The notes beneath the pieces were generated by a model. That model worked only from the letters and a program-made list of their open reading frames with translations. It was not told where the DNA came from and searched no databases. From Algisphaera agarilytica (GTDB lineage Bacteria > Planctomycetota > Phycisphaerae > Phycisphaerales > Phycisphaeraceae), in NCBI RefSeq assembly GCF_014207595.1, contig NZ_JACHGY010000001.1, positions 2,610,836-2,674,835 of the forward strand: DNA of 64,000 nucleotides. Reading direction: 5' to 3'. Position numbers and translations under genes: made by a program. Numbering within the stretch: position 1 is the stretch's first letter; the number at the start of each line of letters is the position of its first letter. Shown piece by piece: positions 1-64,000 of this stretch.

Positions 1-921
1 CGCCGACAAGCCGTGTGTCTTGCGTTCCCGGGCGATCATCGACACCAGCTTCCGGCCGTGCAGCCGGTGCGGCGTCGACCAAAACAGATGCTCCAGGTAA
101 ACCGCGTCCTCCACCCAGTGCCCGACCCGCACCTCGGCGAGATCGATCAACGCCGCCGCTTTGAGATTCGGCGACTCGCGGTCCGCCTCGTCGTCGTGCG
201 ACACCCGCGTCAGCGCATTGCCCAGGTGCAGGTCCCCGTGGCACCACCCGTCGCCCGCCCGGCCGTCCCACAGCTCGACCCACTTGTCCAGCTTCTTGTG
301 CGCCCGCTTCAACGCCGCCTTCCAACGCTGCGGCTCGGCACACCCGCGGGCCTGCACCCGCTTGCGCCCCTCGGCCAACATCGTCGGCCAATCCCGTTTC
401 CGCGGCCCCCAACTCGGGTCGATCGGCGTGTCTTGCGAGGCCTGGTAAAACCGGCCCGCCGCGTTCACGATCAGGTCGAACTCCCGGCCCTCCCACTTCT
501 CGTCCAACGGCCCGAACGGCAACCGCTCCATCACCACCCAGGCGAAGTCGTACCCGCCGATCGATTCGCCGTGCGCCAGCACACGCGGCACCACCCCGCC
601 CACCGCCGACACCGGCCGGGCAAACCCAAACGATTCGTCCCCGCGCCCCATGTCGTTCGTCGGCGTCGGCTGCAGCCGGACCAGCCACCGCCGTTCGCGC
701 GGCGGCACCGGCAGCTTGACCACCACGTCGTGCTCGGCCCCCCGGTCGTCGGAAAACGTCGCAAACCCGGTCAACGCGCCGCCGCGCTGCCAAGCCGTCC
801 GGAACCAATTGATCTTGGAAAGTCGCCCGCCACAGGCATCGATCAGCGGCTGCTCGAGCGCCGCACCAAAGGGCACGCTCGCCGCCTCGCTCTGGGCCTC
901 GGATTCGTCACCCTGCCCCAT
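1..921 (-). CDS. APH/choline-kinase-like phosphotransferase (partial, 3' end outside window)
   Basis: Reading the minus strand from the ATG at 921 gives an open frame of 307 codons that runs off the left edge, so the C-terminus is missing. Residues 228-235 read HGDLHLGN, the catalytic-loop signature of the aminoglycoside phosphotransferase/choline kinase superfamily, and IDLAEV at 259-264 sits where the metal-binding DFG-like motif is expected. The family transfers phosphate from ATP to small hydroxyl compounds; the substrate cannot be told from sequence, and resistance should not be assumed. An AGGCGG just before the ATG is a modest ribosome binding site. The gene is divergent from the M29 peptidase gene. 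The long plus-strand ORF over the same bases is a shadow. Confidence 0.8.
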   Translation of the reverse strand, partial: MGQGDESEAQSEAASVPFGAALEQPLIDACGGRLSKINWFRTAWQRGGALTGFATFSDDRGAEHDVVVKLPVPPRERRWLVRLQPTPTNDMGRGDESFGFARPVSAVGGVVPRVLAHGESIGGYDFAWVVMERLPFGPLDEKWEGREFDLIVNAAGRFYQASQDTPIDPSWGPRKRDWPTMLAEGRKRVQARGCAEPQRWKAALKRAHKKLDKWVELWDGRAGDGWCHGDLHLGNALTRVSHDDEADRESPNLKAAALIDLAEVRVGHWVEDAVYLEHLFWSTPHRLHGRKLVSMIARERKTHGLSA

Positions 922-1054
922 CAGCCGCCTTTCGGTGTGTCGCTGAGCATCTCTAACTCAGTATATCCCCCAGTCCCCCCAACCCGGAGCAAGTCTCCCA
1001 CTGATTTCACGATTCTTATGGTTGTGGGGCAACTCAATGCCACAAAAAGAAGGC

Positions 1055-1141
1055 GAATATGTAATTAAGTTTTAATTTAAAAATATATTCAAAGGATGCG
1101 AGCTGCGTATTATTTAATTTTTAAGTTAAATAAATATATGC
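1055..1141. promoter_or_regulatory. A+T-rich spacer between divergent genes
   Basis: This stretch is almost purely A and T inside an otherwise G+C-rich window and lies between the divergent APH-like and M29 peptidase genes. It probably holds promoters for one or both, but no convincing -35/-10 pair could be fixed. Weak inverted similarity exists between its two halves. The remainder of 922-1216 holds no gene. Confidence 0.4.
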
Positions 1142-1153
1142 CCCCGTACGTTC

Positions 1154-1206
1154 TCCCCACTCCCCACTCCCCACTCCCCACTCCCTACTCCCTACTCCCT
1201 ACTCCC
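1154..1206 (+). repeat. Heptanucleotide tandem repeat (TCCCCAC/TCCCTAC)n
   Basis: Four copies of TCCCCAC are followed by three copies of TCCCTAC and a partial copy, ending 10 bases before the ATG of the M29 peptidase gene. It occupies the place of the ribosome binding site, and no purine-rich Shine-Dalgarno is visible. Copy-number change by slippage would alter leader length but not the protein. Confidence 0.85.
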
Positions 1207-1216
1207 ATCGCATACC

Positions 1217-2389
1217 ATGCCGCCCATGCGCGATCCACGAATTACCGCTCTGGCAAAGGTCCTCGTCCACTACAGCACCGGCGTGAAGCCCGGCCAGCTC
1301 GTCCGCATCGCCGGCGACCCCGTCGCGATGCCCCTGGTCGAGGCGGTCTACGAGCAAGTGCTCAAGGCGGGAGGGCACCCGCTGGTCCGTCTCAGCCCCG
1401 GCTCGTGCACCGACCTGTTCTACGAACACGCCAACGAGGAGCAGCTGCAGTACGTCAACCCGCTGCTGCTCGAAGAAGTCAAAACCATCGACGCGGCCAT
1501 CGGCTTCTGGGCCGACACCAACACCAAATCGCTCTCGCGCGTCGACCCGAAGAAGCAGGGCCTGTCCTCCGCGGCCCGCAAGCCGATGACCAAGATCTTT
1601 TTCGAACGCGCCGCCGCGGGCGACCTCAAGTGGGCCGGCACGCAGTACCCCACACTCGCCAGCGCCCAGGACGCGGAGATGTCGATCGCGCAGTATGAAG
1701 ACTTCGTCTTCAACGCCGGGCACCTCTTGGCGGACGACCCCGTCTCGGTCTGGCAAGAAATCAGTAAACGCCAGCAGAAGGTCGTCGACTTCCTCACCGG
1801 CAAGAAGTACCTGCACTTCCAGACCGCCGCGGGCACCGACCTGCACGTTGACGTCGAGGGCATGACCTGGATCAACTGCGACGGCCACGAAAACTTCCCC
1901 GACGGCGAAGTCTTCACCGGGCCGAACCTGTCCGCCGACAACAACTCGCCCGCGCCCGGCGGCGTGCAGGGCGTCGTGAAATACTCCTTCCCCGCCGTGC
2001 ACCACGGCCGCGAAGTCCACGACATCGAACTCACCTTCGAGAAGGGCCGGGTCGTCGATGCGAAGGCCTCCAAGGGCCTCGACTTCCTCCTGGCGATGCT
2101 CGACCAGGACCCGGGCGCCCGCAACATGGGCGAGATCGCCATCGGCACCAACTACCAGATCACCGAGTACAGCAAGAACACCCTCTTCGACGAGAAGATC
2201 GGCGGCACCTTCCACGCCGCCGTCGGCGCCGGCTACCCCGAGACCGGCAACGCCAACGAGTCCGGCCTGCACTGGGACATGGTCTGTGACCTCCGCGAAC
2301 CCGGCGGCGGCGGCACCATCACCGTCGACGGCGAAGTGCTGTCTAAGAACGGCAAATTCGTCTTCGACGGCTGGCCGGGGAACGACTGA
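1217..2389 (+). CDS. M29 family aminopeptidase (AmpS/AmpT-like)
   Basis: The 390-residue product matches family M29 metal-dependent aminopeptidases in length and motif order. These cytoplasmic dimeric enzymes remove N-terminal residues using two metal ions. Candidate ligands and catalytic residues appear in the expected order: E231 in GEVFTGP, E306 in MGEIAIGTN, H333 in TFHAAVG, Y340 in GAGYPE, and H352/D354 in LHWDMV. An alternative start exists at the Met three codons downstream; both lack a clear Shine-Dalgarno because a tandem repeat lies upstream. A hairpin terminator follows closely, so the gene is probably transcribed alone. Confidence 0.9.
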   Translation: MPPMRDPRITALAKVLVHYSTGVKPGQLVRIAGDPVAMPLVEAVYEQVLKAGGHPLVRLSPGSCTDLFYEHANEEQLQYVNPLLLEEVKTIDAAIGFWADTNTKSLSRVDPKKQGLSSAARKPMTKIFFERAAAGDLKWAGTQYPTLASAQDAEMSIAQYEDFVFNAGHLLADDPVSVWQEISKRQQKVVDFLTGKKYLHFQTAAGTDLHVDVEGMTWINCDGHENFPDGEVFTGPNLSADNNSPAPGGVQGVVKYSFPAVHHGREVHDIELTFEKGRVVDAKASKGLDFLLAMLDQDPGARNMGEIAIGTNYQITEYSKNTLFDEKIGGTFHAAVGAGYPETGNANESGLHWDMVCDLREPGGGGTITVDGEVLSKNGKFVFDGWPGND

Positions 2390-2403
2390 CCCAACGCTCC
2401 AAC

Positions 2404-2442
2404 GCCCGGGGGGTGGCCATCCCCGGGCTTAATTCATTTTTT
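2404..2442 (+). terminator. Rho-independent terminator after M29 peptidase
   Basis: An eight-pair stem GCCCGGGG/CCCCGGGC (2404-2411 with 2421-2428) is followed by TTAATTC and a run of six T. It starts 15 bases after the peptidase stop codon. Confidence 0.75.
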
Positions 2443-2450
2443 GTGTGTGT

Positions 2451-2584
2451 TGCCTTGCCCCCTCTCCCTCCGGGAGAGGGCCGGGGTGAGGGCGGGTTGA
2501 AGTTCTTGTGCGTTGGGGCTTGCACAGGTTGATGGTGAGTGCCCTCACCCCAACCCTCTCCCGGAGGGAGAGGGGGCCAAGGCA
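2451..2584. repeat. REP-like inverted repeat pair (CCCTCTCCC type)
   Basis: Two arms, 2451-2493 and 2541-2584, are near-perfect inverted copies over about 43 bases (one indel and a CC/TT difference). Each arm contains its own palindrome CCCTCTCC-CTCC-GGGAGAGGG. Two inverted palindromic units around a short spacer is the layout of REP doublets (BIME/REPIN). The sequence resembles extragenic palindromes I recall from many bacterial genomes. It lies in a gene-free 800-base stretch. Confidence 0.8.
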
Positions 2585-2910
2585 GCGTCAGTCGTGTGCG
2601 CACGGTGGGGCGCACATGAACGCAGAAAATCATCACCGCAGAAAATTTCTTACTCCTTGTCTGTACTCGCTTCCGTGAAACGGGCGGCGTTTTCGTGCGC
2701 ACGTCTGATGCTTTCCGCCCCCTAGTGTCGGACCACGGTGGCACTCCAGGCGTGAAGGTCGCACAGGCAAGGCACCAAGCACGCCCATACCCGTGGAGCC
2801 GGGCTAGCGCACACGTCGGGTGCGTGGCGACGCTTGAGCTCACCACCTTGCCGGGATCGCTCAAGGTCGGAACCCGTCGTCGTTGGTCGAGGGCTTGTGT
2901 TCTGGGATTC
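2585..2910. other. Gene-free stretch between repeats
   Basis: No supported gene or RNA was found here. Open frames on both strands have low-complexity translations with no family resemblance. Flanked by two different inverted-repeat elements, it is probably intergenic filler or repeat remnants. Confidence 0.5.
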
Positions 2911-3043
2911 GTTTCGATCCGATCGCGGAGCTTTGGAGGCGCAAAGGCGCGGAGGAAAACCAAGGCATTAGGTTTTTAAACCAAAGTCTTCCTGCCTTGC
3001 TCCGCGTCTCCGCGTCTCTGAAGCTCCGCGATCGGATCGAAAC
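2911..3043. repeat. 133-bp inverted-repeat element
   Basis: The outer 23 bases are perfect inverted copies (2911-2933 and 3021-3043, GTTTCGATCCGATCGCGGAG onward). The inner parts are diverged G+C-rich runs built on GGCGCGGAG-like and CTCCGCGTCTCCG-like units. This is a probable non-coding mobile or REP-like element; no protein is encoded. Confidence 0.75.
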
Positions 3044-3128
3044 GACAACCCAACTCGCTCACCCCACGCCGGCCACGGTAGCGGGTGTGGCGGGGCGCAC
3101 GGGTTCGCTCTTTGGAAACTTGAAGCGC

Positions 3129-3160
3129 AAAAAAAGCCCACGGAATCGATCCGTGGGCTT
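3129..3160 (-). terminator. Rho-independent terminator of the lipoprotein gene
   Basis: A nine-pair stem AGCCCACGG/CCGTGGGCT (3135-3143 with 3151-3159) is followed, in the minus direction, by seven T. It lies about 30 bases beyond the stop of the minus-strand lipoprotein gene. Confidence 0.85.
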
Positions 3161-3192
3161 GGGGCATCCGTGGGATACTGTGGGCAGAAGCT

Positions 3193-3948
3193 TTACTCGG
3201 CACCGGCGCCGACGGCGGCGCTGTCCTTGATGGCTTGCCACTCGGCCTTCGCCGCGGCGAGCTCGGCGTTCCACGCGTCTTGCTCGGGCCAGGGGCCGGG
3301 GGTGAAGGTGATGGTCAGTTCACCGTCGTCCAGGCCGTCGATGGTGGGCGGCGTCGCGGCGAGGATGTCCTCGGCGGTCAGGCTGGTCGAGGCGGTGTTG
3401 CCTTCGGAGGCGTAGCCCTCGGCACCGGTAATTTCGCCGGGCACCTGGTAGGTCTCGGTCATCTCCATGCCCTCCATCATGGGCGCCATCATGGCCCGCA
3501 TCTGGGGGTCTTGCATCGAGGGGTCTTCCTTCATGGTGGCGATGACCTGGCCGAGCATGCCGTTGGTCACGGTGAAGGTGCCGTCGGCGAGGCTGTAGGA
3601 CGAGTCTTCCATGTCGCCGTTGCCGCCGTCGCCGGAGAAGGTGACCTGGTTGATGTCTTCGAAGTAGCCGACGAAGGTGGCGTACTTGAACCCGCCTTCG
3701 GTCTTGATTTCGGGTTTGGTGAAGGCGACCCAGCCGTTGTCTTCCTGATCCATCATGTCCGAGGGGTCATCGAGGTTGGCGAAGGGGTCTTCCGGGGCCT
3801 GCTGCAGGATCATTTCGCTGAAGCCCATGGTCATGGTCATCTTGCCCGAGCCGTCGGGGTTGATGACCCAGGCCTGCTTGAACTTGACGCATCCCGTGGC
3901 GGCGAGGGTCAGGGCCAGGACGCCGCAAAGGGTGAAAAAAGATTTCAT
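3193..3948 (-). CDS. Predicted lipoprotein of unknown function
   Basis: The ORF can be extended upstream, but the ATG at 3948 gives a canonical lipoprotein signal peptide: MKSFF, a hydrophobic core, and lipobox LAATGC with lipidated Cys at residue 20. GGGAG lies about 10 bases upstream. The mature 232 residues begin with a beta-rich stretch (VINPDGSGKMTMTM) followed by a Met-rich segment (MRAMMAPMMEGMEM) and an acidic C-terminus. No known domain was recognised. Similar lipoproteins with a 'NPDGSGK' start occur in planctomycetes, as I recall, without assigned function. It is transcribed alone, with its own terminator, divergently from the XRE-type regulator. Confidence 0.8.
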   Translation of the reverse strand: MKSFFTLCGVLALTLAATGCVKFKQAWVINPDGSGKMTMTMGFSEMILQQAPEDPFANLDDPSDMMDQEDNGWVAFTKPEIKTEGGFKYATFVGYFEDINQVTFSGDGGNGDMEDSSYSLADGTFTVTNGMLGQVIATMKEDPSMQDPQMRAMMAPMMEGMEMTETYQVPGEITGAEGYASEGNTASTSLTAEDILAATPPTIDGLDDGELTITFTPGPWPEQDAWNAELAAAKAEWQAIKDSAAVGAGAE

Positions 3949-4151
3949 GTCTGATTTGCTCCCGAGGTGAGATGATGGGGGAGGGGTCCGTCGGTCTCCC
4001 CAATGGTTCCAACGCATTCTACGGCAAAAAACGGCCTCGGCTAAATGCACAGATGGGGGAAGGGGGGAAAAAAATTTCAGATTTGGGGGAACGACCCCGT
4101 GTACTTTAGCGTCTTGTTAATACGGGCCGGTGCATTTTTGAAAGGGCACGC

Positions 4152-4640
4152 ATGCTAGGCAAGACATTGCAACGGGTGATCGACCAAAAACTGACCTCCG
4201 CCAAAGAACTCGGCGAGCTGGCGGGCGTATCAACGTCCACGGTGTACCGCTGGATCGCGGGTCAGTCCCAGCCGGACTTCGATTCGATCCGGCTGCTGGT
4301 GCGTCACCTCCCGGACAACCGGGCACAGGAAGAAATCCTTCAGGCTTTTACGAGCGGCACGGATTGGCTTTGCACACGTTTGGATTTGGAGCTGGACGTG
4401 AACGACGACGGACGGATCGACGCAGACGACGCCCTGGACGCCACCATCGAGTGCGTCAAGGGGGCCAGCCAATCCCTCGCCTCCATCCGGGCCCGCTCGC
4501 ACGAGCCGATGACCTCCGACGAAACGCTCGAGACGGTCGCGCTCCTGAATCACGTCATGAAGCACTGCGCGATCACGCAGCGTGTCCTGGTCGAGATGTC
4601 CGAGCAACGCCGCAAGCGCAAGCTCAAACTCGTCAAGTGA
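4152..4640 (+). CDS. XRE-type helix-turn-helix protein with EF-hand/dockerin-like loop
   Basis: The 162-residue protein starts with an XRE-like DNA-binding domain (residues 5-60; SAKELGELAGVSTSTVYRW forms the helix-turn-helix). Residues 82-93 read DVNDDGRIDADD, with acidic or Asn residues at positions 1, 3, 5, 9 and 12, which fits a calcium-binding EF-hand or dockerin-type loop. A basic tail (RRKRKLKLVK) ends the protein. The function is probably transcriptional regulation; calcium binding is inference. AAAGGG eight bases before the ATG supports the start. It diverges from the lipoprotein gene and converges on the acyl-CoA ligase gene. Confidence 0.8.
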   Translation: MLGKTLQRVIDQKLTSAKELGELAGVSTSTVYRWIAGQSQPDFDSIRLLVRHLPDNRAQEEILQAFTSGTDWLCTRLDLELDVNDDGRIDADDALDATIECVKGASQSLASIRARSHEPMTSDETLETVALLNHVMKHCAITQRVLVEMSEQRRKRKLKLVK

Positions 4641-4690
4641 ATCACGCCTCCGGTGGGTCCGGGGTCTTTCTTGCCAACAACCGCCCGGCA

Positions 4691-4716
4691 TCACGCGTCG
4701 CTGCGTGAGCGGGTCT
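4691..4716 (+). terminator. Weak hairpin between convergent genes
   Basis: A six-pair stem TCACGC/GCGTGA (4691-4696 with 4703-4708) is followed by GCGGGTCTTTTA, so the T-run is short and displaced. It may end transcription of the XRE-type gene; the evidence is weak. Confidence 0.3.
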
Positions 4717-4717
4717 T

Positions 4718-7414
4718 TTACGTCAACGCCAGCTCGGCGGTGACCAGCGAGTCGTCTTCCGGGTCGGGGGCGATCTCGAAGCCGTGGTCCTTAAACGTCG
4801 CGACCATGCGGGGGTTGTTGACTGACGTGGTGCCGTAGACGCGCTGGACATCCATGGCCCGGGCGACATCGAGGCAGCGCTCGGTCAGGGTGAGTCCCAG
4901 GCCCTGCCCCTGGTAGCCGTCGGCGACGAGCACCGCGTACTCGGCGGAACGGCCGTCGGGTTCGCAGATCAGTCGGCCCACACCGATCATCTTCTCTTCG
5001 CCATCGGGCGAGTCGGCCGGGAGCATGGCGACCAGGGCCATCTCGCGGTCGTAGTCGATGTAGCAGTAACGCGTAGCCATGGCGTGCGTCGTCTTGCCGA
5101 TGCTCTGGAAGAAGCGGGCCTGCAGCGTGTCGGGGGAGCAGGACGCGACCATGTCGTGCCACGCCGGTTCGTCGGCGGGGCGGATCGGCCGCACCACCAC
5201 CGTGCTGCCATCGGCCAGCGTGAAGCTTTCTTCGAGCTTGGCCTGATAAGGGTGGATCGCCAAATGGCTGAGCCGGGCGTCGGGGGTGACCGGGGCGTCG
5301 TCGGTCATGACGCGGGCGTCGAGGGCGATCGTGCCGGTCGGCCCCACCAGCAGCGGGTTGATGTCGAGCTCGGCGATGTTCGGGCTGTCGGCGATGAGAT
5401 ACGAGAACCGGATCATCGCTTCGATCAACGCGTTCTTGTCGGCCTTGGGTGCGCCGCGGTAGCCCTCGAGCAGCGGCTTGCTCTTGAGGCTGTTGATCAT
5501 GTTGTCGGCCAGCTTCTCGGTCAGCGGCGGAAGGCCGAGCACGCGGTCCTGCCAGACCTCCGCGGTCACGCCGCCGAAGCCCAGAAGGATGACGCTGCCG
5601 AACACCGGGTCCTTGATCGCCCCGAGGATCATCTCGACGCTGTCGCGGGTGTCGATCATCGGCTGCACGGTCGCGCCGTCGAGCTGAGCGTCGGGTTTCA
5701 CCTCGGCGGCACGCTGCATCATGCGTTGCCAGGCGTAGCGGACGTCGTCCTCGTTGGCCAGGTTCAATCGCACGCCGCCGACGTCGGTCTTGTGGGTGAT
5801 GTCGGGCGAGAGGATCTTCATCACGACGGGGTAGCCGATGGCCTCGGCGTGGGTGACGGCCTGGTCTTCGGTGGTGGCGATGAGCGTCTCGGCGACGGGG
5901 ATGCCGTAGGACTTGAGTAGGGCTTTGCCGTCCACCTCGCTGAGGGTCGTGTTGGGGGTGGACAACAGCTCGGTGCGCTTGGGCTTGATCTCTTCGGTTT
6001 TGAGCTCGAGCTCCACCGGCACGTCGCGCGGGGTTTCGTAGAGGGCCGCGATGTTGCGTTGGTAGTTGACCAGGTGCATCAGCCCCTGGATCGCACGCTC
6101 GGGGGTCGGGTACGCGGGGATGCCGCGTTGGCTGAGCAGTTCGCGGCCCTCGATCACGCTGGCCCCGCCGGCCCAGGCGGTGAGCACGAGCTTGTTGGAG
6201 TTGTGCACCACATCGGCAACGGCCTCGGCGGCGGCGGTGGCGTCGGTCATCGCCTGCGGGGTGAGGATCACCAGCACCGCATCCACGTTCGGGTCGTCGG
6301 CCACGATGCTGGTCGCCACGGCGTAGCGCTCGGGCGGGGCATCGCCCAACACGTCGATCGGGTTGTTGTGCGACCAATAGGCCGGCAACGCCGCGTTGAG
6401 CTCTTCCATGGTTTCGGACGAGAGCTTGGCGAGCGTGCCGCCGCGGGCGATGAGGGCGTCGGTCGCCATGACGCCCGGGCCGCCGGCGTTGGTGACGATC
6501 GCCAACCGGCCGCCGCGTGGGACCTTGCGTCGGCCCAGCAGCTCGGCACAGTCGAACATGTCGTCGATCTCGTACACCCGTTCGATGCCCGCCCGGCGGA
6601 ACGCCGCGTCGTGTACATCGTCGGCCCCCATCAGCGCACCGGTGTGCGACGCGGCCGCCGCGGCCGACTCGGCAAAACGGCCGGCCTTGTACGCGATGAT
6701 CGGCTTGGTCTTGGTGAACGCCCGCGCCGCCGAGACAAACGCCCGGGCGTTGGCGATCGATTCGATGTACACGAGGATCGCGTCCGTGCCCGAGTCCTGC
6801 CCGAAGTAGTCGATCAGGTCGGCGAAGTCGGCCTCGGCCATGTTGCCCACCGACACGAACTGCGAAAACCCGATGCCTTTGCGGATCGCCCAGTCGAGCA
6901 CACTGGTGCCGAGCGCACCCGACTGCGTGATGAACGCGATGTTGCCCGGCTTGGGCGTGCCGACGGTGAAGCTGGCGTTGAGCCCGATGCCCGGCACGAT
7001 CACGCCCAGACAGTTTGGCCCGATCATGCGGACGCCGTCGCCCTTGGCGATCTCCGCCAGGACTTCTTGTTCGAGCTTGATCCCTTCTTCACCCGCCTCG
7101 CGGAAGCCGGCGCTGATCACGCAGATGCCTTTGACTCCCAGCTCGACCGCCGACTTCACGATGCCCGGCACGGTGAAGGCCGGCGTGCAGATCACCACCA
7201 GGTCCGGCACGTTCGGCAGCGCTTCCAGACTCTTGTACGCCGCGATGCCCTGCACCGCTTCGCGTTTGGGGTTGACCGGGTAGACGACGCCCTGAAACCC
7301 GCCGCCGATCATGTTGTTGAGCACCGCGTAGCCGACGCTGGAGGTGTTGTCGCTCGCCCCGACGATGGCGACACGCTTGGGATTGAACACACGATCAAGG
7401 TTTCGGACCGACAT
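4718..7414 (-). CDS. Bifunctional acyl-CoA ligase (ADP-forming)-like/GNAT acetyltransferase
   Basis: An 898-residue fusion. Residues 1-460 hold the CoA-binding Rossmann domain (VAIVGASDNTSSVGYAV) and the succinyl-CoA-ligase-like domains with the SHTGAL motif carrying the expected phospho-histidine. An ATP-grasp domain follows (GIPVAETLIAT to ELDINPLLVGP). The C-terminal ~170 residues are a GNAT acetyltransferase (VVVRPIRPADE; GYQGQGLGLTL binds acetyl-CoA). The arrangement is that of Pat/PatZ-type protein lysine acetyltransferases. In E. coli PatZ the ligase part is inactive, but here the His is present, so activity is open. The ATG at 7414 is chosen because GGAG lies nine bases upstream; TTG and ATG codons further upstream are possible. 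Confidence 0.9.
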   Translation of the reverse strand: MSVRNLDRVFNPKRVAIVGASDNTSSVGYAVLNNMIGGGFQGVVYPVNPKREAVQGIAAYKSLEALPNVPDLVVICTPAFTVPGIVKSAVELGVKGICVISAGFREAGEEGIKLEQEVLAEIAKGDGVRMIGPNCLGVIVPGIGLNASFTVGTPKPGNIAFITQSGALGTSVLDWAIRKGIGFSQFVSVGNMAEADFADLIDYFGQDSGTDAILVYIESIANARAFVSAARAFTKTKPIIAYKAGRFAESAAAAASHTGALMGADDVHDAAFRRAGIERVYEIDDMFDCAELLGRRKVPRGGRLAIVTNAGGPGVMATDALIARGGTLAKLSSETMEELNAALPAYWSHNNPIDVLGDAPPERYAVATSIVADDPNVDAVLVILTPQAMTDATAAAEAVADVVHNSNKLVLTAWAGGASVIEGRELLSQRGIPAYPTPERAIQGLMHLVNYQRNIAALYETPRDVPVELELKTEEIKPKRTELLSTPNTTLSEVDGKALLKSYGIPVAETLIATTEDQAVTHAEAIGYPVVMKILSPDITHKTDVGGVRLNLANEDDVRYAWQRMMQRAAEVKPDAQLDGATVQPMIDTRDSVEMILGAIKDPVFGSVILLGFGGVTAEVWQDRVLGLPPLTEKLADNMINSLKSKPLLEGYRGAPKADKNALIEAMIRFSYLIADSPNIAELDINPLLVGPTGTIALDARVMTDDAPVTPDARLSHLAIHPYQAKLEESFTLADGSTVVVRPIRPADEPAWHDMVASCSPDTLQARFFQSIGKTTHAMATRYCYIDYDREMALVAMLPADSPDGEEKMIGVGRLICEPDGRSAEYAVLVADGYQGQGLGLTLTERCLDVARAMDVQRVYGTTSVNNPRMVATFKDHGFEIAPDPEDDSLVTAELALT

Positions 7415-7452
7415 CTTCAAACGCTCCATATGCAAGGAGAATCAGCGATTTA

Positions 7453-7468
7453 CGGGACGCTCGTCCCG
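7453..7468. promoter_or_regulatory. Perfect 16-base palindrome upstream of acyl-CoA ligase/GNAT gene
   Basis: CGGGACG-CT-CGTCCCG, seven pairs with a two-base centre, lies 39 bases before the chosen start at 7414. It could be an operator or a leader hairpin; there is no direct evidence for either. Confidence 0.4.
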
Positions 7469-7548
7469 CGTCGGCGACACCATAGCACAAGGTGAATTCG
7501 TACCTTTTGAGTGGGTTTTGAGTTTTTTGTTTTCCGATCGGGAGCGGC

Positions 7549-9024
7549 TTATTTCCCGTCCACGGTCAGCGGAATGGTGGCGTTTTTGCCTTCGTCACCG
7601 GGGGCAACCTCGGCGGGTTGGTTTTCGATGTGAAGGGCTTTGGCGCGTTGGGTGGACCAATCCTCGACCTTGCGGTCGGGGGCGTCGGGGCCGTCGTGGA
7701 CGGCTAAAAAATCGTAGCGGTTGTCGCGCTGGGCGGGGGTGAAGCCGGCGTCGCGGATGAGGTGGCAGAGGACTTCTTCGCTGAGGCAGTAGGTCGTGCC
7801 GGCCGCACTTACGACGTTCTCTTCCATCATCACGCTGCCCATGTCGTTGGCCCCGTAGTAGAGGCCCAGCTCGCCGATGCGGGGACCCATGGTGACCCAG
7901 GAGCTGCCGATGCTGTGGATGTTGTCGAAGAAGATGCGGCTGATCGCCTGGGTACGCAGGTACTCGCTGGCCCCGGCGAGGCGGACGACTTTGCCGGCAC
8001 GGGGGGCGGCTACGCCGCAAGCGGCTTTGTCGGAGGGATCGACTTCGCCGCGCATCACGGCCTCGGCGAGGACGTCGCCGGGGAAGGGCTCTTCGCTGGC
8101 GAGGTCGAAGTCGGGGAGGTGGCCCAGCGGGGTGTTTTCGCGTTGGAAGGGCCAGCTGATGAAGCTGATGTACTTGCCGGGGTAGCCTTGCTCGATCGCC
8201 CGGTCCTGGCGGGTGCGGATCGAATTCATGTGCATGATGCGGTCGGCGGCGCCTTCGATATGGCCGAACATCATCGTGCCGGAGGTGTACATGCCGAGCT
8301 TGTGCGCAGTCTCCATGACGTCGAGCCATTGCTCAGCCGAGGCCTTGCCCAGGCCGATCTTCCGGCGGACATGCGGCACGAAGATCTCTCCGCCCCCGCC
8401 GGGCAACGAGTCCAGCCCGGCGTCCATGAGCAGACGCATGATCGCTTCGAGCTTGGCCAGCCAAACCTCGCGCGGCAGCTCGTGGGATTTCTTCGGGTCG
8501 GTCTTCGGGAAGCCGTCGAGGTCGTAAACGGCAACAAACTCGACAAACTCCGGCGGGCTGAAGCCGTGGATGTGAACGCCCGGGAATTCGTTTTTCAATC
8601 CCTGAAGCAACTCGACGTAGAAGTCGACGCCGAGGTTCGGGTGCATGCCGCCTTGCAGGAGGACCTGGGTGCCGCCGATCTTCACGAGCTCGCGGACTTT
8701 GTCGTGAAGCTGTTCTTTGGTGAGGACGTACGCATCGTCGTCGCCCTCTTTGCGGAAGAAGGCGCAGAAGGTGCACGACGCCGAGCAGACGTTGGTGTAG
8801 TTGATGTTGCGGTCGATGACGTAGGTGCGTTTGGCGTCCGGGCCGCTGCCGTGGATGCGGTCGCAGATGGCCGAGGCCCACCGGCCCAGGTCGTGGAGCG
8901 GGGCCTCGTGATACAGGCGCAGGGCGTCTTCGGGCGAGAGTCGGGCGTCCCCGGCGACGACGGCTTCGAGGTTCAGTTCGTCGGCTAGGCGTTTGGAATC
9001 GGATGAGGTAGAGGGTCGCAACAT
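7549..9024 (-). CDS. mqnC: Dehypoxanthine futalosine cyclase (radical SAM)
   Basis: MqnC cyclises dehypoxanthine futalosine in the futalosine route to menaquinone. Cys80, Cys84 and Cys87 (CSASCTFC) form the radical-SAM 4Fe-4S site. Further family signatures are DRNINYTNVC, GGTQVLLQGGMHP, HGFSPPE, DSLPGGGGEI, TSGTMMFGH and FISWPFQRENTPLG. At 491 residues it is longer than the usual ~370. Extra segments lie after HGFSPPEFVEF (an acidic/Lys stretch), after NTPLG (LPDFDLASEEPF onward), and at the C-terminus. No other menaquinone gene is adjacent. MqnE is the closest alternative, but the DRNINYTN and SLPGGGGEI strings favour MqnC. Confidence 0.9.
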   Translation of the reverse strand: MLRPSTSSDSKRLADELNLEAVVAGDARLSPEDALRLYHEAPLHDLGRWASAICDRIHGSGPDAKRTYVIDRNINYTNVCSASCTFCAFFRKEGDDDAYVLTKEQLHDKVRELVKIGGTQVLLQGGMHPNLGVDFYVELLQGLKNEFPGVHIHGFSPPEFVEFVAVYDLDGFPKTDPKKSHELPREVWLAKLEAIMRLLMDAGLDSLPGGGGEIFVPHVRRKIGLGKASAEQWLDVMETAHKLGMYTSGTMMFGHIEGAADRIMHMNSIRTRQDRAIEQGYPGKYISFISWPFQRENTPLGHLPDFDLASEEPFPGDVLAEAVMRGEVDPSDKAACGVAAPRAGKVVRLAGASEYLRTQAISRIFFDNIHSIGSSWVTMGPRIGELGLYYGANDMGSVMMEENVVSAAGTTYCLSEEVLCHLIRDAGFTPAQRDNRYDFLAVHDGPDAPDRKVEDWSTQRAKALHIENQPAEVAPGDEGKNATIPLTVDGK

Positions 9025-9062
9025 CTTGATTGGATGTTACGCCGAGGCGGAGGGGAATGCGC

Positions 9063-9105
9063 AAAAACCACCCGGAAGTTTCCCCGACAGGGTCCGGCAG
9101 GTGGT
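9063..9105 (-). terminator. Probable terminator of the 70-residue membrane protein gene
   Basis: In the minus direction ACCACC-TGC-CGG pairs with CCGGGTGGT (one small bulge), followed by TTTTTG. It lies just past the stop of the small gene and before mqnC. Confidence 0.55.
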
Positions 9106-9115
9106 GGAGGTGGGC

Positions 9116-9328
9116 TTAGGCGGCCTTGGCGGGCGCGTCGTACGCCGGGGCGGGCTGCTTGGCGTCTTGGTCGGCGTGGTCGCTGATCGTTCCCGCGGTG
9201 TTCACGGGGTTCTTGAACTCGGCCTGAATCTTTTTGTTGGTGTACAGCTTGAAGAGCAGGTAGAGGCCGTAGGCGTAGCAGGCGACCAGGTAGACGATGA
9301 CGGCGATGAGGGTGGCTTTGAACAGCAT
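9116..9328 (-). CDS. Small membrane protein (70 residues), unknown
   Basis: The ATG at 9328 is preceded by GGAGGAAG with good spacing. Residues 3-27 form one hydrophobic helix (ATLIAVIVYLVACYAYGLYLL), followed by a basic KLYTNKKIQ stretch and an Ala/Pro/Asp-rich cytoplasmic tail ending PAKAA. This suggests a single-pass inner-membrane protein with its C-terminus in the cytoplasm (positive-inside rule). No family was recognised. Hairpins on both sides suggest its own transcript. A longer in-frame extension upstream is Arg/Pro-rich and non-coding in character. Confidence 0.75.
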   Translation of the reverse strand: MLFKATLIAVIVYLVACYAYGLYLLFKLYTNKKIQAEFKNPVNTAGTISDHADQDAKQPAPAYDAPAKAA

Positions 9329-9412
9329 GGCAGGCTTCCTCCACAAAGACGTGGCACGGCGAAATCGCCGAGGGCGATAAGAAGCCATCGGGCGGTCAGG
9401 AAGCGGAACTGT

Positions 9413-9435
9413 AAAAAAAGTCGCGTTTTTGCGGC
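9413..9435 (-). terminator. Weak terminator downstream of neuB-like gene
   Basis: In the minus direction a five-base stem with one mismatch (GCCGC/GCGAC) is followed by seven T, about 20 bases past the neuB-like stop codon. Confidence 0.35.
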
Positions 9436-9453
9436 GGATGGCGGCCCGAGGGG

Positions 9454-10506
9454 TCACGGGGACGCGAGATCGCTGGGGCGGAGCAGGCAGCCGGCGTCCA
9501 CGGGGCGGGCGAGGGTGCGGCCGACGATGGGGCCGAGTTCCGCGGCGGGGATGCCGGTGCCGGGGCGTTTCACGGTGAGGTCGTCTCGCTGGAGGACGTG
9601 GCCGGCGGGCAGGTCGGTGAGGACGCAAACGCTTTGGCGGGAGATTTTTTGCACGTCGCGTTCGAGGTCGGTGCAGGTCTTGTTGAGCGGGCCGAGCATG
9701 CCCGAGGCCCGGCGGACGGCGGCGACGTATTGGCGTAGGCCCTCGGGTTCGACGCTGGCGGCGTGGTCGGGGCCGGGGGCGCTGCGGTCGTGGGTGAGGT
9801 GTTTCTCGAGGACCTGGGCTCCGGCGGCGACGGCCAGGGCGCCGGTGTCCAGGGCGGCGGTGTGATCGGAGTAGCCGACGGCGATGCCGGGGAAGCGGTA
9901 AGCCAACGCACGCATGCCGCCGAGCGCGGCGTCCTGGTCGGGTGTGGGGTAGGACGAAACACATTGCAGCAGCGCGCCTCGGCTAACGCGTGTGTGTTGC
10001 GCCGCGGCGTCGAGTTCGTCGAGTTCGCAGGTGCCGGTGGAGATGAGCATGGGTTTGCCCAGCGCGGCGGCGGCGTCGAGCAGCGGTGTGTTCACCGCGT
10101 CGGGCGAAGCGATCTTCACGGCATCGACGTCGAGTGTGGCCAGGTCGGCGACATCGTCCGGACTGAACGGCGTGACGATGAACTTAACGCCACATGATTC
10201 GGCGAATTCGCGCAGCGGCTGCAATTGCTCGGCCGACAGCGTGAGTTTTTCCAGCAGCGACTTCGCGTCGTTGGCTTTGCCTTCCTGGTAGCCCGCGAGC
10301 AGCGCTTCATTCGAGAGCAAACGGTCGGGGTGGAAGAGCTGGAACTTCACCGCGTCGGCCCCGACCGCAGCGGCGGCGCGGATGAGTTGGGCGGCGCGGT
10401 TGGGGTCGCCGTCGTGGTTGACGCCGATCTCGGCGATGACCATCACGCGCGGCGGGTGCTCGGCGTCGGCGGGGGCGAACATCGGCTTGCTATCGGCTTG
10501 GCCCAT
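9454..10506 (-). CDS. neuB: N-acetylneuraminate synthase family protein (NeuB-like)
   Basis: NeuB-type enzymes condense phosphoenolpyruvate with an amino-sugar to make sialic, legionaminic or pseudaminic acid. The 350-residue product has the NeuB TIM barrel: AEIGVNHDGD near the start, DAVKFQ, KIASPD, STGT, LQCVSSYPT, GYSDHT and EKHLTHDRSAPGPDH. A C-terminal SAF (antifreeze-like) domain covers about residues 285-350. Which nonulosonic acid is made cannot be told. No epimerase, CMP-transferase or other partner gene is adjacent, so the pathway must be completed elsewhere. It is transcribed away from tRNA-Lys, with a nested inverted repeat in its upstream region. Confidence 0.85.
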   Translation of the reverse strand: MGQADSKPMFAPADAEHPPRVMVIAEIGVNHDGDPNRAAQLIRAAAAVGADAVKFQLFHPDRLLSNEALLAGYQEGKANDAKSLLEKLTLSAEQLQPLREFAESCGVKFIVTPFSPDDVADLATLDVDAVKIASPDAVNTPLLDAAAALGKPMLISTGTCELDELDAAAQHTRVSRGALLQCVSSYPTPDQDAALGGMRALAYRFPGIAVGYSDHTAALDTGALAVAAGAQVLEKHLTHDRSAPGPDHAASVEPEGLRQYVAAVRRASGMLGPLNKTCTDLERDVQKISRQSVCVLTDLPAGHVLQRDDLTVKRPGTGIPAAELGPIVGRTLARPVDAGCLLRPSDLASP

Positions 10507-10568
10507 GCGGGCATCGTACCGGCTGGGATGTCTTGGCTCCCTCGGCCCTAATCATTTCCTTTGCACTC

Positions 10569-10674
10569 ACGGGTGGCCGGGGCTGAGGCTCGGTTAAGCC
10601 CCGGAAGCGAGCAGCTCAATCTCACCCTTGGACACCCGTTCCGGGGCATCGCGGACTCTGCCCCGGCCACCCGT
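10569..10674. repeat. Nested inverted repeat upstream of neuB-like gene
   Basis: The outer arms ACGGGTGGCCGGGGC (10569-10583) and its exact complement (10660-10674) enclose inner arms GCCCCGGAA (10598-10606) and TTCCGGGGC (10639-10647). As RNA this folds into a long two-tier hairpin. It could be a REP-like element or a structured leader of the minus-strand neuB-like transcript. Confidence 0.7.
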
Positions 10675-10777
10675 CGGCGTGATGGAGTTGGGTAACCGCG
10701 GTGTTGACCGGGGGCGGGGTGGTCGATACCTTACTTGGCTCTGCGGAAGGTGGTGCCTAAACTCTGGCTTCCTCAGC

Positions 10778-10849
10778 GACCGGGTAGCTCAACGGTAGAG
10801 CATCGGCCTTTTAAGCCGCTGGTTCTGGGTTCGAATCCCAGCCTGGTCA
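10778..10849 (+). tRNA. tRNA-Lys (anticodon TTT)
   Basis: A 72-base cloverleaf. The acceptor stem GACCGGG/CCTGGTC has one G-T pair. Next are D arm GCTC-AACGGTA-GAGC, anticodon loop CTTTTAA with anticodon TTT, and T arm CTGGG-TTCGAAT-CCCAG, then discriminator A. The first pair of the anticodon stem is a T-C mismatch. The 3' CCA is not encoded. A strong terminator follows five bases later. Confidence 0.95.
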
Positions 10850-10853
10850 CTCT

Positions 10854-10902
10854 AAAACCCTTGACGTGTCGGCAGTTACCGGCAGGCGTCAAGGGTTTTT
10901 TT
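10854..10902. terminator. Bidirectional terminator shared by tRNA-Lys and nagZ
   Basis: A long stem AACCCTTGACG/CGTCAAGGGTT is flanked by A-run and T-run on both sides, so it works in both directions. It ends the tRNA transcript on the plus strand and overlaps the TAA of nagZ on the minus strand. Confidence 0.9.
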
Positions 10903-12055
10903 ATGCACCCAAGGCGTCAGTCGGGTCGTTGGTGGCGGCGGGATCGGAGCCGAAGAGGGCGGCGAAACGGGCTTCCAATTCGGCCAGTTCCTGGGCTTCG
11001 CGTTCGCGGGTTTCGGGGGTGGTGAGACCCGGGCGGTATTGCGTAGCCAAGCGTTCGACGCGCTGGTGGGCGGCGTGCACCTTGTCTTCGGAGAGCCGGC
11101 CCGACTGCACGGCGGCGACGATCGCGTCGACGGCGCGCACCACGAGGTCGGGGTGGTGACACACCAGCATGAGATCGACACCCGCGTCCACGGCCCGCAC
11201 CGCGGTGTCCTCGATCGGGGCGTGGTCGGCGATGGCTTTCATCTCCAGGTCGTCGCTGATGACCACGCCATCGAAGCCCATCGCTGTCCGGAGCAACCCC
11301 TGGATGACCTCGGAGCTGAGCGTGGCGGGGGTGTTGTCCTCGGGCGAAGGGTTGAGGGACTCGAAGACAATGTGGGCGGTCATGATCGAGGCGATGCCGT
11401 GGTCGATGGCGTGCTGGAAGGGGGGGATCTCCATGATGTCGAGGCGTTTACCGCCGTGGGGCAGGCGGGGGAGGGTGAGGTGGCTGTCCTGGCGGGTGTC
11501 GCCGTGGCCGGGGAAGTGCTTGCCGCAGGCGGCGACGCCGACGGATTGCATGCCTTGGGCGAGTGCGGTGCCGCACTCGGCCACGCGCTGCGGGTCGGCG
11601 CTGAACGCGCGGTCACCGATGACGGGGTTGTCGGGGTTGGTGTCGACGTCGAGGACGGGTGCGAAGTTGAGGTGGATGCCCAGCGCCTTGAGTTGCAGCC
11701 CGAGGAGTCGGCCCAAGTCGTGGAGCTGTTCGGGGGTGGCGGTGCGGCCGAGGGTCGCCATGGGGGGCGAGACGAAGAACCCGTCGCGGAGTCGGGCGAC
11801 GCGTCCGCCTTCCTGATCGATGGCGATGAGGGCGTGGGGGCCGTGGGCGTCGTGGATCGCGGAGCAGAGCTCGGCGGTTTGATCCGGGGTCTGGATGTTT
11901 TTGGCGAATAGCACGACCCCGCGTAGGCCGGCTTCGAGCATCTGACGCACCTGCGGCGAGAGCGTGTGGCCGTCCCAACCCGCCAGAAACAGCCCGCGCA
12001 CCACGCGCTCCAGCGACGGCGGGTCGGGTGTATGGGGCGGGGCTGGCGTGTTCAT
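10901..12055 (-). CDS. nagZ: Beta-N-acetylhexosaminidase, GH3 (NagZ-like)
   Basis: NagZ removes N-acetylglucosamine from anhydro-muropeptides during cell-wall recycling. Family GH3 motifs are clear: AIDQEGGRVARL (79-90), NFAPVLDVDTNP (130-141), GDRAFS (147-152), KHFPGHGDT (179-187, with the catalytic His/Asp loop) and SDDLEM (267-272, with the nucleophile Asp). The 384 residues fit the single-domain form, with an extra Glu/Ala-rich helical tail. There is no signal peptide, so it is cytoplasmic. The stop codon lies in the bidirectional terminator shared with tRNA-Lys. The upstream region, shared with the divergent beta-helix gene, contains a perfect palindrome. Confidence 0.9.
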   Translation of the reverse strand: MNTPAPPHTPDPPSLERVVRGLFLAGWDGHTLSPQVRQMLEAGLRGVVLFAKNIQTPDQTAELCSAIHDAHGPHALIAIDQEGGRVARLRDGFFVSPPMATLGRTATPEQLHDLGRLLGLQLKALGIHLNFAPVLDVDTNPDNPVIGDRAFSADPQRVAECGTALAQGMQSVGVAACGKHFPGHGDTRQDSHLTLPRLPHGGKRLDIMEIPPFQHAIDHGIASIMTAHIVFESLNPSPEDNTPATLSSEVIQGLLRTAMGFDGVVISDDLEMKAIADHAPIEDTAVRAVDAGVDLMLVCHHPDLVVRAVDAIVAAVQSGRLSEDKVHAAHQRVERLATQYRPGLTTPETREREAQELAELEARFAALFGSDPAATNDPTDALGA

Positions 12056-12124
12056 GGAATGGCCGGTTCGGGGTTTGAAGGGATGCAGCGAGCAGAGATT
12101 AACACCCGTCCCAAATCATAAGTT

Positions 12125-12138
12125 GAACACCGGTGTTC
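12125..12138. promoter_or_regulatory. Perfect 14-base palindrome GAACACCGGTGTTC
   Basis: The palindrome lies between the divergent nagZ and beta-helix genes, 70 bases from the nagZ start. Its dyad symmetry fits an operator for a dimeric regulator; the regulator is unknown. Confidence 0.45.
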
Positions 12139-12423
12139 CAACGCAAAGGTCCGCAGGGGTTATCAATCAAATCGGTCGAGAACGGACGTAAACCGCTTGG
12201 ATATAGGGGATTACCGGATATTTATCCCGTGTGCCGAGCTTTGCCCATCCCTTGGAGGGCGTGTAACCCGCATATTTCGAACGGTTTAGCTAATGCACCC
12301 GTTTCGCCTCAAACCCGTGGTCTTTCCAGCATTCCCATTAAGCACGACCGTTGCATGCCCGATCCACTTGCATGAGAGAGGGGGCAGTTCAGCCGACCCA
12401 GTTGTTATTCCAAGGACCTGCTC
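12139..12423. other. Gene-free promoter region of the exopolysaccharide locus
   Basis: No gene was found in this stretch, which precedes the first gene of the exopolysaccharide locus. It is less G+C-rich than the flanking genes and probably carries the promoter, but no convincing -35/-10 or -24/-12 element was found. AAGGA seven bases before 12424 is the ribosome binding site of the next gene. Confidence 0.45.
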
Positions 12424-15400
12424 ATGCATAGTTGCATTAAGAAGTTGCCCCAACGCTCAAGCGGTGCCGTGATGTGCCTGCTTGCCGCCCTGTTGATGGT
12501 GTTCGCCACACCGGCGGCCGGTAATGTCACCATCGAAGGCGTGACCAAAGGCCAAGTCGTCACCGGCGAGATCGAGGTCTCCGCCACAAGCTCGGCCAGT
12601 CGCCTGGTCGATCTGATCCTGATCCTCACCGGCCCCGAGGGCACGGAGTTGATCAGCCGCAGCACCACCCCCCGAGTCCACCTCGTGGCCGACCCCGCCA
12701 ACCCCATGAAGGGCATGGCGTGGGACTCGACCCAAGCCGCTTCCGGCAAGTACACCCTGGTGGCCTACAGCACCTCCCGCCAACGCACCGGCCGCAAGGT
12801 CGAGTCGACGTTTGTGAACTTCACCGTCGACAACCCCGCGCCGCAGCCCGTGGCGACGCCCGCGGTTGACGAGCCCGTTGTCGAAGAACCCGTCGTTGAG
12901 ACCCCCGTGGTCGAAGAGCGGCAAGCACCTGTCGCGCAGCTGCCCACGGGTGACGAAGCCGCCGGGAACGGCCAGGCTGATGAACCCGAAGTGACCGAGA
13001 CCGAAACGCCGGAGCTCGTTGAAGCGGTCAAGCCGGTGGTGCCTCAGGTGCTGCCTTCGCCCACCGTGCCTCAAGACGAGGTCGTGGAAGACGCGACCGT
13101 GGCGTTTGCCGCCGACACGCCCGCCGAGCGGGTGATCGGTGATACGGCTTCGGTGAAGATCGAAGTGGCCAACGCCGGCGCTAACGCCGACGTGCTGTTC
13201 CTGGTCTGGGACCTGGGCAAGCAAGAAGTGGTCCCCGGGATCTCGGCGACGATGGACGTAGCCAACCCCGTGGTGCCCGCGAGCCTGCTGGACCGTCTGC
13301 CGGTTGGCAACATGGAGCTCCAGGCCCACTACCGCGAAGGCGGCAAGATCGTGATGTCCGCCAAGCAGGCGATGCTGAACACCGAGCCGGTGAAAGTGGA
13401 CATCCCCTCCGGCCCCAGCGCGATGCCGACGGTCCGCTTCTCCGACAACCTGCCTACGACTTACACCCGTGGCTCGGGCCAGGGCCTGAGCTTCGAGGTC
13501 GCCAGCGCGATGCCCGCCAAGGGTGACGTGCTGGCCATCGCCTGGTCGATCGACGAGGGCCGTCTGGTCCCCGGCTTCGCCCAGGTGTACACCCAGGGCC
13601 CGTGGACGATCACCTCGGACCTGCTCGACCTGCTGCCCGATGGCGTGGTCGAGGTTCAGCTGCGTCCGCGTTACGACGGCAAGATCATCGGCAAGGTGGT
13701 CCATTCGATCACCGTGAAGAACACCGTCGTGGCCGAGATCCCCAAGCAAGACGACCCCACCGACAACGGTGGTGAAACCGGCGCAGAAACGCCCGGCGAC
13801 GAAACCCAGGCCGACACCGGCGAGGAAATCACCGCCGAGGTCCCGGTTATCGATGCGACCCCCGAACCCGAAGCGCCCAGCGTCCCCAGCGACGCCGGCC
13901 CGGTGGAAGTGGCCTTCTCGGCCGACACCCCGTCGCGCTACACCCAGGGCTCGGGCGATTCGATCGCACTGGACCTGCAGGGCAGCCTGCCCGCCGGCGG
14001 CGACGTGCTCATGCTCATGTGGCACAAAGACCGCAGCGAGATGGTCACCGACTTCGCCCACGAACTGAGCGGCAGCAGCCTCCAGGTCAGCAACTCCAAG
14101 CTCGACGCGGCCCCCGCGGGCAACGTGGAACTGCAGGCGCTTCTGCGTGTGCCCGGCGAAGCGCTGGTCATCAGGAAGCGCTCGATCTATCTGGTCGACC
14201 CCAACGCCCCCGAAGAGGAGCAGGTGCCCGAAGACACCGGCAACGACTACGGTGACCTCAACCTCACCTCCGCCGGCTTCACCCAGTTCACCAAGAGCGC
14301 CGACACCCGCGTGATCTACGTCGCGGCCAACGGCAACGACAACAACGACGGCCTCTCGCCCGCCACCCCGATGCGGACCGGACGCGAGGCGTACAAGAAG
14401 CTGCGTCACGGCAAGCCCGACTGGCTGCTGTTCAAGGCCGGCGACACCTTCCGCGGCAACCTCGGCACGATCTCCAAGTCGGGCCGCAGCGCCAACGAAC
14501 CCATGCTCATCGGTGCCTACGGCGACGGGCCCCGCCCCGTGATGCTCTCGCCCAACGGCACCTGGGCCGAGAAGTTCTTCCAGACCAACGGCGACTACGT
14601 CTCGTTCGTCGGCCTGCACATCATCGCGGAGAACCGGGACTACACCCGCTCGGGCTTCAACGCCAGCGCGATGACCCAGCAAATCTGGAACGCTCAGGCG
14701 ATCACCTTCCTGGGCGACTCCAAGGGTCTTCTGATCGAAGACTGCATCATGGAGTACTTCAAGTTCGCCATCGTCGTGCAGTCCAACAAGGACAACGGCT
14801 ACGCCCGTGACGCGAAGATCCGCCGCAACGCGATCCTCAACAGCTACGGCCACTGGAACAAGGCCGTTGCCGGTCACAGCTCGGGCATCTTCGGTGCCTA
14901 CCTCGACGGTTTGCTGATCGAAGAAAACGTGCTGGACCACAACGGCTGGACCACCCGCGTCAGCGGTGCCGGCAAGACCAAGTTCAACCACAACATCTAC
15001 GTGCAGGACAACTGCACCGGCAACTCGCTGGTCCGCGGCAACATCATCACCAACGGCTCGGCCCACGGCATGCAGCTCCGCTCCGGCGGCGACGTGATCG
15101 ACAACCTGTTCGTCGGCAACCCGCTGGCGTTCTTCGTCGGCCGCTACGAGTCGGACGTGCTCAGCAACGTCGTGCTCAAGTCCCAGGACCTGGGCCCCGG
15201 CGAAGACGTGCGTGGCCACGGCATCGAGATCCTGCCCTGCCTCAACGCACGGGTCCAGGGCAACATCGTCAGCCAGAAGCAGGGCTCGGCCGACTTCGCC
15301 TACGCCATCGGCTTCAACTACGAGCCGAAGTACGTGGACTTCCTCAACGGCCGCCCGTTCAAGGCGTCGCTGACCGACAACAAGATCTACAAGTGGCCCC

Positions 15401-15687
15401 GCAGCCAGGGCCGGGATTCGGCGATCAAGTTCGGCACCCAGCCGCAGATGACCGCCAACGCCCGCAACGCGCTGGACAAGGCCTCGGGTGGCGCAAGCGA
15501 CCCGCCGTGGATCGACCCCGAGCGTGATGTCGAGTCGTACATGAAGTCGATCGGCAAGAGCGCCTCGCTCGACGCCCTGGTGCAGGCCGCGGCCTTCCGC
15601 CCCCGTGGCCAGTGGGCCAAGGAGTTCTCCGCCAACGCCGTGAACACCTACATCCGCCGCGGCTTCGACGTCCAGCCGTTCGACTAA
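12424..15687 (+). CDS. Secreted beta-helix protein with three Ig-like repeats
   Basis: A 1087-residue protein with a signal peptide (basic MHSCIKKLPQR, hydrophobic core, cleavage near ATPAAG). A first beta domain (residues ~34-140) leads into a Pro/Glu/Val-rich linker. Three ~95-residue repeats follow at about 226-319, 337-433 and 496-590, each opening with a VAFxADTP-like strand, then GDVLxLxW and ending with a VELQ-like strand. From about 630 (VIYVAANGNDNNDG) to the end is a right-handed parallel beta-helix with repeated N/D turns (LLIEDCI, IRRNAIL, LIEENVL, LVRGNII). Such helices are typical of polysaccharide lyases, epimerases and hydrolases, so a role in modifying the polymer made downstream is plausible. 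No catalytic residues could be assigned. It has its own terminator. Confidence 0.85.
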   Translation: MHSCIKKLPQRSSGAVMCLLAALLMVFATPAAGNVTIEGVTKGQVVTGEIEVSATSSASRLVDLILILTGPEGTELISRSTTPRVHLVADPANPMKGMAWDSTQAASGKYTLVAYSTSRQRTGRKVESTFVNFTVDNPAPQPVATPAVDEPVVEEPVVETPVVEERQAPVAQLPTGDEAAGNGQADEPEVTETETPELVEAVKPVVPQVLPSPTVPQDEVVEDATVAFAADTPAERVIGDTASVKIEVANAGANADVLFLVWDLGKQEVVPGISATMDVANPVVPASLLDRLPVGNMELQAHYREGGKIVMSAKQAMLNTEPVKVDIPSGPSAMPTVRFSDNLPTTYTRGSGQGLSFEVASAMPAKGDVLAIAWSIDEGRLVPGFAQVYTQGPWTITSDLLDLLPDGVVEVQLRPRYDGKIIGKVVHSITVKNTVVAEIPKQDDPTDNGGETGAETPGDETQADTGEEITAEVPVIDATPEPEAPSVPSDAGPVEVAFSADTPSRYTQGSGDSIALDLQGSLPAGGDVLMLMWHKDRSEMVTDFAHELSGSSLQVSNSKLDAAPAGNVELQALLRVPGEALVIRKRSIYLVDPNAPEEEQVPEDTGNDYGDLNLTSAGFTQFTKSADTRVIYVAANGNDNNDGLSPATPMRTGREAYKKLRHGKPDWLLFKAGDTFRGNLGTISKSGRSANEPMLIGAYGDGPRPVMLSPNGTWAEKFFQTNGDYVSFVGLHIIAENRDYTRSGFNASAMTQQIWNAQAITFLGDSKGLLIEDCIMEYFKFAIVVQSNKDNGYARDAKIRRNAILNSYGHWNKAVAGHSSGIFGAYLDGLLIEENVLDHNGWTTRVSGAGKTKFNHNIYVQDNCTGNSLVRGNIITNGSAHGMQLRSGGDVIDNLFVGNPLAFFVGRYESDVLSNVVLKSQDLGPGEDVRGHGIEILPCLNARVQGNIVSQKQGSADFAYAIGFNYEPKYVDFLNGRPFKASLTDNKIYKWPRSQGRDSAIKFGTQPQMTANARNALDKASGGASDPPWIDPERDVESYMKSIGKSASLDALVQAAAFRPRGQWAKEFSANAVNTYIRRGFDVQPFD

Positions 15688-15747
15688 ACCAAGTCGGCCG
15701 GTCCACCCAGAAGTGAACCTCGTTCCCCGTAAATCAGTATGAACCCC

Positions 15748-15778
15748 ACCGGGCCGGCCTCGTGTCGGCCCGGTTTTT
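15748..15778 (+). terminator. Rho-independent terminator after beta-helix gene
   Basis: A nine-pair stem ACCGGGCCG/CGGCCCGGT with a nine-base loop, followed by a T-run, 60 bases after the stop codon. It separates the beta-helix gene from the glycosyltransferase operon. Confidence 0.85.
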
Positions 15779-15813
15779 GCTTTGACTGGGGAGAGTCGGC
15801 TACGGCGTGTTCT

Positions 15814-15880
15814 GTAGGTCAGGCATGCCTGCCTGACGCGGGGTGAGCATCTGGGTGTCAGGCAAGCATGCCTGACCTAC
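15814..15880. repeat. REP-like inverted repeat (GTAGGTCAGGC type)
   Basis: Arms 15814-15837 and 15857-15880 are inverted copies over 24 bases with one mismatch. Each arm contains a CAGGCATGCCTG-like self-palindrome. It sits between the terminator and the glycosyltransferase operon. The surrounding 15688-16087 holds no gene. Confidence 0.8.
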
Positions 15881-16087
15881 GCGAAACCCCTCGATCTGGC
15901 ACGAGATCACCTGACCAAAACGCTGGGTTTTCGTGCGACACCCGCTCGGATTGGCCGATAATAGCCGTGAGCAAAAAAGGGGTTTGATTCGGTCGATACA
16001 CTAGGAGATTGCGGCTTAATCCCCGCCCGCCGCCACAGGGGCCACTCCCGCCCCGGCTGTGCCCCGACCGTGGGAGGAAAAGACGAC

Positions 16088-16207
16088 ATGAAACCGCTCC
16101 GCCGGTGCGCACAACTCGATCAGGGAAAAGCCATTACGGTTCTTCATCGCCCGGGTCGCGTCAAGCGGTCGGCGGCCGTGCAGCCGTGTCCAGGAGCCGC
16201 GTTTTGA
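16088..16207 (+). CDS. Possible 39-residue leader ORF coupled to first GT
   Basis: The ATG at 16088 has GGGAGG ten bases upstream, the best ribosome binding site in this region. The frame encodes a basic peptide (MKPLRRCAQLD..., net positive, two Cys). It stops at 16207, overlapping the TTG start of the first glycosyltransferase. No homology was recognised. It may be a translated leader that couples translation to the GT, or a chance ORF. Confidence 0.4.
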   Translation: MKPLRRCAQLDQGKAITVLHRPGRVKRSAAVQPCPGAAF

Positions 16208-17529
16208 CGTCTGATAACGCCCCGAAATCCGCCGATGCGCCCCTGCGTGTGGGCTACATCATCCCCGAGTTCCCGGGGCAGACCCACGTGTGGATGTGGC
16301 GCGAGATCGTGCACATGCGCGAGGCCGGGGCCGACCTGCACCTGTTCTCCACCCGCCGCCCCCCCGAGCGGGACAAGGCCCGGCACGACTTCGCCGAGTC
16401 CGCCGCCGCCGAGACGACCTACCTCTGGCCGATGTCGGCCGGGTCGATGGTCTCGTCACTGGCCTGGGCGCTGTTCACCAAGCCGCTGGGCCTGCTCAAG
16501 GCCGTGCGCTGGGCGATGACCCTGCCGGTGGAGAAGAAGCCCAACCTCAAGACCATCCTGCCGCTGGTGATCCCCGCCTGCGGCCTGGCCCGCGAGATCA
16601 AAAAGCGCGGCCTGACGCACTTCCACTCGCACACCTGCTCGAACAGCGCGATCCTGGCCATGCTGGTCAACGCGCTGCAGGGCACGCCGTATTCGTTGAC
16701 GCTCAACGCCAACATCGAGTGGTGGGGCGGCGCGATGGCCGAGAAGTTCGGCCGGGCCGACTTCACCATCGCGATCACCCAGTGGCTCGAAGCCCAGGTC
16801 CGCCGCGACTACCCCGAGCTCCGCGACGACCAGGTCGTGCTCGGTCGCATCGGCGTGGACACCAAAAAATGGACCCCGTCGCCCGAAGCCAAAAACACCG
16901 GCGACGCGCTGAAGATCATCACCGTCGGCCGGCTCCACACCAGCAAGGGCTACGACGTCTTGCTCGATGCGCTGGGCAAGCTAAACACCGATGGCGTTGC
17001 TTTCGACCTGAAAATGATCGGCGACGGCCCGGATCGGCAAGACCTCGTTGATCAGACCGAGCGTTTGGGTCTCAACGACCGCGTGACCTTCACGGGTTCG
17101 CTGGGCGAGGGCGAAATTATCGAGGCGATGCGCACGAGCGATGTGTTCGTGCTCTCGTCGCACGCCGAGCCTTTGGGCGTCGTGTCGATGGAAGCCATGT
17201 CGATGGAAGTCGCCACGATCGCGACGGATGCGGGCGGTGTGGGTGAGATCATCACCGATGGTGAAGATGGCAAGCTCGTGCCCCCCGGCAACGCCGAGGC
17301 GCTCGCCGCGGCGATCCGTGAACTCGCCGAGAACGATGAGCTGCGTGAACGCCTGGCCAAGGCGGGGCGTGCCTCGATCATCCGCAACTTCGACTCGCGT
17401 CGCGGCGCCGCGACGCTGTTCGAGCGTCTGACCGGGAAGCGCCCCGATGCGCTTCTGGCAGTGCTTGACGAGCCCGATCATGCTGCGGCTCAACCCTCAT
17501 CCACCGCGGAGGCTGTCTCGCATGGCTAA
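16204..17529 (+). CDS. GT4 family glycosyltransferase
   Basis: A two-domain GT-B glycosyltransferase (GT4). The frame is open far upstream, but the upstream part is Arg/Pro-rich; TTG at 16204 with AGGAG seven bases before it gives a 441-residue protein that begins normally (VGYIIPEFPGQTH). The C-terminal half has the nucleotide-sugar signatures ITVGRLHTSKGYDVLLDA and HAEPLGVVSMEA (EX7E-type acid motif). It likely adds one sugar to an undecaprenyl-linked repeat unit at the inner face of the membrane; donor and acceptor are unknown. It is the first gene of the long coupled operon, and its TAA overlaps the next ATG. Confidence 0.85.
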   Translation: MTSDNAPKSADAPLRVGYIIPEFPGQTHVWMWREIVHMREAGADLHLFSTRRPPERDKARHDFAESAAAETTYLWPMSAGSMVSSLAWALFTKPLGLLKAVRWAMTLPVEKKPNLKTILPLVIPACGLAREIKKRGLTHFHSHTCSNSAILAMLVNALQGTPYSLTLNANIEWWGGAMAEKFGRADFTIAITQWLEAQVRRDYPELRDDQVVLGRIGVDTKKWTPSPEAKNTGDALKIITVGRLHTSKGYDVLLDALGKLNTDGVAFDLKMIGDGPDRQDLVDQTERLGLNDRVTFTGSLGEGEIIEAMRTSDVFVLSSHAEPLGVVSMEAMSMEVATIATDAGGVGEIITDGEDGKLVPPGNAEALAAAIRELAENDELRERLAKAGRASIIRNFDSRRGAATLFERLTGKRPDALLAVLDEPDHAAAQPSSTAEAVSHG

Positions 17530-18910
17530 GCCGCGCGTGCTGCTCATCGCCGAGCAGGCCAACCCGGAATTCGTCAGCGTGCCCCTCGAGGGCTGGTCGC
17601 ACAGCCAGGCCCTGGCCCAGGTGGCGGATACTCACTTGGTGACGCAGGTGCGCAACCGCGAAGCGATCCTCAAGGCCGGCCTGGTCGAGGGCGACGACTT
17701 CACCGCGATCGACTCGGAAAAAGTCGCCGCACGCATGCACAAGCTCTCGGGCATCCTGCGCGGCGGCAAGGGCAAGGGCTGGACCACCGTCATGGCGCTC
17801 AACGCGGTGAGCTACGCCTACTTCGAAAAGCTCGTCTGGAAGCAGTTTGGCGAGGCGATTAAGAACGGCGAGTACGACATCGTCCACCGCCTCACGCCGC
17901 TGAGCCCGACGCTGCCCAGCAAGCTCGCCAAGAAGTGCAAGAAGGCGGGCGTGCCGTTTGTCTGGGGGCCGATCAACGGCGGGGTCGCGTGGCCCAAAGA
18001 ATTCAACGCCGCCCGGCGGGCCGAGCGCGAATGGCTCAGCTACGTGCGCGACGCCTACAAGCTCCTGCCCGGCTACCGCGCGACCCGCCAAAAAGCCCAC
18101 ACGATCATCGTCGGCTCCACCGCGACCTACGAACAGGTACCAGCGATCTATCACGACAAGTGCGTCTACGTCCCGGAGAACGCGATCGACCCCGGCCGAT
18201 TCGTGGCGCGTCGGTCGCGCACCGTGCAGCCCGGCGAGCCGATCAAGCTGGCGTTTGTCGGACGCCTCGTGCCGTACAAGGGTGCGGACATGCTGCTCGA
18301 CGCGGTCGCGCAACTGGTGCGCGAGAAACGCGTCACCGTCACGATCATCGGCGACGGCCCCGAACGCGGGAAACTCGAAGGCATCATCGAACGCGAAAAC
18401 CTGGCCGAGGGCGTGAACCTCGCGGGCTGGGTCGAACACAGTCAGCTGCAGCACACGCTCGCCGAGCACGATGTGTTTTCGTTCCCCAGCATCCGCGAGT
18501 TCGGCGGGGCGGTGGTGCTCGAAGCCATGGCGGTTGGTTTGGTCCCCGTGGTCGTGGAATACGGCGGGCCGGGCGAACTCGTCACCGAGCGCACCGGCTA
18601 CCGCGTGCCCATCGGCAGCCGTGAGAAGATCGTTGAGGACGTCCGCGCCGCGATCACGCAGATCGCCGACGCTCCCGAACAACTCGAGCCGATGTCGGCC
18701 GCGGCGATCCGGCGCGTCGAACAACTATTCACCTGGCCCGCCAAGGCGAGTCAGGTCGCGCAGGTGTACGCCCACGCTGCGGGTCAAACGAATGAACGTC
18801 CGGACTTCGGCATGCCCTTGCCGGATGTCGAAGCGCAGCCTTCGAGTTCGTCGTCGGTTGAAGCCGGGTCGCCTTCTGAGCCCGTCGGGGCGTCGGGGGG
18901 TGGCGCGTGA
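17522..18910 (+). CDS. GT4 family glycosyltransferase
   Basis: This 462-residue GT-B protein starts at ATG 17522 inside the end of the previous gene (ATGGCTAA overlap). The C-terminal donor domain is clear: LAFVGRLVPYKGADMLLDAV, TIIGDGPERGKLE, and FPSIREFGGAVVLEAMAVG with the EX7E-like acid motif. The N-terminal half contains LVWKQFGEAIK and a VWGPINGG segment seen in a subgroup of GT4 enzymes. A Ser/Pro-rich tail follows the fold. The stop overlaps the GTG of the flippase gene (GTGA). The sugar specificity is unknown. Confidence 0.85.
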   Translation: MAKPRVLLIAEQANPEFVSVPLEGWSHSQALAQVADTHLVTQVRNREAILKAGLVEGDDFTAIDSEKVAARMHKLSGILRGGKGKGWTTVMALNAVSYAYFEKLVWKQFGEAIKNGEYDIVHRLTPLSPTLPSKLAKKCKKAGVPFVWGPINGGVAWPKEFNAARRAEREWLSYVRDAYKLLPGYRATRQKAHTIIVGSTATYEQVPAIYHDKCVYVPENAIDPGRFVARRSRTVQPGEPIKLAFVGRLVPYKGADMLLDAVAQLVREKRVTVTIIGDGPERGKLEGIIERENLAEGVNLAGWVEHSQLQHTLAEHDVFSFPSIREFGGAVVLEAMAVGLVPVVVEYGGPGELVTERTGYRVPIGSREKIVEDVRAAITQIADAPEQLEPMSAAAIRRVEQLFTWPAKASQVAQVYAHAAGQTNERPDFGMPLPDVEAQPSSSSSVEAGSPSEPVGASGGGA

Positions 18911-20439
18911 GTGCAGGCGCAAACAACCCGTTGGCGAACGCGATGTCGGTCGATACCGGGTCGGGCTTGGCCGAGGTCGAGTTCCCCGATGTGATGGACC
19001 CGCCGGTGTCGCCGATCGAGCCGGAGCCCGAGCCCCGGCAAGAGAAGCGCGGGCTCAAGCAGCGCGCGATCAGCGGCGGCCTGTGGACCGGCGTGAGCTT
19101 CGGCGGCAGCCAGGCGCTGGCGCTCTTGAGCAACATCATCCTCAGCCGGCTGCTGGTGCCCGAGCACTTCGGCCTCATGACGCTGGTCACCGTGATCGTC
19201 ACCGGCCTGAACATGTTCTCCGATGTCGGGATCGGCCCGAGCCTCATCCAGAACAAGCGCGAAGACGCGGGGTTCTACAACACCGCGTGGACCATGCAGG
19301 TCTTCCGCGGCTTTGTGCTGTGGCTGGTGGCCTGCGGGTTGGCCTGGCCGTTGTCGCTGATCAAAGAAGACTGGGCCCCGCTGGCGTGGCTGCTGCCCGT
19401 GGCGGCGATCACGTGCATCTTCAACGGGCTGCGCTCAACGGCGTGGTTCACCGTCAGCCGGCGTTTAGACATCCGTTTGATCGCGGTCGTCGAGCTCACC
19501 ACCGCGGTGGTCCGCATCGTGACGATGGTGCTCGTGGCGTTCTACATCTCCCGCTCGGCGTGGGCGCTGGTTGCGGGCCTGCTCATCGGCAGCCTGCTCA
19601 CCTGCGTGCTCAGCCACCGCATGATCCCGGAGATCAAGAACCGCATCCACTTCGAGCGTGACGCGTTCAAAGAACTGATCCACTTCGGCAAGTGGCTGTT
19701 CCTCAGCACGCTCATCACGTTCCTCGCGGGGCAGGTCGACAAGTTCCTCATCGGCGGCTTGATCTCGACCTCGATGCTGGGGCTGTATTTCATCGCGTCG
19801 CGCTTGGCGGACCTGGGGCCGATGTTCTTCAAGAAGCTCGGGGTGTGGGTCGGCTTCCCGGCGCTCAGCGAGCTGTATCGCAACGAACCGGAACGCTTCG
19901 GCTCGCAACTTTTGAAGATGCGGATGGTCATCACGCTGCCGATCAACGCGCTGCTGGTGTGCATGATCCTCACCGGGCCGGCACTGGTCGTGTTGATGTT
20001 CAACGACGAATATGTGCAAGCCGGGCTTCTCGTCCAGATCATCGCGATCGGCTCGCTGGCGGGCATGGTGACGACGCCCTACGGCCACGTGTACATGGCC
20101 AGCGGGCGAACGAAATACAACATGCTGTCCGTGCTGGCGCAGTTCATCATCATCACCACCGCCACGCTGAGCGGCTACGCCCTGTTCGGCGAGATCGGGT
20201 TCTTCTACGGCATCGGCGCGTGCCAATGGCTGAAATACATCGCCGACTCGGTACTCGTCCACCGCTGCGGGCATTGGCAGTGGCGTTTCGACTTCGCGGT
20301 GCTGGGCGGCAGCTTGGCGCTGGGCTTGCTCGCGTGGTGGTTGTCGCCCGAGGTGACGGCCTGGGCGCATCAGGTCGATCCCTGGCTGACGGAGCAGTTT
20401 GTGTCGTTCAAGCAATGGGTCAAAGGGGGTGAGGGATGA
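18907..20439 (+). CDS. Wzx-like lipid-linked oligosaccharide flippase
   Basis: A 510-residue protein of the polysaccharide-transport MATE/MOP family. After a ~50-residue Pro/Glu-rich cytoplasmic N-terminus come about 12-14 hydrophobic helices. The opening helix segment (GLWTGVSFGGSQALALLSN), the ILSRLLVPEHFGLMTLV stretch and the charged loop KNRIHFERDAFKELI are typical of the family. It should flip undecaprenyl-linked repeat units to the periplasm. It starts at GTG 18907 in a four-base overlap with the previous stop, and its own stop overlaps the next ATG. Confidence 0.9.
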   Translation: MSAGANNPLANAMSVDTGSGLAEVEFPDVMDPPVSPIEPEPEPRQEKRGLKQRAISGGLWTGVSFGGSQALALLSNIILSRLLVPEHFGLMTLVTVIVTGLNMFSDVGIGPSLIQNKREDAGFYNTAWTMQVFRGFVLWLVACGLAWPLSLIKEDWAPLAWLLPVAAITCIFNGLRSTAWFTVSRRLDIRLIAVVELTTAVVRIVTMVLVAFYISRSAWALVAGLLIGSLLTCVLSHRMIPEIKNRIHFERDAFKELIHFGKWLFLSTLITFLAGQVDKFLIGGLISTSMLGLYFIASRLADLGPMFFKKLGVWVGFPALSELYRNEPERFGSQLLKMRMVITLPINALLVCMILTGPALVVLMFNDEYVQAGLLVQIIAIGSLAGMVTTPYGHVYMASGRTKYNMLSVLAQFIIITTATLSGYALFGEIGFFYGIGACQWLKYIADSVLVHRCGHWQWRFDFAVLGGSLALGLLAWWLSPEVTAWAHQVDPWLTEQFVSFKQWVKGGEG

Positions 20440-21410
20440 GTGAGCCGAACGCCCCCGAGCTGTCGGTGCTGATGGCGGCCTACAACGCCGAGCGCTACGT
20501 CGCCGAGACGCTGCGCAGCGTGTTGTCGCAGACGTACGAAGATTTTGAATTGGTGATCGTTGACGACGGCTCGACCGACGGGACCTCGGAGATCCTCGAA
20601 GCCTTCGCCACCAGCGACCCGCGGGTACGCGTGATCACCGGCCCCAATGCGGGCGTGCCCCAGGCGGCGAACGTCGGGCTGGCGGCCTGCCGGGGTGAGT
20701 TCGTCGCACGCATCGATGCCGACGACATCGCCAAGCCGCGCCGGTTCGAGGTGCAGCTGCAATACATGAAGGACCACGACCTCGTGGCCTGCGGGACGTG
20801 GCACGACTTCATCGATGAGCACGGCCGGCTGCTCAAGATGCTCGAGACGCCCGTCGACGACGCGACGATCCAGGACAAAGCGCTGCGGGGGCACGGCTCG
20901 ATCTGTAACCCGACCTCGATGTTCCGGCGTCAGGCGCTCGTGGACCTCGGCGGGTACAGCGAAGACATGCCCGTCGCGGAAGACCTGGACTGCTGGCTAC
21001 GCCTCGGCGAGGTCGGCAAGCTCGGCAACGTCCCCGAATGCCTGGGCCAGTACCGCCTGCACAGCAGCTCGATCAGCGAGGTGCGCTGCGCTTCGCAGCG
21101 TGAGCACGCCCGCATCGCCTGCGAGCGTGCGTGGGAACGCCGGGGGATTCAGGGCACGTTCGAAGCGGCGGGCCTCTGGCGGCCCGGTGAAGACCGCGAC
21201 TCCCGCCACCACTTCGCGATGGAGTACGGCTGGTGGGCGTTCAAGAGCAAGCAGTACCAAACCTCGGCGGCCTACGGCTGGCGCGCGGTGAAACTCAAGC
21301 CGTGGCACCCCGGCGGGTACAAGATGATCCTCGCGTCGTTCACCAAGGGCGGGGCGAAGAACGCGCCCACCGACGATTCGTTGCCCGCGGGGCAGGGGGT
21401 GCCGGCATGA
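20436..21410 (+). CDS. GT2 family glycosyltransferase
   Basis: A 324-residue GT-A fold transferase. SVLMAAYNAERY opens the Rossmann part; IVDDGSTDGT (41-50) binds the nucleotide; RIDADD (92-97) is the metal-binding DxD. A DLGGYSEDMPVAEDLDCWLRL segment carries the catalytic-base ED pair. The last ~80 residues extend beyond the domain and hold a TPR-like helical stretch (SAAYGWRAVKLKPWHPGGYK). Start and stop both overlap neighbours by four bases (ATGA), showing translational coupling. Confidence 0.9.
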   Translation: MSEPNAPELSVLMAAYNAERYVAETLRSVLSQTYEDFELVIVDDGSTDGTSEILEAFATSDPRVRVITGPNAGVPQAANVGLAACRGEFVARIDADDIAKPRRFEVQLQYMKDHDLVACGTWHDFIDEHGRLLKMLETPVDDATIQDKALRGHGSICNPTSMFRRQALVDLGGYSEDMPVAEDLDCWLRLGEVGKLGNVPECLGQYRLHSSSISEVRCASQREHARIACERAWERRGIQGTFEAAGLWRPGEDRDSRHHFAMEYGWWAFKSKQYQTSAAYGWRAVKLKPWHPGGYKMILASFTKGGAKNAPTDDSLPAGQGVPA

Positions 21411-22738
21411 ATGACGCCGTGAACCCACGTCCCAAAGTCTTGTTCATCGGACGCGGTGCGCCATGGTCCGGCGGCGCGGGCTACCTCGTGCGCCAGAAGA
21501 TGTTCCTCGACGCGTTCACGAGCTTCGCGGACGTAACCGCGGCGATGTTCGAGCTGTGCCCCGACGATGTCGAGGCGGGCGTGTTCGACGGCGGCTGCGA
21601 GCGTGTGGTGGCGCTGCCGCGTTGCCCGCTGCGTCGCGAGGGCCGGTGGGAGATGCTGCTCAAAGACTCGATCAGTAAGACGCCGCGCAACATGCGAGGC
21701 TTCGACGGCGAGGCCGCGCAGGTCGTCATGCAAACGCTCAAGCCCGATTCGTTCGACGCGGTATTCTGCTACCGCATCGACACCGCGGCGTGGTCGGGTG
21801 TGCTGGGCCGATCTGACTTGCTGCTGGACATCGATGACCCCGAACACGCACGCACCGCCCGCCGGGTGGAGCTGTGTGGCGAGACGCCCGATGCGCGGAC
21901 GCTGCGGGACATGGCCAAGGTCAAACGCTTCGAGCTCGACGCCGCGGCCTCGGCCCGCGTCTCGTTCGTGTGTCAGCCCGTGGACCGCGACCGCTTCAAC
22001 GATCCCAAACCCGAAGTCGCCCCCAACGCGGTGCAGACACCCGACGAATACCCCGGCTACCAGCCCGACCCCGACACGCTGCTGTTTGTCGGCAACCTCA
22101 ACGCGGGCATGGAGAACCCCAATGTCCAGGGGCTGATGTGGTTCCTCGATGAGGTTTGGCCGGCGATCAGCGAGAAGCGCCCCGACACGCGGCTGCGCAT
22201 CGGCGGGAAGACCTCGGCGATGGTCAGCGAACGCTTGGATGAACTGCCCGGGCGGGTGGAGCGTTTGGGTTTCGTACCCGACATGGCCGAGGCGGTGCGG
22301 TCGGCGGCGGTGAACCTCGCGCCGATCCAGTTCGGCACGGGCACGCGGATCAAGGTCCTCGATGCGCTGGCCAACGGTGGGGCGGTCGTGGGCACGACGC
22401 TGGCCTGCGAGGGCATCGGCGTGGAAGACGGCAAGCACGTGCGGCTGGCGGACACGCCCGAGGCGTTTGCCGACGCGTGCGTCGAACTGTTGAACGACCC
22501 CGGGCGGGCGGCGACAATGGGGCGGGAAGGCCACGCGCTGATCCGTGCCGAGTACAGCACCTCGGCCCACGTGCCGCGTTTGGCTCAGCGGTTTGCCGAG
22601 CTGATGGGCGTGACGTTGGGGGAGCAGCCGGGCCCGGGAACCCCCGGGAGCGAGACGAAACCAGTGGCGGACGATCAGGACGCGTCGGATCAGGGCGACG
22701 CGGTGGAACACGGGGCGGAAGCGATCAGGACGAATTGA
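21407..22738 (+). CDS. GT-B glycosyltransferase (GT4-like)
   Basis: This 443-residue protein starts at ATG 21407, overlapping the previous TGA by four bases; the frame is open further upstream but that part is antisense-like. KVLFIGRGAPWSGGAGYLVR opens the acceptor domain. The donor domain has LLFVGNLNAGMENPNVQGL, RIGGKTS, VERLGFVPD and LAPIQFGTGTRIKVLDALANG, as in glycosyltransferases whose second domain follows the Glycos_transf_1_4 pattern. The C-terminal ~30 residues are acidic and disordered. The donor sugar is unknown. Confidence 0.85.
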   Translation: MNDAVNPRPKVLFIGRGAPWSGGAGYLVRQKMFLDAFTSFADVTAAMFELCPDDVEAGVFDGGCERVVALPRCPLRREGRWEMLLKDSISKTPRNMRGFDGEAAQVVMQTLKPDSFDAVFCYRIDTAAWSGVLGRSDLLLDIDDPEHARTARRVELCGETPDARTLRDMAKVKRFELDAAASARVSFVCQPVDRDRFNDPKPEVAPNAVQTPDEYPGYQPDPDTLLFVGNLNAGMENPNVQGLMWFLDEVWPAISEKRPDTRLRIGGKTSAMVSERLDELPGRVERLGFVPDMAEAVRSAAVNLAPIQFGTGTRIKVLDALANGGAVVGTTLACEGIGVEDGKHVRLADTPEAFADACVELLNDPGRAATMGREGHALIRAEYSTSAHVPRLAQRFAELMGVTLGEQPGPGTPGSETKPVADDQDASDQGDAVEHGAEAIRTN

Positions 22739-23862
22739 TGGACGCGATGCGGATCAATTTTGTGTTGCCCGAGGCAACGCGTGCCGGCGGCGTGCGGGTC
22801 GTGGCGACGTACGCCCAGCGGCTGGCCGAGCGCGGGCACGAGGTGACCGTGGTGTCGATGCCGCGCCGCCTGCCGTGGAACCTGCGGCTGCGTCGCGGGC
22901 TGAAGGGCCAGGGGTTCTCGTCGATCTGGAACCACCCCCAGACCTACTTCGACGACCTGGACAACGTGACCCACCACATCATCGAGCAGCCGCGTCCGAT
23001 CGTCGATGCCGACCTGCCCGATGCGGACGTGACGATCGCGACATGGTGGAAGACCGCGGACTGGGTCAACGACCTGTCGCCGAGCAAAGGCGCCAAGGTG
23101 TACTTCATCCAGCACGATGAGCGTCACGTCCACGGCACGGCCGAGGGTGTGATCCCCACCTGGAAGCTGCCGCTGCACAAGATCCTGGTCGCCCAGTGGC
23201 TGGACCCGGTGTTGCGGGCCGAGGGTGTGACGGACGACTTGGAGGTGGTGCCCAACGCGGTGGACGCCGAGAAGTTCCAAGCCCCGTCGCGCGGCAAGCA
23301 GGCCAAGCCGACGGTCGGGCTGATGTATTCCGATTCGCATTTCAAGGGCGCCGACGTTTCGCTGGCCGCCTTCGAGAAGGCCCGCCAGCAACTTCCCGGG
23401 CTCGAGCTCGTGGCGTTCGGCAAGGACGATCCGTACCGCGACATGCCGCTGCCCCAAGGCGCGCGCTACGAGCAGGACCCGACGCAGGAGACGATCCGCG
23501 AGGTCTACGCCAGCTGTGACGCGTGGCTGTTCGCCAGCCGTTGCGAAGGGTTCGGCCTGCCGATCCTCGAAGCGATGGCCTGCCGGACGCCCGTGATCGC
23601 GACGCCCGCCGGTGCCGCGCCCGAGCTGGTCGGCCAGGGCGGCGGCGTGATGGTCGGCATGGAAGACGTGGACGCCATGGCGAAGGCCATCCTCGAGGTC
23701 GTTCGCCTCGACGACACGGCGTGGCGGGCGATGTCCGACCGGGCCCACGCGACCGCCACGAGTTACACCTGGGACGACGCGACGGACGCGTTTGAGCGGT
23801 CGCTGCGCCACGCGGCGGGGCAACCCAACGAGAGCCGAAAGGAGTTGGCATGTACCAGATAG
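22738..23862 (+). CDS. GT4 family glycosyltransferase
   Basis: The start at ATG 22738 (MDAMRINFVLPEATRAGGVR) shares one base with the previous stop (TGATG) and has AGGA upstream. The 374-residue product has a GT-B fold: RVVATYAQRLAERGHEV in the acceptor domain; VGLMYSDSHFKGADVSLAAF and CDAWLFASRCEGFGLPILEAMAC (the EX7E acid motif) in the donor domain; then TPAGAAPELVGQGGGVMV. It is the fourth GT-B enzyme of the locus. The end overlaps the polymerase gene by 13 bases. Confidence 0.9.
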   Translation: MDAMRINFVLPEATRAGGVRVVATYAQRLAERGHEVTVVSMPRRLPWNLRLRRGLKGQGFSSIWNHPQTYFDDLDNVTHHIIEQPRPIVDADLPDADVTIATWWKTADWVNDLSPSKGAKVYFIQHDERHVHGTAEGVIPTWKLPLHKILVAQWLDPVLRAEGVTDDLEVVPNAVDAEKFQAPSRGKQAKPTVGLMYSDSHFKGADVSLAAFEKARQQLPGLELVAFGKDDPYRDMPLPQGARYEQDPTQETIREVYASCDAWLFASRCEGFGLPILEAMACRTPVIATPAGAAPELVGQGGGVMVGMEDVDAMAKAILEVVRLDDTAWRAMSDRAHATATSYTWDDATDAFERSLRHAAGQPNESRKELACTR

Positions 23863-25328
23863 CCCAAGCGGTGCTGTGGGGCTGGGTCCCCTTGGTGCTG
23901 GTGATGTTCCTGATCATGCCCGCCCGCCGTGCGGTGGTGGTGGCGTTGATCGGCTCGTGGCTGTTCCTGCCGCAGCTGGCCTACTCCGTGCCGCTGATGC
24001 CGGACTTCACGAAGGTCACCGCGACGTCCTACGGCATCATCCTCGGTGCGCTCATCCTCGACCCCAAGAGCCGGGTGCTGAACTTCAAGCCCATGCTCAT
24101 CGACATCCCGATGGCGGTGTGGGTGATCAGCCCGTTCTTCTCGTCGATCACCAACGACCTGGGCCTCTACGACGGGGCCGCGCAGATCGTGGACAAGTCG
24201 ATCACGCACGGCCTGCCGTACCTCATCGGCCGGCTGTACTTCCGCACCCCGGACGACGCCAAAGAGTTCGCGATGGGCCTGCTGGTCGGCGGGATGTTGT
24301 ACGTGCCGCTGTGCCTGTACGAAATCCGCATGAGCCCGCACCTGCACGAGATGATCTACGGCTTCCGCCCGCTCAACGACTGGCAGCAGGTCAAGCGGTG
24401 GGGCGGCTGGCGGCCGATGGTCTTCATGAAGCACGGCCTGATGGTCGGCGTGTGGATGACCACCACCGCGGCGATGGCGTTCTGGCTGTGGCGCACCCGG
24501 GCGATCAAGGACATCTTCGGCGTGCCCATGGCGATCATCGGCCCGATCATCATCATGACGGCGATCCTCTGTAAGACCACCGGCGCGGTCATGCTCTTCG
24601 GCATCGTGCTGGTCGCGATGCTGGCCGTCCGCTACCTGGACATGAAGGCCCTGCTCTACGCGATCATCTGGGGCATCCCGGTCTTCCTGCTCCTGCGCGT
24701 CACCGGCCTGTTCACGGGCGAAGGGGTGGCGGAGATGATCGGCTCGGTCTTCCCGCCGCTCGAAGAGCGGGCAAGCTCCTTGCAGTACCGCCTGGACCAC
24801 GAAAACGCGATCGTCGGCCGAACCTACGAAAAACCGCTGCTCGGCTGGGGCGGCTGGGGCGACGCGTTCCAGGTCTACCTGCCCGAGTACAACTCCCGCG
24901 CTGTGCCCGACAGCCTCTGGGTCCGGGCGTTCGGCGAGGGCGGCATCATCGGCCTGACGTCGCTGTTCGCCTACAACCTCATCCCGCCGCTGGTCCTGCT
25001 CATGAAGATGAAGCCCAAGGAGTGGTGCAGCCCGCGTTGCGCTCCGATCACCGGCATGGCCATGATCATCCTCATCTACGTGATGGACTGCATGTTCAAC
25101 ACGATGGAAAACCCGGTCTTCATCGTCGCCATCGGCGGCGTCTCGACCATGGCCGCCTGCCTCTCCCGAGACAAGGTCAAGCGCGTTCAGCCCGTCGATG
25201 CGGGCCCGCCGCTGGCTTCCTCCGGTACACCCGACGACGGCGGCGACGATGATCTGAGCAGCGACGACCCGCTGATCCTGATTGATCCGCCGATCGATCA
25301 CGACCGGCCGCTTGGGGGGGCGACGTGA
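23850..25328 (+). CDS. O-antigen ligase/Wzy-like membrane polymerase
   Basis: A 492-residue polytopic membrane protein with about 10-11 hydrophobic helices and a large periplasmic loop (residues ~280-345) carrying ASSLQYRLDHENAIVGRTYEKPLLGWGG, the region that in O-antigen ligase/polymerase (Wzy_C) proteins contains conserved Arg and Gly-Trp-Gly. It most likely polymerises repeat units or ligates the polymer in the periplasm. The cytoplasmic tail is Asp-rich (GGDDDLSSDDP). AAAGGAG precedes the ATG. The gene overlaps the upstream GT by 13 bases and the downstream GT by four. Confidence 0.8.
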   Translation: MYQIAQAVLWGWVPLVLVMFLIMPARRAVVVALIGSWLFLPQLAYSVPLMPDFTKVTATSYGIILGALILDPKSRVLNFKPMLIDIPMAVWVISPFFSSITNDLGLYDGAAQIVDKSITHGLPYLIGRLYFRTPDDAKEFAMGLLVGGMLYVPLCLYEIRMSPHLHEMIYGFRPLNDWQQVKRWGGWRPMVFMKHGLMVGVWMTTTAAMAFWLWRTRAIKDIFGVPMAIIGPIIIMTAILCKTTGAVMLFGIVLVAMLAVRYLDMKALLYAIIWGIPVFLLLRVTGLFTGEGVAEMIGSVFPPLEERASSLQYRLDHENAIVGRTYEKPLLGWGGWGDAFQVYLPEYNSRAVPDSLWVRAFGEGGIIGLTSLFAYNLIPPLVLLMKMKPKEWCSPRCAPITGMAMIILIYVMDCMFNTMENPVFIVAIGGVSTMAACLSRDKVKRVQPVDAGPPLASSGTPDDGGDDDLSSDDPLILIDPPIDHDRPLGGAT

Positions 25329-26383
25329 TCGAATCCCCGCCGTCCATCCCGACCGAGTCGTCGACGGCGTCGGACGCTGGCAACAGCGAAGCGACCGCGA
25401 CCAACCCCGCGACCACGGTCCGCATCGTGATCGTCAACTTCCGCACGCCCGGGCTGACCATCGACTGCCTCGCCTCGCTCGAGCCGGAGCTGAAGGCGCT
25501 TCCGGGTGCTCACGTGGTCGTCGTCGAAGGCGGCAGCGGTGACGACTCGGCCGAGCAGCTGCAAAAGGCGATCGATCGGCACGGCTGGTCGTCGTGGGTC
25601 ACGCTGGATGTGCGTGAAGACAACGCCGGTTTCGCCGGGGGCAACAACGCCGCGATCGTGCCCGCCTTGGCCGAGTCGCCCGCGCCCGACTTCATCCTGC
25701 TGCTGAATCCCGATACGGTGGTCCGCCCCGGCGCGATCGTCGAGCTGCTGCGGTTCATGGACGAGCACCCCGAGGCGGGCCTGGCGGGCAGCCGACTCGA
25801 AGACCCCGACACCACGCCGCAGCAGTCGGCGTTCCGCTTCCCTTCGATCGCCAGCCAACTCGAAAACACGCTGCGCCTCGGCGTGGTGAGCAAGCTGCTC
25901 AAGCGCCGCATCGTGGCCATGCCCGTCAGCGACGAACCGCACCGTTGTGATTGGTTGGCCGGCGCGAGCCTGATCGTCCGCCACGCGGTGTTCGAAGCCG
26001 TGGGCCCGCTGGACGACGACTATTTCATGTATTTCGAAGAGACCGATTTTTGCCTTGCCGCGCAGCGGGCGGGATTCGAGGCTTGGTATGTCCCCGCCAG
26101 CCGGGTGGTTCACCTGGTCGGGCAGGCGTCGGGCGTCACCGCCAAGAACGACACCGCCAAGCCCGCCAAACGCCGCCCCGCGTATTGGTTCGAGTCGCGC
26201 AAGCGCTACTTCGTGAAGAACCACGGCAAGCTCGCCGCCACGCTCGCCGACGCCGCGTGGATCCTCGGCTTCTCGCTCTGGCGCACCCGCGTCAAGCTCA
26301 CCGGCCTGCCCGACCGCGACCCGGAAAAACTCCTGGGCGACTTCGTCCGGCACAGTGTTTTTGTGAGAGGTTTCAAAACCTAA
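25325..26383 (+). CDS. GT2 family glycosyltransferase (rhamnosyltransferase-like)
   Basis: A 352-residue GT-A protein of the WbbL-like branch. VRIVIVNFRTPGLTIDCL begins the domain after a ~30-residue Ser/Thr-rich lead; NAGFAGGNNAAI, LLLNPDTVVRPGAI, and FMYFEETDFCLAAQRAGF are the signature strings, the last carrying the catalytic ExDxC-type residues. Many such enzymes transfer rhamnose or related deoxysugars, but specificity is not predictable here. It starts at GTG 25325 in a GTGA overlap. A 33-base gap follows, the first break in the coupled chain. Confidence 0.88.
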   Translation: MIESPPSIPTESSTASDAGNSEATATNPATTVRIVIVNFRTPGLTIDCLASLEPELKALPGAHVVVVEGGSGDDSAEQLQKAIDRHGWSSWVTLDVREDNAGFAGGNNAAIVPALAESPAPDFILLLNPDTVVRPGAIVELLRFMDEHPEAGLAGSRLEDPDTTPQQSAFRFPSIASQLENTLRLGVVSKLLKRRIVAMPVSDEPHRCDWLAGASLIVRHAVFEAVGPLDDDYFMYFEETDFCLAAQRAGFEAWYVPASRVVHLVGQASGVTAKNDTAKPAKRRPAYWFESRKRYFVKNHGKLAATLADAAWILGFSLWRTRVKLTGLPDRDPEKLLGDFVRHSVFVRGFKT

Positions 26384-26416
26384 ACGCCGCCTGCGGCTCA
26401 GCGCTGCATCACTCCC

Positions 26417-26992
26417 ATGAACGATCAGGACCACAACCTCGGCCTTTGGGCCCAGATCCGCGAAGACCACACGGCCCACCGCCGTGACTGGACGCGGCCG
26501 GGCTTCCGCGCCGTGGCGGTCCACCGGTTCGGCGTCTGGCGCATGGGGATCAAGAGCAAGCTCCTCCGCGCCCCGTTCAGCGTGCTCTACCGCATGCTCC
26601 ACCGCCGGGTGCGCAACGTCTACGGCATCGAACTCCCGTACTCCGCAAAGCTCGGGCGGCGCGTCGTCGTCGAGCACCAGTCCGGCATCGTCATCCACGG
26701 CAACGCCGTCATCGGCGACGACTGCGTAATCCGCCAGGGCGTCACCCTCGGCATCCGCCGGGAAGACCAACCCGACCAAGCCCCGGTGCTGGGCAAGGGC
26801 GTGAGCATCGGCGCGGGTGCGGCCGTGCTCGGCGGGGTTCACCTTGGTGACGGATCGAGTGTGGGTGCTAACGCGGTGGTGTTGAAGGACGTCCCCGCCG
26901 GGGCGACGGCCGTGGGCATCCCCGCGAAGATCATTGCCCCACGCGAAGAACCCGTCGAGGAACAAGCGGCCTCCGAGGAGGTGTCGGCATGA
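26417..26992 (+). CDS. Hexapeptide-repeat acetyltransferase (CysE/EpsC-like fold)
   Basis: A 191-residue protein. A short helical N-terminus (WAQIREDHTAHRRDW) resembles serine O-acetyltransferase lead segments. From about residue 85 left-handed beta-helix hexapeptides follow (VVVEHQ SGIVIHG NAVIGDD CVIRQG VTLGI). The active-site His is probably in VEHQ or VIHG. In this setting O-acetylation of a polysaccharide sugar is more likely than cysteine synthesis; that is inference from context. The stop overlaps the next ATG (ATGA). Confidence 0.85.
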   Translation: MNDQDHNLGLWAQIREDHTAHRRDWTRPGFRAVAVHRFGVWRMGIKSKLLRAPFSVLYRMLHRRVRNVYGIELPYSAKLGRRVVVEHQSGIVIHGNAVIGDDCVIRQGVTLGIRREDQPDQAPVLGKGVSIGAGAAVLGGVHLGDGSSVGANAVVLKDVPAGATAVGIPAKIIAPREEPVEEQAASEEVSA

Positions 26993-28119
26993 GCGACGCC
27001 CCGATGCCCCAACCCGAACACTCGGACGACTCGGCGAAAACCACCGCGACCGCGGTGAACCCCATCGGCGTAATCGCGATCGGCCGCAATGAGGGCGAAC
27101 GCCTACGCCTCTGCCTCGAATCCGTCGTCGGCAAGGTGGCGCAGGTAGTCTACGTCGACTCCGGCTCGACCGACGGCAGTGCCGAGCTCGCCAAGTCGCT
27201 GGGCGTCGAAGTCGTGGACCTCGACCTGTCGATCCCCTTTACCGCCGCCCGCGCCCGCAACGAAGGCTTTGCGCGTTTGCAGGAAGTCATGCCGGACGTG
27301 AAGTGCGTCCAGATGATCGACGGCGACTGCGAGGTGGTCGACGGTTGGCTCGAAACCGCGGCGGCCTATCTCGACGCCTACCCGAAATTCGCGGTGGCCT
27401 GCGGGCGCCGCCGGGAACGCTTCCCCGAGGCGACGATCTACAACCGCCTCACCGACATGGAGTGGGACACGCCTATCGGCATGGCCCGCTCGTGCGGCGG
27501 CGATGCGCTGTTCCGTGCCGAGGCGTTGCGAGAAGTCGGCGGGTACAACCCCACGGTCATTGCGGGCGAAGAACCCGAGATGTGCGTGCGTCTGCGCCAG
27601 GCGGGCTGGACCATCGAACGTCTGGACGCGGAGATGACCTTGCACGACGCGGCGATGACCAAATTCAGTCAGTGGTGGAAACGCAACGTCCGGGCCGGCC
27701 ACGCCTACGCCCAGGGCGCCGCGATGCACGGCAAGACCGACGGGCACAATGTGAAACAGGTGCGCAGCATAGTGTTCTGGGGGATGTTGATTCCGCTATT
27801 TATTGCGGGTTTGTTTGTGGTTGGTTTCGTGATCGAATTCACAGTGCTTGAAGGCGAGGCGTGGTATCAGTCACCACTGATCTTGGTGGTGGCGATGATT
27901 GACTTGCTGCTTCTGGGCTACTTGGTACTAGCGTTCAAGATTTGGCGTTACCGATGTGGCTTGGGAGATCCAGGCAAAACGTCAGCGATCTATGCTTTCT
28001 TTACGGTTGTTGGAAAGTTTGCAAACGCCATCGGCGTGGGCACTTTCTGGAAGAACCACAAGCTCGGTAAGCAAGCCAAGATCATCGAATACAAGTCTGC
28101 GGAGGGCGCGACGGCATGA
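26989..28119 (+). CDS. Membrane-associated GT2 glycosyltransferase
   Basis: A 376-residue GT2 enzyme. VIAIGRNEGERLRLCLESV opens the fold; YVDSGSTDGS binds nucleotide; MIDGDCEV is the DxD region; GGDALFRAEALREVGGYNP and AGEEPEMCVRLRQAGW carry the acceptor/base motifs. Residues ~255-340 add two transmembrane helices and a basic loop. From about base 27760 to 28080 base composition falls clearly in G+C and synonymous sites become A/T-rich, unlike the first two thirds. The gene is coupled on both sides by ATGA overlaps. Confidence 0.88.
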   Translation: MSDAPMPQPEHSDDSAKTTATAVNPIGVIAIGRNEGERLRLCLESVVGKVAQVVYVDSGSTDGSAELAKSLGVEVVDLDLSIPFTAARARNEGFARLQEVMPDVKCVQMIDGDCEVVDGWLETAAAYLDAYPKFAVACGRRRERFPEATIYNRLTDMEWDTPIGMARSCGGDALFRAEALREVGGYNPTVIAGEEPEMCVRLRQAGWTIERLDAEMTLHDAAMTKFSQWWKRNVRAGHAYAQGAAMHGKTDGHNVKQVRSIVFWGMLIPLFIAGLFVVGFVIEFTVLEGEAWYQSPLILVVAMIDLLLLGYLVLAFKIWRYRCGLGDPGKTSAIYAFFTVVGKFANAIGVGTFWKNHKLGKQAKIIEYKSAEGATA

Positions 28120-29453
28120 GCGTGCCCACCCCGCACATCCTGTACGTCGGCTCGATCCTGCCTAAGCGTAGTGAGACGTTTGTGTACCGCGAGGTGCTGG
28201 GGCTGCGCGAGCGCGGCGTTGAGGTGAGCATCGCTTCGGTGAACGCGCCCGAGCGTGACCTGGGGGATGACAAGCTCGACGCCCTCGCCGCCGAGGCGAT
28301 CCACGTTTACGGCAAAGGGATCGGTGGCAAGGTCGGCGTGATCCGCGACGCGGTCTTGCAACGCGGGGCGTGGTGGCCGCATGGCATCTTCGAGGTGTCG
28401 CCGACGTATTGGCCCAAGCACAAGTTGCAGTTCGCGGCCGGCATCGCGCTGGCCCGGCGCGTGAAGGATCGTGGCATCACCCACGTCCACGCCCACATGG
28501 CCCACGTGCCGACCACCGTCGCGATGGCGTGTGCCGAGGCGCTGGGCGTTCCCTTCAGCACCACCGGCCACGCGGCGGACCTGTTCCGCGACCGCTCGGC
28601 TCTCAAGACCAAGCTCCAACGCGCCGCGTTTGTGTCGTGCATCAGCGAGTGGCACCGCGGGTTTTACCGTGAGATCGTGCCGGGGCTGAGCGATGAGCAG
28701 TTGCCTGTGATCCGTTGCGGGGTGGACATGCGGGAGTTCACGGCCGTCACCCCCGGAACCACCGAGGGCGGCATCTCGCTTCTTGGGGTGGGGCGGCTGG
28801 TGCCCAAGAAGGGGTTTGATGTCCTGATCCGTGCGATGGCGGCGGCGAGTCCCCCCTTAGCCCCGGGCTCTGCCCGGGGGCAGACCACATACCAAGGCGA
28901 CGACCCCGGGCAGAGCCCGGGGCTAAGGGTGACGCTCGTTGGTGACGGGCCGGAGATGGTAAATCTCAAAGCATTGGCGGACGAGGTGGGCGTGGCCGAC
29001 CGGGTCACGTTTGCGGAAGCACAGCCGAATCATGTGGTGCGGGAAATGATGGGCCAGGCGGACGTGTTCGTGTTGCCCTGCCAACAGGCGGCCGACGGCG
29101 ACCGCGACGGCATCCCGGTGGTGCTCATGGAAGCGATGGCCCGGAACGTGTGCGTGGTCAGCGGGGACCTGGAGACGATCCGCGAACTTGTGGCCGATAA
29201 TGTCACCGGATTGATGGTGCAGCCCGGGGCGGTCGATGAGTTAGGCGAGGTGTTGGTGCGCTTGTCGCGTGACCCGTCGCTTCGACAACGCTTGGCGGAC
29301 GCGGGCAGGGCCCGGGTCGCCGAGGAGTTTTCGATGTCGGTGAACCTCGACCGATTGGAAGCCGCGTTTGCGGCGGCGGCGCCGACGCGTGCGTCCGAGA
29401 AAAAGACCGATCCTGCTCCCGGAGAAGTGATGGGAGCGACCAACCATGCCTGA
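28116..29453 (+). CDS. GT4 glycosyltransferase with in-frame palindromic insertion
   Basis: A 445-residue GT-B enzyme. ILYVGSILPKRSETFVYREV opens the acceptor domain; LLGVGRLVPKKGFDVLIRAM, VTLVGDGPEMVNLKALADEVG and the acid-motif region DGIPVVLMEAMARN form the donor domain. Between IRAMAAAS and VTLVGDGPE, where relatives normally continue directly, about 26 residues (PPLAPGSARGQ...GQSPGLR) are encoded by a perfect inverted repeat. The insertion keeps the frame and falls in a surface loop of the Rossmann domain, so the enzyme may still work. ATGA overlap upstream, eight-base overlap downstream. Confidence 0.87.
   Translation: MSVPTPHILYVGSILPKRSETFVYREVLGLRERGVEVSIASVNAPERDLGDDKLDALAAEAIHVYGKGIGGKVGVIRDAVLQRGAWWPHGIFEVSPTYWPKHKLQFAAGIALARRVKDRGITHVHAHMAHVPTTVAMACAEALGVPFSTTGHAADLFRDRSALKTKLQRAAFVSCISEWHRGFYREIVPGLSDEQLPVIRCGVDMREFTAVTPGTTEGGISLLGVGRLVPKKGFDVLIRAMAAASPPLAPGSARGQTTYQGDDPGQSPGLRVTLVGDGPEMVNLKALADEVGVADRVTFAEAQPNHVVREMMGQADVFVLPCQQAADGDRDGIPVVLMEAMARNVCVVSGDLETIRELVADNVTGLMVQPGAVDELGEVLVRLSRDPSLRQRLADAGRARVAEEFSMSVNLDRLEAAFAAAAPTRASEKKTDPAPGEVMGATNHA
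28854..28929. repeat. REPIN-like perfect inverted repeat inside a coding sequence
   Basis: Arms 28854-28878 and 28905-28929 are identical inverted 25-mers (CCCTTAGCCCCGGGCTCTGC onward) with a 26-base spacer. Each arm is itself a hairpin (CCCGGGC-TCT-GCCCGGG). It shares the TTAGCCCCGGG core with the element at 55946-56044. It lies in frame within a GT4 gene. Confidence 0.9.
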
Positions 29454-30480
29454 ACCCAGCCGACGATACTGCCTGATCAGCCCGACGCGTGACGAAGCGG
29501 AGTTCGCCCGCCGGACGCTCGAGAGCGTGTGCACTCAGAGTGTGCCGCCCGCGCGGTGGGTCATCGTCGACGACGGCAGCACCGACGACACCCCCGCCAT
29601 CCTCGCCGAGTACGCCGAAAAGTACGACTTCATCCAGATCGTCACCCGCGAAAACCGCGGCGTCCGCAAGGTCGGCCCCGGCGTGATCGACGCCTTCTAC
29701 GCGGGATACGACACCATCAACCCCGACGAGTTCGACTACGTCTGCAAGATCGACCTCGACCTCGACCTTCCGCAACGCTACTTCGAGATCCTGATGCAGG
29801 GCATGGAGCTCGACGCGCGCCTGGGCACCTGCTCGGGCAAGGCCTACTTCCCCGGCCCGTCCAACACCGACAAGACCTTCGACGGCGAATTGATCTCCGA
29901 GGCCTGCGGCGACGAGATGTCCGTGGGCATGATCAAGTTCTACCGCACCGACTGCTTCAAAGACGTCGGCGGGTTTGTGCGTCAGGTGATGTGGGACGGC
30001 ATCGACTGCCACCGCTGCCGGATGAACGGCTGGGTCGCCTGCTCCTGGGACGACCCGGAGCTGCGCTTCCTGCACCTGCGTCCGATGGGGTCGAGCCACA
30101 AGGGCATCTTCACCGGCCGGATGCGCCACGGCTTCGGCCAGTGGTTCATGGGCACGGGTCTGGCGTACATGACCGCCAGCGCGGTGTTCCGCATGAGCCG
30201 GCCGCCGGTAATCGTGGGCGGGCTCGCGATGTGGTGGGGCTACGTGAAAGCGATGCTCACCCGCCAGCCGCGCTACGACGACCTGGAATTCCGCAAATAC
30301 CTTCGGGCGTACCAGTGGGCCTGCCTGCTCAAGGGCAAACACGCCGCTACGGCCGACATCGACGAAGCCAACCGCCAACGATTTAACGACGGGCCCCCCG
30401 CCCCGGAACAACCTTCAGAACTTCAATCACCACCGGCCGAACGTGACGGCCCATTGCCTTTGGGGGCAGACCATGGATGA
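29446..30480 (+). CDS. GT2 family glycosyltransferase
   Basis: A 344-residue GT-A transferase. YCLISPTRDEAEFARRTLES opens the fold; VIVDDGSTDDTP (39-50) binds nucleotide; CKIDLDLDLP contains the metal-binding acidic motif. GGFVRQVMWDGIDCHRCRMNGW holds the acceptor and base region. A hydrophobic patch around residues 240-265 (FMGTGLAYMTASAVF, PPVIVGGLAMWW) suggests membrane association. The C-terminus is Pro/Glu-rich. It begins in an eight-base overlap with the preceding GT4 gene and ends in an eight-base overlap with the next (ATGGATGA). Confidence 0.88.
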   Translation: MPEPSRRYCLISPTRDEAEFARRTLESVCTQSVPPARWVIVDDGSTDDTPAILAEYAEKYDFIQIVTRENRGVRKVGPGVIDAFYAGYDTINPDEFDYVCKIDLDLDLPQRYFEILMQGMELDARLGTCSGKAYFPGPSNTDKTFDGELISEACGDEMSVGMIKFYRTDCFKDVGGFVRQVMWDGIDCHRCRMNGWVACSWDDPELRFLHLRPMGSSHKGIFTGRMRHGFGQWFMGTGLAYMTASAVFRMSRPPVIVGGLAMWWGYVKAMLTRQPRYDDLEFRKYLRAYQWACLLKGKHAATADIDEANRQRFNDGPPAPEQPSELQSPPAERDGPLPLGADHG

Positions 30481-31570
30481 GATGAACCGACGGACGGAAG
30501 AACCCCAGTACGACTTCGACGTGTCGATCTGCGTGCCGGTGTTCAACGAAGAAGACAGCGTGCAGAAACTGTACGAAGAGATCGCCGCGGTGATGGACGC
30601 CGGCGCCTACCGCTACGAAGTCATCTTCGTCAGCGACGGCTCGTGGGACGAGTCCGTGCCGCGTCTGCTCGAAGCCACCAAGGACGACCCCCGTGCGACG
30701 GTGATCGAGCTCATGCGCAACTTCGGCCAGACCGCGGCGATGGCGGCGGGTTTTGACGCGGCCCGCGGCGAGGTCATCGTGCCCATGGACGGCGACCTGC
30801 AGAACGACCCGGCCGACATCCCCAAGCTCGTCGCCAAGCTCGACGAGAACGGCGAGGCCCCCGGCAAGTGGGACATCGTCAGCGGCTGGCGCAAGGACCG
30901 CAAAGACGGCGCGCTGCTCCGCAAGTTCCCCAGCAAGATCGCCAACCGCATCATCAAGCACCTGACCTGGACCACCGAGATCAACGACTTCGGCTGTTCG
31001 CTCAAGGCCTACCGCGCCCAGGTGCTCAAGGACGTGACCCTCTACGGCGAGATGCACCGCTTCCTCCCGGCCATCTGCAAGTGGCGCGGCGCCCGTGTCA
31101 CCGACCAGGTCGTCAACCACCGCGCCCGCGAGTTCGGCAGCAGCAAGTACGGCCTGAAGCGGACCTTCAAGGTCTTGCTCGACCTGCTCACCGTGAAGTT
31201 CCTGGGCGACTACGGCACCAAGCCGATCTACTTCTTCGGCAAGCTCGCGGCGATCACGGTCGCCGTGTCGTTCACCGCGTTTGTCGTGGCCGTGCTGCAG
31301 AAGTTCGGCGTGATGTGGACCGAAAACGGCAAGCCGCTGAGCCTGAACCGCAACATCTTTCTGCTGTTTTCGATGATGACCTTCCTCATCAGCGTGATTA
31401 TCCTGATGATGGGGGTGTTGTCCGAGCTGATGGTGCGGATCTACTACGAAAGCCAATCGCTGCGGCCGTACAAGGTCCGTCGCAAGTTCTTCGGCGGCGA
31501 ACAACCGGATGACCGTCCCACGCCTCGGCTCCAGGTGCCGGGCGGCGACGAGGTTTCGCAAGCGGGGTGA
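30473..31570 (+). CDS. GT2 of the DPM1/GtrB/ArnC type with two C-terminal TM helices
   Basis: The start at ATG 30473 is chosen; a GTG ten codons earlier is also in frame. The 365-residue protein resembles polyprenyl-phosphate glycosyltransferases: ICVPVFNEEDSV, FVSDGSWDES (53-62, SDGS replacing the usual DDGS), MRNFGQTAAMAAGF, PMDGDLQNDPADIP, NDFGCSLKAYRA. Two long hydrophobic helices near residues 250-320 match the GtrB/ArnC layout. It probably charges undecaprenyl phosphate with a sugar used by a membrane transferase such as the GT39-like protein of this locus; that link is inference. Confidence 0.85.
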   Translation: MDEMNRRTEEPQYDFDVSICVPVFNEEDSVQKLYEEIAAVMDAGAYRYEVIFVSDGSWDESVPRLLEATKDDPRATVIELMRNFGQTAAMAAGFDAARGEVIVPMDGDLQNDPADIPKLVAKLDENGEAPGKWDIVSGWRKDRKDGALLRKFPSKIANRIIKHLTWTTEINDFGCSLKAYRAQVLKDVTLYGEMHRFLPAICKWRGARVTDQVVNHRAREFGSSKYGLKRTFKVLLDLLTVKFLGDYGTKPIYFFGKLAAITVAVSFTAFVVAVLQKFGVMWTENGKPLSLNRNIFLLFSMMTFLISVIILMMGVLSELMVRIYYESQSLRPYKVRRKFFGGEQPDDRPTPRLQVPGGDEVSQAG

Positions 31571-33387
31571 TCGGCATGACACAGGACGCGATCGACAACC
31601 CGACGCCCGACCCGGCCACCGCGATGTCGCGTGACCTGTCGCGTCTGGACGGCCAGACGTTCGACGTGCTGGTCGTCGGCGCGGGGGTGTACGGCGCGTG
31701 GGTCGCGCTCGATGCGGCCCAACGCGGGCTGACCGTCGCGCTCGTGGACCGGGCCGACTTTGGCGCCGCGACCAGCGCCAACAGCCAACGCATCCTGCAC
31801 GGCGGCTTCCGCTACCTGCAACACGCCGACTTCAAACGCATGCGTGAATCGATCCGCGAACGCAGCATCGTGATGCGACTGATGCCGCACCTGGTCGAAT
31901 CGCAGTCTTTCCTTGTGCCCACGACGCCCGGCGGCGTGCAGCGCAAGTCGCTGATGCGCGTTGCGCTGAAGATGAACGACATCGTCAGCTGCGACCGCAA
32001 CAAGGGCCTGCCTGAGTCGAAGCACCTGGGCCACGGCCAGATCATCTCCAAAGAGGAATGCCTCGCCCAAGCCCCCGGGCTCGATCCCGACGACGTCACC
32101 GGCGGCGCGATCTTCCACGACGGCCAGATCGTCAACAGCGAACGCCTGACCCTGGCGGTCGTCCAGACCGCGGCCGCCGAAGGCGCGGTCGTGGCGAACC
32201 ATGTTGAAGTGAACAAGTTCCTGCGCGACGACTCCACGCGTGTGCTGGGCGTCGAGGCCACCGACAAGCTCACCGGGCAGACCGTGAAGATCCACGCGGA
32301 CCTGACTATCTCGTGCACCGGCCCCTGGACCGCCAACACGCTCGACGCGGCGGGGATGCGCATCGCGGGCGAGACCTGCGACAAGCCGGTTAAGAAGCCC
32401 TACGACATCTTCCGCGCGGTGGTGCTGGTGACCCGCAACGTGCTCAACGGCTCGGCCGTCGCGGTCAAGGGCCGCGCCGCGTATCAGGACAAGCACGAAG
32501 TCGTCGGCAAGGGATACCGCAACTTCTTCGTGACGCCCTGGCACGACCTGTCGCTGATCGGGACGTACTACGAGCCGTACAGCGGCGACCCGGCCGACGT
32601 GTCGATCTCCGAAGACGAAGTCCGCAAGTACGTCGACGAGTTCAACGCGACCTACCCGACCGCGAAGCTGGGCTACGACGAGGTGAAGTGGTCGTATGTC
32701 GGTTGTTTGCCGCTGGCCGAAGGCGCTCCGCCCGACGACCCGCAGTACCAGAAGCACTACTCGATCCTCGAACACGAAAGTCAGAACGGTACGCCGGGGC
32801 TGCTGAGTATTCTGGGGGTGAAGTGGACCACGGCACGCGACGTCGCGGAGAAGACCGTGGACCGCGCGGTGGATGTGCTCGCACGTTCGGTGGCGAAAGG
32901 CAAGACCGCGGACGCGCCGCTGGCCGGAGGGGCCTACGAAGACTACGACGGCTTCATGGCCGAGGCTTCGGCGTCCCGCCCCGACAACGTGCCGGAAGAA
33001 ACACTTAAGCATTTTCTTAAACATTACGGCGACGCCTACGCCCAGCTTCTCGCGCTGATCGCAGAGGAGCCCGGGTTGGTCGAACCGCTCGGCCCGACCT
33101 CGCCGGTGACCGGAGCCGAGATCGTTTACGCCGCGCAATCGGAGATGGCGGTCACGCTGGCCGACGCGGTGTTCGGCCGCACGACGCTGGGCTTCTTCGG
33201 CTGGCCGGGCGACGCGGTGCTGCGTCGCGCTGCAGAGCTGATGGCTCGCTCGACCGGCTGGGACGACGCCCGGCAGAACGAACAGATCGAATCGGTCCGC
33301 GCGGTCTACGCGATGCGGGGAGTGGCCTACGACGCCCGACCCGTACAGGCCGAGCCCGCCCCGACCAGTCATGAGGTTCCGGCATGA
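31567..33387 (+). CDS. FAD-dependent glycerol-3-phosphate dehydrogenase-like protein
   Basis: A 606-residue flavoprotein of the GlpA/GlpD type. DVLVVGAGVYGAWVALDAAQRG is the FAD-binding Rossmann motif; TSANSQRILHGGFRYLQ matches the family string following it; GLLSILGVKWTTARDVAEKTVD matches the conserved TTxR-type motif near the substrate site, and a helical C-terminal domain follows. Classical GlpD oxidises glycerol-3-phosphate at the membrane. Its place inside a coupled GT operon suggests another role, perhaps making or removing a polyol phosphate. The GTG at 31567 overlaps the previous stop; ATG at 31576 is an alternative. Confidence 0.8.
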   Translation: MIGMTQDAIDNPTPDPATAMSRDLSRLDGQTFDVLVVGAGVYGAWVALDAAQRGLTVALVDRADFGAATSANSQRILHGGFRYLQHADFKRMRESIRERSIVMRLMPHLVESQSFLVPTTPGGVQRKSLMRVALKMNDIVSCDRNKGLPESKHLGHGQIISKEECLAQAPGLDPDDVTGGAIFHDGQIVNSERLTLAVVQTAAAEGAVVANHVEVNKFLRDDSTRVLGVEATDKLTGQTVKIHADLTISCTGPWTANTLDAAGMRIAGETCDKPVKKPYDIFRAVVLVTRNVLNGSAVAVKGRAAYQDKHEVVGKGYRNFFVTPWHDLSLIGTYYEPYSGDPADVSISEDEVRKYVDEFNATYPTAKLGYDEVKWSYVGCLPLAEGAPPDDPQYQKHYSILEHESQNGTPGLLSILGVKWTTARDVAEKTVDRAVDVLARSVAKGKTADAPLAGGAYEDYDGFMAEASASRPDNVPEETLKHFLKHYGDAYAQLLALIAEEPGLVEPLGPTSPVTGAEIVYAAQSEMAVTLADAVFGRTTLGFFGWPGDAVLRRAAELMARSTGWDDARQNEQIESVRAVYAMRGVAYDARPVQAEPAPTSHEVPA

Positions 33388-34673
33388 GTGATACGCAGGA
33401 CACACCATCGATTGAAAAAGGCTCGGCCGGTCACGTGCTGGTCGTCGCCCCGACGCCGTTCTTTTCCGACCGCGGCTGCCACGTGCGGATCATCGAAGAG
33501 ATCCGCGCCGCCGAGCGCGAGGGCTACCGCGCGACCGTGATCACCTATCACGTCGGCAAAGATGTCGAAGGCCTGCCGATCTACCGTTCGCTGAACGTGC
33601 CCTGGTACAAGAAGCTCGCGGCCGGCCCGAGCATCCACCAGTTCTATCTCGATGCGCTGCTGCTGTGCACCGGCATCCGCGCGTGCTTCCGCGACAAGCC
33701 CACCGTGATCCACGGCCACCTGCACGAAGGCGTCGGCATCGGCAAGGTGCTGAGCCTGTTGTTCCGTGTGCCGCTGGTCGGCGACCTGCAGGGCTCGCTC
33801 GTCGGCGAACTCGTGCAGCACAACTTCATCCCGAAGCAGGGCTTCGTGCACAACCTCTTCCGTGCCGCCGAGCGTTGGCTGATCCGCTGGCCGAACCACC
33901 TGGTGCTCAGCAGCGACCGCGCCACCGAGGGCGTGGCGGAGATCGACGAACTCACCGTGCCCGCGACCGTGCTGGACGACGGCGTCGACGAAAACGCCTT
34001 CCTCCCCGAAGCGCCCGGCGAAAACCTGCGTGAAAAACTCGGCCTGCCCACGGATAAAAAGCTCGTCGGCTTCCTCGGCGTGCTCAACGAGTACCAGGGC
34101 GTGAGCGTGATGCTCCACGCCGCGAAGCGCGTCGTCGAGAAGCACCCCGATGTGGTGTTTGTCGTGATGGGCTACCCGAACGTCGAGCACTACCAGGGCG
34201 TAGCCGACGAGCTCGGCATCAGCGACTCGGTGATGTTCCCGGGCCGGATCCCGTACGACCAGGCGCGCGACTACCTCGCGGCCTGCGACATCGGGTTCAG
34301 CGCGAAGGCGGACGTGACCGAGGCCAACGGCAAGCTGCTGAACTACATGGCGGTGGGCCTGCCGATCGTGGCGACCGAGACGCGGGTGAACCGTTCGCTC
34401 CTGGACGACACGGCGTTGTACGGCCAGGTCGACGACGGCGAATCGCTCGCCGACGCGGTCTGCCGATACCTCGACGATCCAGCGTTGGCCGAAGAGAAAG
34501 CCCAGGCCGGGCGTCGCCGCGTGATCGACAAGCTTTCGTGGGCCGCGGGCGGGCGGAAGCTCGTGGAGGTGTACGCGTCGGTCACGAAGAAAAAGAACAA
34601 ACCGACCAAACCCCAAGGCACGCCGACGGAGCGGGCCGGGGCCTCCGCACTTCACAGCGAGAAGGTGGCATGA
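33384..34673 (+). CDS. GT4 family glycosyltransferase
   Basis: A 429-residue GT-B enzyme. VLVVAPTPFFSDRGCHVRIIEE opens the acceptor domain, with VIHGHLHEGVGIGKVLSLL further on. The donor domain has LVGFLGVLNEYQGVSVMLHA, VVMGYPNVEHYQ, FPGRIPYDQARDYLAACDIG and ANGKLLNYMAVGLPIVAT (acid motif region: an EANGKLLNYMA string in place of the usual EGxGxPxLEA). The C-terminus is Lys-rich. The closest relative in the window is the GT4 at 35701, which shares the same motif order. It starts with an ATGA overlap. Confidence 0.87.
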   Translation: MSDTQDTPSIEKGSAGHVLVVAPTPFFSDRGCHVRIIEEIRAAEREGYRATVITYHVGKDVEGLPIYRSLNVPWYKKLAAGPSIHQFYLDALLLCTGIRACFRDKPTVIHGHLHEGVGIGKVLSLLFRVPLVGDLQGSLVGELVQHNFIPKQGFVHNLFRAAERWLIRWPNHLVLSSDRATEGVAEIDELTVPATVLDDGVDENAFLPEAPGENLREKLGLPTDKKLVGFLGVLNEYQGVSVMLHAAKRVVEKHPDVVFVVMGYPNVEHYQGVADELGISDSVMFPGRIPYDQARDYLAACDIGFSAKADVTEANGKLLNYMAVGLPIVATETRVNRSLLDDTALYGQVDDGESLADAVCRYLDDPALAEEKAQAGRRRVIDKLSWAAGGRKLVEVYASVTKKKNKPTKPQGTPTERAGASALHSEKVA

Positions 34674-34735
34674 CCACAGGGCAAGTCGCCGGCGAACCGT
34701 GCTTCGCCGCCCGACGAATGGGTGTCACCGCCTGA
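34670..34735 (+). CDS. Possible 21-residue coupled micro-ORF
   Basis: ATG 34670 overlaps the preceding TGA in the same ATGA pattern used throughout the operon and opens a 21-codon frame (MTTGQVAGEPCF...) ending 13 bases before the next gene. It may be a relay ORF or a relic of an older start. Coding value is unproven. Confidence 0.25.
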   Translation: MTTGQVAGEPCFAARRMGVTA

Positions 34736-34748
34736 CGATGGAGAATCT

Positions 34749-35588
34749 TTGACCGCGACCCCGCAAAATATCGCCGTGCCCGTTCAGCAAGGGGAAACCC
34801 TTGCGCCGACCGAGGCTGCGGAGACGGTGCGCCTGTGGATCGACACGCACGTCCACCTGCACGAGCAGCACGACGCCGAGGTGTTCCTCGATACCGCGGC
34901 CGCGCATTTCGCCGCGGCGGGTTCGGGGATCGGTGTCTTGTGCCTGACCGACGTGCAAGGCGTTGACGGTTTAGCTCGGCTGGCCGATGCGGGCAGTGTC
35001 GGCGGATGGACAATCGAACGCGTGGGCGAATTCGCCTTGCGAGCGCTGCACCACGACGGCATGACCATCGGGTTGATCGCGGGGCGACAGATCAAATGCG
35101 ACAACGGCCTCGAAGTCGTTTCGATGGGTCGGCCGGTCGATATCGCCGACGGCCGATTGCTGGACGAAGCGGTGGACGCCGCGCGGGCCAGCGGGGGATT
35201 GGCCGTGATGGTGTACGGCGTTGGCAAGTGGAGCGGCGCCCGGGGTGGCCTGATCCGCCAGCTCATCGAAGACGGGCCGAGTGATTTGGCCTTCGGTGAC
35301 AACAGCGGGCGTGTTGGCGTGGGCGAGCAGAAGTTTCTGAAGCTTGCGAGCGAACGGGGGCGGACCGTGTTGGTGGGCTCGGACCCGTTGCGGACCCCGA
35401 TGGGGCTGAAGCGAGTGGGTTGTTGGGGGGTGGTGCTGGATGTGGTCGGCGGCGACACGTTCGATACGGCCTGGGCCGACCGGGTGGTGGACGCGTTGCG
35501 CAAAGCCGGCCCGACGCCGAATACGTTTGGGTCAAGGGTTGGTTTGATGACGGGGATCGCTCAACAGATTGGGGTGCGGTTGTCATGA
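34749..35588 (+). CDS. Metal-dependent hydrolase-like (PHP/amidohydrolase-like) protein
   Basis: The TTG at 34749 with GGAG five bases upstream is preferred over the GTG at 34722; the protein is then 279 residues. IDTHVHLH (31-38) provides an H-x-H motif like the first metal site of PHP phosphoesterases and amidohydrolases. RQIKCDNGLEVV and VLVGSDPLRTP resemble later PHP strands, but the GSDxH His is replaced by Leu, so the metal site may be incomplete. PHP-type tyrosine phosphatases (CpsB/YwqE) oppose BY-kinases in other polysaccharide loci. Such a role here is conceivable but not shown. Confidence 0.55.
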   Translation: MTATPQNIAVPVQQGETLAPTEAAETVRLWIDTHVHLHEQHDAEVFLDTAAAHFAAAGSGIGVLCLTDVQGVDGLARLADAGSVGGWTIERVGEFALRALHHDGMTIGLIAGRQIKCDNGLEVVSMGRPVDIADGRLLDEAVDAARASGGLAVMVYGVGKWSGARGGLIRQLIEDGPSDLAFGDNSGRVGVGEQKFLKLASERGRTVLVGSDPLRTPMGLKRVGCWGVVLDVVGGDTFDTAWADRVVDALRKAGPTPNTFGSRVGLMTGIAQQIGVRLS

Positions 35589-35700
35589 GAGAACTAGACC
35601 GGACGAAGCATACGAATCTTCACCTCGCCGATCTCACGGTCGGCAGACGCGATGGGTGTGGGCCGGAACGACGGATCGCGCAAGCAACAGGATCACGGAT

Positions 35701-36927
35701 ATGAAGATTCAATACATGGCCCCCCAAGCGTTTTTCGTCGAGCGCGGCACGCCGATCTCGATCGACTACATGATGCGGTCGCTGAGCGATCTGCGTCACG
35801 AGGTCGATCTGTGTGTGTACCGCGAGGGCGAACCGCGCAGCTACGAACGCGTGTCCATCCACCGGGCCAACTACCCGGATTGGCTGGGCACCATCGGTCC
35901 GGGCTTCTCGCTGAAGAAGCTGATTGCCGACCTGTGGCTGATCAAGAAGGTTTGGAGCGTCCACCGCAAGGCCAAGCCGGACGTGATCCATGCGGGCGAA
36001 GAGATGGTCTTCGTCGCGATGCTGTTCAAGCTTTTCTACGGCACGCCGTATATCTACGACATGGACTCTTCGCTGGCCCAGCAGCTGGTCGAGAAGAAGG
36101 GTTTCCTGCGTCCGCTATCGGGCTTCTTTAATTGGTGTGAAGGCCTGGCGATACGCGGCGCGGCGGCGTGTGCCCCGGTCTGTAACGCGTTGGGCGAACT
36201 CGCCGAGGAGGCGGGGGCCAAGCGGGTGGTGGTGCTGCACGACATCTCCCAGCTCGCCGACCCCGATCGAGAAGCGACCGGCAGCCTGCGTGAAGAGCTC
36301 GATATCCCCGAGGGTCGGCCGATCCTGATGTACGTTGGGAACCTCGAGTTTTACCAAGGGGTCGATTTGCTGCTCCGTGGTTATGCCAAAGCCGTCGAGC
36401 AAGGGGTGGAGGTCGATCTGGTGATCGCCGGCGGTGTCGATGCGGACATCGACGACTACCGCGCCCGGGTCGAGACGCGGGGGCTGCGTGGGCGTGCCCA
36501 CGTGATCGGGCGCTGGCCGGCGGATCGGCTCGATGAACTGCTCGCCGAGGCCGACATCCTGGCGGCGCCGCGGATCGAGGGGATCAATACCCCGCAGAAG
36601 ATTTTCCCGTACATGCATTCGGGTCGGCCGGTACTAATGACCGATCTGACGACGCACAACCAGGTGGTGGATTCGAGCGTCTGCATGCTCGCCGACCCAA
36701 CCCCCGAGGCGTTTGCCGAGGCGATCGGCGAGCTGGCCGCCTCCCCGGACCTGCGGGCCAAGCTCGGTGCCGCGGGGCGAGCTTTTGTCGAGGCCGATTT
36801 CACCTACAACGCCCACTGCCGTCGGATGGAGGAGCTCTACAACAACCTGGGGCCCAGCAACACCCCCCCGGAATCGGAGCCGGCCATGGACTCGTTTAAA
36901 GGGACCGCGTCGACGGATAGCGCCTGA
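35701..36927 (+). CDS. GT4 family glycosyltransferase
   Basis: The ATG at 35701 (MKIQYMAPQAFFVERGTPIS) is preferred, with AGGA eight bases before; the open frame upstream is not coding-like. The 408-residue GT-B protein has PDVIHAGEEMVFVAML in the acceptor half and ILMYVGNLEFYQGVDLLLRGY, VIAGGVDADIDDYRARV, HVIGRWPADRLDELLAEADIL and NTPQKIFPYMHSGRPVLMTD in the donor half. The Lys in TPQKIFPYM replaces the usual acid-motif residues. It is similar in design to the GT4 at 33384. It is separated from the preceding gene by 112 bases, so it may have its own promoter. Confidence 0.87.
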   Translation: MKIQYMAPQAFFVERGTPISIDYMMRSLSDLRHEVDLCVYREGEPRSYERVSIHRANYPDWLGTIGPGFSLKKLIADLWLIKKVWSVHRKAKPDVIHAGEEMVFVAMLFKLFYGTPYIYDMDSSLAQQLVEKKGFLRPLSGFFNWCEGLAIRGAAACAPVCNALGELAEEAGAKRVVVLHDISQLADPDREATGSLREELDIPEGRPILMYVGNLEFYQGVDLLLRGYAKAVEQGVEVDLVIAGGVDADIDDYRARVETRGLRGRAHVIGRWPADRLDELLAEADILAAPRIEGINTPQKIFPYMHSGRPVLMTDLTTHNQVVDSSVCMLADPTPEAFAEAIGELAASPDLRAKLGAAGRAFVEADFTYNAHCRRMEELYNNLGPSNTPPESEPAMDSFKGTASTDSA

Positions 36928-37133
36928 ATGGCCCGTTTGATGGAGCGGATTGACGGGTTTTTAACCCGCCGCTCGCGTGACCCGAAGGAAAGTGGTGTGG
37001 GGTGTAATTTCTCCGCGGGGGCTGCGTATCGACGGCATAAACCACCGATACAGAGATAGATCAATATGAACCTCACTGGGCAGCGGGCCGTGAAGGTCCG
37101 AATAACCCGTGAATCGGAATTGGAGCAGATACG

Positions 37134-38237
37134 TTGAGTGCGGAATCATCTGGATATGAAATTGACGCCCTGGTCTTTGGGGCCACGGGTTTTGCAGGCG
37201 GCGCGTTGGCCGAGGCCTTGGCCAAGTCCGGCAAGCGGGTGCGGATCCTGGCCCGGCCGACGTCGGACACGAAGGCCGCCGAGTCGTGGGGTGTCGAAAT
37301 CGTGCGCGGCGACCTGAAGTCGGCCGAGGACGTCGACGCGGCGATCCGCGGCGCGAAGGTGGTCTACAACCTCGCCTCGCCGTTCCGTGATGCGAATGCC
37401 GGCCTGAAGGGCAACCGCGACGTCCACGTCAACGGCACGAACTACATGCTCGACGCCAGCCGCAAGTACGACGTCGAACGCGTCGTGCACTGCACCACCG
37501 CGGGCGTCCACGGCCACAACCTCGAGATCCCCTGCAACGAAGACTCGCCGTTCAACCCCGGCGACGAGTACCAGGTCACCAAGCTCGAAGGCGAAGAGAT
37601 CTTCCGCGACGCGATGAAGAAGGGCTTCCCCGGCGTCGTCGTGCGGCCCGCGTCGATGTACGGCATCGGTGACCTGCGCATGCTCAAGATGTACAAGCTG
37701 ATCCAGACCGGCAAGTGGCGGATGGTCGGCAGCGGCAAGGTGTGGAACCACCCGGTTTACGCCGACGACCTGACCCAGGGCTTCCGCCTCTGCGGCGAAC
37801 ACCCCAACGCGGTCGGCGGGACGTACATCATCGGCGGCCCGGACCCGATCTATCTGAATGACTACGCGGACATCGTCGCGGATGCCGTGGGCGTGCCGCG
37901 TCCGACCAAGCGTGTGCCGCTGTGGCCCGTGCTGGCGGCGAGCCATCTGTGCCTGGGCATCTGCAAACCGCTGGGCATCGACCCGCCGCTGCACCCGCGC
38001 CGCGTGCACTTCTTCACGCACGACCGCAACTTCGACAACGGCCGGGCCGCCCGCGACATCGGCTACAACCCGCAGGTCACCGTGGCCCAGGGCGTGTTTG
38101 CCACCGCCGACTGGTACTTCGAGCAGGGCCACCTCGCCGGTGAAAAGCCCGAGCGCACGCCCGAACAGTTGGCGATGCTCGAGCACGTCAAGAAGTCGCA
38201 TGAAGCGATGATGGCCCCCGATATCGTGCCCGCATAA
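37134..38237 (+). CDS. NAD-dependent epimerase/dehydratase (extended SDR)
   Basis: A 367-residue extended short-chain dehydrogenase. LVFGATGFAGGALAEALAKSG is the glycine-rich NAD(P) site; the YQVTK string near residue 143 is the catalytic YxxxK; VVRPASMYGIGD is the substrate-side motif. Such enzymes epimerise, dehydrate or reduce nucleotide sugars or act on related substrates, and this one may supply a precursor for the locus. The start is TTG 37134 with GGAG eight bases before. The end overlaps the next ATG by one base (TAATG). Confidence 0.85.
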   Translation: MSAESSGYEIDALVFGATGFAGGALAEALAKSGKRVRILARPTSDTKAAESWGVEIVRGDLKSAEDVDAAIRGAKVVYNLASPFRDANAGLKGNRDVHVNGTNYMLDASRKYDVERVVHCTTAGVHGHNLEIPCNEDSPFNPGDEYQVTKLEGEEIFRDAMKKGFPGVVVRPASMYGIGDLRMLKMYKLIQTGKWRMVGSGKVWNHPVYADDLTQGFRLCGEHPNAVGGTYIIGGPDPIYLNDYADIVADAVGVPRPTKRVPLWPVLAASHLCLGICKPLGIDPPLHPRRVHFFTHDRNFDNGRAARDIGYNPQVTVAQGVFATADWYFEQGHLAGEKPERTPEQLAMLEHVKKSHEAMMAPDIVPA

Positions 38238-39313
38238 TGAGCGAAGACACCCAACCCATCCAGGAAGCCGCTGAGGAAGCCTCGGCCCCCAAGGCGAAAC
38301 CGCTGAAGAAGTGGTTGAAGGTGGGGTTGAAGTTCATTGTCACCTCGGTGCTGGTGGGCTGGATCGTCACGCAGGTGGAGTGGGACGGGTTCGTCGAGAA
38401 CCTGGACCGATACACCTGGGGGGCGATCGCTGTCGTGGTGCTGTTGTGGTGGGCGATGCTGTTTCCCAGCGTGTGGAAGTGGCAGATGTTGCTCCGGGTC
38501 CACGGCCTGAAGTACCGCTTCTGGCTGCTGCACAAGTGGTACGTGATCGCGGCGTTCTTCAATCAGTTCCTGCCGTCGATGATCGGCGGCGACGGCTACC
38601 GCATCTACCAAACGCTGGGCAACGGCAAGCACCGTGCGTGCGCGGTGTTGCCGGTGTTCGTCGAGCGGGCGACCGGGCTTTCGGCGTTGCTCATCATGGG
38701 CACGATCGGCGCGGGCCTGGACTACGCGGCCAGCGGTAACGAGCTTTCGTTCTGGAGCCTGATCGCCGGCGTGTGTTGGGCCGCGGGCATGGCGGTCGCC
38801 GGCGTCTGCTGGTTCGCGGGCTGGTTCGGCAAGGTCGCCGAGATGAAATACTGCCCGAGCCCGGTGCGGAGCCTGGTGCTTTACGCCGACGACTACAACC
38901 GCCAGTTCTGGACCGTGATCTGGGCGATGTTGCTGTCGTTCTGGTTCCACGCCATGCGGATCATGATCTTCTGGCTGCTGGTGCGGGGCTTGGGTTATGA
39001 CGTGACGTTCAGCCAGATCGCGGTGGTCGCGGCGGCGACGATGGTGATCGGGATGCTGCCGATCAGCCTCGGCGGCTGGGGGCTGGTCGACGGGGCGTTC
39101 ATCGTGCTCATGGAGATGTACGACGTGCCGAAGGAAGCGGGTCTGACCGCGCAGCTCATGTCGCGGGTCACCGTGGCGTGGGTCGCGATCTGGGGCGGCG
39201 TCTGGCTGGCGGTGGATCGTGGCCAGCCCGAACGCGGCGCGGTGGTCGAACCGTCGGCGGAGGGAGACGACGCCGAGACGCCTTCGGTGGCGAGTCCCGC
39301 GACCACTCGATAA
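38237..39313 (+). CDS. Lysylphosphatidylglycerol synthase TM/AglD-like membrane protein
   Basis: A 358-residue polytopic protein of the UPF0104/LPG_synthase_TM family (flippase-like domain). After a 25-residue acidic/Lys N-terminus come about eight hydrophobic segments. The family strings FFNQFLPSMIGGDGYRIY and LPISLGGWGLVDG are both present. Members include the membrane half of MprF and proteins that flip or transfer lipid-linked sugars. In this locus a role in lipid-linked sugar handling is plausible. No soluble lysyl-transferase domain is present, which argues against aminoacyl-PG synthesis. Confidence 0.85.
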   Translation: MSEDTQPIQEAAEEASAPKAKPLKKWLKVGLKFIVTSVLVGWIVTQVEWDGFVENLDRYTWGAIAVVVLLWWAMLFPSVWKWQMLLRVHGLKYRFWLLHKWYVIAAFFNQFLPSMIGGDGYRIYQTLGNGKHRACAVLPVFVERATGLSALLIMGTIGAGLDYAASGNELSFWSLIAGVCWAAGMAVAGVCWFAGWFGKVAEMKYCPSPVRSLVLYADDYNRQFWTVIWAMLLSFWFHAMRIMIFWLLVRGLGYDVTFSQIAVVAAATMVIGMLPISLGGWGLVDGAFIVLMEMYDVPKEAGLTAQLMSRVTVAWVAIWGGVWLAVDRGQPERGAVVEPSAEGDDAETPSVASPATTR

Positions 39314-39412
39314 AACAAGGCGCTTCAACTAACAACGCGGTACGGCTTGGGTGCGGACGGGGGCCGTGCGAAACAGGCCGTGCGGATGACAAAGGGATCA
39401 AGGGGTAACACG

Positions 39413-41659
39413 ATGGCCAGCGACGTACCACCGAGTAAACAGCAGACCGAGCAAACAGCTTCGGCCGAGATGTTGGACCCATCGCGTGGCCTGCCCGGTT
39501 GGGTCGCGCCTGTGGCGATGCTGTTGCTGGTTGTGGTGGGGGCGCTGCTGCGCTTTGTGAACCTCGGCGAACTCACGTTCCAGGTCGACGAGGGCTACCA
39601 ACTGCTCGGGGTGAAAGGCATCCTCGAGCACGGCGTACCCAAGCTCGAGTCCGGCCACGCCTACACGCGTGCGCCGCTGTTTCTCTACCTCGAAGCGGCG
39701 TGTGCGCAGATCCTGGGATTGACCCCGTTTTCGATGCGGTTGCCCGCCGCGGTGTTTGGGGTGTTGTGCATCCCGATCGCTTTTTGGTTTGGCCGAACGC
39801 TGGTGAACCCGGCGATGAGCTGGGCGCTGGCGGTGCTCATCACGTTCTCGCAGTGGCACGTTGAGTTGTCACGCTACGCCCGTTTCTACACGCTGCTGGT
39901 CGGCGTGTTCATGTTGGCGATGATCGCGTTTTATCACGGCTACATGCTGCGGAAGCACTGGCCGAAGGTGGCGTTCTGGGTGCTGGCGCTCGTCGCGATC
40001 ACCATCCACGACACCGCGGTTTCGATCGGGCTGGTGTTCCTGGTGTTGCTGCCGTACCGCGATCAGACGTGGACGCGTCGGGCGTTGCTGGTGGTGCAGT
40101 CGGGCGTACTCGGGGCGTGGTGGGTGTTCTATCGCAAGGCGCTGGGGGCGTGGACCAAGTCGTTGTCGGACGCGAGTCTGAATATCGTGCACACGACCAA
40201 CACCGAGGCGCAGGACGCCGCGGCGGAGGCGAGCAAGAAGCCGCTGAGTTTCCTGCCGGACGTGAAGCTGCCCTCGATGGAGAACACGGTTGAGGCCTGG
40301 CAGTTGAGTCCGTTGTATGTCGCGGTGCCGATCGGTATCGCGGCGGTGGGTTTCCTGGTGATGTTGCTGTCGGCCCGCAAGCTGCCCAAGCCCGATGCGA
40401 TCGGGCAGTTGCTCGTGGGCGCGGCGATGCTGCTGTTTGCGGGCATCCACCAGGGCGCGATCGTCGTCATGCTTGCGGTAACCGCAGCGGCGTGGTGGGT
40501 GCGGACACGACGCGACCTCTGGTCGCCGCTCGGCCTGGCGATGCTCGGCTCGGCGGCGATGCTCGCGGTGCACGCCGCGGTGAACGTGAAGTTTCTTTCC
40601 TATGGCTACGCACGCGGCGTGGTTTGGCTGTTCCGTTATCCCGATTGGAGCCGGTACTCGCTGGAGCACCTCTGGCGGGGTTGGTACGGGGTGTTTGGCT
40701 TGCTGCCGGTTTTGGCGTTATTGCCCGTGGGTTTGTTGTTACTGGCCAGGCAGTCACGCGACGAAGAAGGACGGCCGGCTGGGCCGTGGCTGATCATCGG
40801 CCTGCTGCTGCTGGGCCTGTGCCTGGGCGGCTTGGCGGAGGGGCAGTTCAACGAGACGCGTTACTTCTTCCACCTCTCGCCGATGATCTACGCGGCCTAT
40901 GCGGCGGTGTTTGTCGGCTTCGGCTTGTGGATTGCGGGGCTGTGGAAGCTCAAGAGCTGGGGCCGAGTGATCGCGGTGGCGCTTCCGATAGCGGTTGGGG
41001 TGGGCGCGGTTGAAGACTTCCGGCCCAACACGGCCTGGGGCGTGACCCAACGCGACTACACCGATGTCCGCAACCACGTGCGCGGCGTGTTCAACTGGCG
41101 CGCCTTTGCCGACTTCCACGAAGACGTCGAGAGCGTCAGCGTGTACGTCCGCGACAACATGGGGCCCAACGACAAGGTGCTCAGCGTTGGCCCGCCGCAC
41201 CGCGGGACGCTGGTGCATCACTTCATCGGGCAGATCGATTACATCGTGGCCCGGCCGATGGTGTTCACGCTCAAGCTCGAGGACGAAGAGGGCCGCTGGT
41301 ACGAGCCGAACAACGGCGCCCAGATCGTGGCGACGCCTGAGCGATTGCTCGAGGTGATTGCCGAGGTGAACGCTCAGGGCGGCAAGCTCTGGGTCGTGAG
41401 CAACGACCGGATGACGACGGAGCTGGCGAATCTGGTGGACCTGGACTACGCCGAGGTGCTGGAGTTGATCACGCCGCGGGATGCGCACGCGGTGCGTGGC
41501 CGAGACGAGAGTTCGTTCGCCGCGGTGGCGGTGTTGCCCGTGATTGAAAAAACGGGTGAGGATGAAGCCGTCTTGGCCGATGATGCCTTGGAAGACACCG
41601 AAGCGCCCGCCGAGCCGGTGGAAGAGGCTCCGAGTCCTTCGCCGCAGCCCGCCCCGTAA
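39413..41659 (+). CDS. GT39-like membrane glycosyltransferase (PMT/ArnT superfamily)
   Basis: A 748-residue GT-C protein, starting at ATG 39413 with AAGGGG seven bases upstream (two in-frame Met further upstream). The first helix is followed by NLGELTFQVDEGYQ, whose Asp-Glu in the first periplasmic loop is the catalytic acidic motif of the superfamily. A second conserved string, HVELSRYARFY, follows. About 12 hydrophobic helices end near residue 545, then a periplasmic domain (YTDVRNHVRGVFNW to VVSNDRMTTELANL) and a Pro/Glu-rich tail. Such enzymes use polyprenyl-phosphate sugars as donors, matching the DPM1-like enzyme at 30473. Confidence 0.82.
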   Translation: MASDVPPSKQQTEQTASAEMLDPSRGLPGWVAPVAMLLLVVVGALLRFVNLGELTFQVDEGYQLLGVKGILEHGVPKLESGHAYTRAPLFLYLEAACAQILGLTPFSMRLPAAVFGVLCIPIAFWFGRTLVNPAMSWALAVLITFSQWHVELSRYARFYTLLVGVFMLAMIAFYHGYMLRKHWPKVAFWVLALVAITIHDTAVSIGLVFLVLLPYRDQTWTRRALLVVQSGVLGAWWVFYRKALGAWTKSLSDASLNIVHTTNTEAQDAAAEASKKPLSFLPDVKLPSMENTVEAWQLSPLYVAVPIGIAAVGFLVMLLSARKLPKPDAIGQLLVGAAMLLFAGIHQGAIVVMLAVTAAAWWVRTRRDLWSPLGLAMLGSAAMLAVHAAVNVKFLSYGYARGVVWLFRYPDWSRYSLEHLWRGWYGVFGLLPVLALLPVGLLLLARQSRDEEGRPAGPWLIIGLLLLGLCLGGLAEGQFNETRYFFHLSPMIYAAYAAVFVGFGLWIAGLWKLKSWGRVIAVALPIAVGVGAVEDFRPNTAWGVTQRDYTDVRNHVRGVFNWRAFADFHEDVESVSVYVRDNMGPNDKVLSVGPPHRGTLVHHFIGQIDYIVARPMVFTLKLEDEEGRWYEPNNGAQIVATPERLLEVIAEVNAQGGKLWVVSNDRMTTELANLVDLDYAEVLELITPRDAHAVRGRDESSFAAVAVLPVIEKTGEDEAVLADDALEDTEAPAEPVEEAPSPSPQPAP

Positions 41660-41681
41660 GACGACCACGACCACGACCACG
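41660..41681 (+). repeat. Short hexanucleotide repeat (ACGACC)n
   Basis: About three and a half copies of ACGACC fill the whole gap between the GT39-like stop codon and the ATG of the WecG-like gene, leaving no Shine-Dalgarno. Confidence 0.7.
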
Positions 41682-42545
41682 ATGACGCAATCCGATTCTC
41701 AGACCGATTCTCCGTCCCCCGCCAGTTCCGAGCCCCCGCCGCGTCCTGCGGGTATCGACCTGCGTGGCGTGTGGTTCGACCGGGTGACCCAAGCCCAGGC
41801 GGTGGACCACATCATGGTCCACCTCGATGCGGGGCAGGGCGGTTGGGTGATTACCTCGAACCTGGACCACCTGCTCCGGTCCGGCCGGGACCCCGAGTTC
41901 CGGGCGATGCTGGATGAGTGTGACCTGGTGGTGGCGGACGGGGCCCCGCTGGTCTGGGCGAGCAAGATCCAGGGGACACCCCTGCCCGAGCGTGTGGCGG
42001 GCTCGGAGATGGTTTGGTCCATTGCTGAAGCCGCAGCCAATCGGGATAAAAGTGTCTTTTTGTTGGGCGGCGACCCCGGCACCGCAGACGCGTCGGGTGA
42101 GGTTTTGGTTAGGAAATACCCTAATCTTCGGATCGCCGGGACGTTCTGTCCGCCGATGGGTTTTGAAAAAGACCCCGAGCAGATGGAAGCGATGACCCGG
42201 GCGTTGCGTGAATCGGGGGCCGACCTGGTGTATGTGGCCCTGGGTTCGCCGAAGCAGGAGCGTTTAATCCGTGAAATCCGCGAGGTTTTGCCCGGCGCGT
42301 GGTGGCTGGGGGTCGGGATCAGCCTCAGTTTTATCGCTGGCGAGGTGAAGCAGGCTCCGGTCCTGATACGGAAATTCGGCATGGAATGGATGCACCGGAT
42401 GCTCCAGGAACCCAAGCGATTGGCCCGGCGATACCTGATTGATGGTATCCCGTTTGCATTTGTTCTGATATCCTCAAGTGTCCTGCGACGCGTGGTCAAA
42501 AACCGTGCGGAGCTGGAAACACCCGCGGGCAGGAGGTCCGCATGA
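41682..42545 (+). CDS. WecG/TagA/CpsF family glycosyltransferase (GT26)
   Basis: A 287-residue GT26 enzyme, starting at ATG 41682; the upstream extension is a Thr/Lys-rich artefact of a tandem repeat. After a Ser/Pro-rich lead come the family motifs: WVITSNLDHLLRSGRDPEF, VVADGAPLVWASK (catalytic Asp), VFLLGGDPGTADA, YVALGSPKQERLI and SFIAGEVKQAPVLIRKFGMEW. Members transfer N-acetylmannosamine(-uronic acid) or glucose to lipid-linked GlcNAc, usually as the second sugar added. The C-terminal helix may be membrane-associated. The surroundings fit early repeat-unit assembly. Confidence 0.92.
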   Translation: MTQSDSQTDSPSPASSEPPPRPAGIDLRGVWFDRVTQAQAVDHIMVHLDAGQGGWVITSNLDHLLRSGRDPEFRAMLDECDLVVADGAPLVWASKIQGTPLPERVAGSEMVWSIAEAAANRDKSVFLLGGDPGTADASGEVLVRKYPNLRIAGTFCPPMGFEKDPEQMEAMTRALRESGADLVYVALGSPKQERLIREIREVLPGAWWLGVGISLSFIAGEVKQAPVLIRKFGMEWMHRMLQEPKRLARRYLIDGIPFAFVLISSSVLRRVVKNRAELETPAGRRSA

Positions 42546-42723
42546 GAGGGAGACCCCAAACGAACCACCGAAAGGACGCGGTACCCGGCGTTGCCGGGCG
42601 ATGATCAAGCATGCCACAGCCCGAAGTTGAGTTGAATTAATCCGCGTCAAACGCCGATTTAACTCGCATAGGGCAGGGTCTCATGGGATGCTGATTGTCG
42701 CGGAAGAGTAGGGAATCGACGTA

Positions 42724-43701
42724 ATGCTGTTCAGGATTACCGATCAGAGCACGATTCAGACCGGACGCCACCCCGGATTGGGGCGGCTGGGCCACCAATT
42801 ATCGGACCTCCGGGCCGTGGTGCTGCTCGCCGGTTCCGTGCGCGCCAACCAGCTCCGCAAAGCGACCGGCCGCAGTGCGCTGGAGATGCCCGTGGGCAGC
42901 AACCGCTCGGTGCTGGACTGCTGGCGTGAGCAACTGGTCACCATGGCCGAGCAGCTCGGGATCGCCAACCTGCCCGTCCGCGTGATGGTCGACCAGGCCA
43001 GCGGCATGACGCCCGGCGTGACTCAGCATGGCCCGGTGCAACTCTCCATCGAAATCGACCCCGGCGAGTTCCGCGGCACCGGCGGGCTGCTGTCGGACAT
43101 CGCCCGGGAGTACCGCGACGACGACCTGATCCTGGTCACCCACGCTTCGCAGCTGCTGTTCGAGCCGTTGGCTGAGCTGTCGGGCGCGATGGCGGAAGTC
43201 CACGCCGACGTGAGCATGATCTGCAGCGCCAACGGCACGCCCAGCGGGCTGATGCTGATGCGTTGCGGGTGCCTGCGTGACATCAACCCGGTAGGGTTTG
43301 TCGACCTCAACGAGCAAGCGCTGCCTTCGATCGCTGAGTCCCACGATGTCCGCGTCGTGCGCTACGACCAGCCGACCTCGCGGTCGCTGCGGACGTTGCC
43401 GGCGTACCTCGAAACGCTTCGTGAATACCACCGCCGACAGGCCGGCCCCAACGACAACTCGCCTCACCGCGAAGACTGGGAGAAAACCTTCGGCATCGTC
43501 GAGCCCGGTGCCCGCGTCCACGAGACCGCGATCATCCACGATTCGGTGATTCTCTCGGGCGCCCGTGTCGAGGCCCACGCCGTCCTGGTCCGCAGCGTCG
43601 TCTGCCCGGGCGTGTTGGTCGCTCGCGACCAGTCCGAAGTCGATTGCGTGGTCGGGGCCCGCGTCAACGGCAACCACTTCGTATTGCCCGCCCAATCCTG
43701 A
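42724..43701 (+). CDS. Degenerate nucleotidyltransferase-like protein with left-handed beta-helix tail
   Basis: A 325-residue protein with the layout of sugar-1-phosphate nucleotidyltransferases. LRAVVLLAGSVRANQLRKATGRSA occupies the place of the AGGxGTRLxPLT signature, but the GG and GTR residues are absent; PVGSNRSVLDCWREQL fits the following helix. From about residue 257, hexapeptide turns (IVEPGARVHETAIIHDSVIL, ARVEAHAVLVRSVVCPGVLV) form a left-handed beta-helix. It is probably a non-catalytic or altered-substrate relative. TAGGGA about ten bases upstream supports the ATG. It stands alone with 178 bases before it. Confidence 0.7.
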   Translation: MLFRITDQSTIQTGRHPGLGRLGHQLSDLRAVVLLAGSVRANQLRKATGRSALEMPVGSNRSVLDCWREQLVTMAEQLGIANLPVRVMVDQASGMTPGVTQHGPVQLSIEIDPGEFRGTGGLLSDIAREYRDDDLILVTHASQLLFEPLAELSGAMAEVHADVSMICSANGTPSGLMLMRCGCLRDINPVGFVDLNEQALPSIAESHDVRVVRYDQPTSRSLRTLPAYLETLREYHRRQAGPNDNSPHREDWEKTFGIVEPGARVHETAIIHDSVILSGARVEAHAVLVRSVVCPGVLVARDQSEVDCVVGARVNGNHFVLPAQS

Positions 43702-43865
43702 ACGAGCGGGGCGGTTTCACAGCCAAAGTTCCCGGGGGTGCTGGGGACTTGTGGTAAACTGTGCCAAGTCGCAGACACAAGGATGTTCGGACGACACAGG
43801 GATGTTTTGGTTAGGCCGAGTCAAGGCGGCTTTACCCGGTGCACTGGCGCCACGGTGTGTAACCC

Positions 43866-44747
43866 ATGATCTCGCGGCGACTGACAAAAAACGGCTGGAC
43901 GGTCTGGCACCTCATGTCGGCGATCACGATCGTGATCGCGGCGATGGCGGTGACATGGCGCGGCTGGGCGCAGATCATCGAGTTGGGTGTGACCCGTCCG
44001 GTGGCGGGCCACGTGTTCCTGGTGCCGGTGGTGGCGGTGTGGCTGGCGTGGGTGCGTCGCAAGCGGATGCTGCTGTGCCGCCCGTCGGGCTCGTTCCCGG
44101 GGATCGTGATCGCGGCGGTGGGCGCGGCGGCGTACGTGTACGGCGACAAGCGGGTGTACCCTTGGCTGTTCCACCTCGGGGCGGTCCTGCTGCCGGCGGG
44201 GTGTCTGGCAGCGATCATGGGCCGGCAAGTTCTCAAGTCCTACCTCCCGGCGTTTGTGGTGCTGCTGGGGCTGATCCCACCGCCGATCGCCTGGGCCGAG
44301 CAACTCGCCCAGCCGCTGCAGGTGGCCACGGGCAGCCTGACCTGCTGGATGTACTCGCTTTTGGGGTCCACCGCCTCGCTCAACGGCCAACACATCCGTA
44401 TTGGCGACGCGTCGATGCGGCTCAACGATGTGTGCAGCGGCCTGCCGATGGCGATGTCGCTGTTCCTGGTCAGCTACGGCTTCGTGTTCGGGGTGCCGCT
44501 GCGGATGTCGGTCCGGCTGGTGGTGCTGCTGCTGAGCCCGATCTCGGCGATCGTGTGCAGCGCCTTGGCCCTGCTCGGCACTTTCTGGCTGTACGGCGGG
44601 ATGTCGCAGGAGATGGCGGGGGTGTGGCTGCAGGTCGGGGAGTGGATCATGCTGCTGGTGGCGTTCCTGCTGCTGGTGGGGGCGATCCGCGGGCTGACCT
44701 GGGCCTCGGTGCCCATCCGGCGCTACACCCTGTCCTACGACCAATAA
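43866..44747 (+). CDS. Exosortase-family membrane protein, active site incomplete
   Basis: A 293-residue membrane protein with about eight hydrophobic helices and clear exosortase/archaeosortase architecture: LQVATGSLTCWMYSLLGSTA, then GQHIRIGDASMRLNDVCSGL, matching the conserved region that ends with the nucleophile Cys (C190). The next expected features are an NxxR motif and a later His. Here the corresponding SPISAIVCSALAL and YGGMSQEMAGVW stretches lack both Arg and His. Typical exosortases cleave PEP-CTERM sorting signals and are found in polysaccharide loci of biofilm bacteria. No protein in this window ends in a recognisable PEP-CTERM signal. It may be a regulatory or transport variant. 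Confidence 0.75.
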   Translation: MISRRLTKNGWTVWHLMSAITIVIAAMAVTWRGWAQIIELGVTRPVAGHVFLVPVVAVWLAWVRRKRMLLCRPSGSFPGIVIAAVGAAAYVYGDKRVYPWLFHLGAVLLPAGCLAAIMGRQVLKSYLPAFVVLLGLIPPPIAWAEQLAQPLQVATGSLTCWMYSLLGSTASLNGQHIRIGDASMRLNDVCSGLPMAMSLFLVSYGFVFGVPLRMSVRLVVLLLSPISAIVCSALALLGTFWLYGGMSQEMAGVWLQVGEWIMLLVAFLLLVGAIRGLTWASVPIRRYTLSYDQ

Positions 44748-45259
44748 CGCAATGGCCCCAGGGCCTGCCCGGAAAGGCGTCCGGAGAATCGGGGAGCTGG
44801 AAGAAATCGATGAAAAAAGACCCGCCGAATATCATGGCCCACCGCGATCCCGGGCCGATAAATACCGTAGTATCTGTGCCCGGGGTGGGTTTGCAGTGCT
44901 TCCGAGGAGTGCGAAGGGTTTTGGATCAAAGCCCAAGCCAGTGGCGGGTATAGTGTTGGCCGGGAAGCCGTAAATCGGTCGCTCGATATGGACGAAATGA
45001 ACCGTATGAGGTGAGCCGCTTGTCGCGGCATCGATGGATTGAGCGCCGAGGCCGATGCCTCGGCACGCAGCGCTGAAACGGGCCCAGGGCCCGAATCCAA
45101 GAACCCCGGGCGTCTGAAGGACGCCCACGATCAGGGACCCACGGGATGATTGCTCGGTACGACGGCCAATCACCCCCTCCGCGTCCCGCGTCGGGAGGTT
45201 CGAACAGCCCCCTTTACGATACGGCCGGCCCCCCGGCCTCAGGACGCGGAAAAAGTGCG
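44748..45259 (+). other. Leader region of the co-polymerase gene
   Basis: No supported gene. Near its end a perfect stem GGGCGTC/GACGCCC with loop TGAAG (45108-45126) is not followed by T, so it is a leader hairpin rather than a terminator. The frame of the following gene is open back to 45146 (ATG with AGGGA upstream), which is the alternative start. Confidence 0.5.
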
Positions 45260-47668
45260 ATGAGTGACGAACTGAACTTCAACGCCCCCAGCGGCACCCC
45301 CGTGATGCAAACCACCGGCGACGACGACTCGTCGCAGCGTCGCGAAAAGCTCATGTCTCTTCTGCGCGGCCGGCTCCACTGGGCCGTCCTCCTCTCGCTC
45401 ATCCTCGGCGGCGGCCTGGGCTACCTCGGCTACTCCAGCGTCGTCCCCATGTACCGCAGCACCGGCCAAGTTGTGGTCGAGAGCGAAGAACTGATCTTCG
45501 ATGGCATCGACGATTCCACGAGCAAGAAACGCTGGTACAGCTTCGTCGCCCGTCAGCAGCAGATGCTGCGCAGCCAGGAAGTCGCCGAGCGCGCGATGGC
45601 GTCGGACACCTGGAAGAGCCGCGGCGATGAGGCCGTGGAATGGACCCCGCAGCAATTCTCCAAGGCCATCGACACCGAGATCGATGAGCGTAACAACGAC
45701 AAGAACATCTTCACCATCTCCTTCGACGCACCGGACGCGATCACCGCGGGTGTCGGCAACCGTGCGTTGCTCGACGCCTACAGCGAAGAGTTCGACTACC
45801 GGGCCGAGACGCGTTTCATGAACCGCGTCACGCAGCTGCAGTCGCAGGTGCAGAAGTCGGAGATCAAGATCAAGCAGTACCTGGCTCAACGCCGGACCGT
45901 GCTGACCGACTACGAGTTCAATCAGATGGAAGCCGACATCCGGGCGCTGACCAACCAGCGGATCGAGCTCCAGGAAAACCTCGACACCGTCCGCGCCGAG
46001 CTCAACTCGCGCAACCCCATCCAGGAAGGCATGTCCACGAACCCCGCGGACCTGATCTCCAACGATCCCGTTCTGAATCAGATGCAGATCCAGATCGACG
46101 AGATCGAAGACAGGATCAAGGTGTTGGAGTTTGGCGGTAAAGGCCCCGGCCACCGTGAAGTCAAAGGCCTTAGCGCCGAACGTGACGTGCTCAACGCCAA
46201 GATGGAAGTGCGTATCGAGCAGCTGCTCAGCGAAGACATCGACGCCCTGATCGGCGACCCCGAGTACGACCGTCTGCGTCAGCTCGAACAGCTCTGGCAC
46301 CGCCAACTCGCCGATGTGCAGAGCCGCCTCGAAAAGCTCAACGCCAAGCAGGCCGAGGTCGCCGACCTCCAGGAGCTGATCGACGACGAGCAGCGGATCA
46401 TCGACAAGTCGCGTGACAGCATCAACGAGATCAACGTCGAGATGGACTCGCTCAAGGGCACCATCGACATCTTCGCTCCCGGGGCGACCCCCAGCTCGCC
46501 GGACAACGGCGGCAAGGCCAAGCAGGTCGCCGTGCTCGGCGGCATGGCCGGCACGGGCATCGGCTTCGGTTTCGTGATGCTGCTGGGTCTGCTCGACAGC
46601 CGCCTGCGTCACGCCGGCGACGCCCGCATGGGCCTCCGCGACACCCGCATGCTCGGCATCCTGCCGACGCTGCCGGAAAACTTCGCCGACCCCGAGCAGT
46701 CCGAACGGGCCGCTCACGCCGTGCACCACATCCGCACGCTCCTGCAGATTTCCAACCGCGGCACCGCCCGCGTGTTCAGCGTCACCAGCCCCGCCGCGGG
46801 CTCGGGCAAGAGCTCGCTTTCGGTCGCGATGGGCCTGTCCTTTGCCGCCAGTGAATCCAAGACGCTGGTCATCGACTGCGACCTCGTGGGTGCGGGCCTG
46901 ACCCGCCGCGTGGGTGCGGTGGTGAACCGCTCGGTCGAAGCGATCCTCCGCGAGGACACCGTGCTGACCGACGACCAGATCGCCAACGCCATGAGCCACG
47001 CCCGTGAGAAGGGCACCAACCTGAAAGACGCCCTCGTCGAACTGGGCATGCTCACCAAGAAAGACCTGCAGCGTCTGAACCGTCGCCAGGCCGACTCGGC
47101 GCTGGGCATCCTCGACGCCTGCCAGGGCCGCCCGTTCAGCGAGTGCGTGGCCAACACCGGCATCGAGAACTTCAACGTCCTGCCCATCGGCGCCGCCAAG
47201 CCGCAAGATGCCGGCCTGCTGTCGCCCAAGGCTATCCGCAATCTGATCGCCCGTGCCCGGGAAGAGTACGACATCGTCCTGCTCGACACCGGCCCGTGCC
47301 TGGGCTCACTCGAAGCGTCGATGTGTGCCGCCGAGGCCGACGCCACCGTGCTCATCGTGTCGCGTGGCGACTCCAAGTCGATGGCCACCAAGGCCCGCGA
47401 CCACCTGATCTCGGTCGGCGCCAACGTCGTGGGCTGCGTGTTCAACCACGCCCTCGAGGCCGACATGAACAGCGCGTCCTTCGCGTCGATCGTCAGCCAG
47501 GAACGCCGCACCGACCCCGCCCAGAGCCTGCTCTCGGCCGACCCCGCCATCGCGGCCCGCTTCGGCCCGCTCGGCTCGGCGGTCGCCGCCTTCGGCACGC
47601 CCAGCAAGTCGCCCAACGGCAAGCCCCGCCGCCAATCCGTCGCCAACGGAAGCAGCAACGGGCATTGA
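45260..47668 (+). CDS. Wzc-like polysaccharide co-polymerase/BY-kinase with helical insertion
   Basis: An 802-residue protein (from ATG 45260; 840 from 45146). It has a cytoplasmic lead, TM helix 1 (LHWAVLLSLILGGGLGYLGY), a large periplasmic coiled-coil region (~170-400), TM helix 2 (~420-443) and a C-terminal P-loop kinase. Walker A is GSGKS (514-518), Walker A' VIDCDL (D539, D541), Walker B VLLDTGP (D676). Between A' and B about 45 extra residues (~568-612; LTDDQIANAM...DALVELGMLTKKDLQRL) resemble the MshEN/GspE-N helical hairpin. The usual C-terminal Tyr cluster is missing; the tail is Ser/Asn-rich. It likely sets chain length and drives export, but autophosphorylation on a tail is doubtful. 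Confidence 0.88.
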   Translation: MSDELNFNAPSGTPVMQTTGDDDSSQRREKLMSLLRGRLHWAVLLSLILGGGLGYLGYSSVVPMYRSTGQVVVESEELIFDGIDDSTSKKRWYSFVARQQQMLRSQEVAERAMASDTWKSRGDEAVEWTPQQFSKAIDTEIDERNNDKNIFTISFDAPDAITAGVGNRALLDAYSEEFDYRAETRFMNRVTQLQSQVQKSEIKIKQYLAQRRTVLTDYEFNQMEADIRALTNQRIELQENLDTVRAELNSRNPIQEGMSTNPADLISNDPVLNQMQIQIDEIEDRIKVLEFGGKGPGHREVKGLSAERDVLNAKMEVRIEQLLSEDIDALIGDPEYDRLRQLEQLWHRQLADVQSRLEKLNAKQAEVADLQELIDDEQRIIDKSRDSINEINVEMDSLKGTIDIFAPGATPSSPDNGGKAKQVAVLGGMAGTGIGFGFVMLLGLLDSRLRHAGDARMGLRDTRMLGILPTLPENFADPEQSERAAHAVHHIRTLLQISNRGTARVFSVTSPAAGSGKSSLSVAMGLSFAASESKTLVIDCDLVGAGLTRRVGAVVNRSVEAILREDTVLTDDQIANAMSHAREKGTNLKDALVELGMLTKKDLQRLNRRQADSALGILDACQGRPFSECVANTGIENFNVLPIGAAKPQDAGLLSPKAIRNLIARAREEYDIVLLDTGPCLGSLEASMCAAEADATVLIVSRGDSKSMATKARDHLISVGANVVGCVFNHALEADMNSASFASIVSQERRTDPAQSLLSADPAIAARFGPLGSAVAAFGTPSKSPNGKPRRQSVANGSSNGH

Positions 47669-47675
47669 GTGACCG

Positions 47676-47873
47676 AGGCGCTAGGCGCTCGTGGTTAGGC
47701 GCTAGGAGAGCGCTGGGTTGCCTGAGGTGACCCGAAGGAGAGAGAAACTTTGTGCACATTATCCGAATGCCTTAAACGGATTCTCATGCCCACGCCCTAC
47801 AATGCGGGCGTGGGAATTTCGCAATGCCCCAAACCCAAGCCTAGCGCCTAACGCCTAATCCCTAGCGCCTACC
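47676..47873. repeat. Inverted repeat blocks (TAGGCGCTAGG type) flanking a leader hairpin
   Basis: Blocks 47676-47706 and 47840-47873 are inverted relatives built on TAGGCGCTAGG/CCTAGCGCCTA; the second ends one base before the next ATG. Between them is a perfect nine-pair hairpin CCCACGCCC/GGGCGTGGG (47789-47814). There is also a GAAGGAGAG motif followed by a short possible ORF near 47750. It looks like a REP-type element inserted in the intergenic space. Confidence 0.7.
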
Positions 47874-47874
47874 C

Positions 47875-49305
47875 ATGATCACCCCGTCCGAACTGACTAC
47901 GCAATACGACGACCCCTCGGTGCCCCACACCGTGTGGGGGCTCGACGCGGTGCAGCTGCACGACCGCTTCTGGGCGGCCCGCGGGGTGCAGGTCGTTCGC
48001 CTGGGCGAGCCGTCGGACCTGGTGGAAGACGCCGAGCTGTTCCTGCTCACCGACCCGCACTCGCTGTCGATCTTCCGGCTGGGGCAGCTCGTCGACACGC
48101 TGAGCTGGCTCAAGCCCAAGGTGCTGTTCGTGCGTCTGCACAACACCCAGGAGCAGGGCTACTCCGAACGCGTGATCACCGACGAGAACGACCGCTTCAC
48201 CCGCTTCGAGCGCGTGTACAGCTCGCCCGACTGGCGGCTGGGGCGGGTCGCGCTGACGCCGTCGCGTGAACTGGCCCAACTCTGGCAACAAGCCTCGGAC
48301 GCCCGCACCGCTTGGCGTCTGCTGCGTCGCACGATCCCGCCGAACCAGCGGACGACCCTATCGGTCGGCGGCTGCGTCTACGACCGCGCCGAGGAATCGC
48401 AGGTGACCGAATTCATCCGCGAGTTGGTCACCGTCTGGAAGCGTCCGGACGCCACCATCCAGCGGGCCTCGCGTCTGGACCAGCAGGCCTGGGGCGATGT
48501 CACCGGCTCACGCCCCGACCACACCCGCTTCATCGGCCCGGTCTGGGTCGGCGCCGGCCGCGAACTCAGCCACGCCGGCTCCATCGTCGGCCCCGCCGTG
48601 CTGTGGGACGTCCCCGAGCAGCGCCCCGAAGTCGAAGAGCTGCAGTGGAAGCAGATCGAACTCACCGACGTGCTCACCGGGCCGATCAAGGTCCGCACGA
48701 TCTCGAACGTACAACGCGGGCTCAAGCGTTTGTTCGACCTCGGCTTCGCGCTGATTGCTTTGCTGCTGACCCTGCCGATCTATCCGCTGGTTATGCTGGC
48801 GATCCTGATCGAAGACGGCCGGCCGTTCTTCTTCGCCCACACCCGCGAGTCGCGTGGCGGCGTGAACTTCCCCTGCCTCAAGTTCCGCACCATGCGGAAG
48901 GACGCTGAGGACATCAAGAAGAAGCTGATGGAGCAGAACCAGGCCGACGGCCCGCAGTTCTTCATCGACGACGACCCCCGCATCTCGCGCGTCGGCAAGT
49001 TCCTCCGCGCGACCAACATCGACGAGCTGCCGCAGTTCCTCAACGTCATCGCAGGGCACATGGCCATCGTCGGCCCGCGCCCTAGCCCGTACAAAGAAAA
49101 CCAGTACTGCCCGCCGTGGCGCGAAGCCCGCCTCTCGGTCCGCCCCGGCGTCACCGGCCTGTGGCAGGTCAAGCGCTCCCGCGACGCCGGCCGCGACTTC
49201 CAGGAATGGATCCGCTACGACATCGAGTACGTCGAGAACTGGTCCTGGCGGATGGACCTCTACATCATCCTCAAGACCATGGCCGCGTTCGTCGGCATGA
49301 AGTGA
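47875..49305 (+). CDS. Initiating phosphoglycosyltransferase (bacterial sugar transferase family)
   Basis: A 476-residue protein. The C-terminal ~195 residues are the polyprenyl-phosphate sugar-1-phosphate transferase domain (WbaP/WcaJ type): RGLKRLFDLGFALIALLLTLP starts the membrane hairpin, followed by CLKFRTM, DPRISRVGKFLRATNIDELPQ, IVGPRPSPY and RPGVTGLWQV. It loads the first sugar-phosphate on undecaprenyl phosphate. The first ~280 residues are not the usual four-helix or CoA-binding-like region. They form a soluble domain with a short hexapeptide-like stretch (GPVWVGAGRELSHAGSIVGP). The start is preceded by a repeat block, with no clear Shine-Dalgarno. Confidence 0.9.
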   Translation: MITPSELTTQYDDPSVPHTVWGLDAVQLHDRFWAARGVQVVRLGEPSDLVEDAELFLLTDPHSLSIFRLGQLVDTLSWLKPKVLFVRLHNTQEQGYSERVITDENDRFTRFERVYSSPDWRLGRVALTPSRELAQLWQQASDARTAWRLLRRTIPPNQRTTLSVGGCVYDRAEESQVTEFIRELVTVWKRPDATIQRASRLDQQAWGDVTGSRPDHTRFIGPVWVGAGRELSHAGSIVGPAVLWDVPEQRPEVEELQWKQIELTDVLTGPIKVRTISNVQRGLKRLFDLGFALIALLLTLPIYPLVMLAILIEDGRPFFFAHTRESRGGVNFPCLKFRTMRKDAEDIKKKLMEQNQADGPQFFIDDDPRISRVGKFLRATNIDELPQFLNVIAGHMAIVGPRPSPYKENQYCPPWREARLSVRPGVTGLWQVKRSRDAGRDFQEWIRYDIEYVENWSWRMDLYIILKTMAAFVGMK

Positions 49306-49386
49306 TCGGCTACGCTCGGTCGGGTCAAAACACTGTATCCATGGACGGGGTTTCTCAGGGCCGAGCCCGACTTCTATACTTCGGTG

Positions 49387-49830
49387 ATGCCCGAGCCGAA
49401 CAGCCCAACCCCGGTGACGGTGCCCCTTGAGGACCGTCCGCGACTGGTGCGGTGGATGTATGCCGCCGCGGGCGGGGTGTTGTTGACGCTCGGGGGCATC
49501 GGCGTGGTGGTCCCGGGCTGGCCGACGACGATCTTCTGGTTGATCGCGGCCTGGTGCTTCAGCAGGAGCTGCCCGGTATTGCAACGCTGGATTTACTCAC
49601 GCCCCCGCGTCGGCCCGGTGATTTCAGACCTGCTCGAACACCGCCGACTGACCACCGCGAACAAACGGCGAGCGATCCTGGGTATCTGGTTGGGGATTAG
49701 CCTCTCGGTTGCCGTGCTGTTGTGGCTCGGCTATTCACCGATCTATGCGTTGGCTCTGCCCGCGATCGCCGCAGGCGTCTCGGCGTGGCTGCACTTTGGA
49801 TTCAGTGCAGAGGGGCGCAACGAGAAGTAG
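49387..49830 (+). CDS. DUF454 (YbaN-like) inner-membrane protein
   Basis: A 147-residue protein with two helical hairpins. GGVLLTLGGIGVVVPGWPTTIFWLIAAWCFSRS is the family signature (G-hVLPxLPTTPFLLLAxxCFxRS), followed by a linker with RPRVGPVISDL and two more hydrophobic segments. Function of the family is unknown. The ATG at 49387 is chosen; the GTG just before it is also possible. It follows the exopolysaccharide locus by about 80 bases without a visible terminator, so co-transcription cannot be excluded. Confidence 0.82.
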   Translation: MPEPNSPTPVTVPLEDRPRLVRWMYAAAGGVLLTLGGIGVVVPGWPTTIFWLIAAWCFSRSCPVLQRWIYSRPRVGPVISDLLEHRRLTTANKRRAILGIWLGISLSVAVLLWLGYSPIYALALPAIAAGVSAWLHFGFSAEGRNEK

Positions 49831-49854
49831 CGATCGGCGTTTACGCGAAAAGCT

Positions 49855-50286
49855 TTACTCTGCCCAATCTAACTTGATTGTTGCGCCGTCGGGAATATCA
49901 CGAATCTGAAGTGCGAGATTACCTGCGAAGGCAATTAATTCCTTGCGGCTGATGGTTCCCATATTATCGATCTCGTATTTTCCACCCAAGAAGCAAGGGA
50001 TCTTCAGGCAATAACATCGTTCTGCTTCGTTCTTGCCTAAATGTTGTTTCGCCGACTCTACCAAGCCGGGCATTATCCAATCGAGAAGAAAATCATTATC
50101 CGCGCCGAGTTTCTCATACTCTGAATCAGTGCGTGCAATGATTTCGCAGGAGGGCTCGTCCGTACGAATAAGCCAACGTGATCCATCTGCGTCTAAGAAG
50201 ATCACACAGCCAAATTCATTCTCGGCTTCGATAGCAACGGGGTTGATATTCAACCAACCCCATGCGTCGCGGATAGTGGCAAGCAT
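49855..50286 (-). CDS. DUF1851/Tdi1-type immunity-like protein
   Basis: A 143-residue acidic protein. The C-terminal string IPCFLGGKYEIDNMGTISRKELIAFAGNLALQI matches the pattern of the Tdi1 C-terminal domain (DUF1851), found in immunity proteins to type VI secretion toxins and in orphan relatives. The gene is visibly richer in A+T than every neighbour, with A/T-ending codons, which suggests recent acquisition. No toxin gene is beside it. The assignment rests on a pattern match by eye and could be wrong. Confidence 0.6.
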   Translation of the reverse strand: MLATIRDAWGWLNINPVAIEAENEFGCVIFLDADGSRWLIRTDEPSCEIIARTDSEYEKLGADNDFLLDWIMPGLVESAKQHLGKNEAERCYCLKIPCFLGGKYEIDNMGTISRKELIAFAGNLALQIRDIPDGATIKLDWAE

Positions 50287-50291
50287 GTTGA

Positions 50292-50903
50292 TCAGAACAC
50301 CCAGCTAAGCACCACCAACTCCAGCGCAATGAAGCCCGCGATGATGCCTGCGATGAGCAGGGTGCGTTGCGGGGTCATCCACTTGACCTTCTGCGGCGGG
50401 GGGACCATCCGCAGTTGGGGTTCGCCGGCGGTGGGGCAGTAGGCCGGGGCGTAGCCGCGGCGGGCCTGGTCCTGGACGATGGCGATGATGAGGTTGGCGT
50501 CGAAGGCGGTGAGGCCGAACATCTTGCCGATCTTCACCAGGCGGTCGCGCTTCTCCGGGGGCAGGACCGAGCCTTGCAATTGTTCAGATACACGCACGGC
50601 CAAGACCCAGCGCGGGTCGTTGGTGCCGGCGATCGCGGTGCCTTCGGTGGGGGTGAGGTCGGGCTTGACGATGGCGCCGGCCCCGACGAGGCGGAGGCGC
50701 GGTTGGCCGTCGGCGTGAGACCGGCTAAGTTGTCCGTCGCCGGTGTCGGGCAGTTGGCCCTCGCCAGCGAGACGCGGCTTGGGTCCGGTGAAGGTCGAGG
50801 AGGCTCGGGGCGCACCGGCTTTATGGCCGCGTGGCTGCGGCTTGGGTCCGGTCTGGCCGGGGTTCAAGTTGTCTTCCGGCCAAGCCGGGGGAACCATGGA
50901 CAT
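50292..50903 (-). CDS. Tail-anchored membrane protein of unknown function
   Basis: About 203 residues from ATG 50903 (TTG 50939 is an alternative). The N-terminal half is Pro/Gly/Lys-rich and probably disordered. A central folded part (ILAVRVSEQL-type segment, PPEKRDRLVKIGKMFGLTAFDANLIIAIVQDQARRG) looks helical, and the last 22 residues are one hydrophobic helix (TLLIAGIIAGFIALELVVLS). This predicts a cytoplasmic domain anchored by its C-terminus. No family was recognised. The stop lies five bases from the start of the immunity-like gene. Confidence 0.7.
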   Translation of the reverse strand: MSMVPPAWPEDNLNPGQTGPKPQPRGHKAGAPRASSTFTGPKPRLAGEGQLPDTGDGQLSRSHADGQPRLRLVGAGAIVKPDLTPTEGTAIAGTNDPRWVLAVRVSEQLQGSVLPPEKRDRLVKIGKMFGLTAFDANLIIAIVQDQARRGYAPAYCPTAGEPQLRMVPPPQKVKWMTPQRTLLIAGIIAGFIALELVVLSWVF

Positions 50904-51070
50904 GGTGCAATCTGTCCCGAAAAACTTGAATTTTTCCAAATAAGCATAGCACGCCCTAGGGCCAAACCCAGTAAAAACTCCATTTGTGTCCGATAAACGA
51001 CAGGGGCACTTGCGCAGAATTTGCGCGATTTTATGTGGCTCCGGGGCCAGGCTCCTATAAAATAAAGTTT

Positions 51071-51118
51071 GTTCAGGCGGTGGGACATGCCTGAACGGGG
51101 GACGGGCCGAGGCCCGTC
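51071..51118 (+). promoter_or_regulatory. Two tandem hairpins in the leader of a small gene
   Basis: Hairpin 1 is GTTCAGGC/GCCTGAAC (51071-51078 with 51089-51096); hairpin 2 is GACGGGCC/GGCCCGTC (51101-51108 with 51111-51118). Both stems are perfect, four bases apart, and end 22 bases before the ATG. This resembles a structured 5' leader; no riboswitch class was recognised. Confidence 0.55.
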
Positions 51119-51140
51119 AAGGGATTGAGAGGGTATCCAC

Positions 51141-51320
51141 ATGAAAACGACGGTTTTGATTTTGGTTGCGCTGATCGCGGGTGTCGCCTGGATGACGCAC
51201 GAGCCGGTCCGTGAGGAGCTGTCCGGGCCGATCGAAGCTTTGGCGGGTGTGGGGGTGTTGGTGGCCGAGGCGTCGGCCGCGGCGGAGGCCTCGGCCGAAC
51301 GCAAGGCCGAAGACGAATAG
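51141..51320 (+). CDS. Small membrane or secreted protein (59 residues)
   Basis: ATG 51141 follows GAGAGGG with seven bases spacing. The product starts with a short basic lead and one hydrophobic helix (MKTTVLILVALIAGVAWM), then an Ala/Glu-rich amphipathic stretch (VAEASAAAEASAERKAEDE). This suggests a single-pass anchor with a helical tail, or an exported peptide. No relative was recognised. Two leader hairpins upstream hint at regulation. Confidence 0.65.
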   Translation: MKTTVLILVALIAGVAWMTHEPVREELSGPIEALAGVGVLVAEASAAAEASAERKAEDE

Positions 51321-51336
51321 GACCGGCGACGGGGGC

Positions 51337-52284
51337 TTAAGAAATGGGATTGGTCGGAGACTCGTCGTCCGTGCGGGCGTGGCTTTCCTCGTAGACCGCG
51401 CGGATGCCGCCCTCGGTCCCGAGGTGGCGGTGCAGGAAGTCGGCGACCCGGTCCTGGATGGCGGGGTTGTCCATCATGCGGCGGCTGTTGTGGCCCCCGC
51501 CCCGGACGAGCGTGAACTTGGAGGTGACACCGAGCTCGAGCAGGGCGGCGTGGAACTTGCGGGTCTGGTCCAGGGGCGTGACCTCGTTGCGGTCGCCGTG
51601 GATGTGCATGAACGGCGGGGCGTCCGCGTGGAGGTGATGCATCGGGCTGGCGAGCATGGCCCGCTCGCGGTCTTCGTGGACCGCGTGGCCGAGCAGCCGG
51701 GCTTCGGGCGAACGCTCGGCCCGGGTGCCACGACGCGACGCCCAGGTCTGGATCGCGATGAAATCTACGAGCCCGCTGTAGTTGATCACGGCGTTCACAT
51801 GGGTGGATTGTTCGGAGTAGTTCTCACGCTTGTTGGGCAGCCCGGGGTGGGCCATTTTTTCGATGTCGGGTTCGAAGCGCTGGTCGAGGATGGGGTGGCC
51901 GGCGGTGAGGCCGAGCATGCAGGCGAGGTACGCCCCCGAAGACAGGCCCGACGCGACGAACTGCTCGGGGTGCAGCCCGAACTCCTCGGCGTTGCCACGC
52001 AGGAAACGCACCGCGGCCTTGGCGTCCTCGATCTGCGAAGGGAACCCGTAGCGGGGCAGCAGGCGGTAGCTGACGCTGGCGACCGCGAAGCCGTAGCGGG
52101 TCAGCCAGCGGACGCGGCAGTCGTCCTTGTTGCCCGAGCGCCAACCCCCGCTGTGGAAATACAGCACCACCGGGACCTGGCGATCGGTCACCGGCCGATA
52201 CAGGTCCAGCAGCAGCTGCTGGGCGGGCAGTTCCTCGAAAACGAGGTTGCGGCGGGCTTCTATATTTTCGGCGGGGCTGTTCAT
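51337..52284 (-). CDS. Alpha/beta hydrolase (carboxylesterase/BD-FAE-like)
   Basis: A 315-residue alpha/beta hydrolase without a signal peptide. YFHSGGWRSG is the oxyanion-hole motif (HGGGW with Ser in place of one Gly); ASGLSSGAYLAC holds the nucleophile elbow G-x-S-x-G; HGDRNEVTP carries the acid Asp; and RGGGHNSRR the catalytic His. A lid insertion lies around residues 150-210. Members of this group are carboxylesterases, feruloyl esterases or kynurenine-formamidase-like enzymes. The substrate is unknown. It converges on the 59-residue small gene. Confidence 0.85.
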   Translation of the reverse strand: MNSPAENIEARRNLVFEELPAQQLLLDLYRPVTDRQVPVVLYFHSGGWRSGNKDDCRVRWLTRYGFAVASVSYRLLPRYGFPSQIEDAKAAVRFLRGNAEEFGLHPEQFVASGLSSGAYLACMLGLTAGHPILDQRFEPDIEKMAHPGLPNKRENYSEQSTHVNAVINYSGLVDFIAIQTWASRRGTRAERSPEARLLGHAVHEDRERAMLASPMHHLHADAPPFMHIHGDRNEVTPLDQTRKFHAALLELGVTSKFTLVRGGGHNSRRMMDNPAIQDRVADFLHRHLGTEGGIRAVYEESHARTDDESPTNPIS

Positions 52285-52985
52285 CGGCGGATGCTTGACG
52301 GGGCCAAATCCGGCTGAAAAGCGGGTTTTGCGACCGTTTTAGATTGAATCACCCCAAATATACCCCATCAGCCCGGGTTGGCCAGCGGATCGGGGCGGCG
52401 TTCTGGGGCGGTGCGTGGGGCGGGGGGGGCGGAGTTTTCCCCGGTAAACGCGGAGCGGGGTTGATCATGTGGGGAAAAGCCGTTACAACAAGGGTGTCAG
52501 AGAGCGGATTTGCCCGGCCCCGGCCAGGCAGGACCGCCCACCCGAGAATTGAAAATGGGGTGGTTTGGCTTTGACGGTCCAGCACACGGGTTCTGAGGAA
52601 CCGACCCTATCGGGTCTGTCGGGCTGTACGAAAGGTTGTTCTCTGACACCGACCGGATTCAGCAAGATTCAAGGATCGGCCGCCACGGCCAACTCGGGCG
52701 CTCTGTCCGGGATTGGTTGGCCAAGCTGGAGAGGTTGTTTGGGATCGGTGTAGACGATTGGGCAGGAGGCCCGGCCGCCGCTCCGACCCTGGGATGAAAC
52801 ATGACACAGCTCATGTCGGCCCTCTGCCGACACCGCGACCGGGCCCACCCGGACGCATCGGGGTACGTCTCCCGCGATCGAGTCGTCTCGACGCCCGAAC
52901 CTGCCCCGCGACAATCAAAAACGGCCGTGGTGTGCCCCGCATCCCCGGCCCATGAGTGTTAAGGACACGGGGCAAGAAGAATCCG
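52285..52985 (+). promoter_or_regulatory. Long gene-free leader region of rho
   Basis: About 700 bases without a supported gene between the divergent hydrolase and rho. It contains a G-rich block with repeated G4 runs (52392-52429), which may form a quadruplex. A C-rich, G-poorer part close to rho has a small stem GTCGGC/GCCGAC (52815-52831). In E. coli and other bacteria rho is autoregulated through a leader terminator; a similar role here is inference. Confidence 0.45.
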
Positions 52986-54206
<1,221 letters not shown>

Positions 54207-54227
54207 AACACTGATGTGTTGTCTGGG

Positions 54228-54806
54228 TTAAGGCAACAACTCCCCGATCCCGCCGATCCCATCCAGCAAAAAGCCCAGCAGAGCCGGCAGCGTTTCATTC
54301 TCTTTGTGAGAATCGATCCAACGCTTGGTTTCGACCGCTTTCTTGTAATCCGAGTTACCCAAACGACGGACCAAAAGGTCTTCCTCGGCCTTGGTTCGTC
54401 TTTGCCGACGGACTTCCGCTTGCCACGATGAAGTGAAGATCAGATGCAGGTCGTCGTGCATCTGGCGTCGCTGCAGTTCTTCCCATTCACCTGCGTCGAG
54501 CCAAACGCCGCCGCACCGGCCGCAGCGGTCGATGTGAAAGTCGATGCCGTGCCCGACCTTGTGGCGGATGAGGAAAGCGCCGTCGAACGGGCAGCGTTTA
54601 CCCGCTTCGGAATCGATGAGCTCGACATCGTTGCCGCCTTGCTCGGCATCGAGGTTGGGCAGCGGCGCTTCGAGGGTTTTGCGCCACGACCAATACGCGG
54701 CCATGGGCATCCAGATGCCCCCGCACTTCGGGCACTTCTTAACCGTGATTCCGGGTTCTATAACGTGGTGTTCGAGGGCCGTGTTCGGGTGGATGGGGCA
54801 GCGCAT
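54228..54806 (-). CDS. Zinc-ribbon protein (zf-TFIIB type, two units)
   Basis: A 192-residue protein with two zinc ribbons of the zf-TFIIB kind: CPIHP...KCPKCGGIWMP at the N-terminus and CPFDG...CGRCGGVWLDAGEWEEL at about residues 71-110. The CGG-hW-hDxGE ending is the family hallmark. A charged helical region follows. The function of such proteins is generally unknown. GGAAAG before the ATG supports the start. It converges on rho with a 21-base gap containing only a small stem, and is upstream of no clear partner. Confidence 0.8.
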   Translation of the reverse strand: MRCPIHPNTALEHHVIEPGITVKKCPKCGGIWMPMAAYWSWRKTLEAPLPNLDAEQGGNDVELIDSEAGKRCPFDGAFLIRHKVGHGIDFHIDRCGRCGGVWLDAGEWEELQRRQMHDDLHLIFTSSWQAEVRRQRRTKAEEDLLVRRLGNSDYKKAVETKRWIDSHKENETLPALLGFLLDGIGGIGELLP

Positions 54807-54871
54807 CGTTCTTTCCTTTCACGCATAGTGTGCAACACGCGCAACCCCCAAAGGAAATGATTGGCGTTGGC

Positions 54872-55909
54872 TTAGTCCCATTCTTGCAACAGACGCAAAG
54901 CGACCTTGCCGGGTTGCTCAGCCGCGCAGATCACCGAACTGACCGCGATGCCTTGGACACCAGCGTCCATGAGCTTGGGCAGGTTGTCGGGCGTGATGCC
55001 GCCGATGGCGAGGTGGGGCATGCGTTGGACTCGCTCGTCGGCAAGATACTCGCGGAGGTAGGCGGGGCCGGCGAGGACGGGCTTGTGCTTGGTGGTGGTG
55101 GGGAACATCGGGCCGACGCCGACGTAGTCGGCACCCGCAGCTTTGGCAGCGCGGGCCTGGTCGAGGTTTGAGGTACTGACGCCGACGAGCAGTTGGTGGC
55201 CGACGAGTTTCCGCACCGCGGCGACCGGCAGGTCGGTCTGGCCCAGGTGTACGCCATCCGCTCCGCTGGCGAAGGCGATGTCGGGGCGGTCGTTGATGAT
55301 CGCGGTGGAGTTGGCCTGGTGGCAACGCTCGACAACCGTGGCGGCGCGGTCGAGCAGTTCGCTGGCCTCGAGGTCTTTTTCTCGCAGCTGTACACAGTCG
55401 ACGCCGGCGTCGAGCGCTTGGTCCAGCACATCCAGCCAAGGCAGCTTGCAGAGCGACTCGGTCAGCAGCAGGCATACCCGCCACTGCTTGGCGCGTGTGG
55501 AAGACAACGCCGCGTTGAGTTGTTGCTCGATCTCGTAGCCGCGGTAACGCAATTGCTCAACCGCGGATGCCACACCCGCCTGATCGGTCGGGAGTGTCTT
55601 GGCGAACTCTTCGATCGAACGCAGCGCCTCGCTCAGCCGTTTGCCCGCGGCGAGCGCGACGTCTGCGACCCCGGCCCGCGATTGCTCGGCGGGTGTGGTG
55701 ATTGTGGTCCCGACATCCCCGGGCGTGTCGCGGTGGGCCTGCAGATTGGGAATCCCCGCCAACGCCTGGGCGAGATCATGCCGCAGCTGCTTGATCGGCT
55801 CGGCCAACCCCGCGTCATCCAGCAGGAAACGCACCGCATCCTCCATCACCCGCAAGGCTTCACGGGCACGGTTGGCGTTGGCGTCGAGGATGCGTAACAC
55901 AGCGGGCAT
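54872..55909 (-). CDS. thiE: Thiamine-phosphate synthase with N-terminal helical domain
   Basis: ThiE joins hydroxymethylpyrimidine diphosphate and thiazole phosphate to make thiamine phosphate. Residues ~145-345 are the TIM barrel: VQLREKDLEA, INDRPDIAFA, GVHLGQTDLP, VGVSTSN, YVGVGPMFPTTTK, LAIGGITPDN and GIAVSSVICA. The first ~140 residues form a helical domain (RILDANANRAREALRVMEDAVRF) seen in a ThiE subgroup of planctomycetes, cyanobacteria and others. It is often described as a ThiE-associated domain. No other thiamine gene is beside it. Confidence 0.92.
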   Translation of the reverse strand: MPAVLRILDANANRAREALRVMEDAVRFLLDDAGLAEPIKQLRHDLAQALAGIPNLQAHRDTPGDVGTTITTPAEQSRAGVADVALAAGKRLSEALRSIEEFAKTLPTDQAGVASAVEQLRYRGYEIEQQLNAALSSTRAKQWRVCLLLTESLCKLPWLDVLDQALDAGVDCVQLREKDLEASELLDRAATVVERCHQANSTAIINDRPDIAFASGADGVHLGQTDLPVAAVRKLVGHQLLVGVSTSNLDQARAAKAAGADYVGVGPMFPTTTKHKPVLAGPAYLREYLADERVQRMPHLAIGGITPDNLPKLMDAGVQGIAVSSVICAAEQPGKVALRLLQEWD

Positions 55910-55945
55910 GGCTTGGAAGTGTAAAACAATCGGGTAACCGCTTCG

Positions 55946-56044
55946 ACTTTAGCCCCGGGTCAATGACCCGGGGGCGTGTCATTGAACATTCGCCTCAAGT
56001 ATCGCAACCCGCGGCACCCCGGGTCATTGACCCGGGGCTAAAGT
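55946..56044. repeat. REPIN-like perfect inverted repeat overlapping a gene end
   Basis: Arms 55946-55972 and 56018-56044 are identical inverted 27-mers (ACTTTAGCCCCGGGTCAATG onward). Each arm is itself a hairpin (CCCGGGTCA-A-TGACCCGGG). The right arm encodes the last residues and the stop codon of the LAB_N gene. It shares the TTAGCCCCGGG core with 28854-28929. Confidence 0.9.
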
Positions 56045-56629
56045 GTGGTCATCCGTCTCATCCGAGGCGGCCGCCGAACGCGTCACCGTGACCCGGGTCT
56101 TGCGCAGCAACGCCACGTTCCGTGCGTAGATGAACCAACCCGTCGACTGGCCCAACACGCCGACGATGTCTTTCCGCCAGATGAAGTAGATCATGAGCAT
56201 CGTCGCCCCCGCCAGACTCATGTACCAGAAGATCGGCGGAACGATCGATCGCTTTTCTTTCTCGCTGACGATCCACTGCACGACCATCCGCCCGGTGAAC
56301 AGCACCTGTCCGAGCAGGCCGATGGCGACCCACAGGATTCCGAACGCGGTGGTGATGTTGAACAGCTTGAACAACGGCCCGCCCGCGTCGCGACGCTGCT
56401 GCTGCATCTCGATCATCGCCAGGTATTCGTCCGCACTGAGGGTGTGGCCGTTGTGCTGGACGCGCAGCTCGTCGCCCTCACGCACCAATTCCAGGTCGCC
56501 GATCCGGCCCTGCAAGTTCAGGGTCTTCACGTCTTCGCTGTCGGCATCGATCGTGGCGGGGGCCTGACCCGACGCGGGCACGATCATCAGCGACAGCGCG
56601 AGCAGCAGGGGGGCGAGGAGGTGAGGCAT
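56024..56629 (-). CDS. LAB_N (lipid A biosynthesis N-terminal domain) membrane protein
   Basis: About 201 residues from ATG 56629, chosen because it gives a signal-peptide-like start (MPHLLAPLLLALSLMIVPASG) and avoids a 50-base overlap with the upstream GT2. A short periplasmic domain (LNLQGRIGDLELVREGDELRV) is followed by three TM helices bearing the LAB_N motif: LFTGRMVVQWIVSEKEKRSIVP, FWYMSLAGATMLMIYFIWR and GWFIYARNVAL. This family pairs with DPM-like GT2 enzymes, as here. The final codons (TLAPGQ and stop) lie in a palindromic repeat arm. Confidence 0.85.
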   Translation of the reverse strand: MPHLLAPLLLALSLMIVPASGQAPATIDADSEDVKTLNLQGRIGDLELVREGDELRVQHNGHTLSADEYLAMIEMQQQRRDAGGPLFKLFNITTAFGILWVAIGLLGQVLFTGRMVVQWIVSEKEKRSIVPPIFWYMSLAGATMLMIYFIWRKDIVGVLGQSTGWFIYARNVALLRKTRVTVTRSAAASDETDDHTLAPGQ

Positions 56630-56648
56630 ATGGTGGATCGGGGTTGAG

Positions 56649-57431
56649 TCAGGGCGTGGCGGCGGTTGAAGCCGAGGCGGGGTTGCGCTTGGCTTCACGG
56701 ATCATGCCGCGGACGGCGAAGCAGTCGCGCAGGCCGGGGATGCCGCGCTTGAGCAGCCCGGTGCCGTACTTGGTCTTGCCCTCGTGGCGGGGGCGGTGGT
56801 TGACGGCGGTCTCGACGACCTTGCCGCCGAAGCCCGCGGCGCAGGCGGGGATGAAGCGGTGCATGCCTGGGCGGTGGAGCGGCAGGCGGCGGGCCATCTC
56901 GGCCTTGAGGGCGCGGGTGCCGCAGCCGGTGTCGCGGGCGCCGTCGCCGACGATGAGCTTGCGGGCGTATCGGCCGACGATGGAGGCGATCTTGCGGAAG
57001 GCGTGGTCCTGGCGGTTGGCCGAGCGGTCGCCCTGCACGAGGTCGGCGTCCTCGGCGATCAGCAGCTCGACCATCCGCGGCAGGTCGGCGGGGTCGTTCT
57101 GCAGGTCGGCATCGAGCGTGCAGATAATCGGGGCGCTCGCGGCATGGATCGCGGCCCGCATCGAGGCGGACTGGCCCTGGGGCGTGTCGTGCCGAACGGT
57201 GGTGAGCATGGGGAACTCGGTCTTGAGCGACGCGAGCTCGTCGGGCGTGGTATCGGTCGAGCCGTCGTCTACGATGACGATCTGGAACTTCTTGCCGGTG
57301 GCGCTGAAGGCCTGGGCGATCTGCTGGACCAGGGGCGTGAGGTTGCCCGCTTCATTGAGCGCGGGTGCGACCACCGCGAGGTCGTACTCGGGTGTATCGG
57401 GTGCTGGCGAAGAAGGTTGGGCGTCAGCCAT
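56649..57431 (-). CDS. DPM-like GT2 glycosyltransferase
   Basis: A 260-residue GT2 enzyme: AVVAPALNEAGNLTPLVQQI, IVIVDDGSTDTTPDEL, TLDADLQNDPADLPRMVELL (DxD), DTGCGTRALKAEMARRLP. No TM helices follow, so it is probably soluble or peripheral and works with the LAB_N membrane protein encoded next (gap 20 bases). Together they may form a polyprenyl-phosphate sugar synthase and carrier, as in lipid-modifying systems. The sugar is unknown. It is likely the first gene of a two-gene operon. Confidence 0.88.
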   Translation of the reverse strand: MADAQPSSPAPDTPEYDLAVVAPALNEAGNLTPLVQQIAQAFSATGKKFQIVIVDDGSTDTTPDELASLKTEFPMLTTVRHDTPQGQSASMRAAIHAASAPIICTLDADLQNDPADLPRMVELLIAEDADLVQGDRSANRQDHAFRKIASIVGRYARKLIVGDGARDTGCGTRALKAEMARRLPLHRPGMHRFIPACAAGFGGKVVETAVNHRPRHEGKTKYGTGLLKRGIPGLRDCFAVRGMIREAKRNPASASTAATP

Positions 57432-57469
57432 GCGGAGAGTGTAAACCCAGCCGGTGTGCTGTGCTGAGG

Positions 57470-59908
57470 TCAGACAGAGTTATCCGCGATCGAGTGTTCG
57501 AGGTGCTTGAGGTGGGCACGGATCCGGCGTTTGCGGTCGGCGTCAAGCGGGCGGTGGCCGAAGCGGATTTCGTAGAACAGATCGGTGAGGGCGACGACGG
57601 GGTCGAACCGCATCGGGTTGGCTTCGGCGAGCTCCTGGGCGAAGCTCGCGGGGGACTGCCAGTCGGGCCGGTGGAAGCCGTGCCGTTCGAGGATGTCGAG
57701 CATGATGAGGTAGAAGCGCAGGCGTCGGCTGAGGCCTCGTCGTTGCGGGGCGGGCAGGGTGGTGAGTTGCAGCCGCAGAATCCGTCGCCGCCGTGAGAGG
57801 AACAGACGCAACATGATGCCCGAAGCGATCAGCAGGCCGACGATGCACAGCCCGGCGGCGAACAGCTCGAGGTAACCCAGTTGCATCTCACCGGGCAGGT
57901 TTTTCATTCGTTGAATGAACTGTTTGAAGCCGGCCAGTCCGTCTCGGCTCGTGGTGCGGACGGTGTCGGTGACCTGGTGGATGACGTCTTCCTGGGTCTG
58001 GCGGTCGAACGCGACGACGCTGCGGATCCACGCGAACTCGATGTGCTCGTAGAACTCGCGGACCGAGGCGAAGAAGCCCTCGGGGGCGGAGTGCTCGGCT
58101 TCGACCCGGTCCGGCGGGGTGGCGTCGAAGGTGCGCCAGCCGATGCCGGGGCCGCCGTCGACTTCGGTCCAGGCGTGGGCGTTGGATTGGCGGACGACGT
58201 AGTACCCGCCGAGGGCGTTGAATTCGCTGGCGCGGAAGCCGGTGATGACCCGGGCGGGGATACCGATAGATCGACACAGCGCCGCCAAGCCCGAGGCGAA
58301 CAACTCGCAGTGGCCCCGCCGGGTTTCGAAGAGGAACGAGATGAGTGGGTCCTCACCCTTGCGAGCCGGGGGGTTGGCCAGGTCGTAGGCGTACCGGGCA
58401 CGGAGGTACTCGGCCAGAACCATGGTGATGTTCAGGTCGTCCGGCGTGTGGCGGGCTTCGGGGTCACGGTCGAGACCGGCCTCGCGGATAATCCGCAAAG
58501 CCATGTTCCTCACTTTTTCGGTTTCGACTTCCCATAGACGAGAGTAGTTGTCTTTGTTGATCTCCGGCGTGCTGGGGTTGCTTGCGTCTTCACCGCCGTA
58601 CAGCGAATAACTACGGTGGTCTATCATCTGGTCCAGAGGACGTGGGAGCAGATCCTCGGACAAGTCATCGATGCTGGGAGGCACACCCGGTTCCAATGGT
58701 GCTGTTGACTCGCCGTCGAGGGCGGGCAACCGCATGGGGGATGGCCAACTCAGACGATAGGTTGCAGCCCCAACGATCGATTCGGTAGCCCGTAGCTGAT
58801 GGTCGATCGCGCTGAATGCGACATCGATCAGGCTATCGGAATCGAAGTGGGTGAGGAAGAATCCCTGAGATCCGCGGCGGATCGGAACGGGGACCACGCT
58901 GAAAATCGTGCGTTGGCGCGAGTCGCGTAGGGCGATCTCTGCGGTGTATACGCCGGTTTGATTGAGTTCCTTTGCGATTTGCTCGACTTGTTTGTTGAGC
59001 GTGGTGATTTTGGTGATGCGGTCACTGGCGATGGCGAATTGCGAGCGGTACCACGTGTGGGTCTCGGTGTTGTAGGCATCCAGGGCCGCGCCGCGTACGA
59101 GCCATGGATCATCTTCCCAGCCGATCGACTGGCCGTGCGTTTTGAGCTTGAGGTTGAGCATCGGTTCACGCGAGCCCGTACCGATCGGCCCGCCGCCTAG
59201 GCGGACGGTGTTACTGAAGCCGGTCTGTTTGGGGGCATTCAGGCTTTGTGAAGAGCCGATATCGATCGGCGACTTACCGGTACGCGGCATGGTGACAAAC
59301 ACCGCTGACGCGACCAGCCCGCACACCAATCCGATCACCAAACCGAAGTAGCGAAGCTGCCTCCGTGCTCCCGGACCCGCCCAGGTGTTCGGGCGGGGCG
59401 GCGCTTGGCCGTCGGGGGCGGCGGCTAGGTTCGCTTGGTGAACACGGTCGGCTGTCGAGGTCAGGTGGAACATCAACACCGTTGCCAGCGCCAACGTGCA
59501 GTAAATCGCCAGGAAGATGCCGTAGATCATCGAGACCGACAACACGCTGGCCCCGATCATCTGCAGCAGGCTCAGCACGAGGAGCTGCGAATACTCGCGG
59601 TCGTTTTTGTGGGCGTACAACATCAACAGCTGCAGCGCCATGGTGAAGTGGCCCATCGCCGCTACGACGTAGCTTCGCTGCGTCATCAGTTCGACAACCA
59701 GCCAGCCCACCGCGACCAGGGCACCGGCGTTGACCAGCCAACGCGGGATCGTCTTGCCCCGCGGCCCCTCGGTGATGTACCAGGACATCGCCCCGATCGC
59801 CCCGGTGATCAGCAGCAGCCCGGGGTTGCGCTCGGCCATACACGACGCGACGATGCCCAGAAGCACCTGAGCAAACACCAGCCGACGAAACAACAACGCG
59901 GTATTCAT
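57470..59908 (-). CDS. TgpA-like membrane transglutaminase (DUF3488 + transglutaminase core)
   Basis: An 812-residue protein. About six TM helices (DUF3488-type, residues ~1-215) precede a long periplasmic region with a transglutaminase-like core. RRGHCELFASGLAALCRSIGIPARVITGF holds the nucleophile Cys, NAHAWTEVD the His, and TFDATPP the Asp. A last TM helix (~700) leads into a cytoplasmic helical tail with an Arg-rich start. Such proteins are usually next to DUF58 and MoxR genes, and here a DUF58 gene lies directly upstream with a TGATG overlap. The substrate is unknown. Confidence 0.88.
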   Translation of the reverse strand: MNTALLFRRLVFAQVLLGIVASCMAERNPGLLLITGAIGAMSWYITEGPRGKTIPRWLVNAGALVAVGWLVVELMTQRSYVVAAMGHFTMALQLLMLYAHKNDREYSQLLVLSLLQMIGASVLSVSMIYGIFLAIYCTLALATVLMFHLTSTADRVHQANLAAAPDGQAPPRPNTWAGPGARRQLRYFGLVIGLVCGLVASAVFVTMPRTGKSPIDIGSSQSLNAPKQTGFSNTVRLGGGPIGTGSREPMLNLKLKTHGQSIGWEDDPWLVRGAALDAYNTETHTWYRSQFAIASDRITKITTLNKQVEQIAKELNQTGVYTAEIALRDSRQRTIFSVVPVPIRRGSQGFFLTHFDSDSLIDVAFSAIDHQLRATESIVGAATYRLSWPSPMRLPALDGESTAPLEPGVPPSIDDLSEDLLPRPLDQMIDHRSYSLYGGEDASNPSTPEINKDNYSRLWEVETEKVRNMALRIIREAGLDRDPEARHTPDDLNITMVLAEYLRARYAYDLANPPARKGEDPLISFLFETRRGHCELFASGLAALCRSIGIPARVITGFRASEFNALGGYYVVRQSNAHAWTEVDGGPGIGWRTFDATPPDRVEAEHSAPEGFFASVREFYEHIEFAWIRSVVAFDRQTQEDVIHQVTDTVRTTSRDGLAGFKQFIQRMKNLPGEMQLGYLELFAAGLCIVGLLIASGIMLRLFLSRRRRILRLQLTTLPAPQRRGLSRRLRFYLIMLDILERHGFHRPDWQSPASFAQELAEANPMRFDPVVALTDLFYEIRFGHRPLDADRKRRIRAHLKHLEHSIADNSV

Positions 59909-61227
59909 CACTCACCCCCCCGGGCAGTGGCCACGGCAGCGGTCGCGAGGGAACCACTCAGCTCCGATCGTTTGGCGGCAAGAGTGTTCCGCGAGGTGGC
60001 TTGGTCCAGCGCGGCCAGGTCTGTGGCGTTGGTGACGTAGCGATCGAAATCCGCCGCTCCCAAAACGGTCGGGCCGCCGCCGTTGCCACCGCGTCCGCCG
60101 ACGGAGGGCGTCGAGCCCCGCCCGGGCCAGATCACCACCGCCGTTCTTTGAAGGGTGTCGGCCCCGGACAGGTTTTGGTCCTTTTGCGCAAGGTCCATCT
60201 CCGTTAACGCTTCGAGCAGCTGCGTGCGGTGCAGCAGGCTGTGGCGGGCGCGGAAGGTCGGACACTCCGGGCCCAAGACACGCAGCCCCACCCTGAACCC
60301 TCGCAGATACGCGTCGCAGATCAGCGACGCGGCCAGGCTGACCGCGCGTTCTTCGAGCTGCCGCCCGCTCACCGCGTCCTCGACCAGGCCCTGCTTGGTT
60401 TGCCGTTTGCCGCCGACACTCATCGGCGGCGTCTCACGCAGGTCCAGCACCAGCGAAAGGCTCGGCGGGCGCGGTGTAGTCAGTTCCCGGGCAACGAGTT
60501 CACCCGTTTTGGCGGTACGCTTCCAGTCGATCATCCGGGGGCTGTCCCCGGGTCGGTACTCACGCAGGCCGAAGAATTCTTCGGTACCCCCGGGGCGCTC
60601 CTCCACGTGCTTGCCTTCCCCCTCGGTGGTTGCCAGCTGGGTCAGTAGCTGACGCCGGACGCGGTAGAGGTATGGAAACACCAGCACCTCGTCGGTCTGT
60701 TCGAAGGTCACCGACTTCCGCAGCACGCTGAACGGGAACGATGTCGAAGCTTCGATGCGTTCAAACGTCAGCTTCCCGCGCCGCCGTGGTCGGCAGGGGG
60801 CTTGCGTCTGGGTGACCTGGCCCGCGCCGACGTGTAGCACCCAGGCCTGCGGCGGCCCGCCGAGCATCTGATCGATCCCTGCGCCCGACGCGGGGCCCTC
60901 CGACTTCCATCCCGCCAAGCCCGAGCCCCAGCCTTCCTGCAACACGACCGAGAACATCGGCAGCCACGACCGGTTATGCAGTTCGTAACCTAACGGCAGC
61001 GCCTCGCCCGCCGCGCAATGCGACGACACCACGCGCGTGACTTCCAATCCCCTCAACGAGATCGCCGCGATGCAGACCGAGATGATCATCCCGCCGACCA
61101 TCAGCCCGAAGCCCCAGAACAACAGGTTGGCTTGGGTGTAGATCGCCGACGCCAGGATCACGCCCGACACCAGCAGGTACAACACCCCGCCCGAGCCCAG
61201 TCGTATGCGTGTCCGCGATGACGCCAT
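59908..61227 (-). CDS. DUF58 domain protein
   Basis: A 439-residue protein (ATG 61227; a GTG at 61242 is also possible). Two N-terminal TM helices (VLYLLVSGVILASAIY, WGFGLMVGGMIISVCIAA) are followed by a beta domain and the DUF58 signature FGLREYRPGDSPRMIDWKRTAKTGELVARE. A diverged vWA-like region with LSLVLDLRET comes next. DUF58 proteins act with MoxR AAA+ ATPases and TgpA-like transglutaminases; the latter follows directly, but no MoxR gene is within the window on this side. The C-terminus is Gly- and Ala-rich. Confidence 0.88.
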   Translation of the reverse strand: MASSRTRIRLGSGGVLYLLVSGVILASAIYTQANLLFWGFGLMVGGMIISVCIAAISLRGLEVTRVVSSHCAAGEALPLGYELHNRSWLPMFSVVLQEGWGSGLAGWKSEGPASGAGIDQMLGGPPQAWVLHVGAGQVTQTQAPCRPRRRGKLTFERIEASTSFPFSVLRKSVTFEQTDEVLVFPYLYRVRRQLLTQLATTEGEGKHVEERPGGTEEFFGLREYRPGDSPRMIDWKRTAKTGELVARELTTPRPPSLSLVLDLRETPPMSVGGKRQTKQGLVEDAVSGRQLEERAVSLAASLICDAYLRGFRVGLRVLGPECPTFRARHSLLHRTQLLEALTEMDLAQKDQNLSGADTLQRTAVVIWPGRGSTPSVGGRGGNGGGPTVLGAADFDRYVTNATDLAALDQATSRNTLAAKRSELSGSLATAAVATARGGE

Positions 61228-61349
61228 GCGAACATTATCCACGTTGCGGGCGTGGGCGAAAGGTTCGGTGTCACAAAAAATGGGGCAGATGGCGTGGGGC
61301 TGTTATTCAATTCGAGCCGGTAAGCATTGATCGAAGCACCATCCCGCAA

Positions 61350-61853
61350 CTAGTCTCGCAGGAAAGGCTCCGCTTCCCGCAGCGTGTCCCGCAGGATGTC
61401 GTCCGACTCGAACTTCTGGGGGTCATCGCCGCGTAGCACGGTGATAATGACCCGCTGGTTCCCGCCGGGCAGTTGCATCCGTTCTGAGACCGAAAGGTAG
61501 CCCGGCCGGCTCGCACGCAACTCGATGTCCAACATCAAAGCGCCCGCGCCGAACGTATCGATCGGCAAAGCGAACCTGCCATCGGCATCGGTGTGGCCCT
61601 CGCCGACCCGCTTCGGCGAAAGACGCTCGGGGTCAAGCAGCACCACCAGCGACGCACCCGCCACGCCGCCCCCCGTCCCCGCCAAGCGCGGGTCGTTTTG
61701 GTTCACGACCTCAACCCCCGGCATCTCGCCCGCCACGACCACCCCCTGCAACCGATACGGCGAGCACCCCACCAACACGACCAACAACCCCGCCACGAAA
61801 AGCATCGCCGCCTTACGGCCCAAATCCGAAATCCCAAATCCCAAATCCACCAT
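61350..61853 (-). CDS. Lipoprotein with carboxypeptidase-regulatory-like domain
   Basis: A 167-residue protein. ATG 61853 has GGGGGAG five bases upstream and overlaps the scpB stop (TGATG). The lead peptide (MVDLGFGISDLGRKAA) is made by a heptanucleotide repeat; then a hydrophobic core ends in lipobox LVGC. A later Met (61805, AAGG upstream) would give a normal short signal peptide. The mature part (VAGASLVVLLDPERLSPKRVGEGHTDADGRFALP) matches the beta-sandwich carboxypeptidase-regulatory fold. It is probably anchored in a membrane; function is unknown. Confidence 0.75.
   Translation of the reverse strand: MVDLGFGISDLGRKAAMLFVAGLLVVLVGCSPYRLQGVVVAGEMPGVEVVNQNDPRLAGTGGGVAGASLVVLLDPERLSPKRVGEGHTDADGRFALPIDTFGAGALMLDIELRASRPGYLSVSERMQLPGGNQRVIITVLRGDDPQKFESDDILRDTLREAEPFLRD
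61821..61848 (-). repeat. Heptanucleotide repeat within lipoprotein signal region
   Basis: Four exact-length units GGATTTG GGATTTG GGATTTC GGATTTG (minus strand). Each unit gained or lost shifts the reading frame of the lipoprotein from the 61853 start. Confidence 0.8.
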
Positions 61854-62551
61854 CACGCTCCCCCTTGCCGCAGCTCTTCCACCTTCGGTAAATCCTTCAG
61901 CGACGCGAGCCCGAAGATCTCCAGGAACTGCTTCGTCGTGCCGTACAGCATCGGCCGGCCGATCTCTTCCGCACGCCCGACGATCTTCACCAGGTGGCGC
62001 TCCATCAGCGAACGCAGCGTCTCGCCGCACGCCACGCCGCGGATCGCTTCGAGGTCGACCCGCAGCACCGGCTGCTTGTACGCCACGATCGCCAGCGTCT
62101 CCATCGCCGCCGGGCTCAGCTTCGACTGCGCCTTGGTCTTGTGCAGCGCCGCCAACACATCCGCGTACTCGGGCAGCGTCATGACCTGCCACCCGCCCGC
62201 GACCTGCTCGATGCGGAACGCCCGGCCGGTCTCTTCGTACTCGCCGTTGAGCCGAGCGATCGCCTCGTTCACGGGCTTGGTCCCGCCGGGGAAGTTCAAT
62301 CCCAACGCCTCGGCGATCTTGCCCGACGTCATCGCCCGCTCGCTGGTCAGCAGCGCCGCTTCGACCTTCGGCGTGATCTCATCCATGTCCACGTCGATCG
62401 GCTCGGCCTGCTCCGCCGCCTCGGCCTCGACCTCCTCCGCAGATTCCTCTGCCGATCCATCCTCACTCGGCGTAGAGGCTTCGGTTTCGACGGCCTCTTC
62501 AGACTCCGGCGTAGACGACTCTTCCGTGGTGGCTTGCTCATTTTCTGGCAT
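61853..62551 (-). CDS. scpB: Segregation and condensation protein B
   Basis: ScpB partners with SMC and ScpA in chromosome condensation. ATG 62551 (MPENEQATTEE) is preferred over the upstream open frame; the first ~60 residues are acidic and Glu/Ser-rich, a disordered extension. The paired winged-helix fold follows: KVEAALLTSERAMTSGKIAEALGL, then LSPAAMETLAIVAYKQPVLRVDLEAIRGV and GRAEEIGRPMLYGTTKQFLEIFGL, all diagnostic for ScpB. ScpA is not adjacent; the next upstream gene is divergent. Confidence 0.92.
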   Translation of the reverse strand: MPENEQATTEESSTPESEEAVETEASTPSEDGSAEESAEEVEAEAAEQAEPIDVDMDEITPKVEAALLTSERAMTSGKIAEALGLNFPGGTKPVNEAIARLNGEYEETGRAFRIEQVAGGWQVMTLPEYADVLAALHKTKAQSKLSPAAMETLAIVAYKQPVLRVDLEAIRGVACGETLRSLMERHLVKIVGRAEEIGRPMLYGTTKQFLEIFGLASLKDLPKVEELRQGGA

Positions 62552-62653
62552 AGCGGGATTGTACTTCAATCGCCAAGCATGGGCGGATGCGGCGATAGTC
62601 CACTTCTCCGCCCCATCGTGCGACGGGGCCATGTTTTCTGCTACGTTTCGGAC

Positions 62654-64000
62654 ATGGCCACCCCTGATTCCATGCCGCTCTTTCGGTTCACCTCCGACTT
62701 CGACCTGGCCCGTGTCACGACACACGACGCCGCGGTTCAGTTAGCCGACGGCGACGGCCTGCAGATCGACACCGCCAACACCTCCCCCAGCCCGGGCATC
62801 ACGCTCCATGCCCCAGACGGCCAACCCTGGGACCTCGACCCTTACCAGTGCGTCAAGCTCCACGTCGCCAACCTCGGCGAACACCCCGCAGAACTCATCT
62901 TCAAGGTCGGCGATCCCGCCGACGCGATGCAGGCCTGGCAGATGGAGCACCGCGTCCACCTCCCGCCGGGTGAATCCCGGACCATCGCCAAAGACCTCGT
63001 GCCCACCCCCTGGCGTTTCACCACGCCCGTCGAGTTCCTCGCGATGCGGGCCGGCCCCGGCCAACCGCGGGCCGACCTCTCGTCCATCCCGCAGCTCCGG
63101 CTGACGCTCAACCACCCCGCGCACCCACACAAGCTGGCCATCTCTCACATCCGTGCGACCAACCCGGTGCAGCACCGATCGGCCGAGGGCTTCTTCCCGT
63201 TCATCGATCGCTTCGGGCAATACAAACACGACCACTGGCCGGGCAAAACGTTGTCGGTTGATGACCTCCAACAAGCCGCCCGTGAAGAACGGAAGCAACT
63301 TGAACAACACCCCGGGCCCGCACATTTCGATGCCTACGGCGGATGGGCCGAGGGACCTCAACTCCAAGCCACCGGACGCTTCCGCGCCGAGAAACGCAAC
63401 GACGCCTGGTGGCTGGTCGACCCCGAGGGCCGGCTGTTCTGGTCGCACGGTGCCTGCTGTGTCCACGCCGCCACCGCCAACACCGGCATCACCGATCGCG
63501 AAGACTACTTCGAGTGGCTCCCGCCCGAAGACTCCGACTTCGCCGAGTTCTACGGCAACGCCGGCCGCGCTTCTCACGGCCATTACCAAACCCTCGACCG
63601 CTACCGCACCTACAACTTCACCGGCTCCAACCTCTACCAAAAGCACGGCCCCGGCTGGCGCGAAACTTTCTACGCCACCACCCACGCCCGCATGCGTTCG
63701 TGGGGCATGAACACCCTCGCGATCGCTTCGGACCCCGAGCTCTGCCGACAAGGCAAAACCCCCTACACCGAAACCGTCTGGGTCCGAGACACCCGCAAGC
63801 TCGAGGCCTCCAAGGGCTACTGGGGCAAGTTCCACGATGTCTTCGACCCCGGCTTCCGCAGCGCTCTCCGTGACGCGCTGGCCAGACACACCCACGCCGC
63901 AGCCGATCCGTGGTGCATCGGCTTCTTCATCGAGAACGAGCTCTCCTGGGGCGCGGATGCCTCGCTGGCTCTGGCCACCCTCGCCGGGCCCGCCGACCAA
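62654..64000 (+). CDS. Agarase/GH50-like glycoside hydrolase (partial, 3' end outside window)
   Basis: An open frame of 449 codons from ATG 62654 to the window edge. An N-terminal beta domain (~1-190; carbohydrate-binding-like) is followed by a catalytic barrel that begins FRAEKRNDAWWLVDPEGRLFWSHGACCV, a signature of GH50-type agarases and related families. WCIGFFIENELSWG (E427, E429) near the edge contains the expected acid/base NE pair. There is no signal peptide at this start, so the enzyme could be intracellular or the true start may lie elsewhere. The long minus-strand ORF across this region is a shadow. Confidence 0.72.
   Translation, partial: MATPDSMPLFRFTSDFDLARVTTHDAAVQLADGDGLQIDTANTSPSPGITLHAPDGQPWDLDPYQCVKLHVANLGEHPAELIFKVGDPADAMQAWQMEHRVHLPPGESRTIAKDLVPTPWRFTTPVEFLAMRAGPGQPRADLSSIPQLRLTLNHPAHPHKLAISHIRATNPVQHRSAEGFFPFIDRFGQYKHDHWPGKTLSVDDLQQAAREERKQLEQHPGPAHFDAYGGWAEGPQLQATGRFRAEKRNDAWWLVDPEGRLFWSHGACCVHAATANTGITDREDYFEWLPPEDSDFAEFYGNAGRASHGHYQTLDRYRTYNFTGSNLYQKHGPGWRETFYATTHARMRSWGMNTLAIASDPELCRQGKTPYTETVWVRDTRKLEASKGYWGKFHDVFDPGFRSALRDALARHTHAAADPWCIGFFIENELSWGADASLALATLAGPADQ

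Follow-up and report, generated by a model that had tools for sequence, protein, structure and literature searches.

A putative pseudo-exosortase retained in an exopolysaccharide operon of Algisphaera agarilytica and its relatives

Exosortases of the EpsH family (PF09721) are bacterial membrane enzymes that serve PEP-CTERM sorting and normally anchor proteins at the cell surface. The founding description of the family places three motifs (C-x-G, N-x-x-R, H-x-x-x-G) close to the membrane's outer face (PMC1569441). The haloarchaeal archaeosortase ArtA likewise has a Cys nucleophile, and the H. volcanii enzyme requires Cys173, Arg214 and Arg253, according to PMC9263693. Pseudoenzymes in general have lost catalytic residues, retained the fold and coexist with an active paralogue, all of which holds for the proteins described below. 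A search of the open PMC literature, subscription papers lying outside its scope, found no paper on an exosortase pseudoenzyme or a catalytically inactive exosortase. A group of homologues that has lost the sorting site while staying in an exopolysaccharide (EPS) operon bears on why exosortases occur in such operons.

We analysed a window of 64,000 nucleotides from the 4.17-Mb genome of Algisphaera agarilytica. The open reading frame at 43866-44747 (+) starts with ATG, encodes 293 amino acids and is a real gene. Its product matches PF09721 with 102.3 bits (cut-off 25.7) over model positions 3-252 of 254 and, by this profile, clearly belongs to the exosortase family, whereas none of the NCBIfam exosortase models attains its own cut-off. 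Fold, length, predicted helix pattern, C-x-G and EPS operon context agree with the EpsH family (PMC1569441); the N-x-x-R and H-x-x-x-G motifs and the operon's DUF3485 partner are absent. The relevant features of the window are as follows.

41544-42545, + strand: WecG/TagA/CpsF glycosyltransferase (PF03808, 188 bits); the true start is probably further in.
42724-43701, + strand: left neighbour with a C-terminal hexapeptide-repeat-like region (weak Pfam match), conserved beside the slot.
43866-44747, + strand: putative pseudo-exosortase gene (8-TM EpsH fold; Arg and His lost, Cys kept; PF09721, alignments, AlphaFold2).
44433-44435, + strand: codon of C190 in the retained C-x-G motif.
44559-44570, + strand: canonical N-x-x-R position, reading S-A-L-A in the window protein (alignments).
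44628-44630, + strand: canonical His position (residue 255), Leu in the window protein (alignment).
44748-45145, + strand: 398-base gap where canonical operons carry a DUF3485/EpsI gene; it holds no DUF3485 and no convincing remnant.
45146-47668, + strand: right neighbour, a Wzz/Wzc-like chain-length protein with a BY-kinase-type ATPase domain (TIGR01007, 90 bits, below cut-off; AAA_31).
47875-49305, + strand: polyprenyl glycosylphosphotransferase, the initiating sugar transferase (PF02397, 197 bits).

The first-pass annotation had described an exosortase fold with an intact VCSGL nucleophile motif, a degenerate N-x-x-R stretch and no His in the expected region, and alignments bear out each of these points. 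The Cys motif reads VCSG (C190-S-G192). Residues 232-235 are S-A-L-A and residues 255-259 are L-Q-V-G-E, at positions where canonical rows have Arg (91/91) and His (91/91), and no His occurs anywhere downstream of the Cys.

Matches were found in 83 of 151 related genomes, in 207 of 397 genomes of the class and in 32 of 51 of the family, and the comparison set comprised 101 distinct homologues from 88 genomes and 67 genera. The triad is missing in ten of the 101, which all belong to one Phycisphaeraceae-like family and represent five of its genera; the remaining 91 have Cys, Arg and His, as do all 60 compared rows from outside the family. Besides the window protein, genus g19 contributes five, with the Cys intact, Ala or Ser in place of the Arg and Arg in place of the His. 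The two g6 proteins have Gly for Cys and Met for His and retain the Arg; the single g4 protein has none of the three, and the single g7 protein has a deletion around the Cys. Thus, among the nine proteins from other genomes, the Cys is replaced in three and its region deleted in a fourth. The recurrence of the window's pattern in five genomes of another genus shows that it is not a sequencing error.

In a tree built without the columns around the catalytic residues, the ten proteins form one clade with moderate support (85/92, below 95) and long branches. The closest sequence to the window protein is a canonical exosortase from the same operon slot (L014; 42% identical), which differs in having its own triad and DUF3485 partner intact. 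A tree joining the window protein with L014 was not rejected by the AU test (p-AU 0.162), so the triad may have been lost more than once. The fused exosortase of the window genome (L001) was kept in the tree and left out of the canonical comparison, which therefore has 90 rows. Scanning contigs of close relatives with the window protein alone gave no match, and a six-row profile (A1) gave 11 loci with no new member of the clade; eight of them belong to genomes already in the comparison, and three (L207, L210, L216) are canonical.

We then compared the surroundings of these genes. At pseudo and canonical genes alike the recurrent order is WecG, hexapeptide protein, exosortase, Wzc/BY-kinase and sugar transferase, and the pseudo-exosortase directly follows the hexapeptide gene of an EPS operon in 10/10 genomes. 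The order is broken in G005, which has no Wzc after the gene, and in G046 and G049, whose stretches showed no WecG; some canonical contigs also end early or miss one neighbour. At all 18 canonical slot loci examined, a DUF3485 gene comes after the exosortase, and the assignment of five partners was checked with Pfam. None of the ten pseudo loci, the window included, has DUF3485 in the slot. A DUF3485 profile run across the window and the pseudo loci found only the separate intact pair that G046 and G049 carry upstream of their hexapeptide gene; this profile is not exhaustive, having missed the DUF3485 part of the fusions in G023 and L001. Searches of the window gap and four empty slots for remnants of DUF3485 or exosortase returned chance-level matches only. 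Such empty slots, with the hexapeptide gene adjoining Wzc and neither exosortase nor DUF3485 between them, account for 9/9 loci in the own-genus species G001 and G002, in g14 and in g9; a tenth, in G050, appears empty on a short contig. With two species of its own genus among the close relatives whose slot is empty, whatever role the pseudo-exosortase plays is dispensable.

The sorting system of the window genome is intact and separate, with all known parts present apart from the pseudo-exosortase. Three exosortases exceed the Pfam cut-off; besides the window protein these are L001 and L002, in which Cys, N-x-x-R and His are all present. L001 includes a fused tail resembling DUF3485 (25.4 bits, slightly below the 26.1 cut-off), and a DUF3485 gene (33 bits) follows L002. 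No PEP-CTERM protein had been seen in the window at first pass, and the interval (C1:2610836-2674835) indeed contains no match; genome-wide, 67 of 90 listed matches exceed the Pfam cut-off, but these coexist with the two intact exosortases. The annotation had also considered an intact sorting system elsewhere that uses the window protein; the system is there, but there is no sign of its using the window protein. Near the fused exosortase, at a distance of no more than about 8 kb, are two PEP-CTERM proteins (L001 and L010: G000:C1:1290249, 1292970, 1297687).

A second, intact exosortase that the A1 profile detects (the A1 type) is present in 10/10 pseudo genomes against 1/15 canonical-slot genomes of the family (G024), with a Fisher p of 3.4e-6 that ignores kinship; by genus the counts are 5/5 and 1/12. 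PF09721 finds three exosortases in nine of the pseudo genomes and two in the tenth, which is 70% complete. In eight of the ten the intact exosortase lies at a separate place with DUF3485 adjoining (L057 to L062, L127, L130), and in G046 and G049 the intact exosortase-DUF3485 pair sits in the same operon, on the opposite side of the hexapeptide gene. Empty-slot genomes have the A1 type in 4/4 cases in g1 and g14 and in 0/6 in g9, where other exosortase types are present, which speaks against a strict second-exosortase rule. As a separate observation, G024 also carries an additional hexapeptide-Wzc-sugar transferase operon without an exosortase (L199, C7).

An intact exosortase in every pseudo genome, in two of them just across the hexapeptide gene, would be expected if the pseudo-exosortase were a regulatory or helper partner of the active enzyme, joining it in a mixed complex or holding PEP-CTERM tails uncut, and degenerate copies of another kind do stand beside intact pairs in G028 and G023. 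However, in the other eight pseudo genomes the A1-type pair is at a different place or contig, and E46, S48, R144, N180 and R194, which plausibly belong to the substrate pocket, are gone from all ten proteins. We consider such a partnership unlikely.

The slot gene could also be a functionless relic drifting to loss after the second exosortase-DUF3485 pair took over. The empty slots in G001, G002, G015, G038 and g9, the long branches of the clade and the different residues lost in different genera would all fit decay. Against this, the reading frames are open in 10/10 pseudo-exosortase genes, and pN/pS is 0.28-0.72 in six pairs from g19 and g6, with every 95% interval below 1, although in several pairs dS is at or close to saturation. 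These values fall in the range of neighbouring genes. For G020-G039 the pseudo gene has a dN of 0.164, below those of WecG, the hexapeptide gene and Wzc, whereas for G046-G049 its pN/pS is above its neighbours'. The estimates come from the g19 and g6 pairs, the window gene having no close relative. Loss of catalytic residues together with apparent purifying selection in these pairs is the pattern of a pseudoenzyme, and, with 93% of conserved cytoplasmic-half residues retained, a decaying relic appears decidedly improbable.

We compared 55 columns, each at least 85% conserved across the 90 canonical rows, on a topology predicted from helices, from the positive-inside rule, from the MEMSAT statement in PMC1569441 and from the triad's published location towards the outside. 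The ten pseudo proteins retain 46% of the 37 columns assigned to the periplasmic half and 93% of the 18 assigned to the cytoplasmic half (p 5e-6 on this predicted topology, with columns that are not independent and a half-way line set by us). The window protein retains 54% and 100%, respectively, while canonical rows retain at least 78% and at least 72%. At three thresholds, without the mid-membrane columns and the triad, and when each genus was represented by a single row, the contrast persisted (p 7e-8 to 0.02). H255 is, with the five putative pocket residues named above, among the residues gone from all ten proteins, whereas R64, R217, P211, W279 and P283 are among those present in all. Gly, Pro, Trp and Phe account for many of the cytoplasmic-side residues that were kept, and these may serve only to hold the fold. 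AlphaFold2 models of the window protein and of a canonical exosortase (L206) have pLDDT values of 81.6 and 82.4 and nearly identical helices; no solved relative was found by sequence, or by fold at E <= 0.001.

Could C190 still be the nucleophile of an altered enzyme in the window and g19 group, with new helpers such as E259? C190, G192 and E259 are invariant there (6/6), and canonical rows have Gly at 259 (98%). About one fifth of the columns are invariant in this group, however, so that C190 alone is weak evidence, and the Cys is lost in sister genera. Among basic residues, R64, R65, R67, R213 and R217 alone are invariant, and all five lie in predicted cytoplasmic loops. The lost residues thus have no substitute common to the group, be it Arg, Lys or His, and no invariant basic residue is left on the predicted periplasmic side. 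An archaeosortase-type site of Cys, Arg and Arg is also lacking. The Arg at the g19 His position presumably corresponds to Arg253 of ArtA, but the first catalytic Arg is absent, the two positions reading Ala and Leu in the window protein and Ala or Ser and Arg in g19. ArtA requires both Arg residues in addition to its Cys. We consider an altered enzyme very unlikely.

We favor, with a probability of roughly 65%, a pseudo-exosortase that was kept because it contributes to polysaccharide assembly without catalysis, in the membrane or facing the cytoplasm. The first-pass proposal, that the exosortase is inactive or repurposed and linked to polysaccharide export, is the best-supported reading; a regulatory role, the other option raised then, is possible. 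An ancestral EPS-operon exosortase would have been paired with a DUF3485/EpsI partner; a second exosortase-DUF3485 pair would then have taken over sorting, the slot copy losing its catalytic pocket and its partner in lineages with the second pair, and the slot gene later being deleted in several lineages. Selection would have preserved the fold and the conserved cytoplasm-facing residues. Because the constraint lies mostly away from the catalytic face, a non-catalytic membrane role near the cytoplasmic EPS enzymes is suggested, most likely as a scaffold or docking subunit for the adjacent machinery, with the sugar transferase, WecG and Wzc/BY-kinase as candidate, unproven contacts.

An enzyme kept intact in a slime-making cluster despite the apparent loss of its cutting site suggests that the exosortase family may have a second, non-cutting job. 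We regard as possible, if doubtful, the wider idea that exosortases in general have a non-catalytic function on the cytoplasmic face, tied to EPS assembly, and that the pseudo-exosortases lost the sorting half and kept the EPS half. In this clade the polysaccharide link stands apart from protein sorting, which offers a way to test exosortase roles beyond cutting PEP-CTERM tails. Pfam-based exosortase counts, moreover, include copies that, to judge from their sequences, are inactive.

Several proteins outside the clade were also inspected. A low-scoring protein in G027 (C36) was set aside as a member of another subtype, its triad being intact by eye. The copies in G028 and G023 are degenerate, but of another kind, and were likewise rejected as members of the clade. 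Each lies directly beside an intact exosortase-DUF3485 pair (L172 7617-9401, + strand; L173 8473-10689, - strand); the G023 copy is fused to DUF3485, and the G028 copy, read by eye, apparently has Ser at the Cys position. Within the window, the Wzc/BY-kinase ATPase domain weakly matches an MshE-type cyclic di-GMP-binding motif at 46943-47089 (NF053729, 24.2 bits, cut-off 38).

Follow-up and report, generated by a model that had tools for sequence, protein, structure and literature searches.

Does the P-loop domain of a polysaccharide co-polymerase hold a second-messenger binding module in its interior, and does such a module act as a switch? The question is raised by a gene at positions 45146-47668 of a 64,000-nucleotide stretch of the Algisphaera agarilytica genome (hereafter the window; all features given below lie on its plus strand). 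The open reading frame encodes 840 residues and matches the profiles TIGR01007, TIGR03017 and AAA_31, as expected for a Wzc-like (PCP-2a-type) co-polymerase. The N-terminal part is EpsF-like (TIGR03017, aa 157-493, E = 5e-12) and the P-loop domain is of the BY-kinase type (TIGR01007, E = 2e-25), both matches lying under the respective cut-offs. The protein is a fused co-polymerase that joins these two parts in one chain.

The gene is surrounded by other exopolysaccharide (EPS) genes, namely a WecG/TagA/CpsF glycosyltransferase (41682-42545; PF03808, E = 9e-56), an exosortase of the EpsH family (43866-44747; PF09721, E = 4e-29) and a polyprenyl-phosphate sugar transferase (47875-49305; PF02397, E = 2e-58). 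This gene order is largely syntenic in relatives, with the insertion described below present or absent. A further gene at 42724-43701 keeps its place beside WecG and the exosortase or the co-polymerase; inspected by eye, it resembles a sugar nucleotidyltransferase whose N-terminal signature is degenerate, and its C-terminal part gives a weak match to NF052502. In the congeners L036 and L037 no exosortase match was found between the conserved gene of this type and the co-polymerase (about 4180-4620), unlike in the window and in L038, where an exosortase is present at that place.

Alignment with BY-kinases locates Walker A (SPAAGSGKSS, 46787-46816, with GSGKSS at aa 552), Walker A' (LVIDCDL, 46865-46885, aa 574) and Walker B (VLLDTGP, 47276-47296, aa 711). 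Between the conserved LVID and GILD blocks the window protein has 88 residues, compared with 30 in canonical BY-kinases and in members of its own family in which the same site is cleanly empty. The additional 58 residues (46913-47086, aa about 590-647, with edges uncertain by a few residues) are a clean insertion that directly follows the Walker A' strand and precedes Walker B; the canonical kinases align here with a gap of 58 residues and not gap-free, as a real insertion demands. The initial annotation had placed some 45 extra residues between Walker A' and Walker B. Their place was right and their number too small; the segment it delimited as the whole insertion, 46961-47095 (aa 606-650), starts at the second helix and misses the first.

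Within the insertion, repeat I (SVEAILREDTVLTDDQIANAMSHA, 46931-47002, aa 596-619) and repeat II (NLKDALVELGMLTKKDLQRLNRRQ, 47018-47089, aa 625-648) comprise 24 residues each and are separated by a spacer of five residues (47003-47017, aa 620-624), which offsets them by 29 residues. This arrangement of 24+5+24 = 53 residues is almost gapless throughout the family and corresponds to the published layout of MshEN_N (PMC5013675). A search of the window fragment with NF053729, the profile of the MshE-related c-di-GMP motif, gave E = 4e-7 and 29.7 bits, short of the curated cut-off of 38 bits. When all six frames of the 4.2 Mb genome were searched with the same profile, the insertion was one of eight matches (E = 4e-6). 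Both E-values indicate that the match is more than chance. The same insertion in seven orthologs reaches 56-67 bits and covers 52-53 of the 53 profile positions. The best Pfam match to the insertion, the fumarase C-terminus (PF10415), stayed under its cut-off.

The predicted fold points in the same direction. AlphaFold2, given the window insertion alone, returned a bundle of four helices (7+14+7+15 residues) with a mean pLDDT of 74, from an alignment of four sequences only. Among solved structures Foldseek ranked MshE with bound c-di-GMP (5htl_B) first, with a probability of 1.00, a TM score of 0.75 and an rmsd of 1.0 over 56 columns, though with a chain this short the E-value is no better than 0.079. 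With VIA, the comparison to 5htl gave Z = 9.8 and an rmsd of 2.0 over 59 residues. Fumarase structures scored about 7 (highest Z = 7.1, with most rmsd values at 3.5-5) and were rejected, as MshE and most PilF entries score higher at lower rmsd. Since Z-scores under about 13 can reflect an arrangement that is common in helical bundles, the fold match was weighed jointly with the profile match. In a model that covers the entire P-loop domain, with a mean pLDDT of 87.6, the insertion again forms four separate helices, with a pLDDT of about 84-94, and stands apart from the normal kinase core. Hence, profile matches and predicted fold together identify the insertion as a complete MshEN_N domain, and the MshEN/GspE-N-like repeat pattern noticed initially held up under both the profile search and the structural comparison proposed for it.

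The P-loop core of the model matches Wzc with Z = 27 and CapAB with Z = 28 (PDB 3la6, 4jlv), and shares with them Walker A, the two Asp residues of Walker A' and Walker B. Besides the insertion, it differs from these kinases in several motifs. ExxRxxR in helix 2 is the oligomerisation motif of BY-kinases; the co-polymerase family has HxxHxxR instead. The Walker A' motif DxDxR, which belongs to the definition of BY-kinases (PMC12220298), reads DCDLV, with both Asp kept and the Arg replaced by Val. In line with the initial annotation, the last 73 residues contain no Tyr, against 7-9 per 30 tail residues in the outgroup BY-kinases. The window protein thus has a BY-kinase fold, while the lack of a Tyr cluster, HxxHxxR and the lost Walker A' Arg make autokinase activity doubtful. 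The Tyr cluster is also missing from family members without the insertion. The suggestion of a switch that had come in place of tyrosine phosphorylation is therefore not upheld, and the insertion finds no support as the cause of the loss. Where BY-kinases have the cluster, the window protein carries the tail motif RFGPLGSAVAAF (47558-47593). Its rough form, (R)(F/Y/L)GP(L/I/V)xxAVA, is shared by many members of the family, whether or not they have the insertion.

To evaluate the putative ligand site, the residues at the nucleotide-contacting positions of MshE were compared. In repeat I of the window copy, R9, G11, L29 and Q32 are replaced by S, E, M and A; in repeat II, R38, G40 and L58 are replaced by N, K and N, and L54 and Q61 are kept, as are the turn glycine of this repeat and most of the hydrophobic core. 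The two guanine-contacting glycines, G11 and G40, are thus both lost. Among 49 distinct full-length copies of the family, 32 retain both, together with most other contacts. When the copies were sorted by G11 and G40, a grouping that is circular for these two columns, Q61, hydrophobic L58 and L29 were each found in 32/32 of the copies with both glycines and in 7/17, 5/17 and 5/17, respectively, of the remainder; core position I20 is kept in all 49. Fisher values on the contact columns ignore the shared descent of the copies, and independent decay events with tree support are few, with only one independent pair on starred branches. Q32, the final Gln of repeat I, which hydrogen-bonds the ligand in MshE (PMC5013675), is replaced in 31 of the 32 otherwise intact copies, mostly by Ala or Ser. 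Gln ends both repeats in just one copy, L013, which nests among decayed copies beside the insertion-free L031. Judged by these residues, the ligand contacts have decayed repeatedly as the core of the fold stayed, and the window copy is among the decayed ones.

Published binding data help to weigh these replacements. The isolated MshEN_N of MshE (residues 1-62) binds c-di-GMP at 0.35 µM without the second subdomain, and the variants G11L and G40I bind poorly if at all (PMC5013675). With Glu at G11 and Lys at G40, c-di-GMP binding by the window protein is therefore unlikely, and the idea that it binds the nucleotide, put forward initially as a conjecture, is not borne out by a site that has lost both glycines and other contacts. 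In Xanthomonas XpsE, comparable changes went along with lost binding (PMC5013675), and Q190E weakens PilF (PMC11731258). Since some binders tolerate imperfect motifs, as a screen that found binding proteins with less conserved sites illustrates (PMC5013675), weak binding may persist. In the insertion-bearing orthologs that keep the contacts, which are the majority, binding is plausible from the conserved residues. Missing c-di-GMP signalling can be ruled out as the reason for the decay: GGDEF (diguanylate cyclase) domains were found in 61 of the 61 genomes searched, including 13 in the genome of the window.

The survey of planctomycete homologues that had been proposed found full-span matches with the insertion in 32 of 298 genomes of the class Phycisphaerae; most of the remaining genomes with a match show it broken in two at the site of the insertion. 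In 392 genomes of the phylum, matches at E <= 1e-50 occur only in the order of the window. A careful tree of 76 proteins, from which the insertion columns were removed and the longest branches and near copies omitted, shows two changes of insertion state, fitting one gain and one loss, the loss being in the nested branch L031 (support 100/81); the contacts change between intact and decayed six times. On a quicker tree of 93 proteins, with long branches kept, the insertion changes five times and the contacts seven times. The deepest forks are poorly supported, so that at the base either gain or loss may apply. Given the two changes on the careful tree, the insertion was probably gained once, in an ancestor of the Phycisphaerae co-polymerase family. 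A paralog clade (L002 at G000:C1:2765805, L035, L113, L117, L119 and L003), which includes two copies from the same genome as the window, has at the same site only a remnant resembling repeat II.

The pairing of MshEN with a BY-kinase is already known in kind. EpsG (TIGR03029) likewise joins the two within an EPS system of the EpsF/EpsG type, and positions 4-56 of its profile match the insertion. In EpsG, however, MshEN stands at the N-terminus of a kinase that is a polypeptide separate from EpsF, whereas in the window protein, a fused co-polymerase, the domain is internal and flanked by Walker A' and Walker B. The window protein scores 71 bits against a curated EpsG cut-off of 313.8. A protein from the same order (L132, genome G060) is EpsG-like, with 301 bits, just under the cut-off, and both its MshEN repeats precede the kinase. 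Among the MshEN proteins listed by Wang et al. is one for EPS synthesis in Methylobacillus; EpsG is not named in their text (PMC5013675). The MshEN/GspE-N domain of Vibrio cholerae MshE (PDB 5htl; NF053729) has the 24+5+24 repeats and the four-helix fold in common with the insertion, and orthologs of the window protein match its full motif. The insertion differs in lying inside a P-loop domain without an MshEN_C subdomain, in the key contacts missing from the window copy and in the replacement of Q32 nearly family-wide. In Escherichia coli NfrB, MshEN is attached to a c-di-GMP-activated EPS enzyme, here a glycosyltransferase and not a co-polymerase (NF008411; PMC8669469); the NF008411 profile matches the insertion weakly. 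The new part is the internal position, and no description of an internal MshEN in a BY-kinase was found in the titles and abstracts of open-licence literature.

Taken as a whole, these observations are best explained, and in our judgement probably so, by a domain that was gained once, binds c-di-GMP in most members and has become a binding-dead structural or docking module in the window lineage. Placed after the Walker A' strand in an ancestor of the family, the inserted MshEN_N would in most members bind one c-di-GMP, as fold and conserved residues suggest. The bound nucleotide may then change how the co-polymerase turns over ATP or assembles its ring, and with it the output of exopolysaccharide. 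In the window lineage, where the contacts decayed and the bundle core was kept, binding has most likely been lost, and the domain would be a fixed structural module or, as a guess, one that docks another protein.

Docking or assembly could instead be the role of the domain in the whole family, which we regard as unlikely. A precedent is X. citri PilB, in which a four-helix MshEN_N-like subdomain lacks the c-di-GMP motif and the N-terminal fragment holding it binds PilZ (PMC8389850); its structures match the window model with Z = 6.5-6.8, and a core that outlasts its contacts in the window lineage would suit such a role. Docking alone, however, does not predict a nucleotide-contact pattern kept in 32 of 49 copies across deep branches. 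Retained binding of c-di-GMP, or of a different cyclic dinucleotide, in a modified pocket of the window copy, which would let the switch work here too, is improbable with charged residues at both guanine-contacting positions, Asn at L58 and the precedents of MshE G11L/G40I and XpsE, even though L54, Q61, the turn glycine and most of the core are retained, GGDEF proteins are present, PilF GSPII-B, which lacks the motif arginines, binds at 6 nM (PMC11731258), and the binding screen found proteins with less conserved sites (PMC5013675). Slimmer still are the prospects that the insertion is a spacer, neutral or of structural value only, which a surface loop tolerates. Its complete loss in L031, its reduction to half in the paralog clade and the six changes of contact state would fit such a spacer, but its length is nearly fixed and the contact residues are conserved in most lineages.

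Under the preferred reading of a single gain followed by decay in the window lineage, a more specific role can be proposed tentatively. The switching of Wzc-type co-polymerases is attributed to cycles of phosphorylation on the Tyr tail (PMC12220298). In the intact orthologs, c-di-GMP on the inserted MshEN_N could possibly act directly on the ATP site or the ring of a co-polymerase without a Tyr tail, switching it where phosphorylation cycling normally acts, and the window lineage would have become disconnected from this control. If so, a c-di-GMP-type domain in the ATPase core of a protein with no Tyr tail would link the second messenger directly to polysaccharide export, and as the family holds natural intact, decayed and insertion-free versions, the idea is open to comparison.
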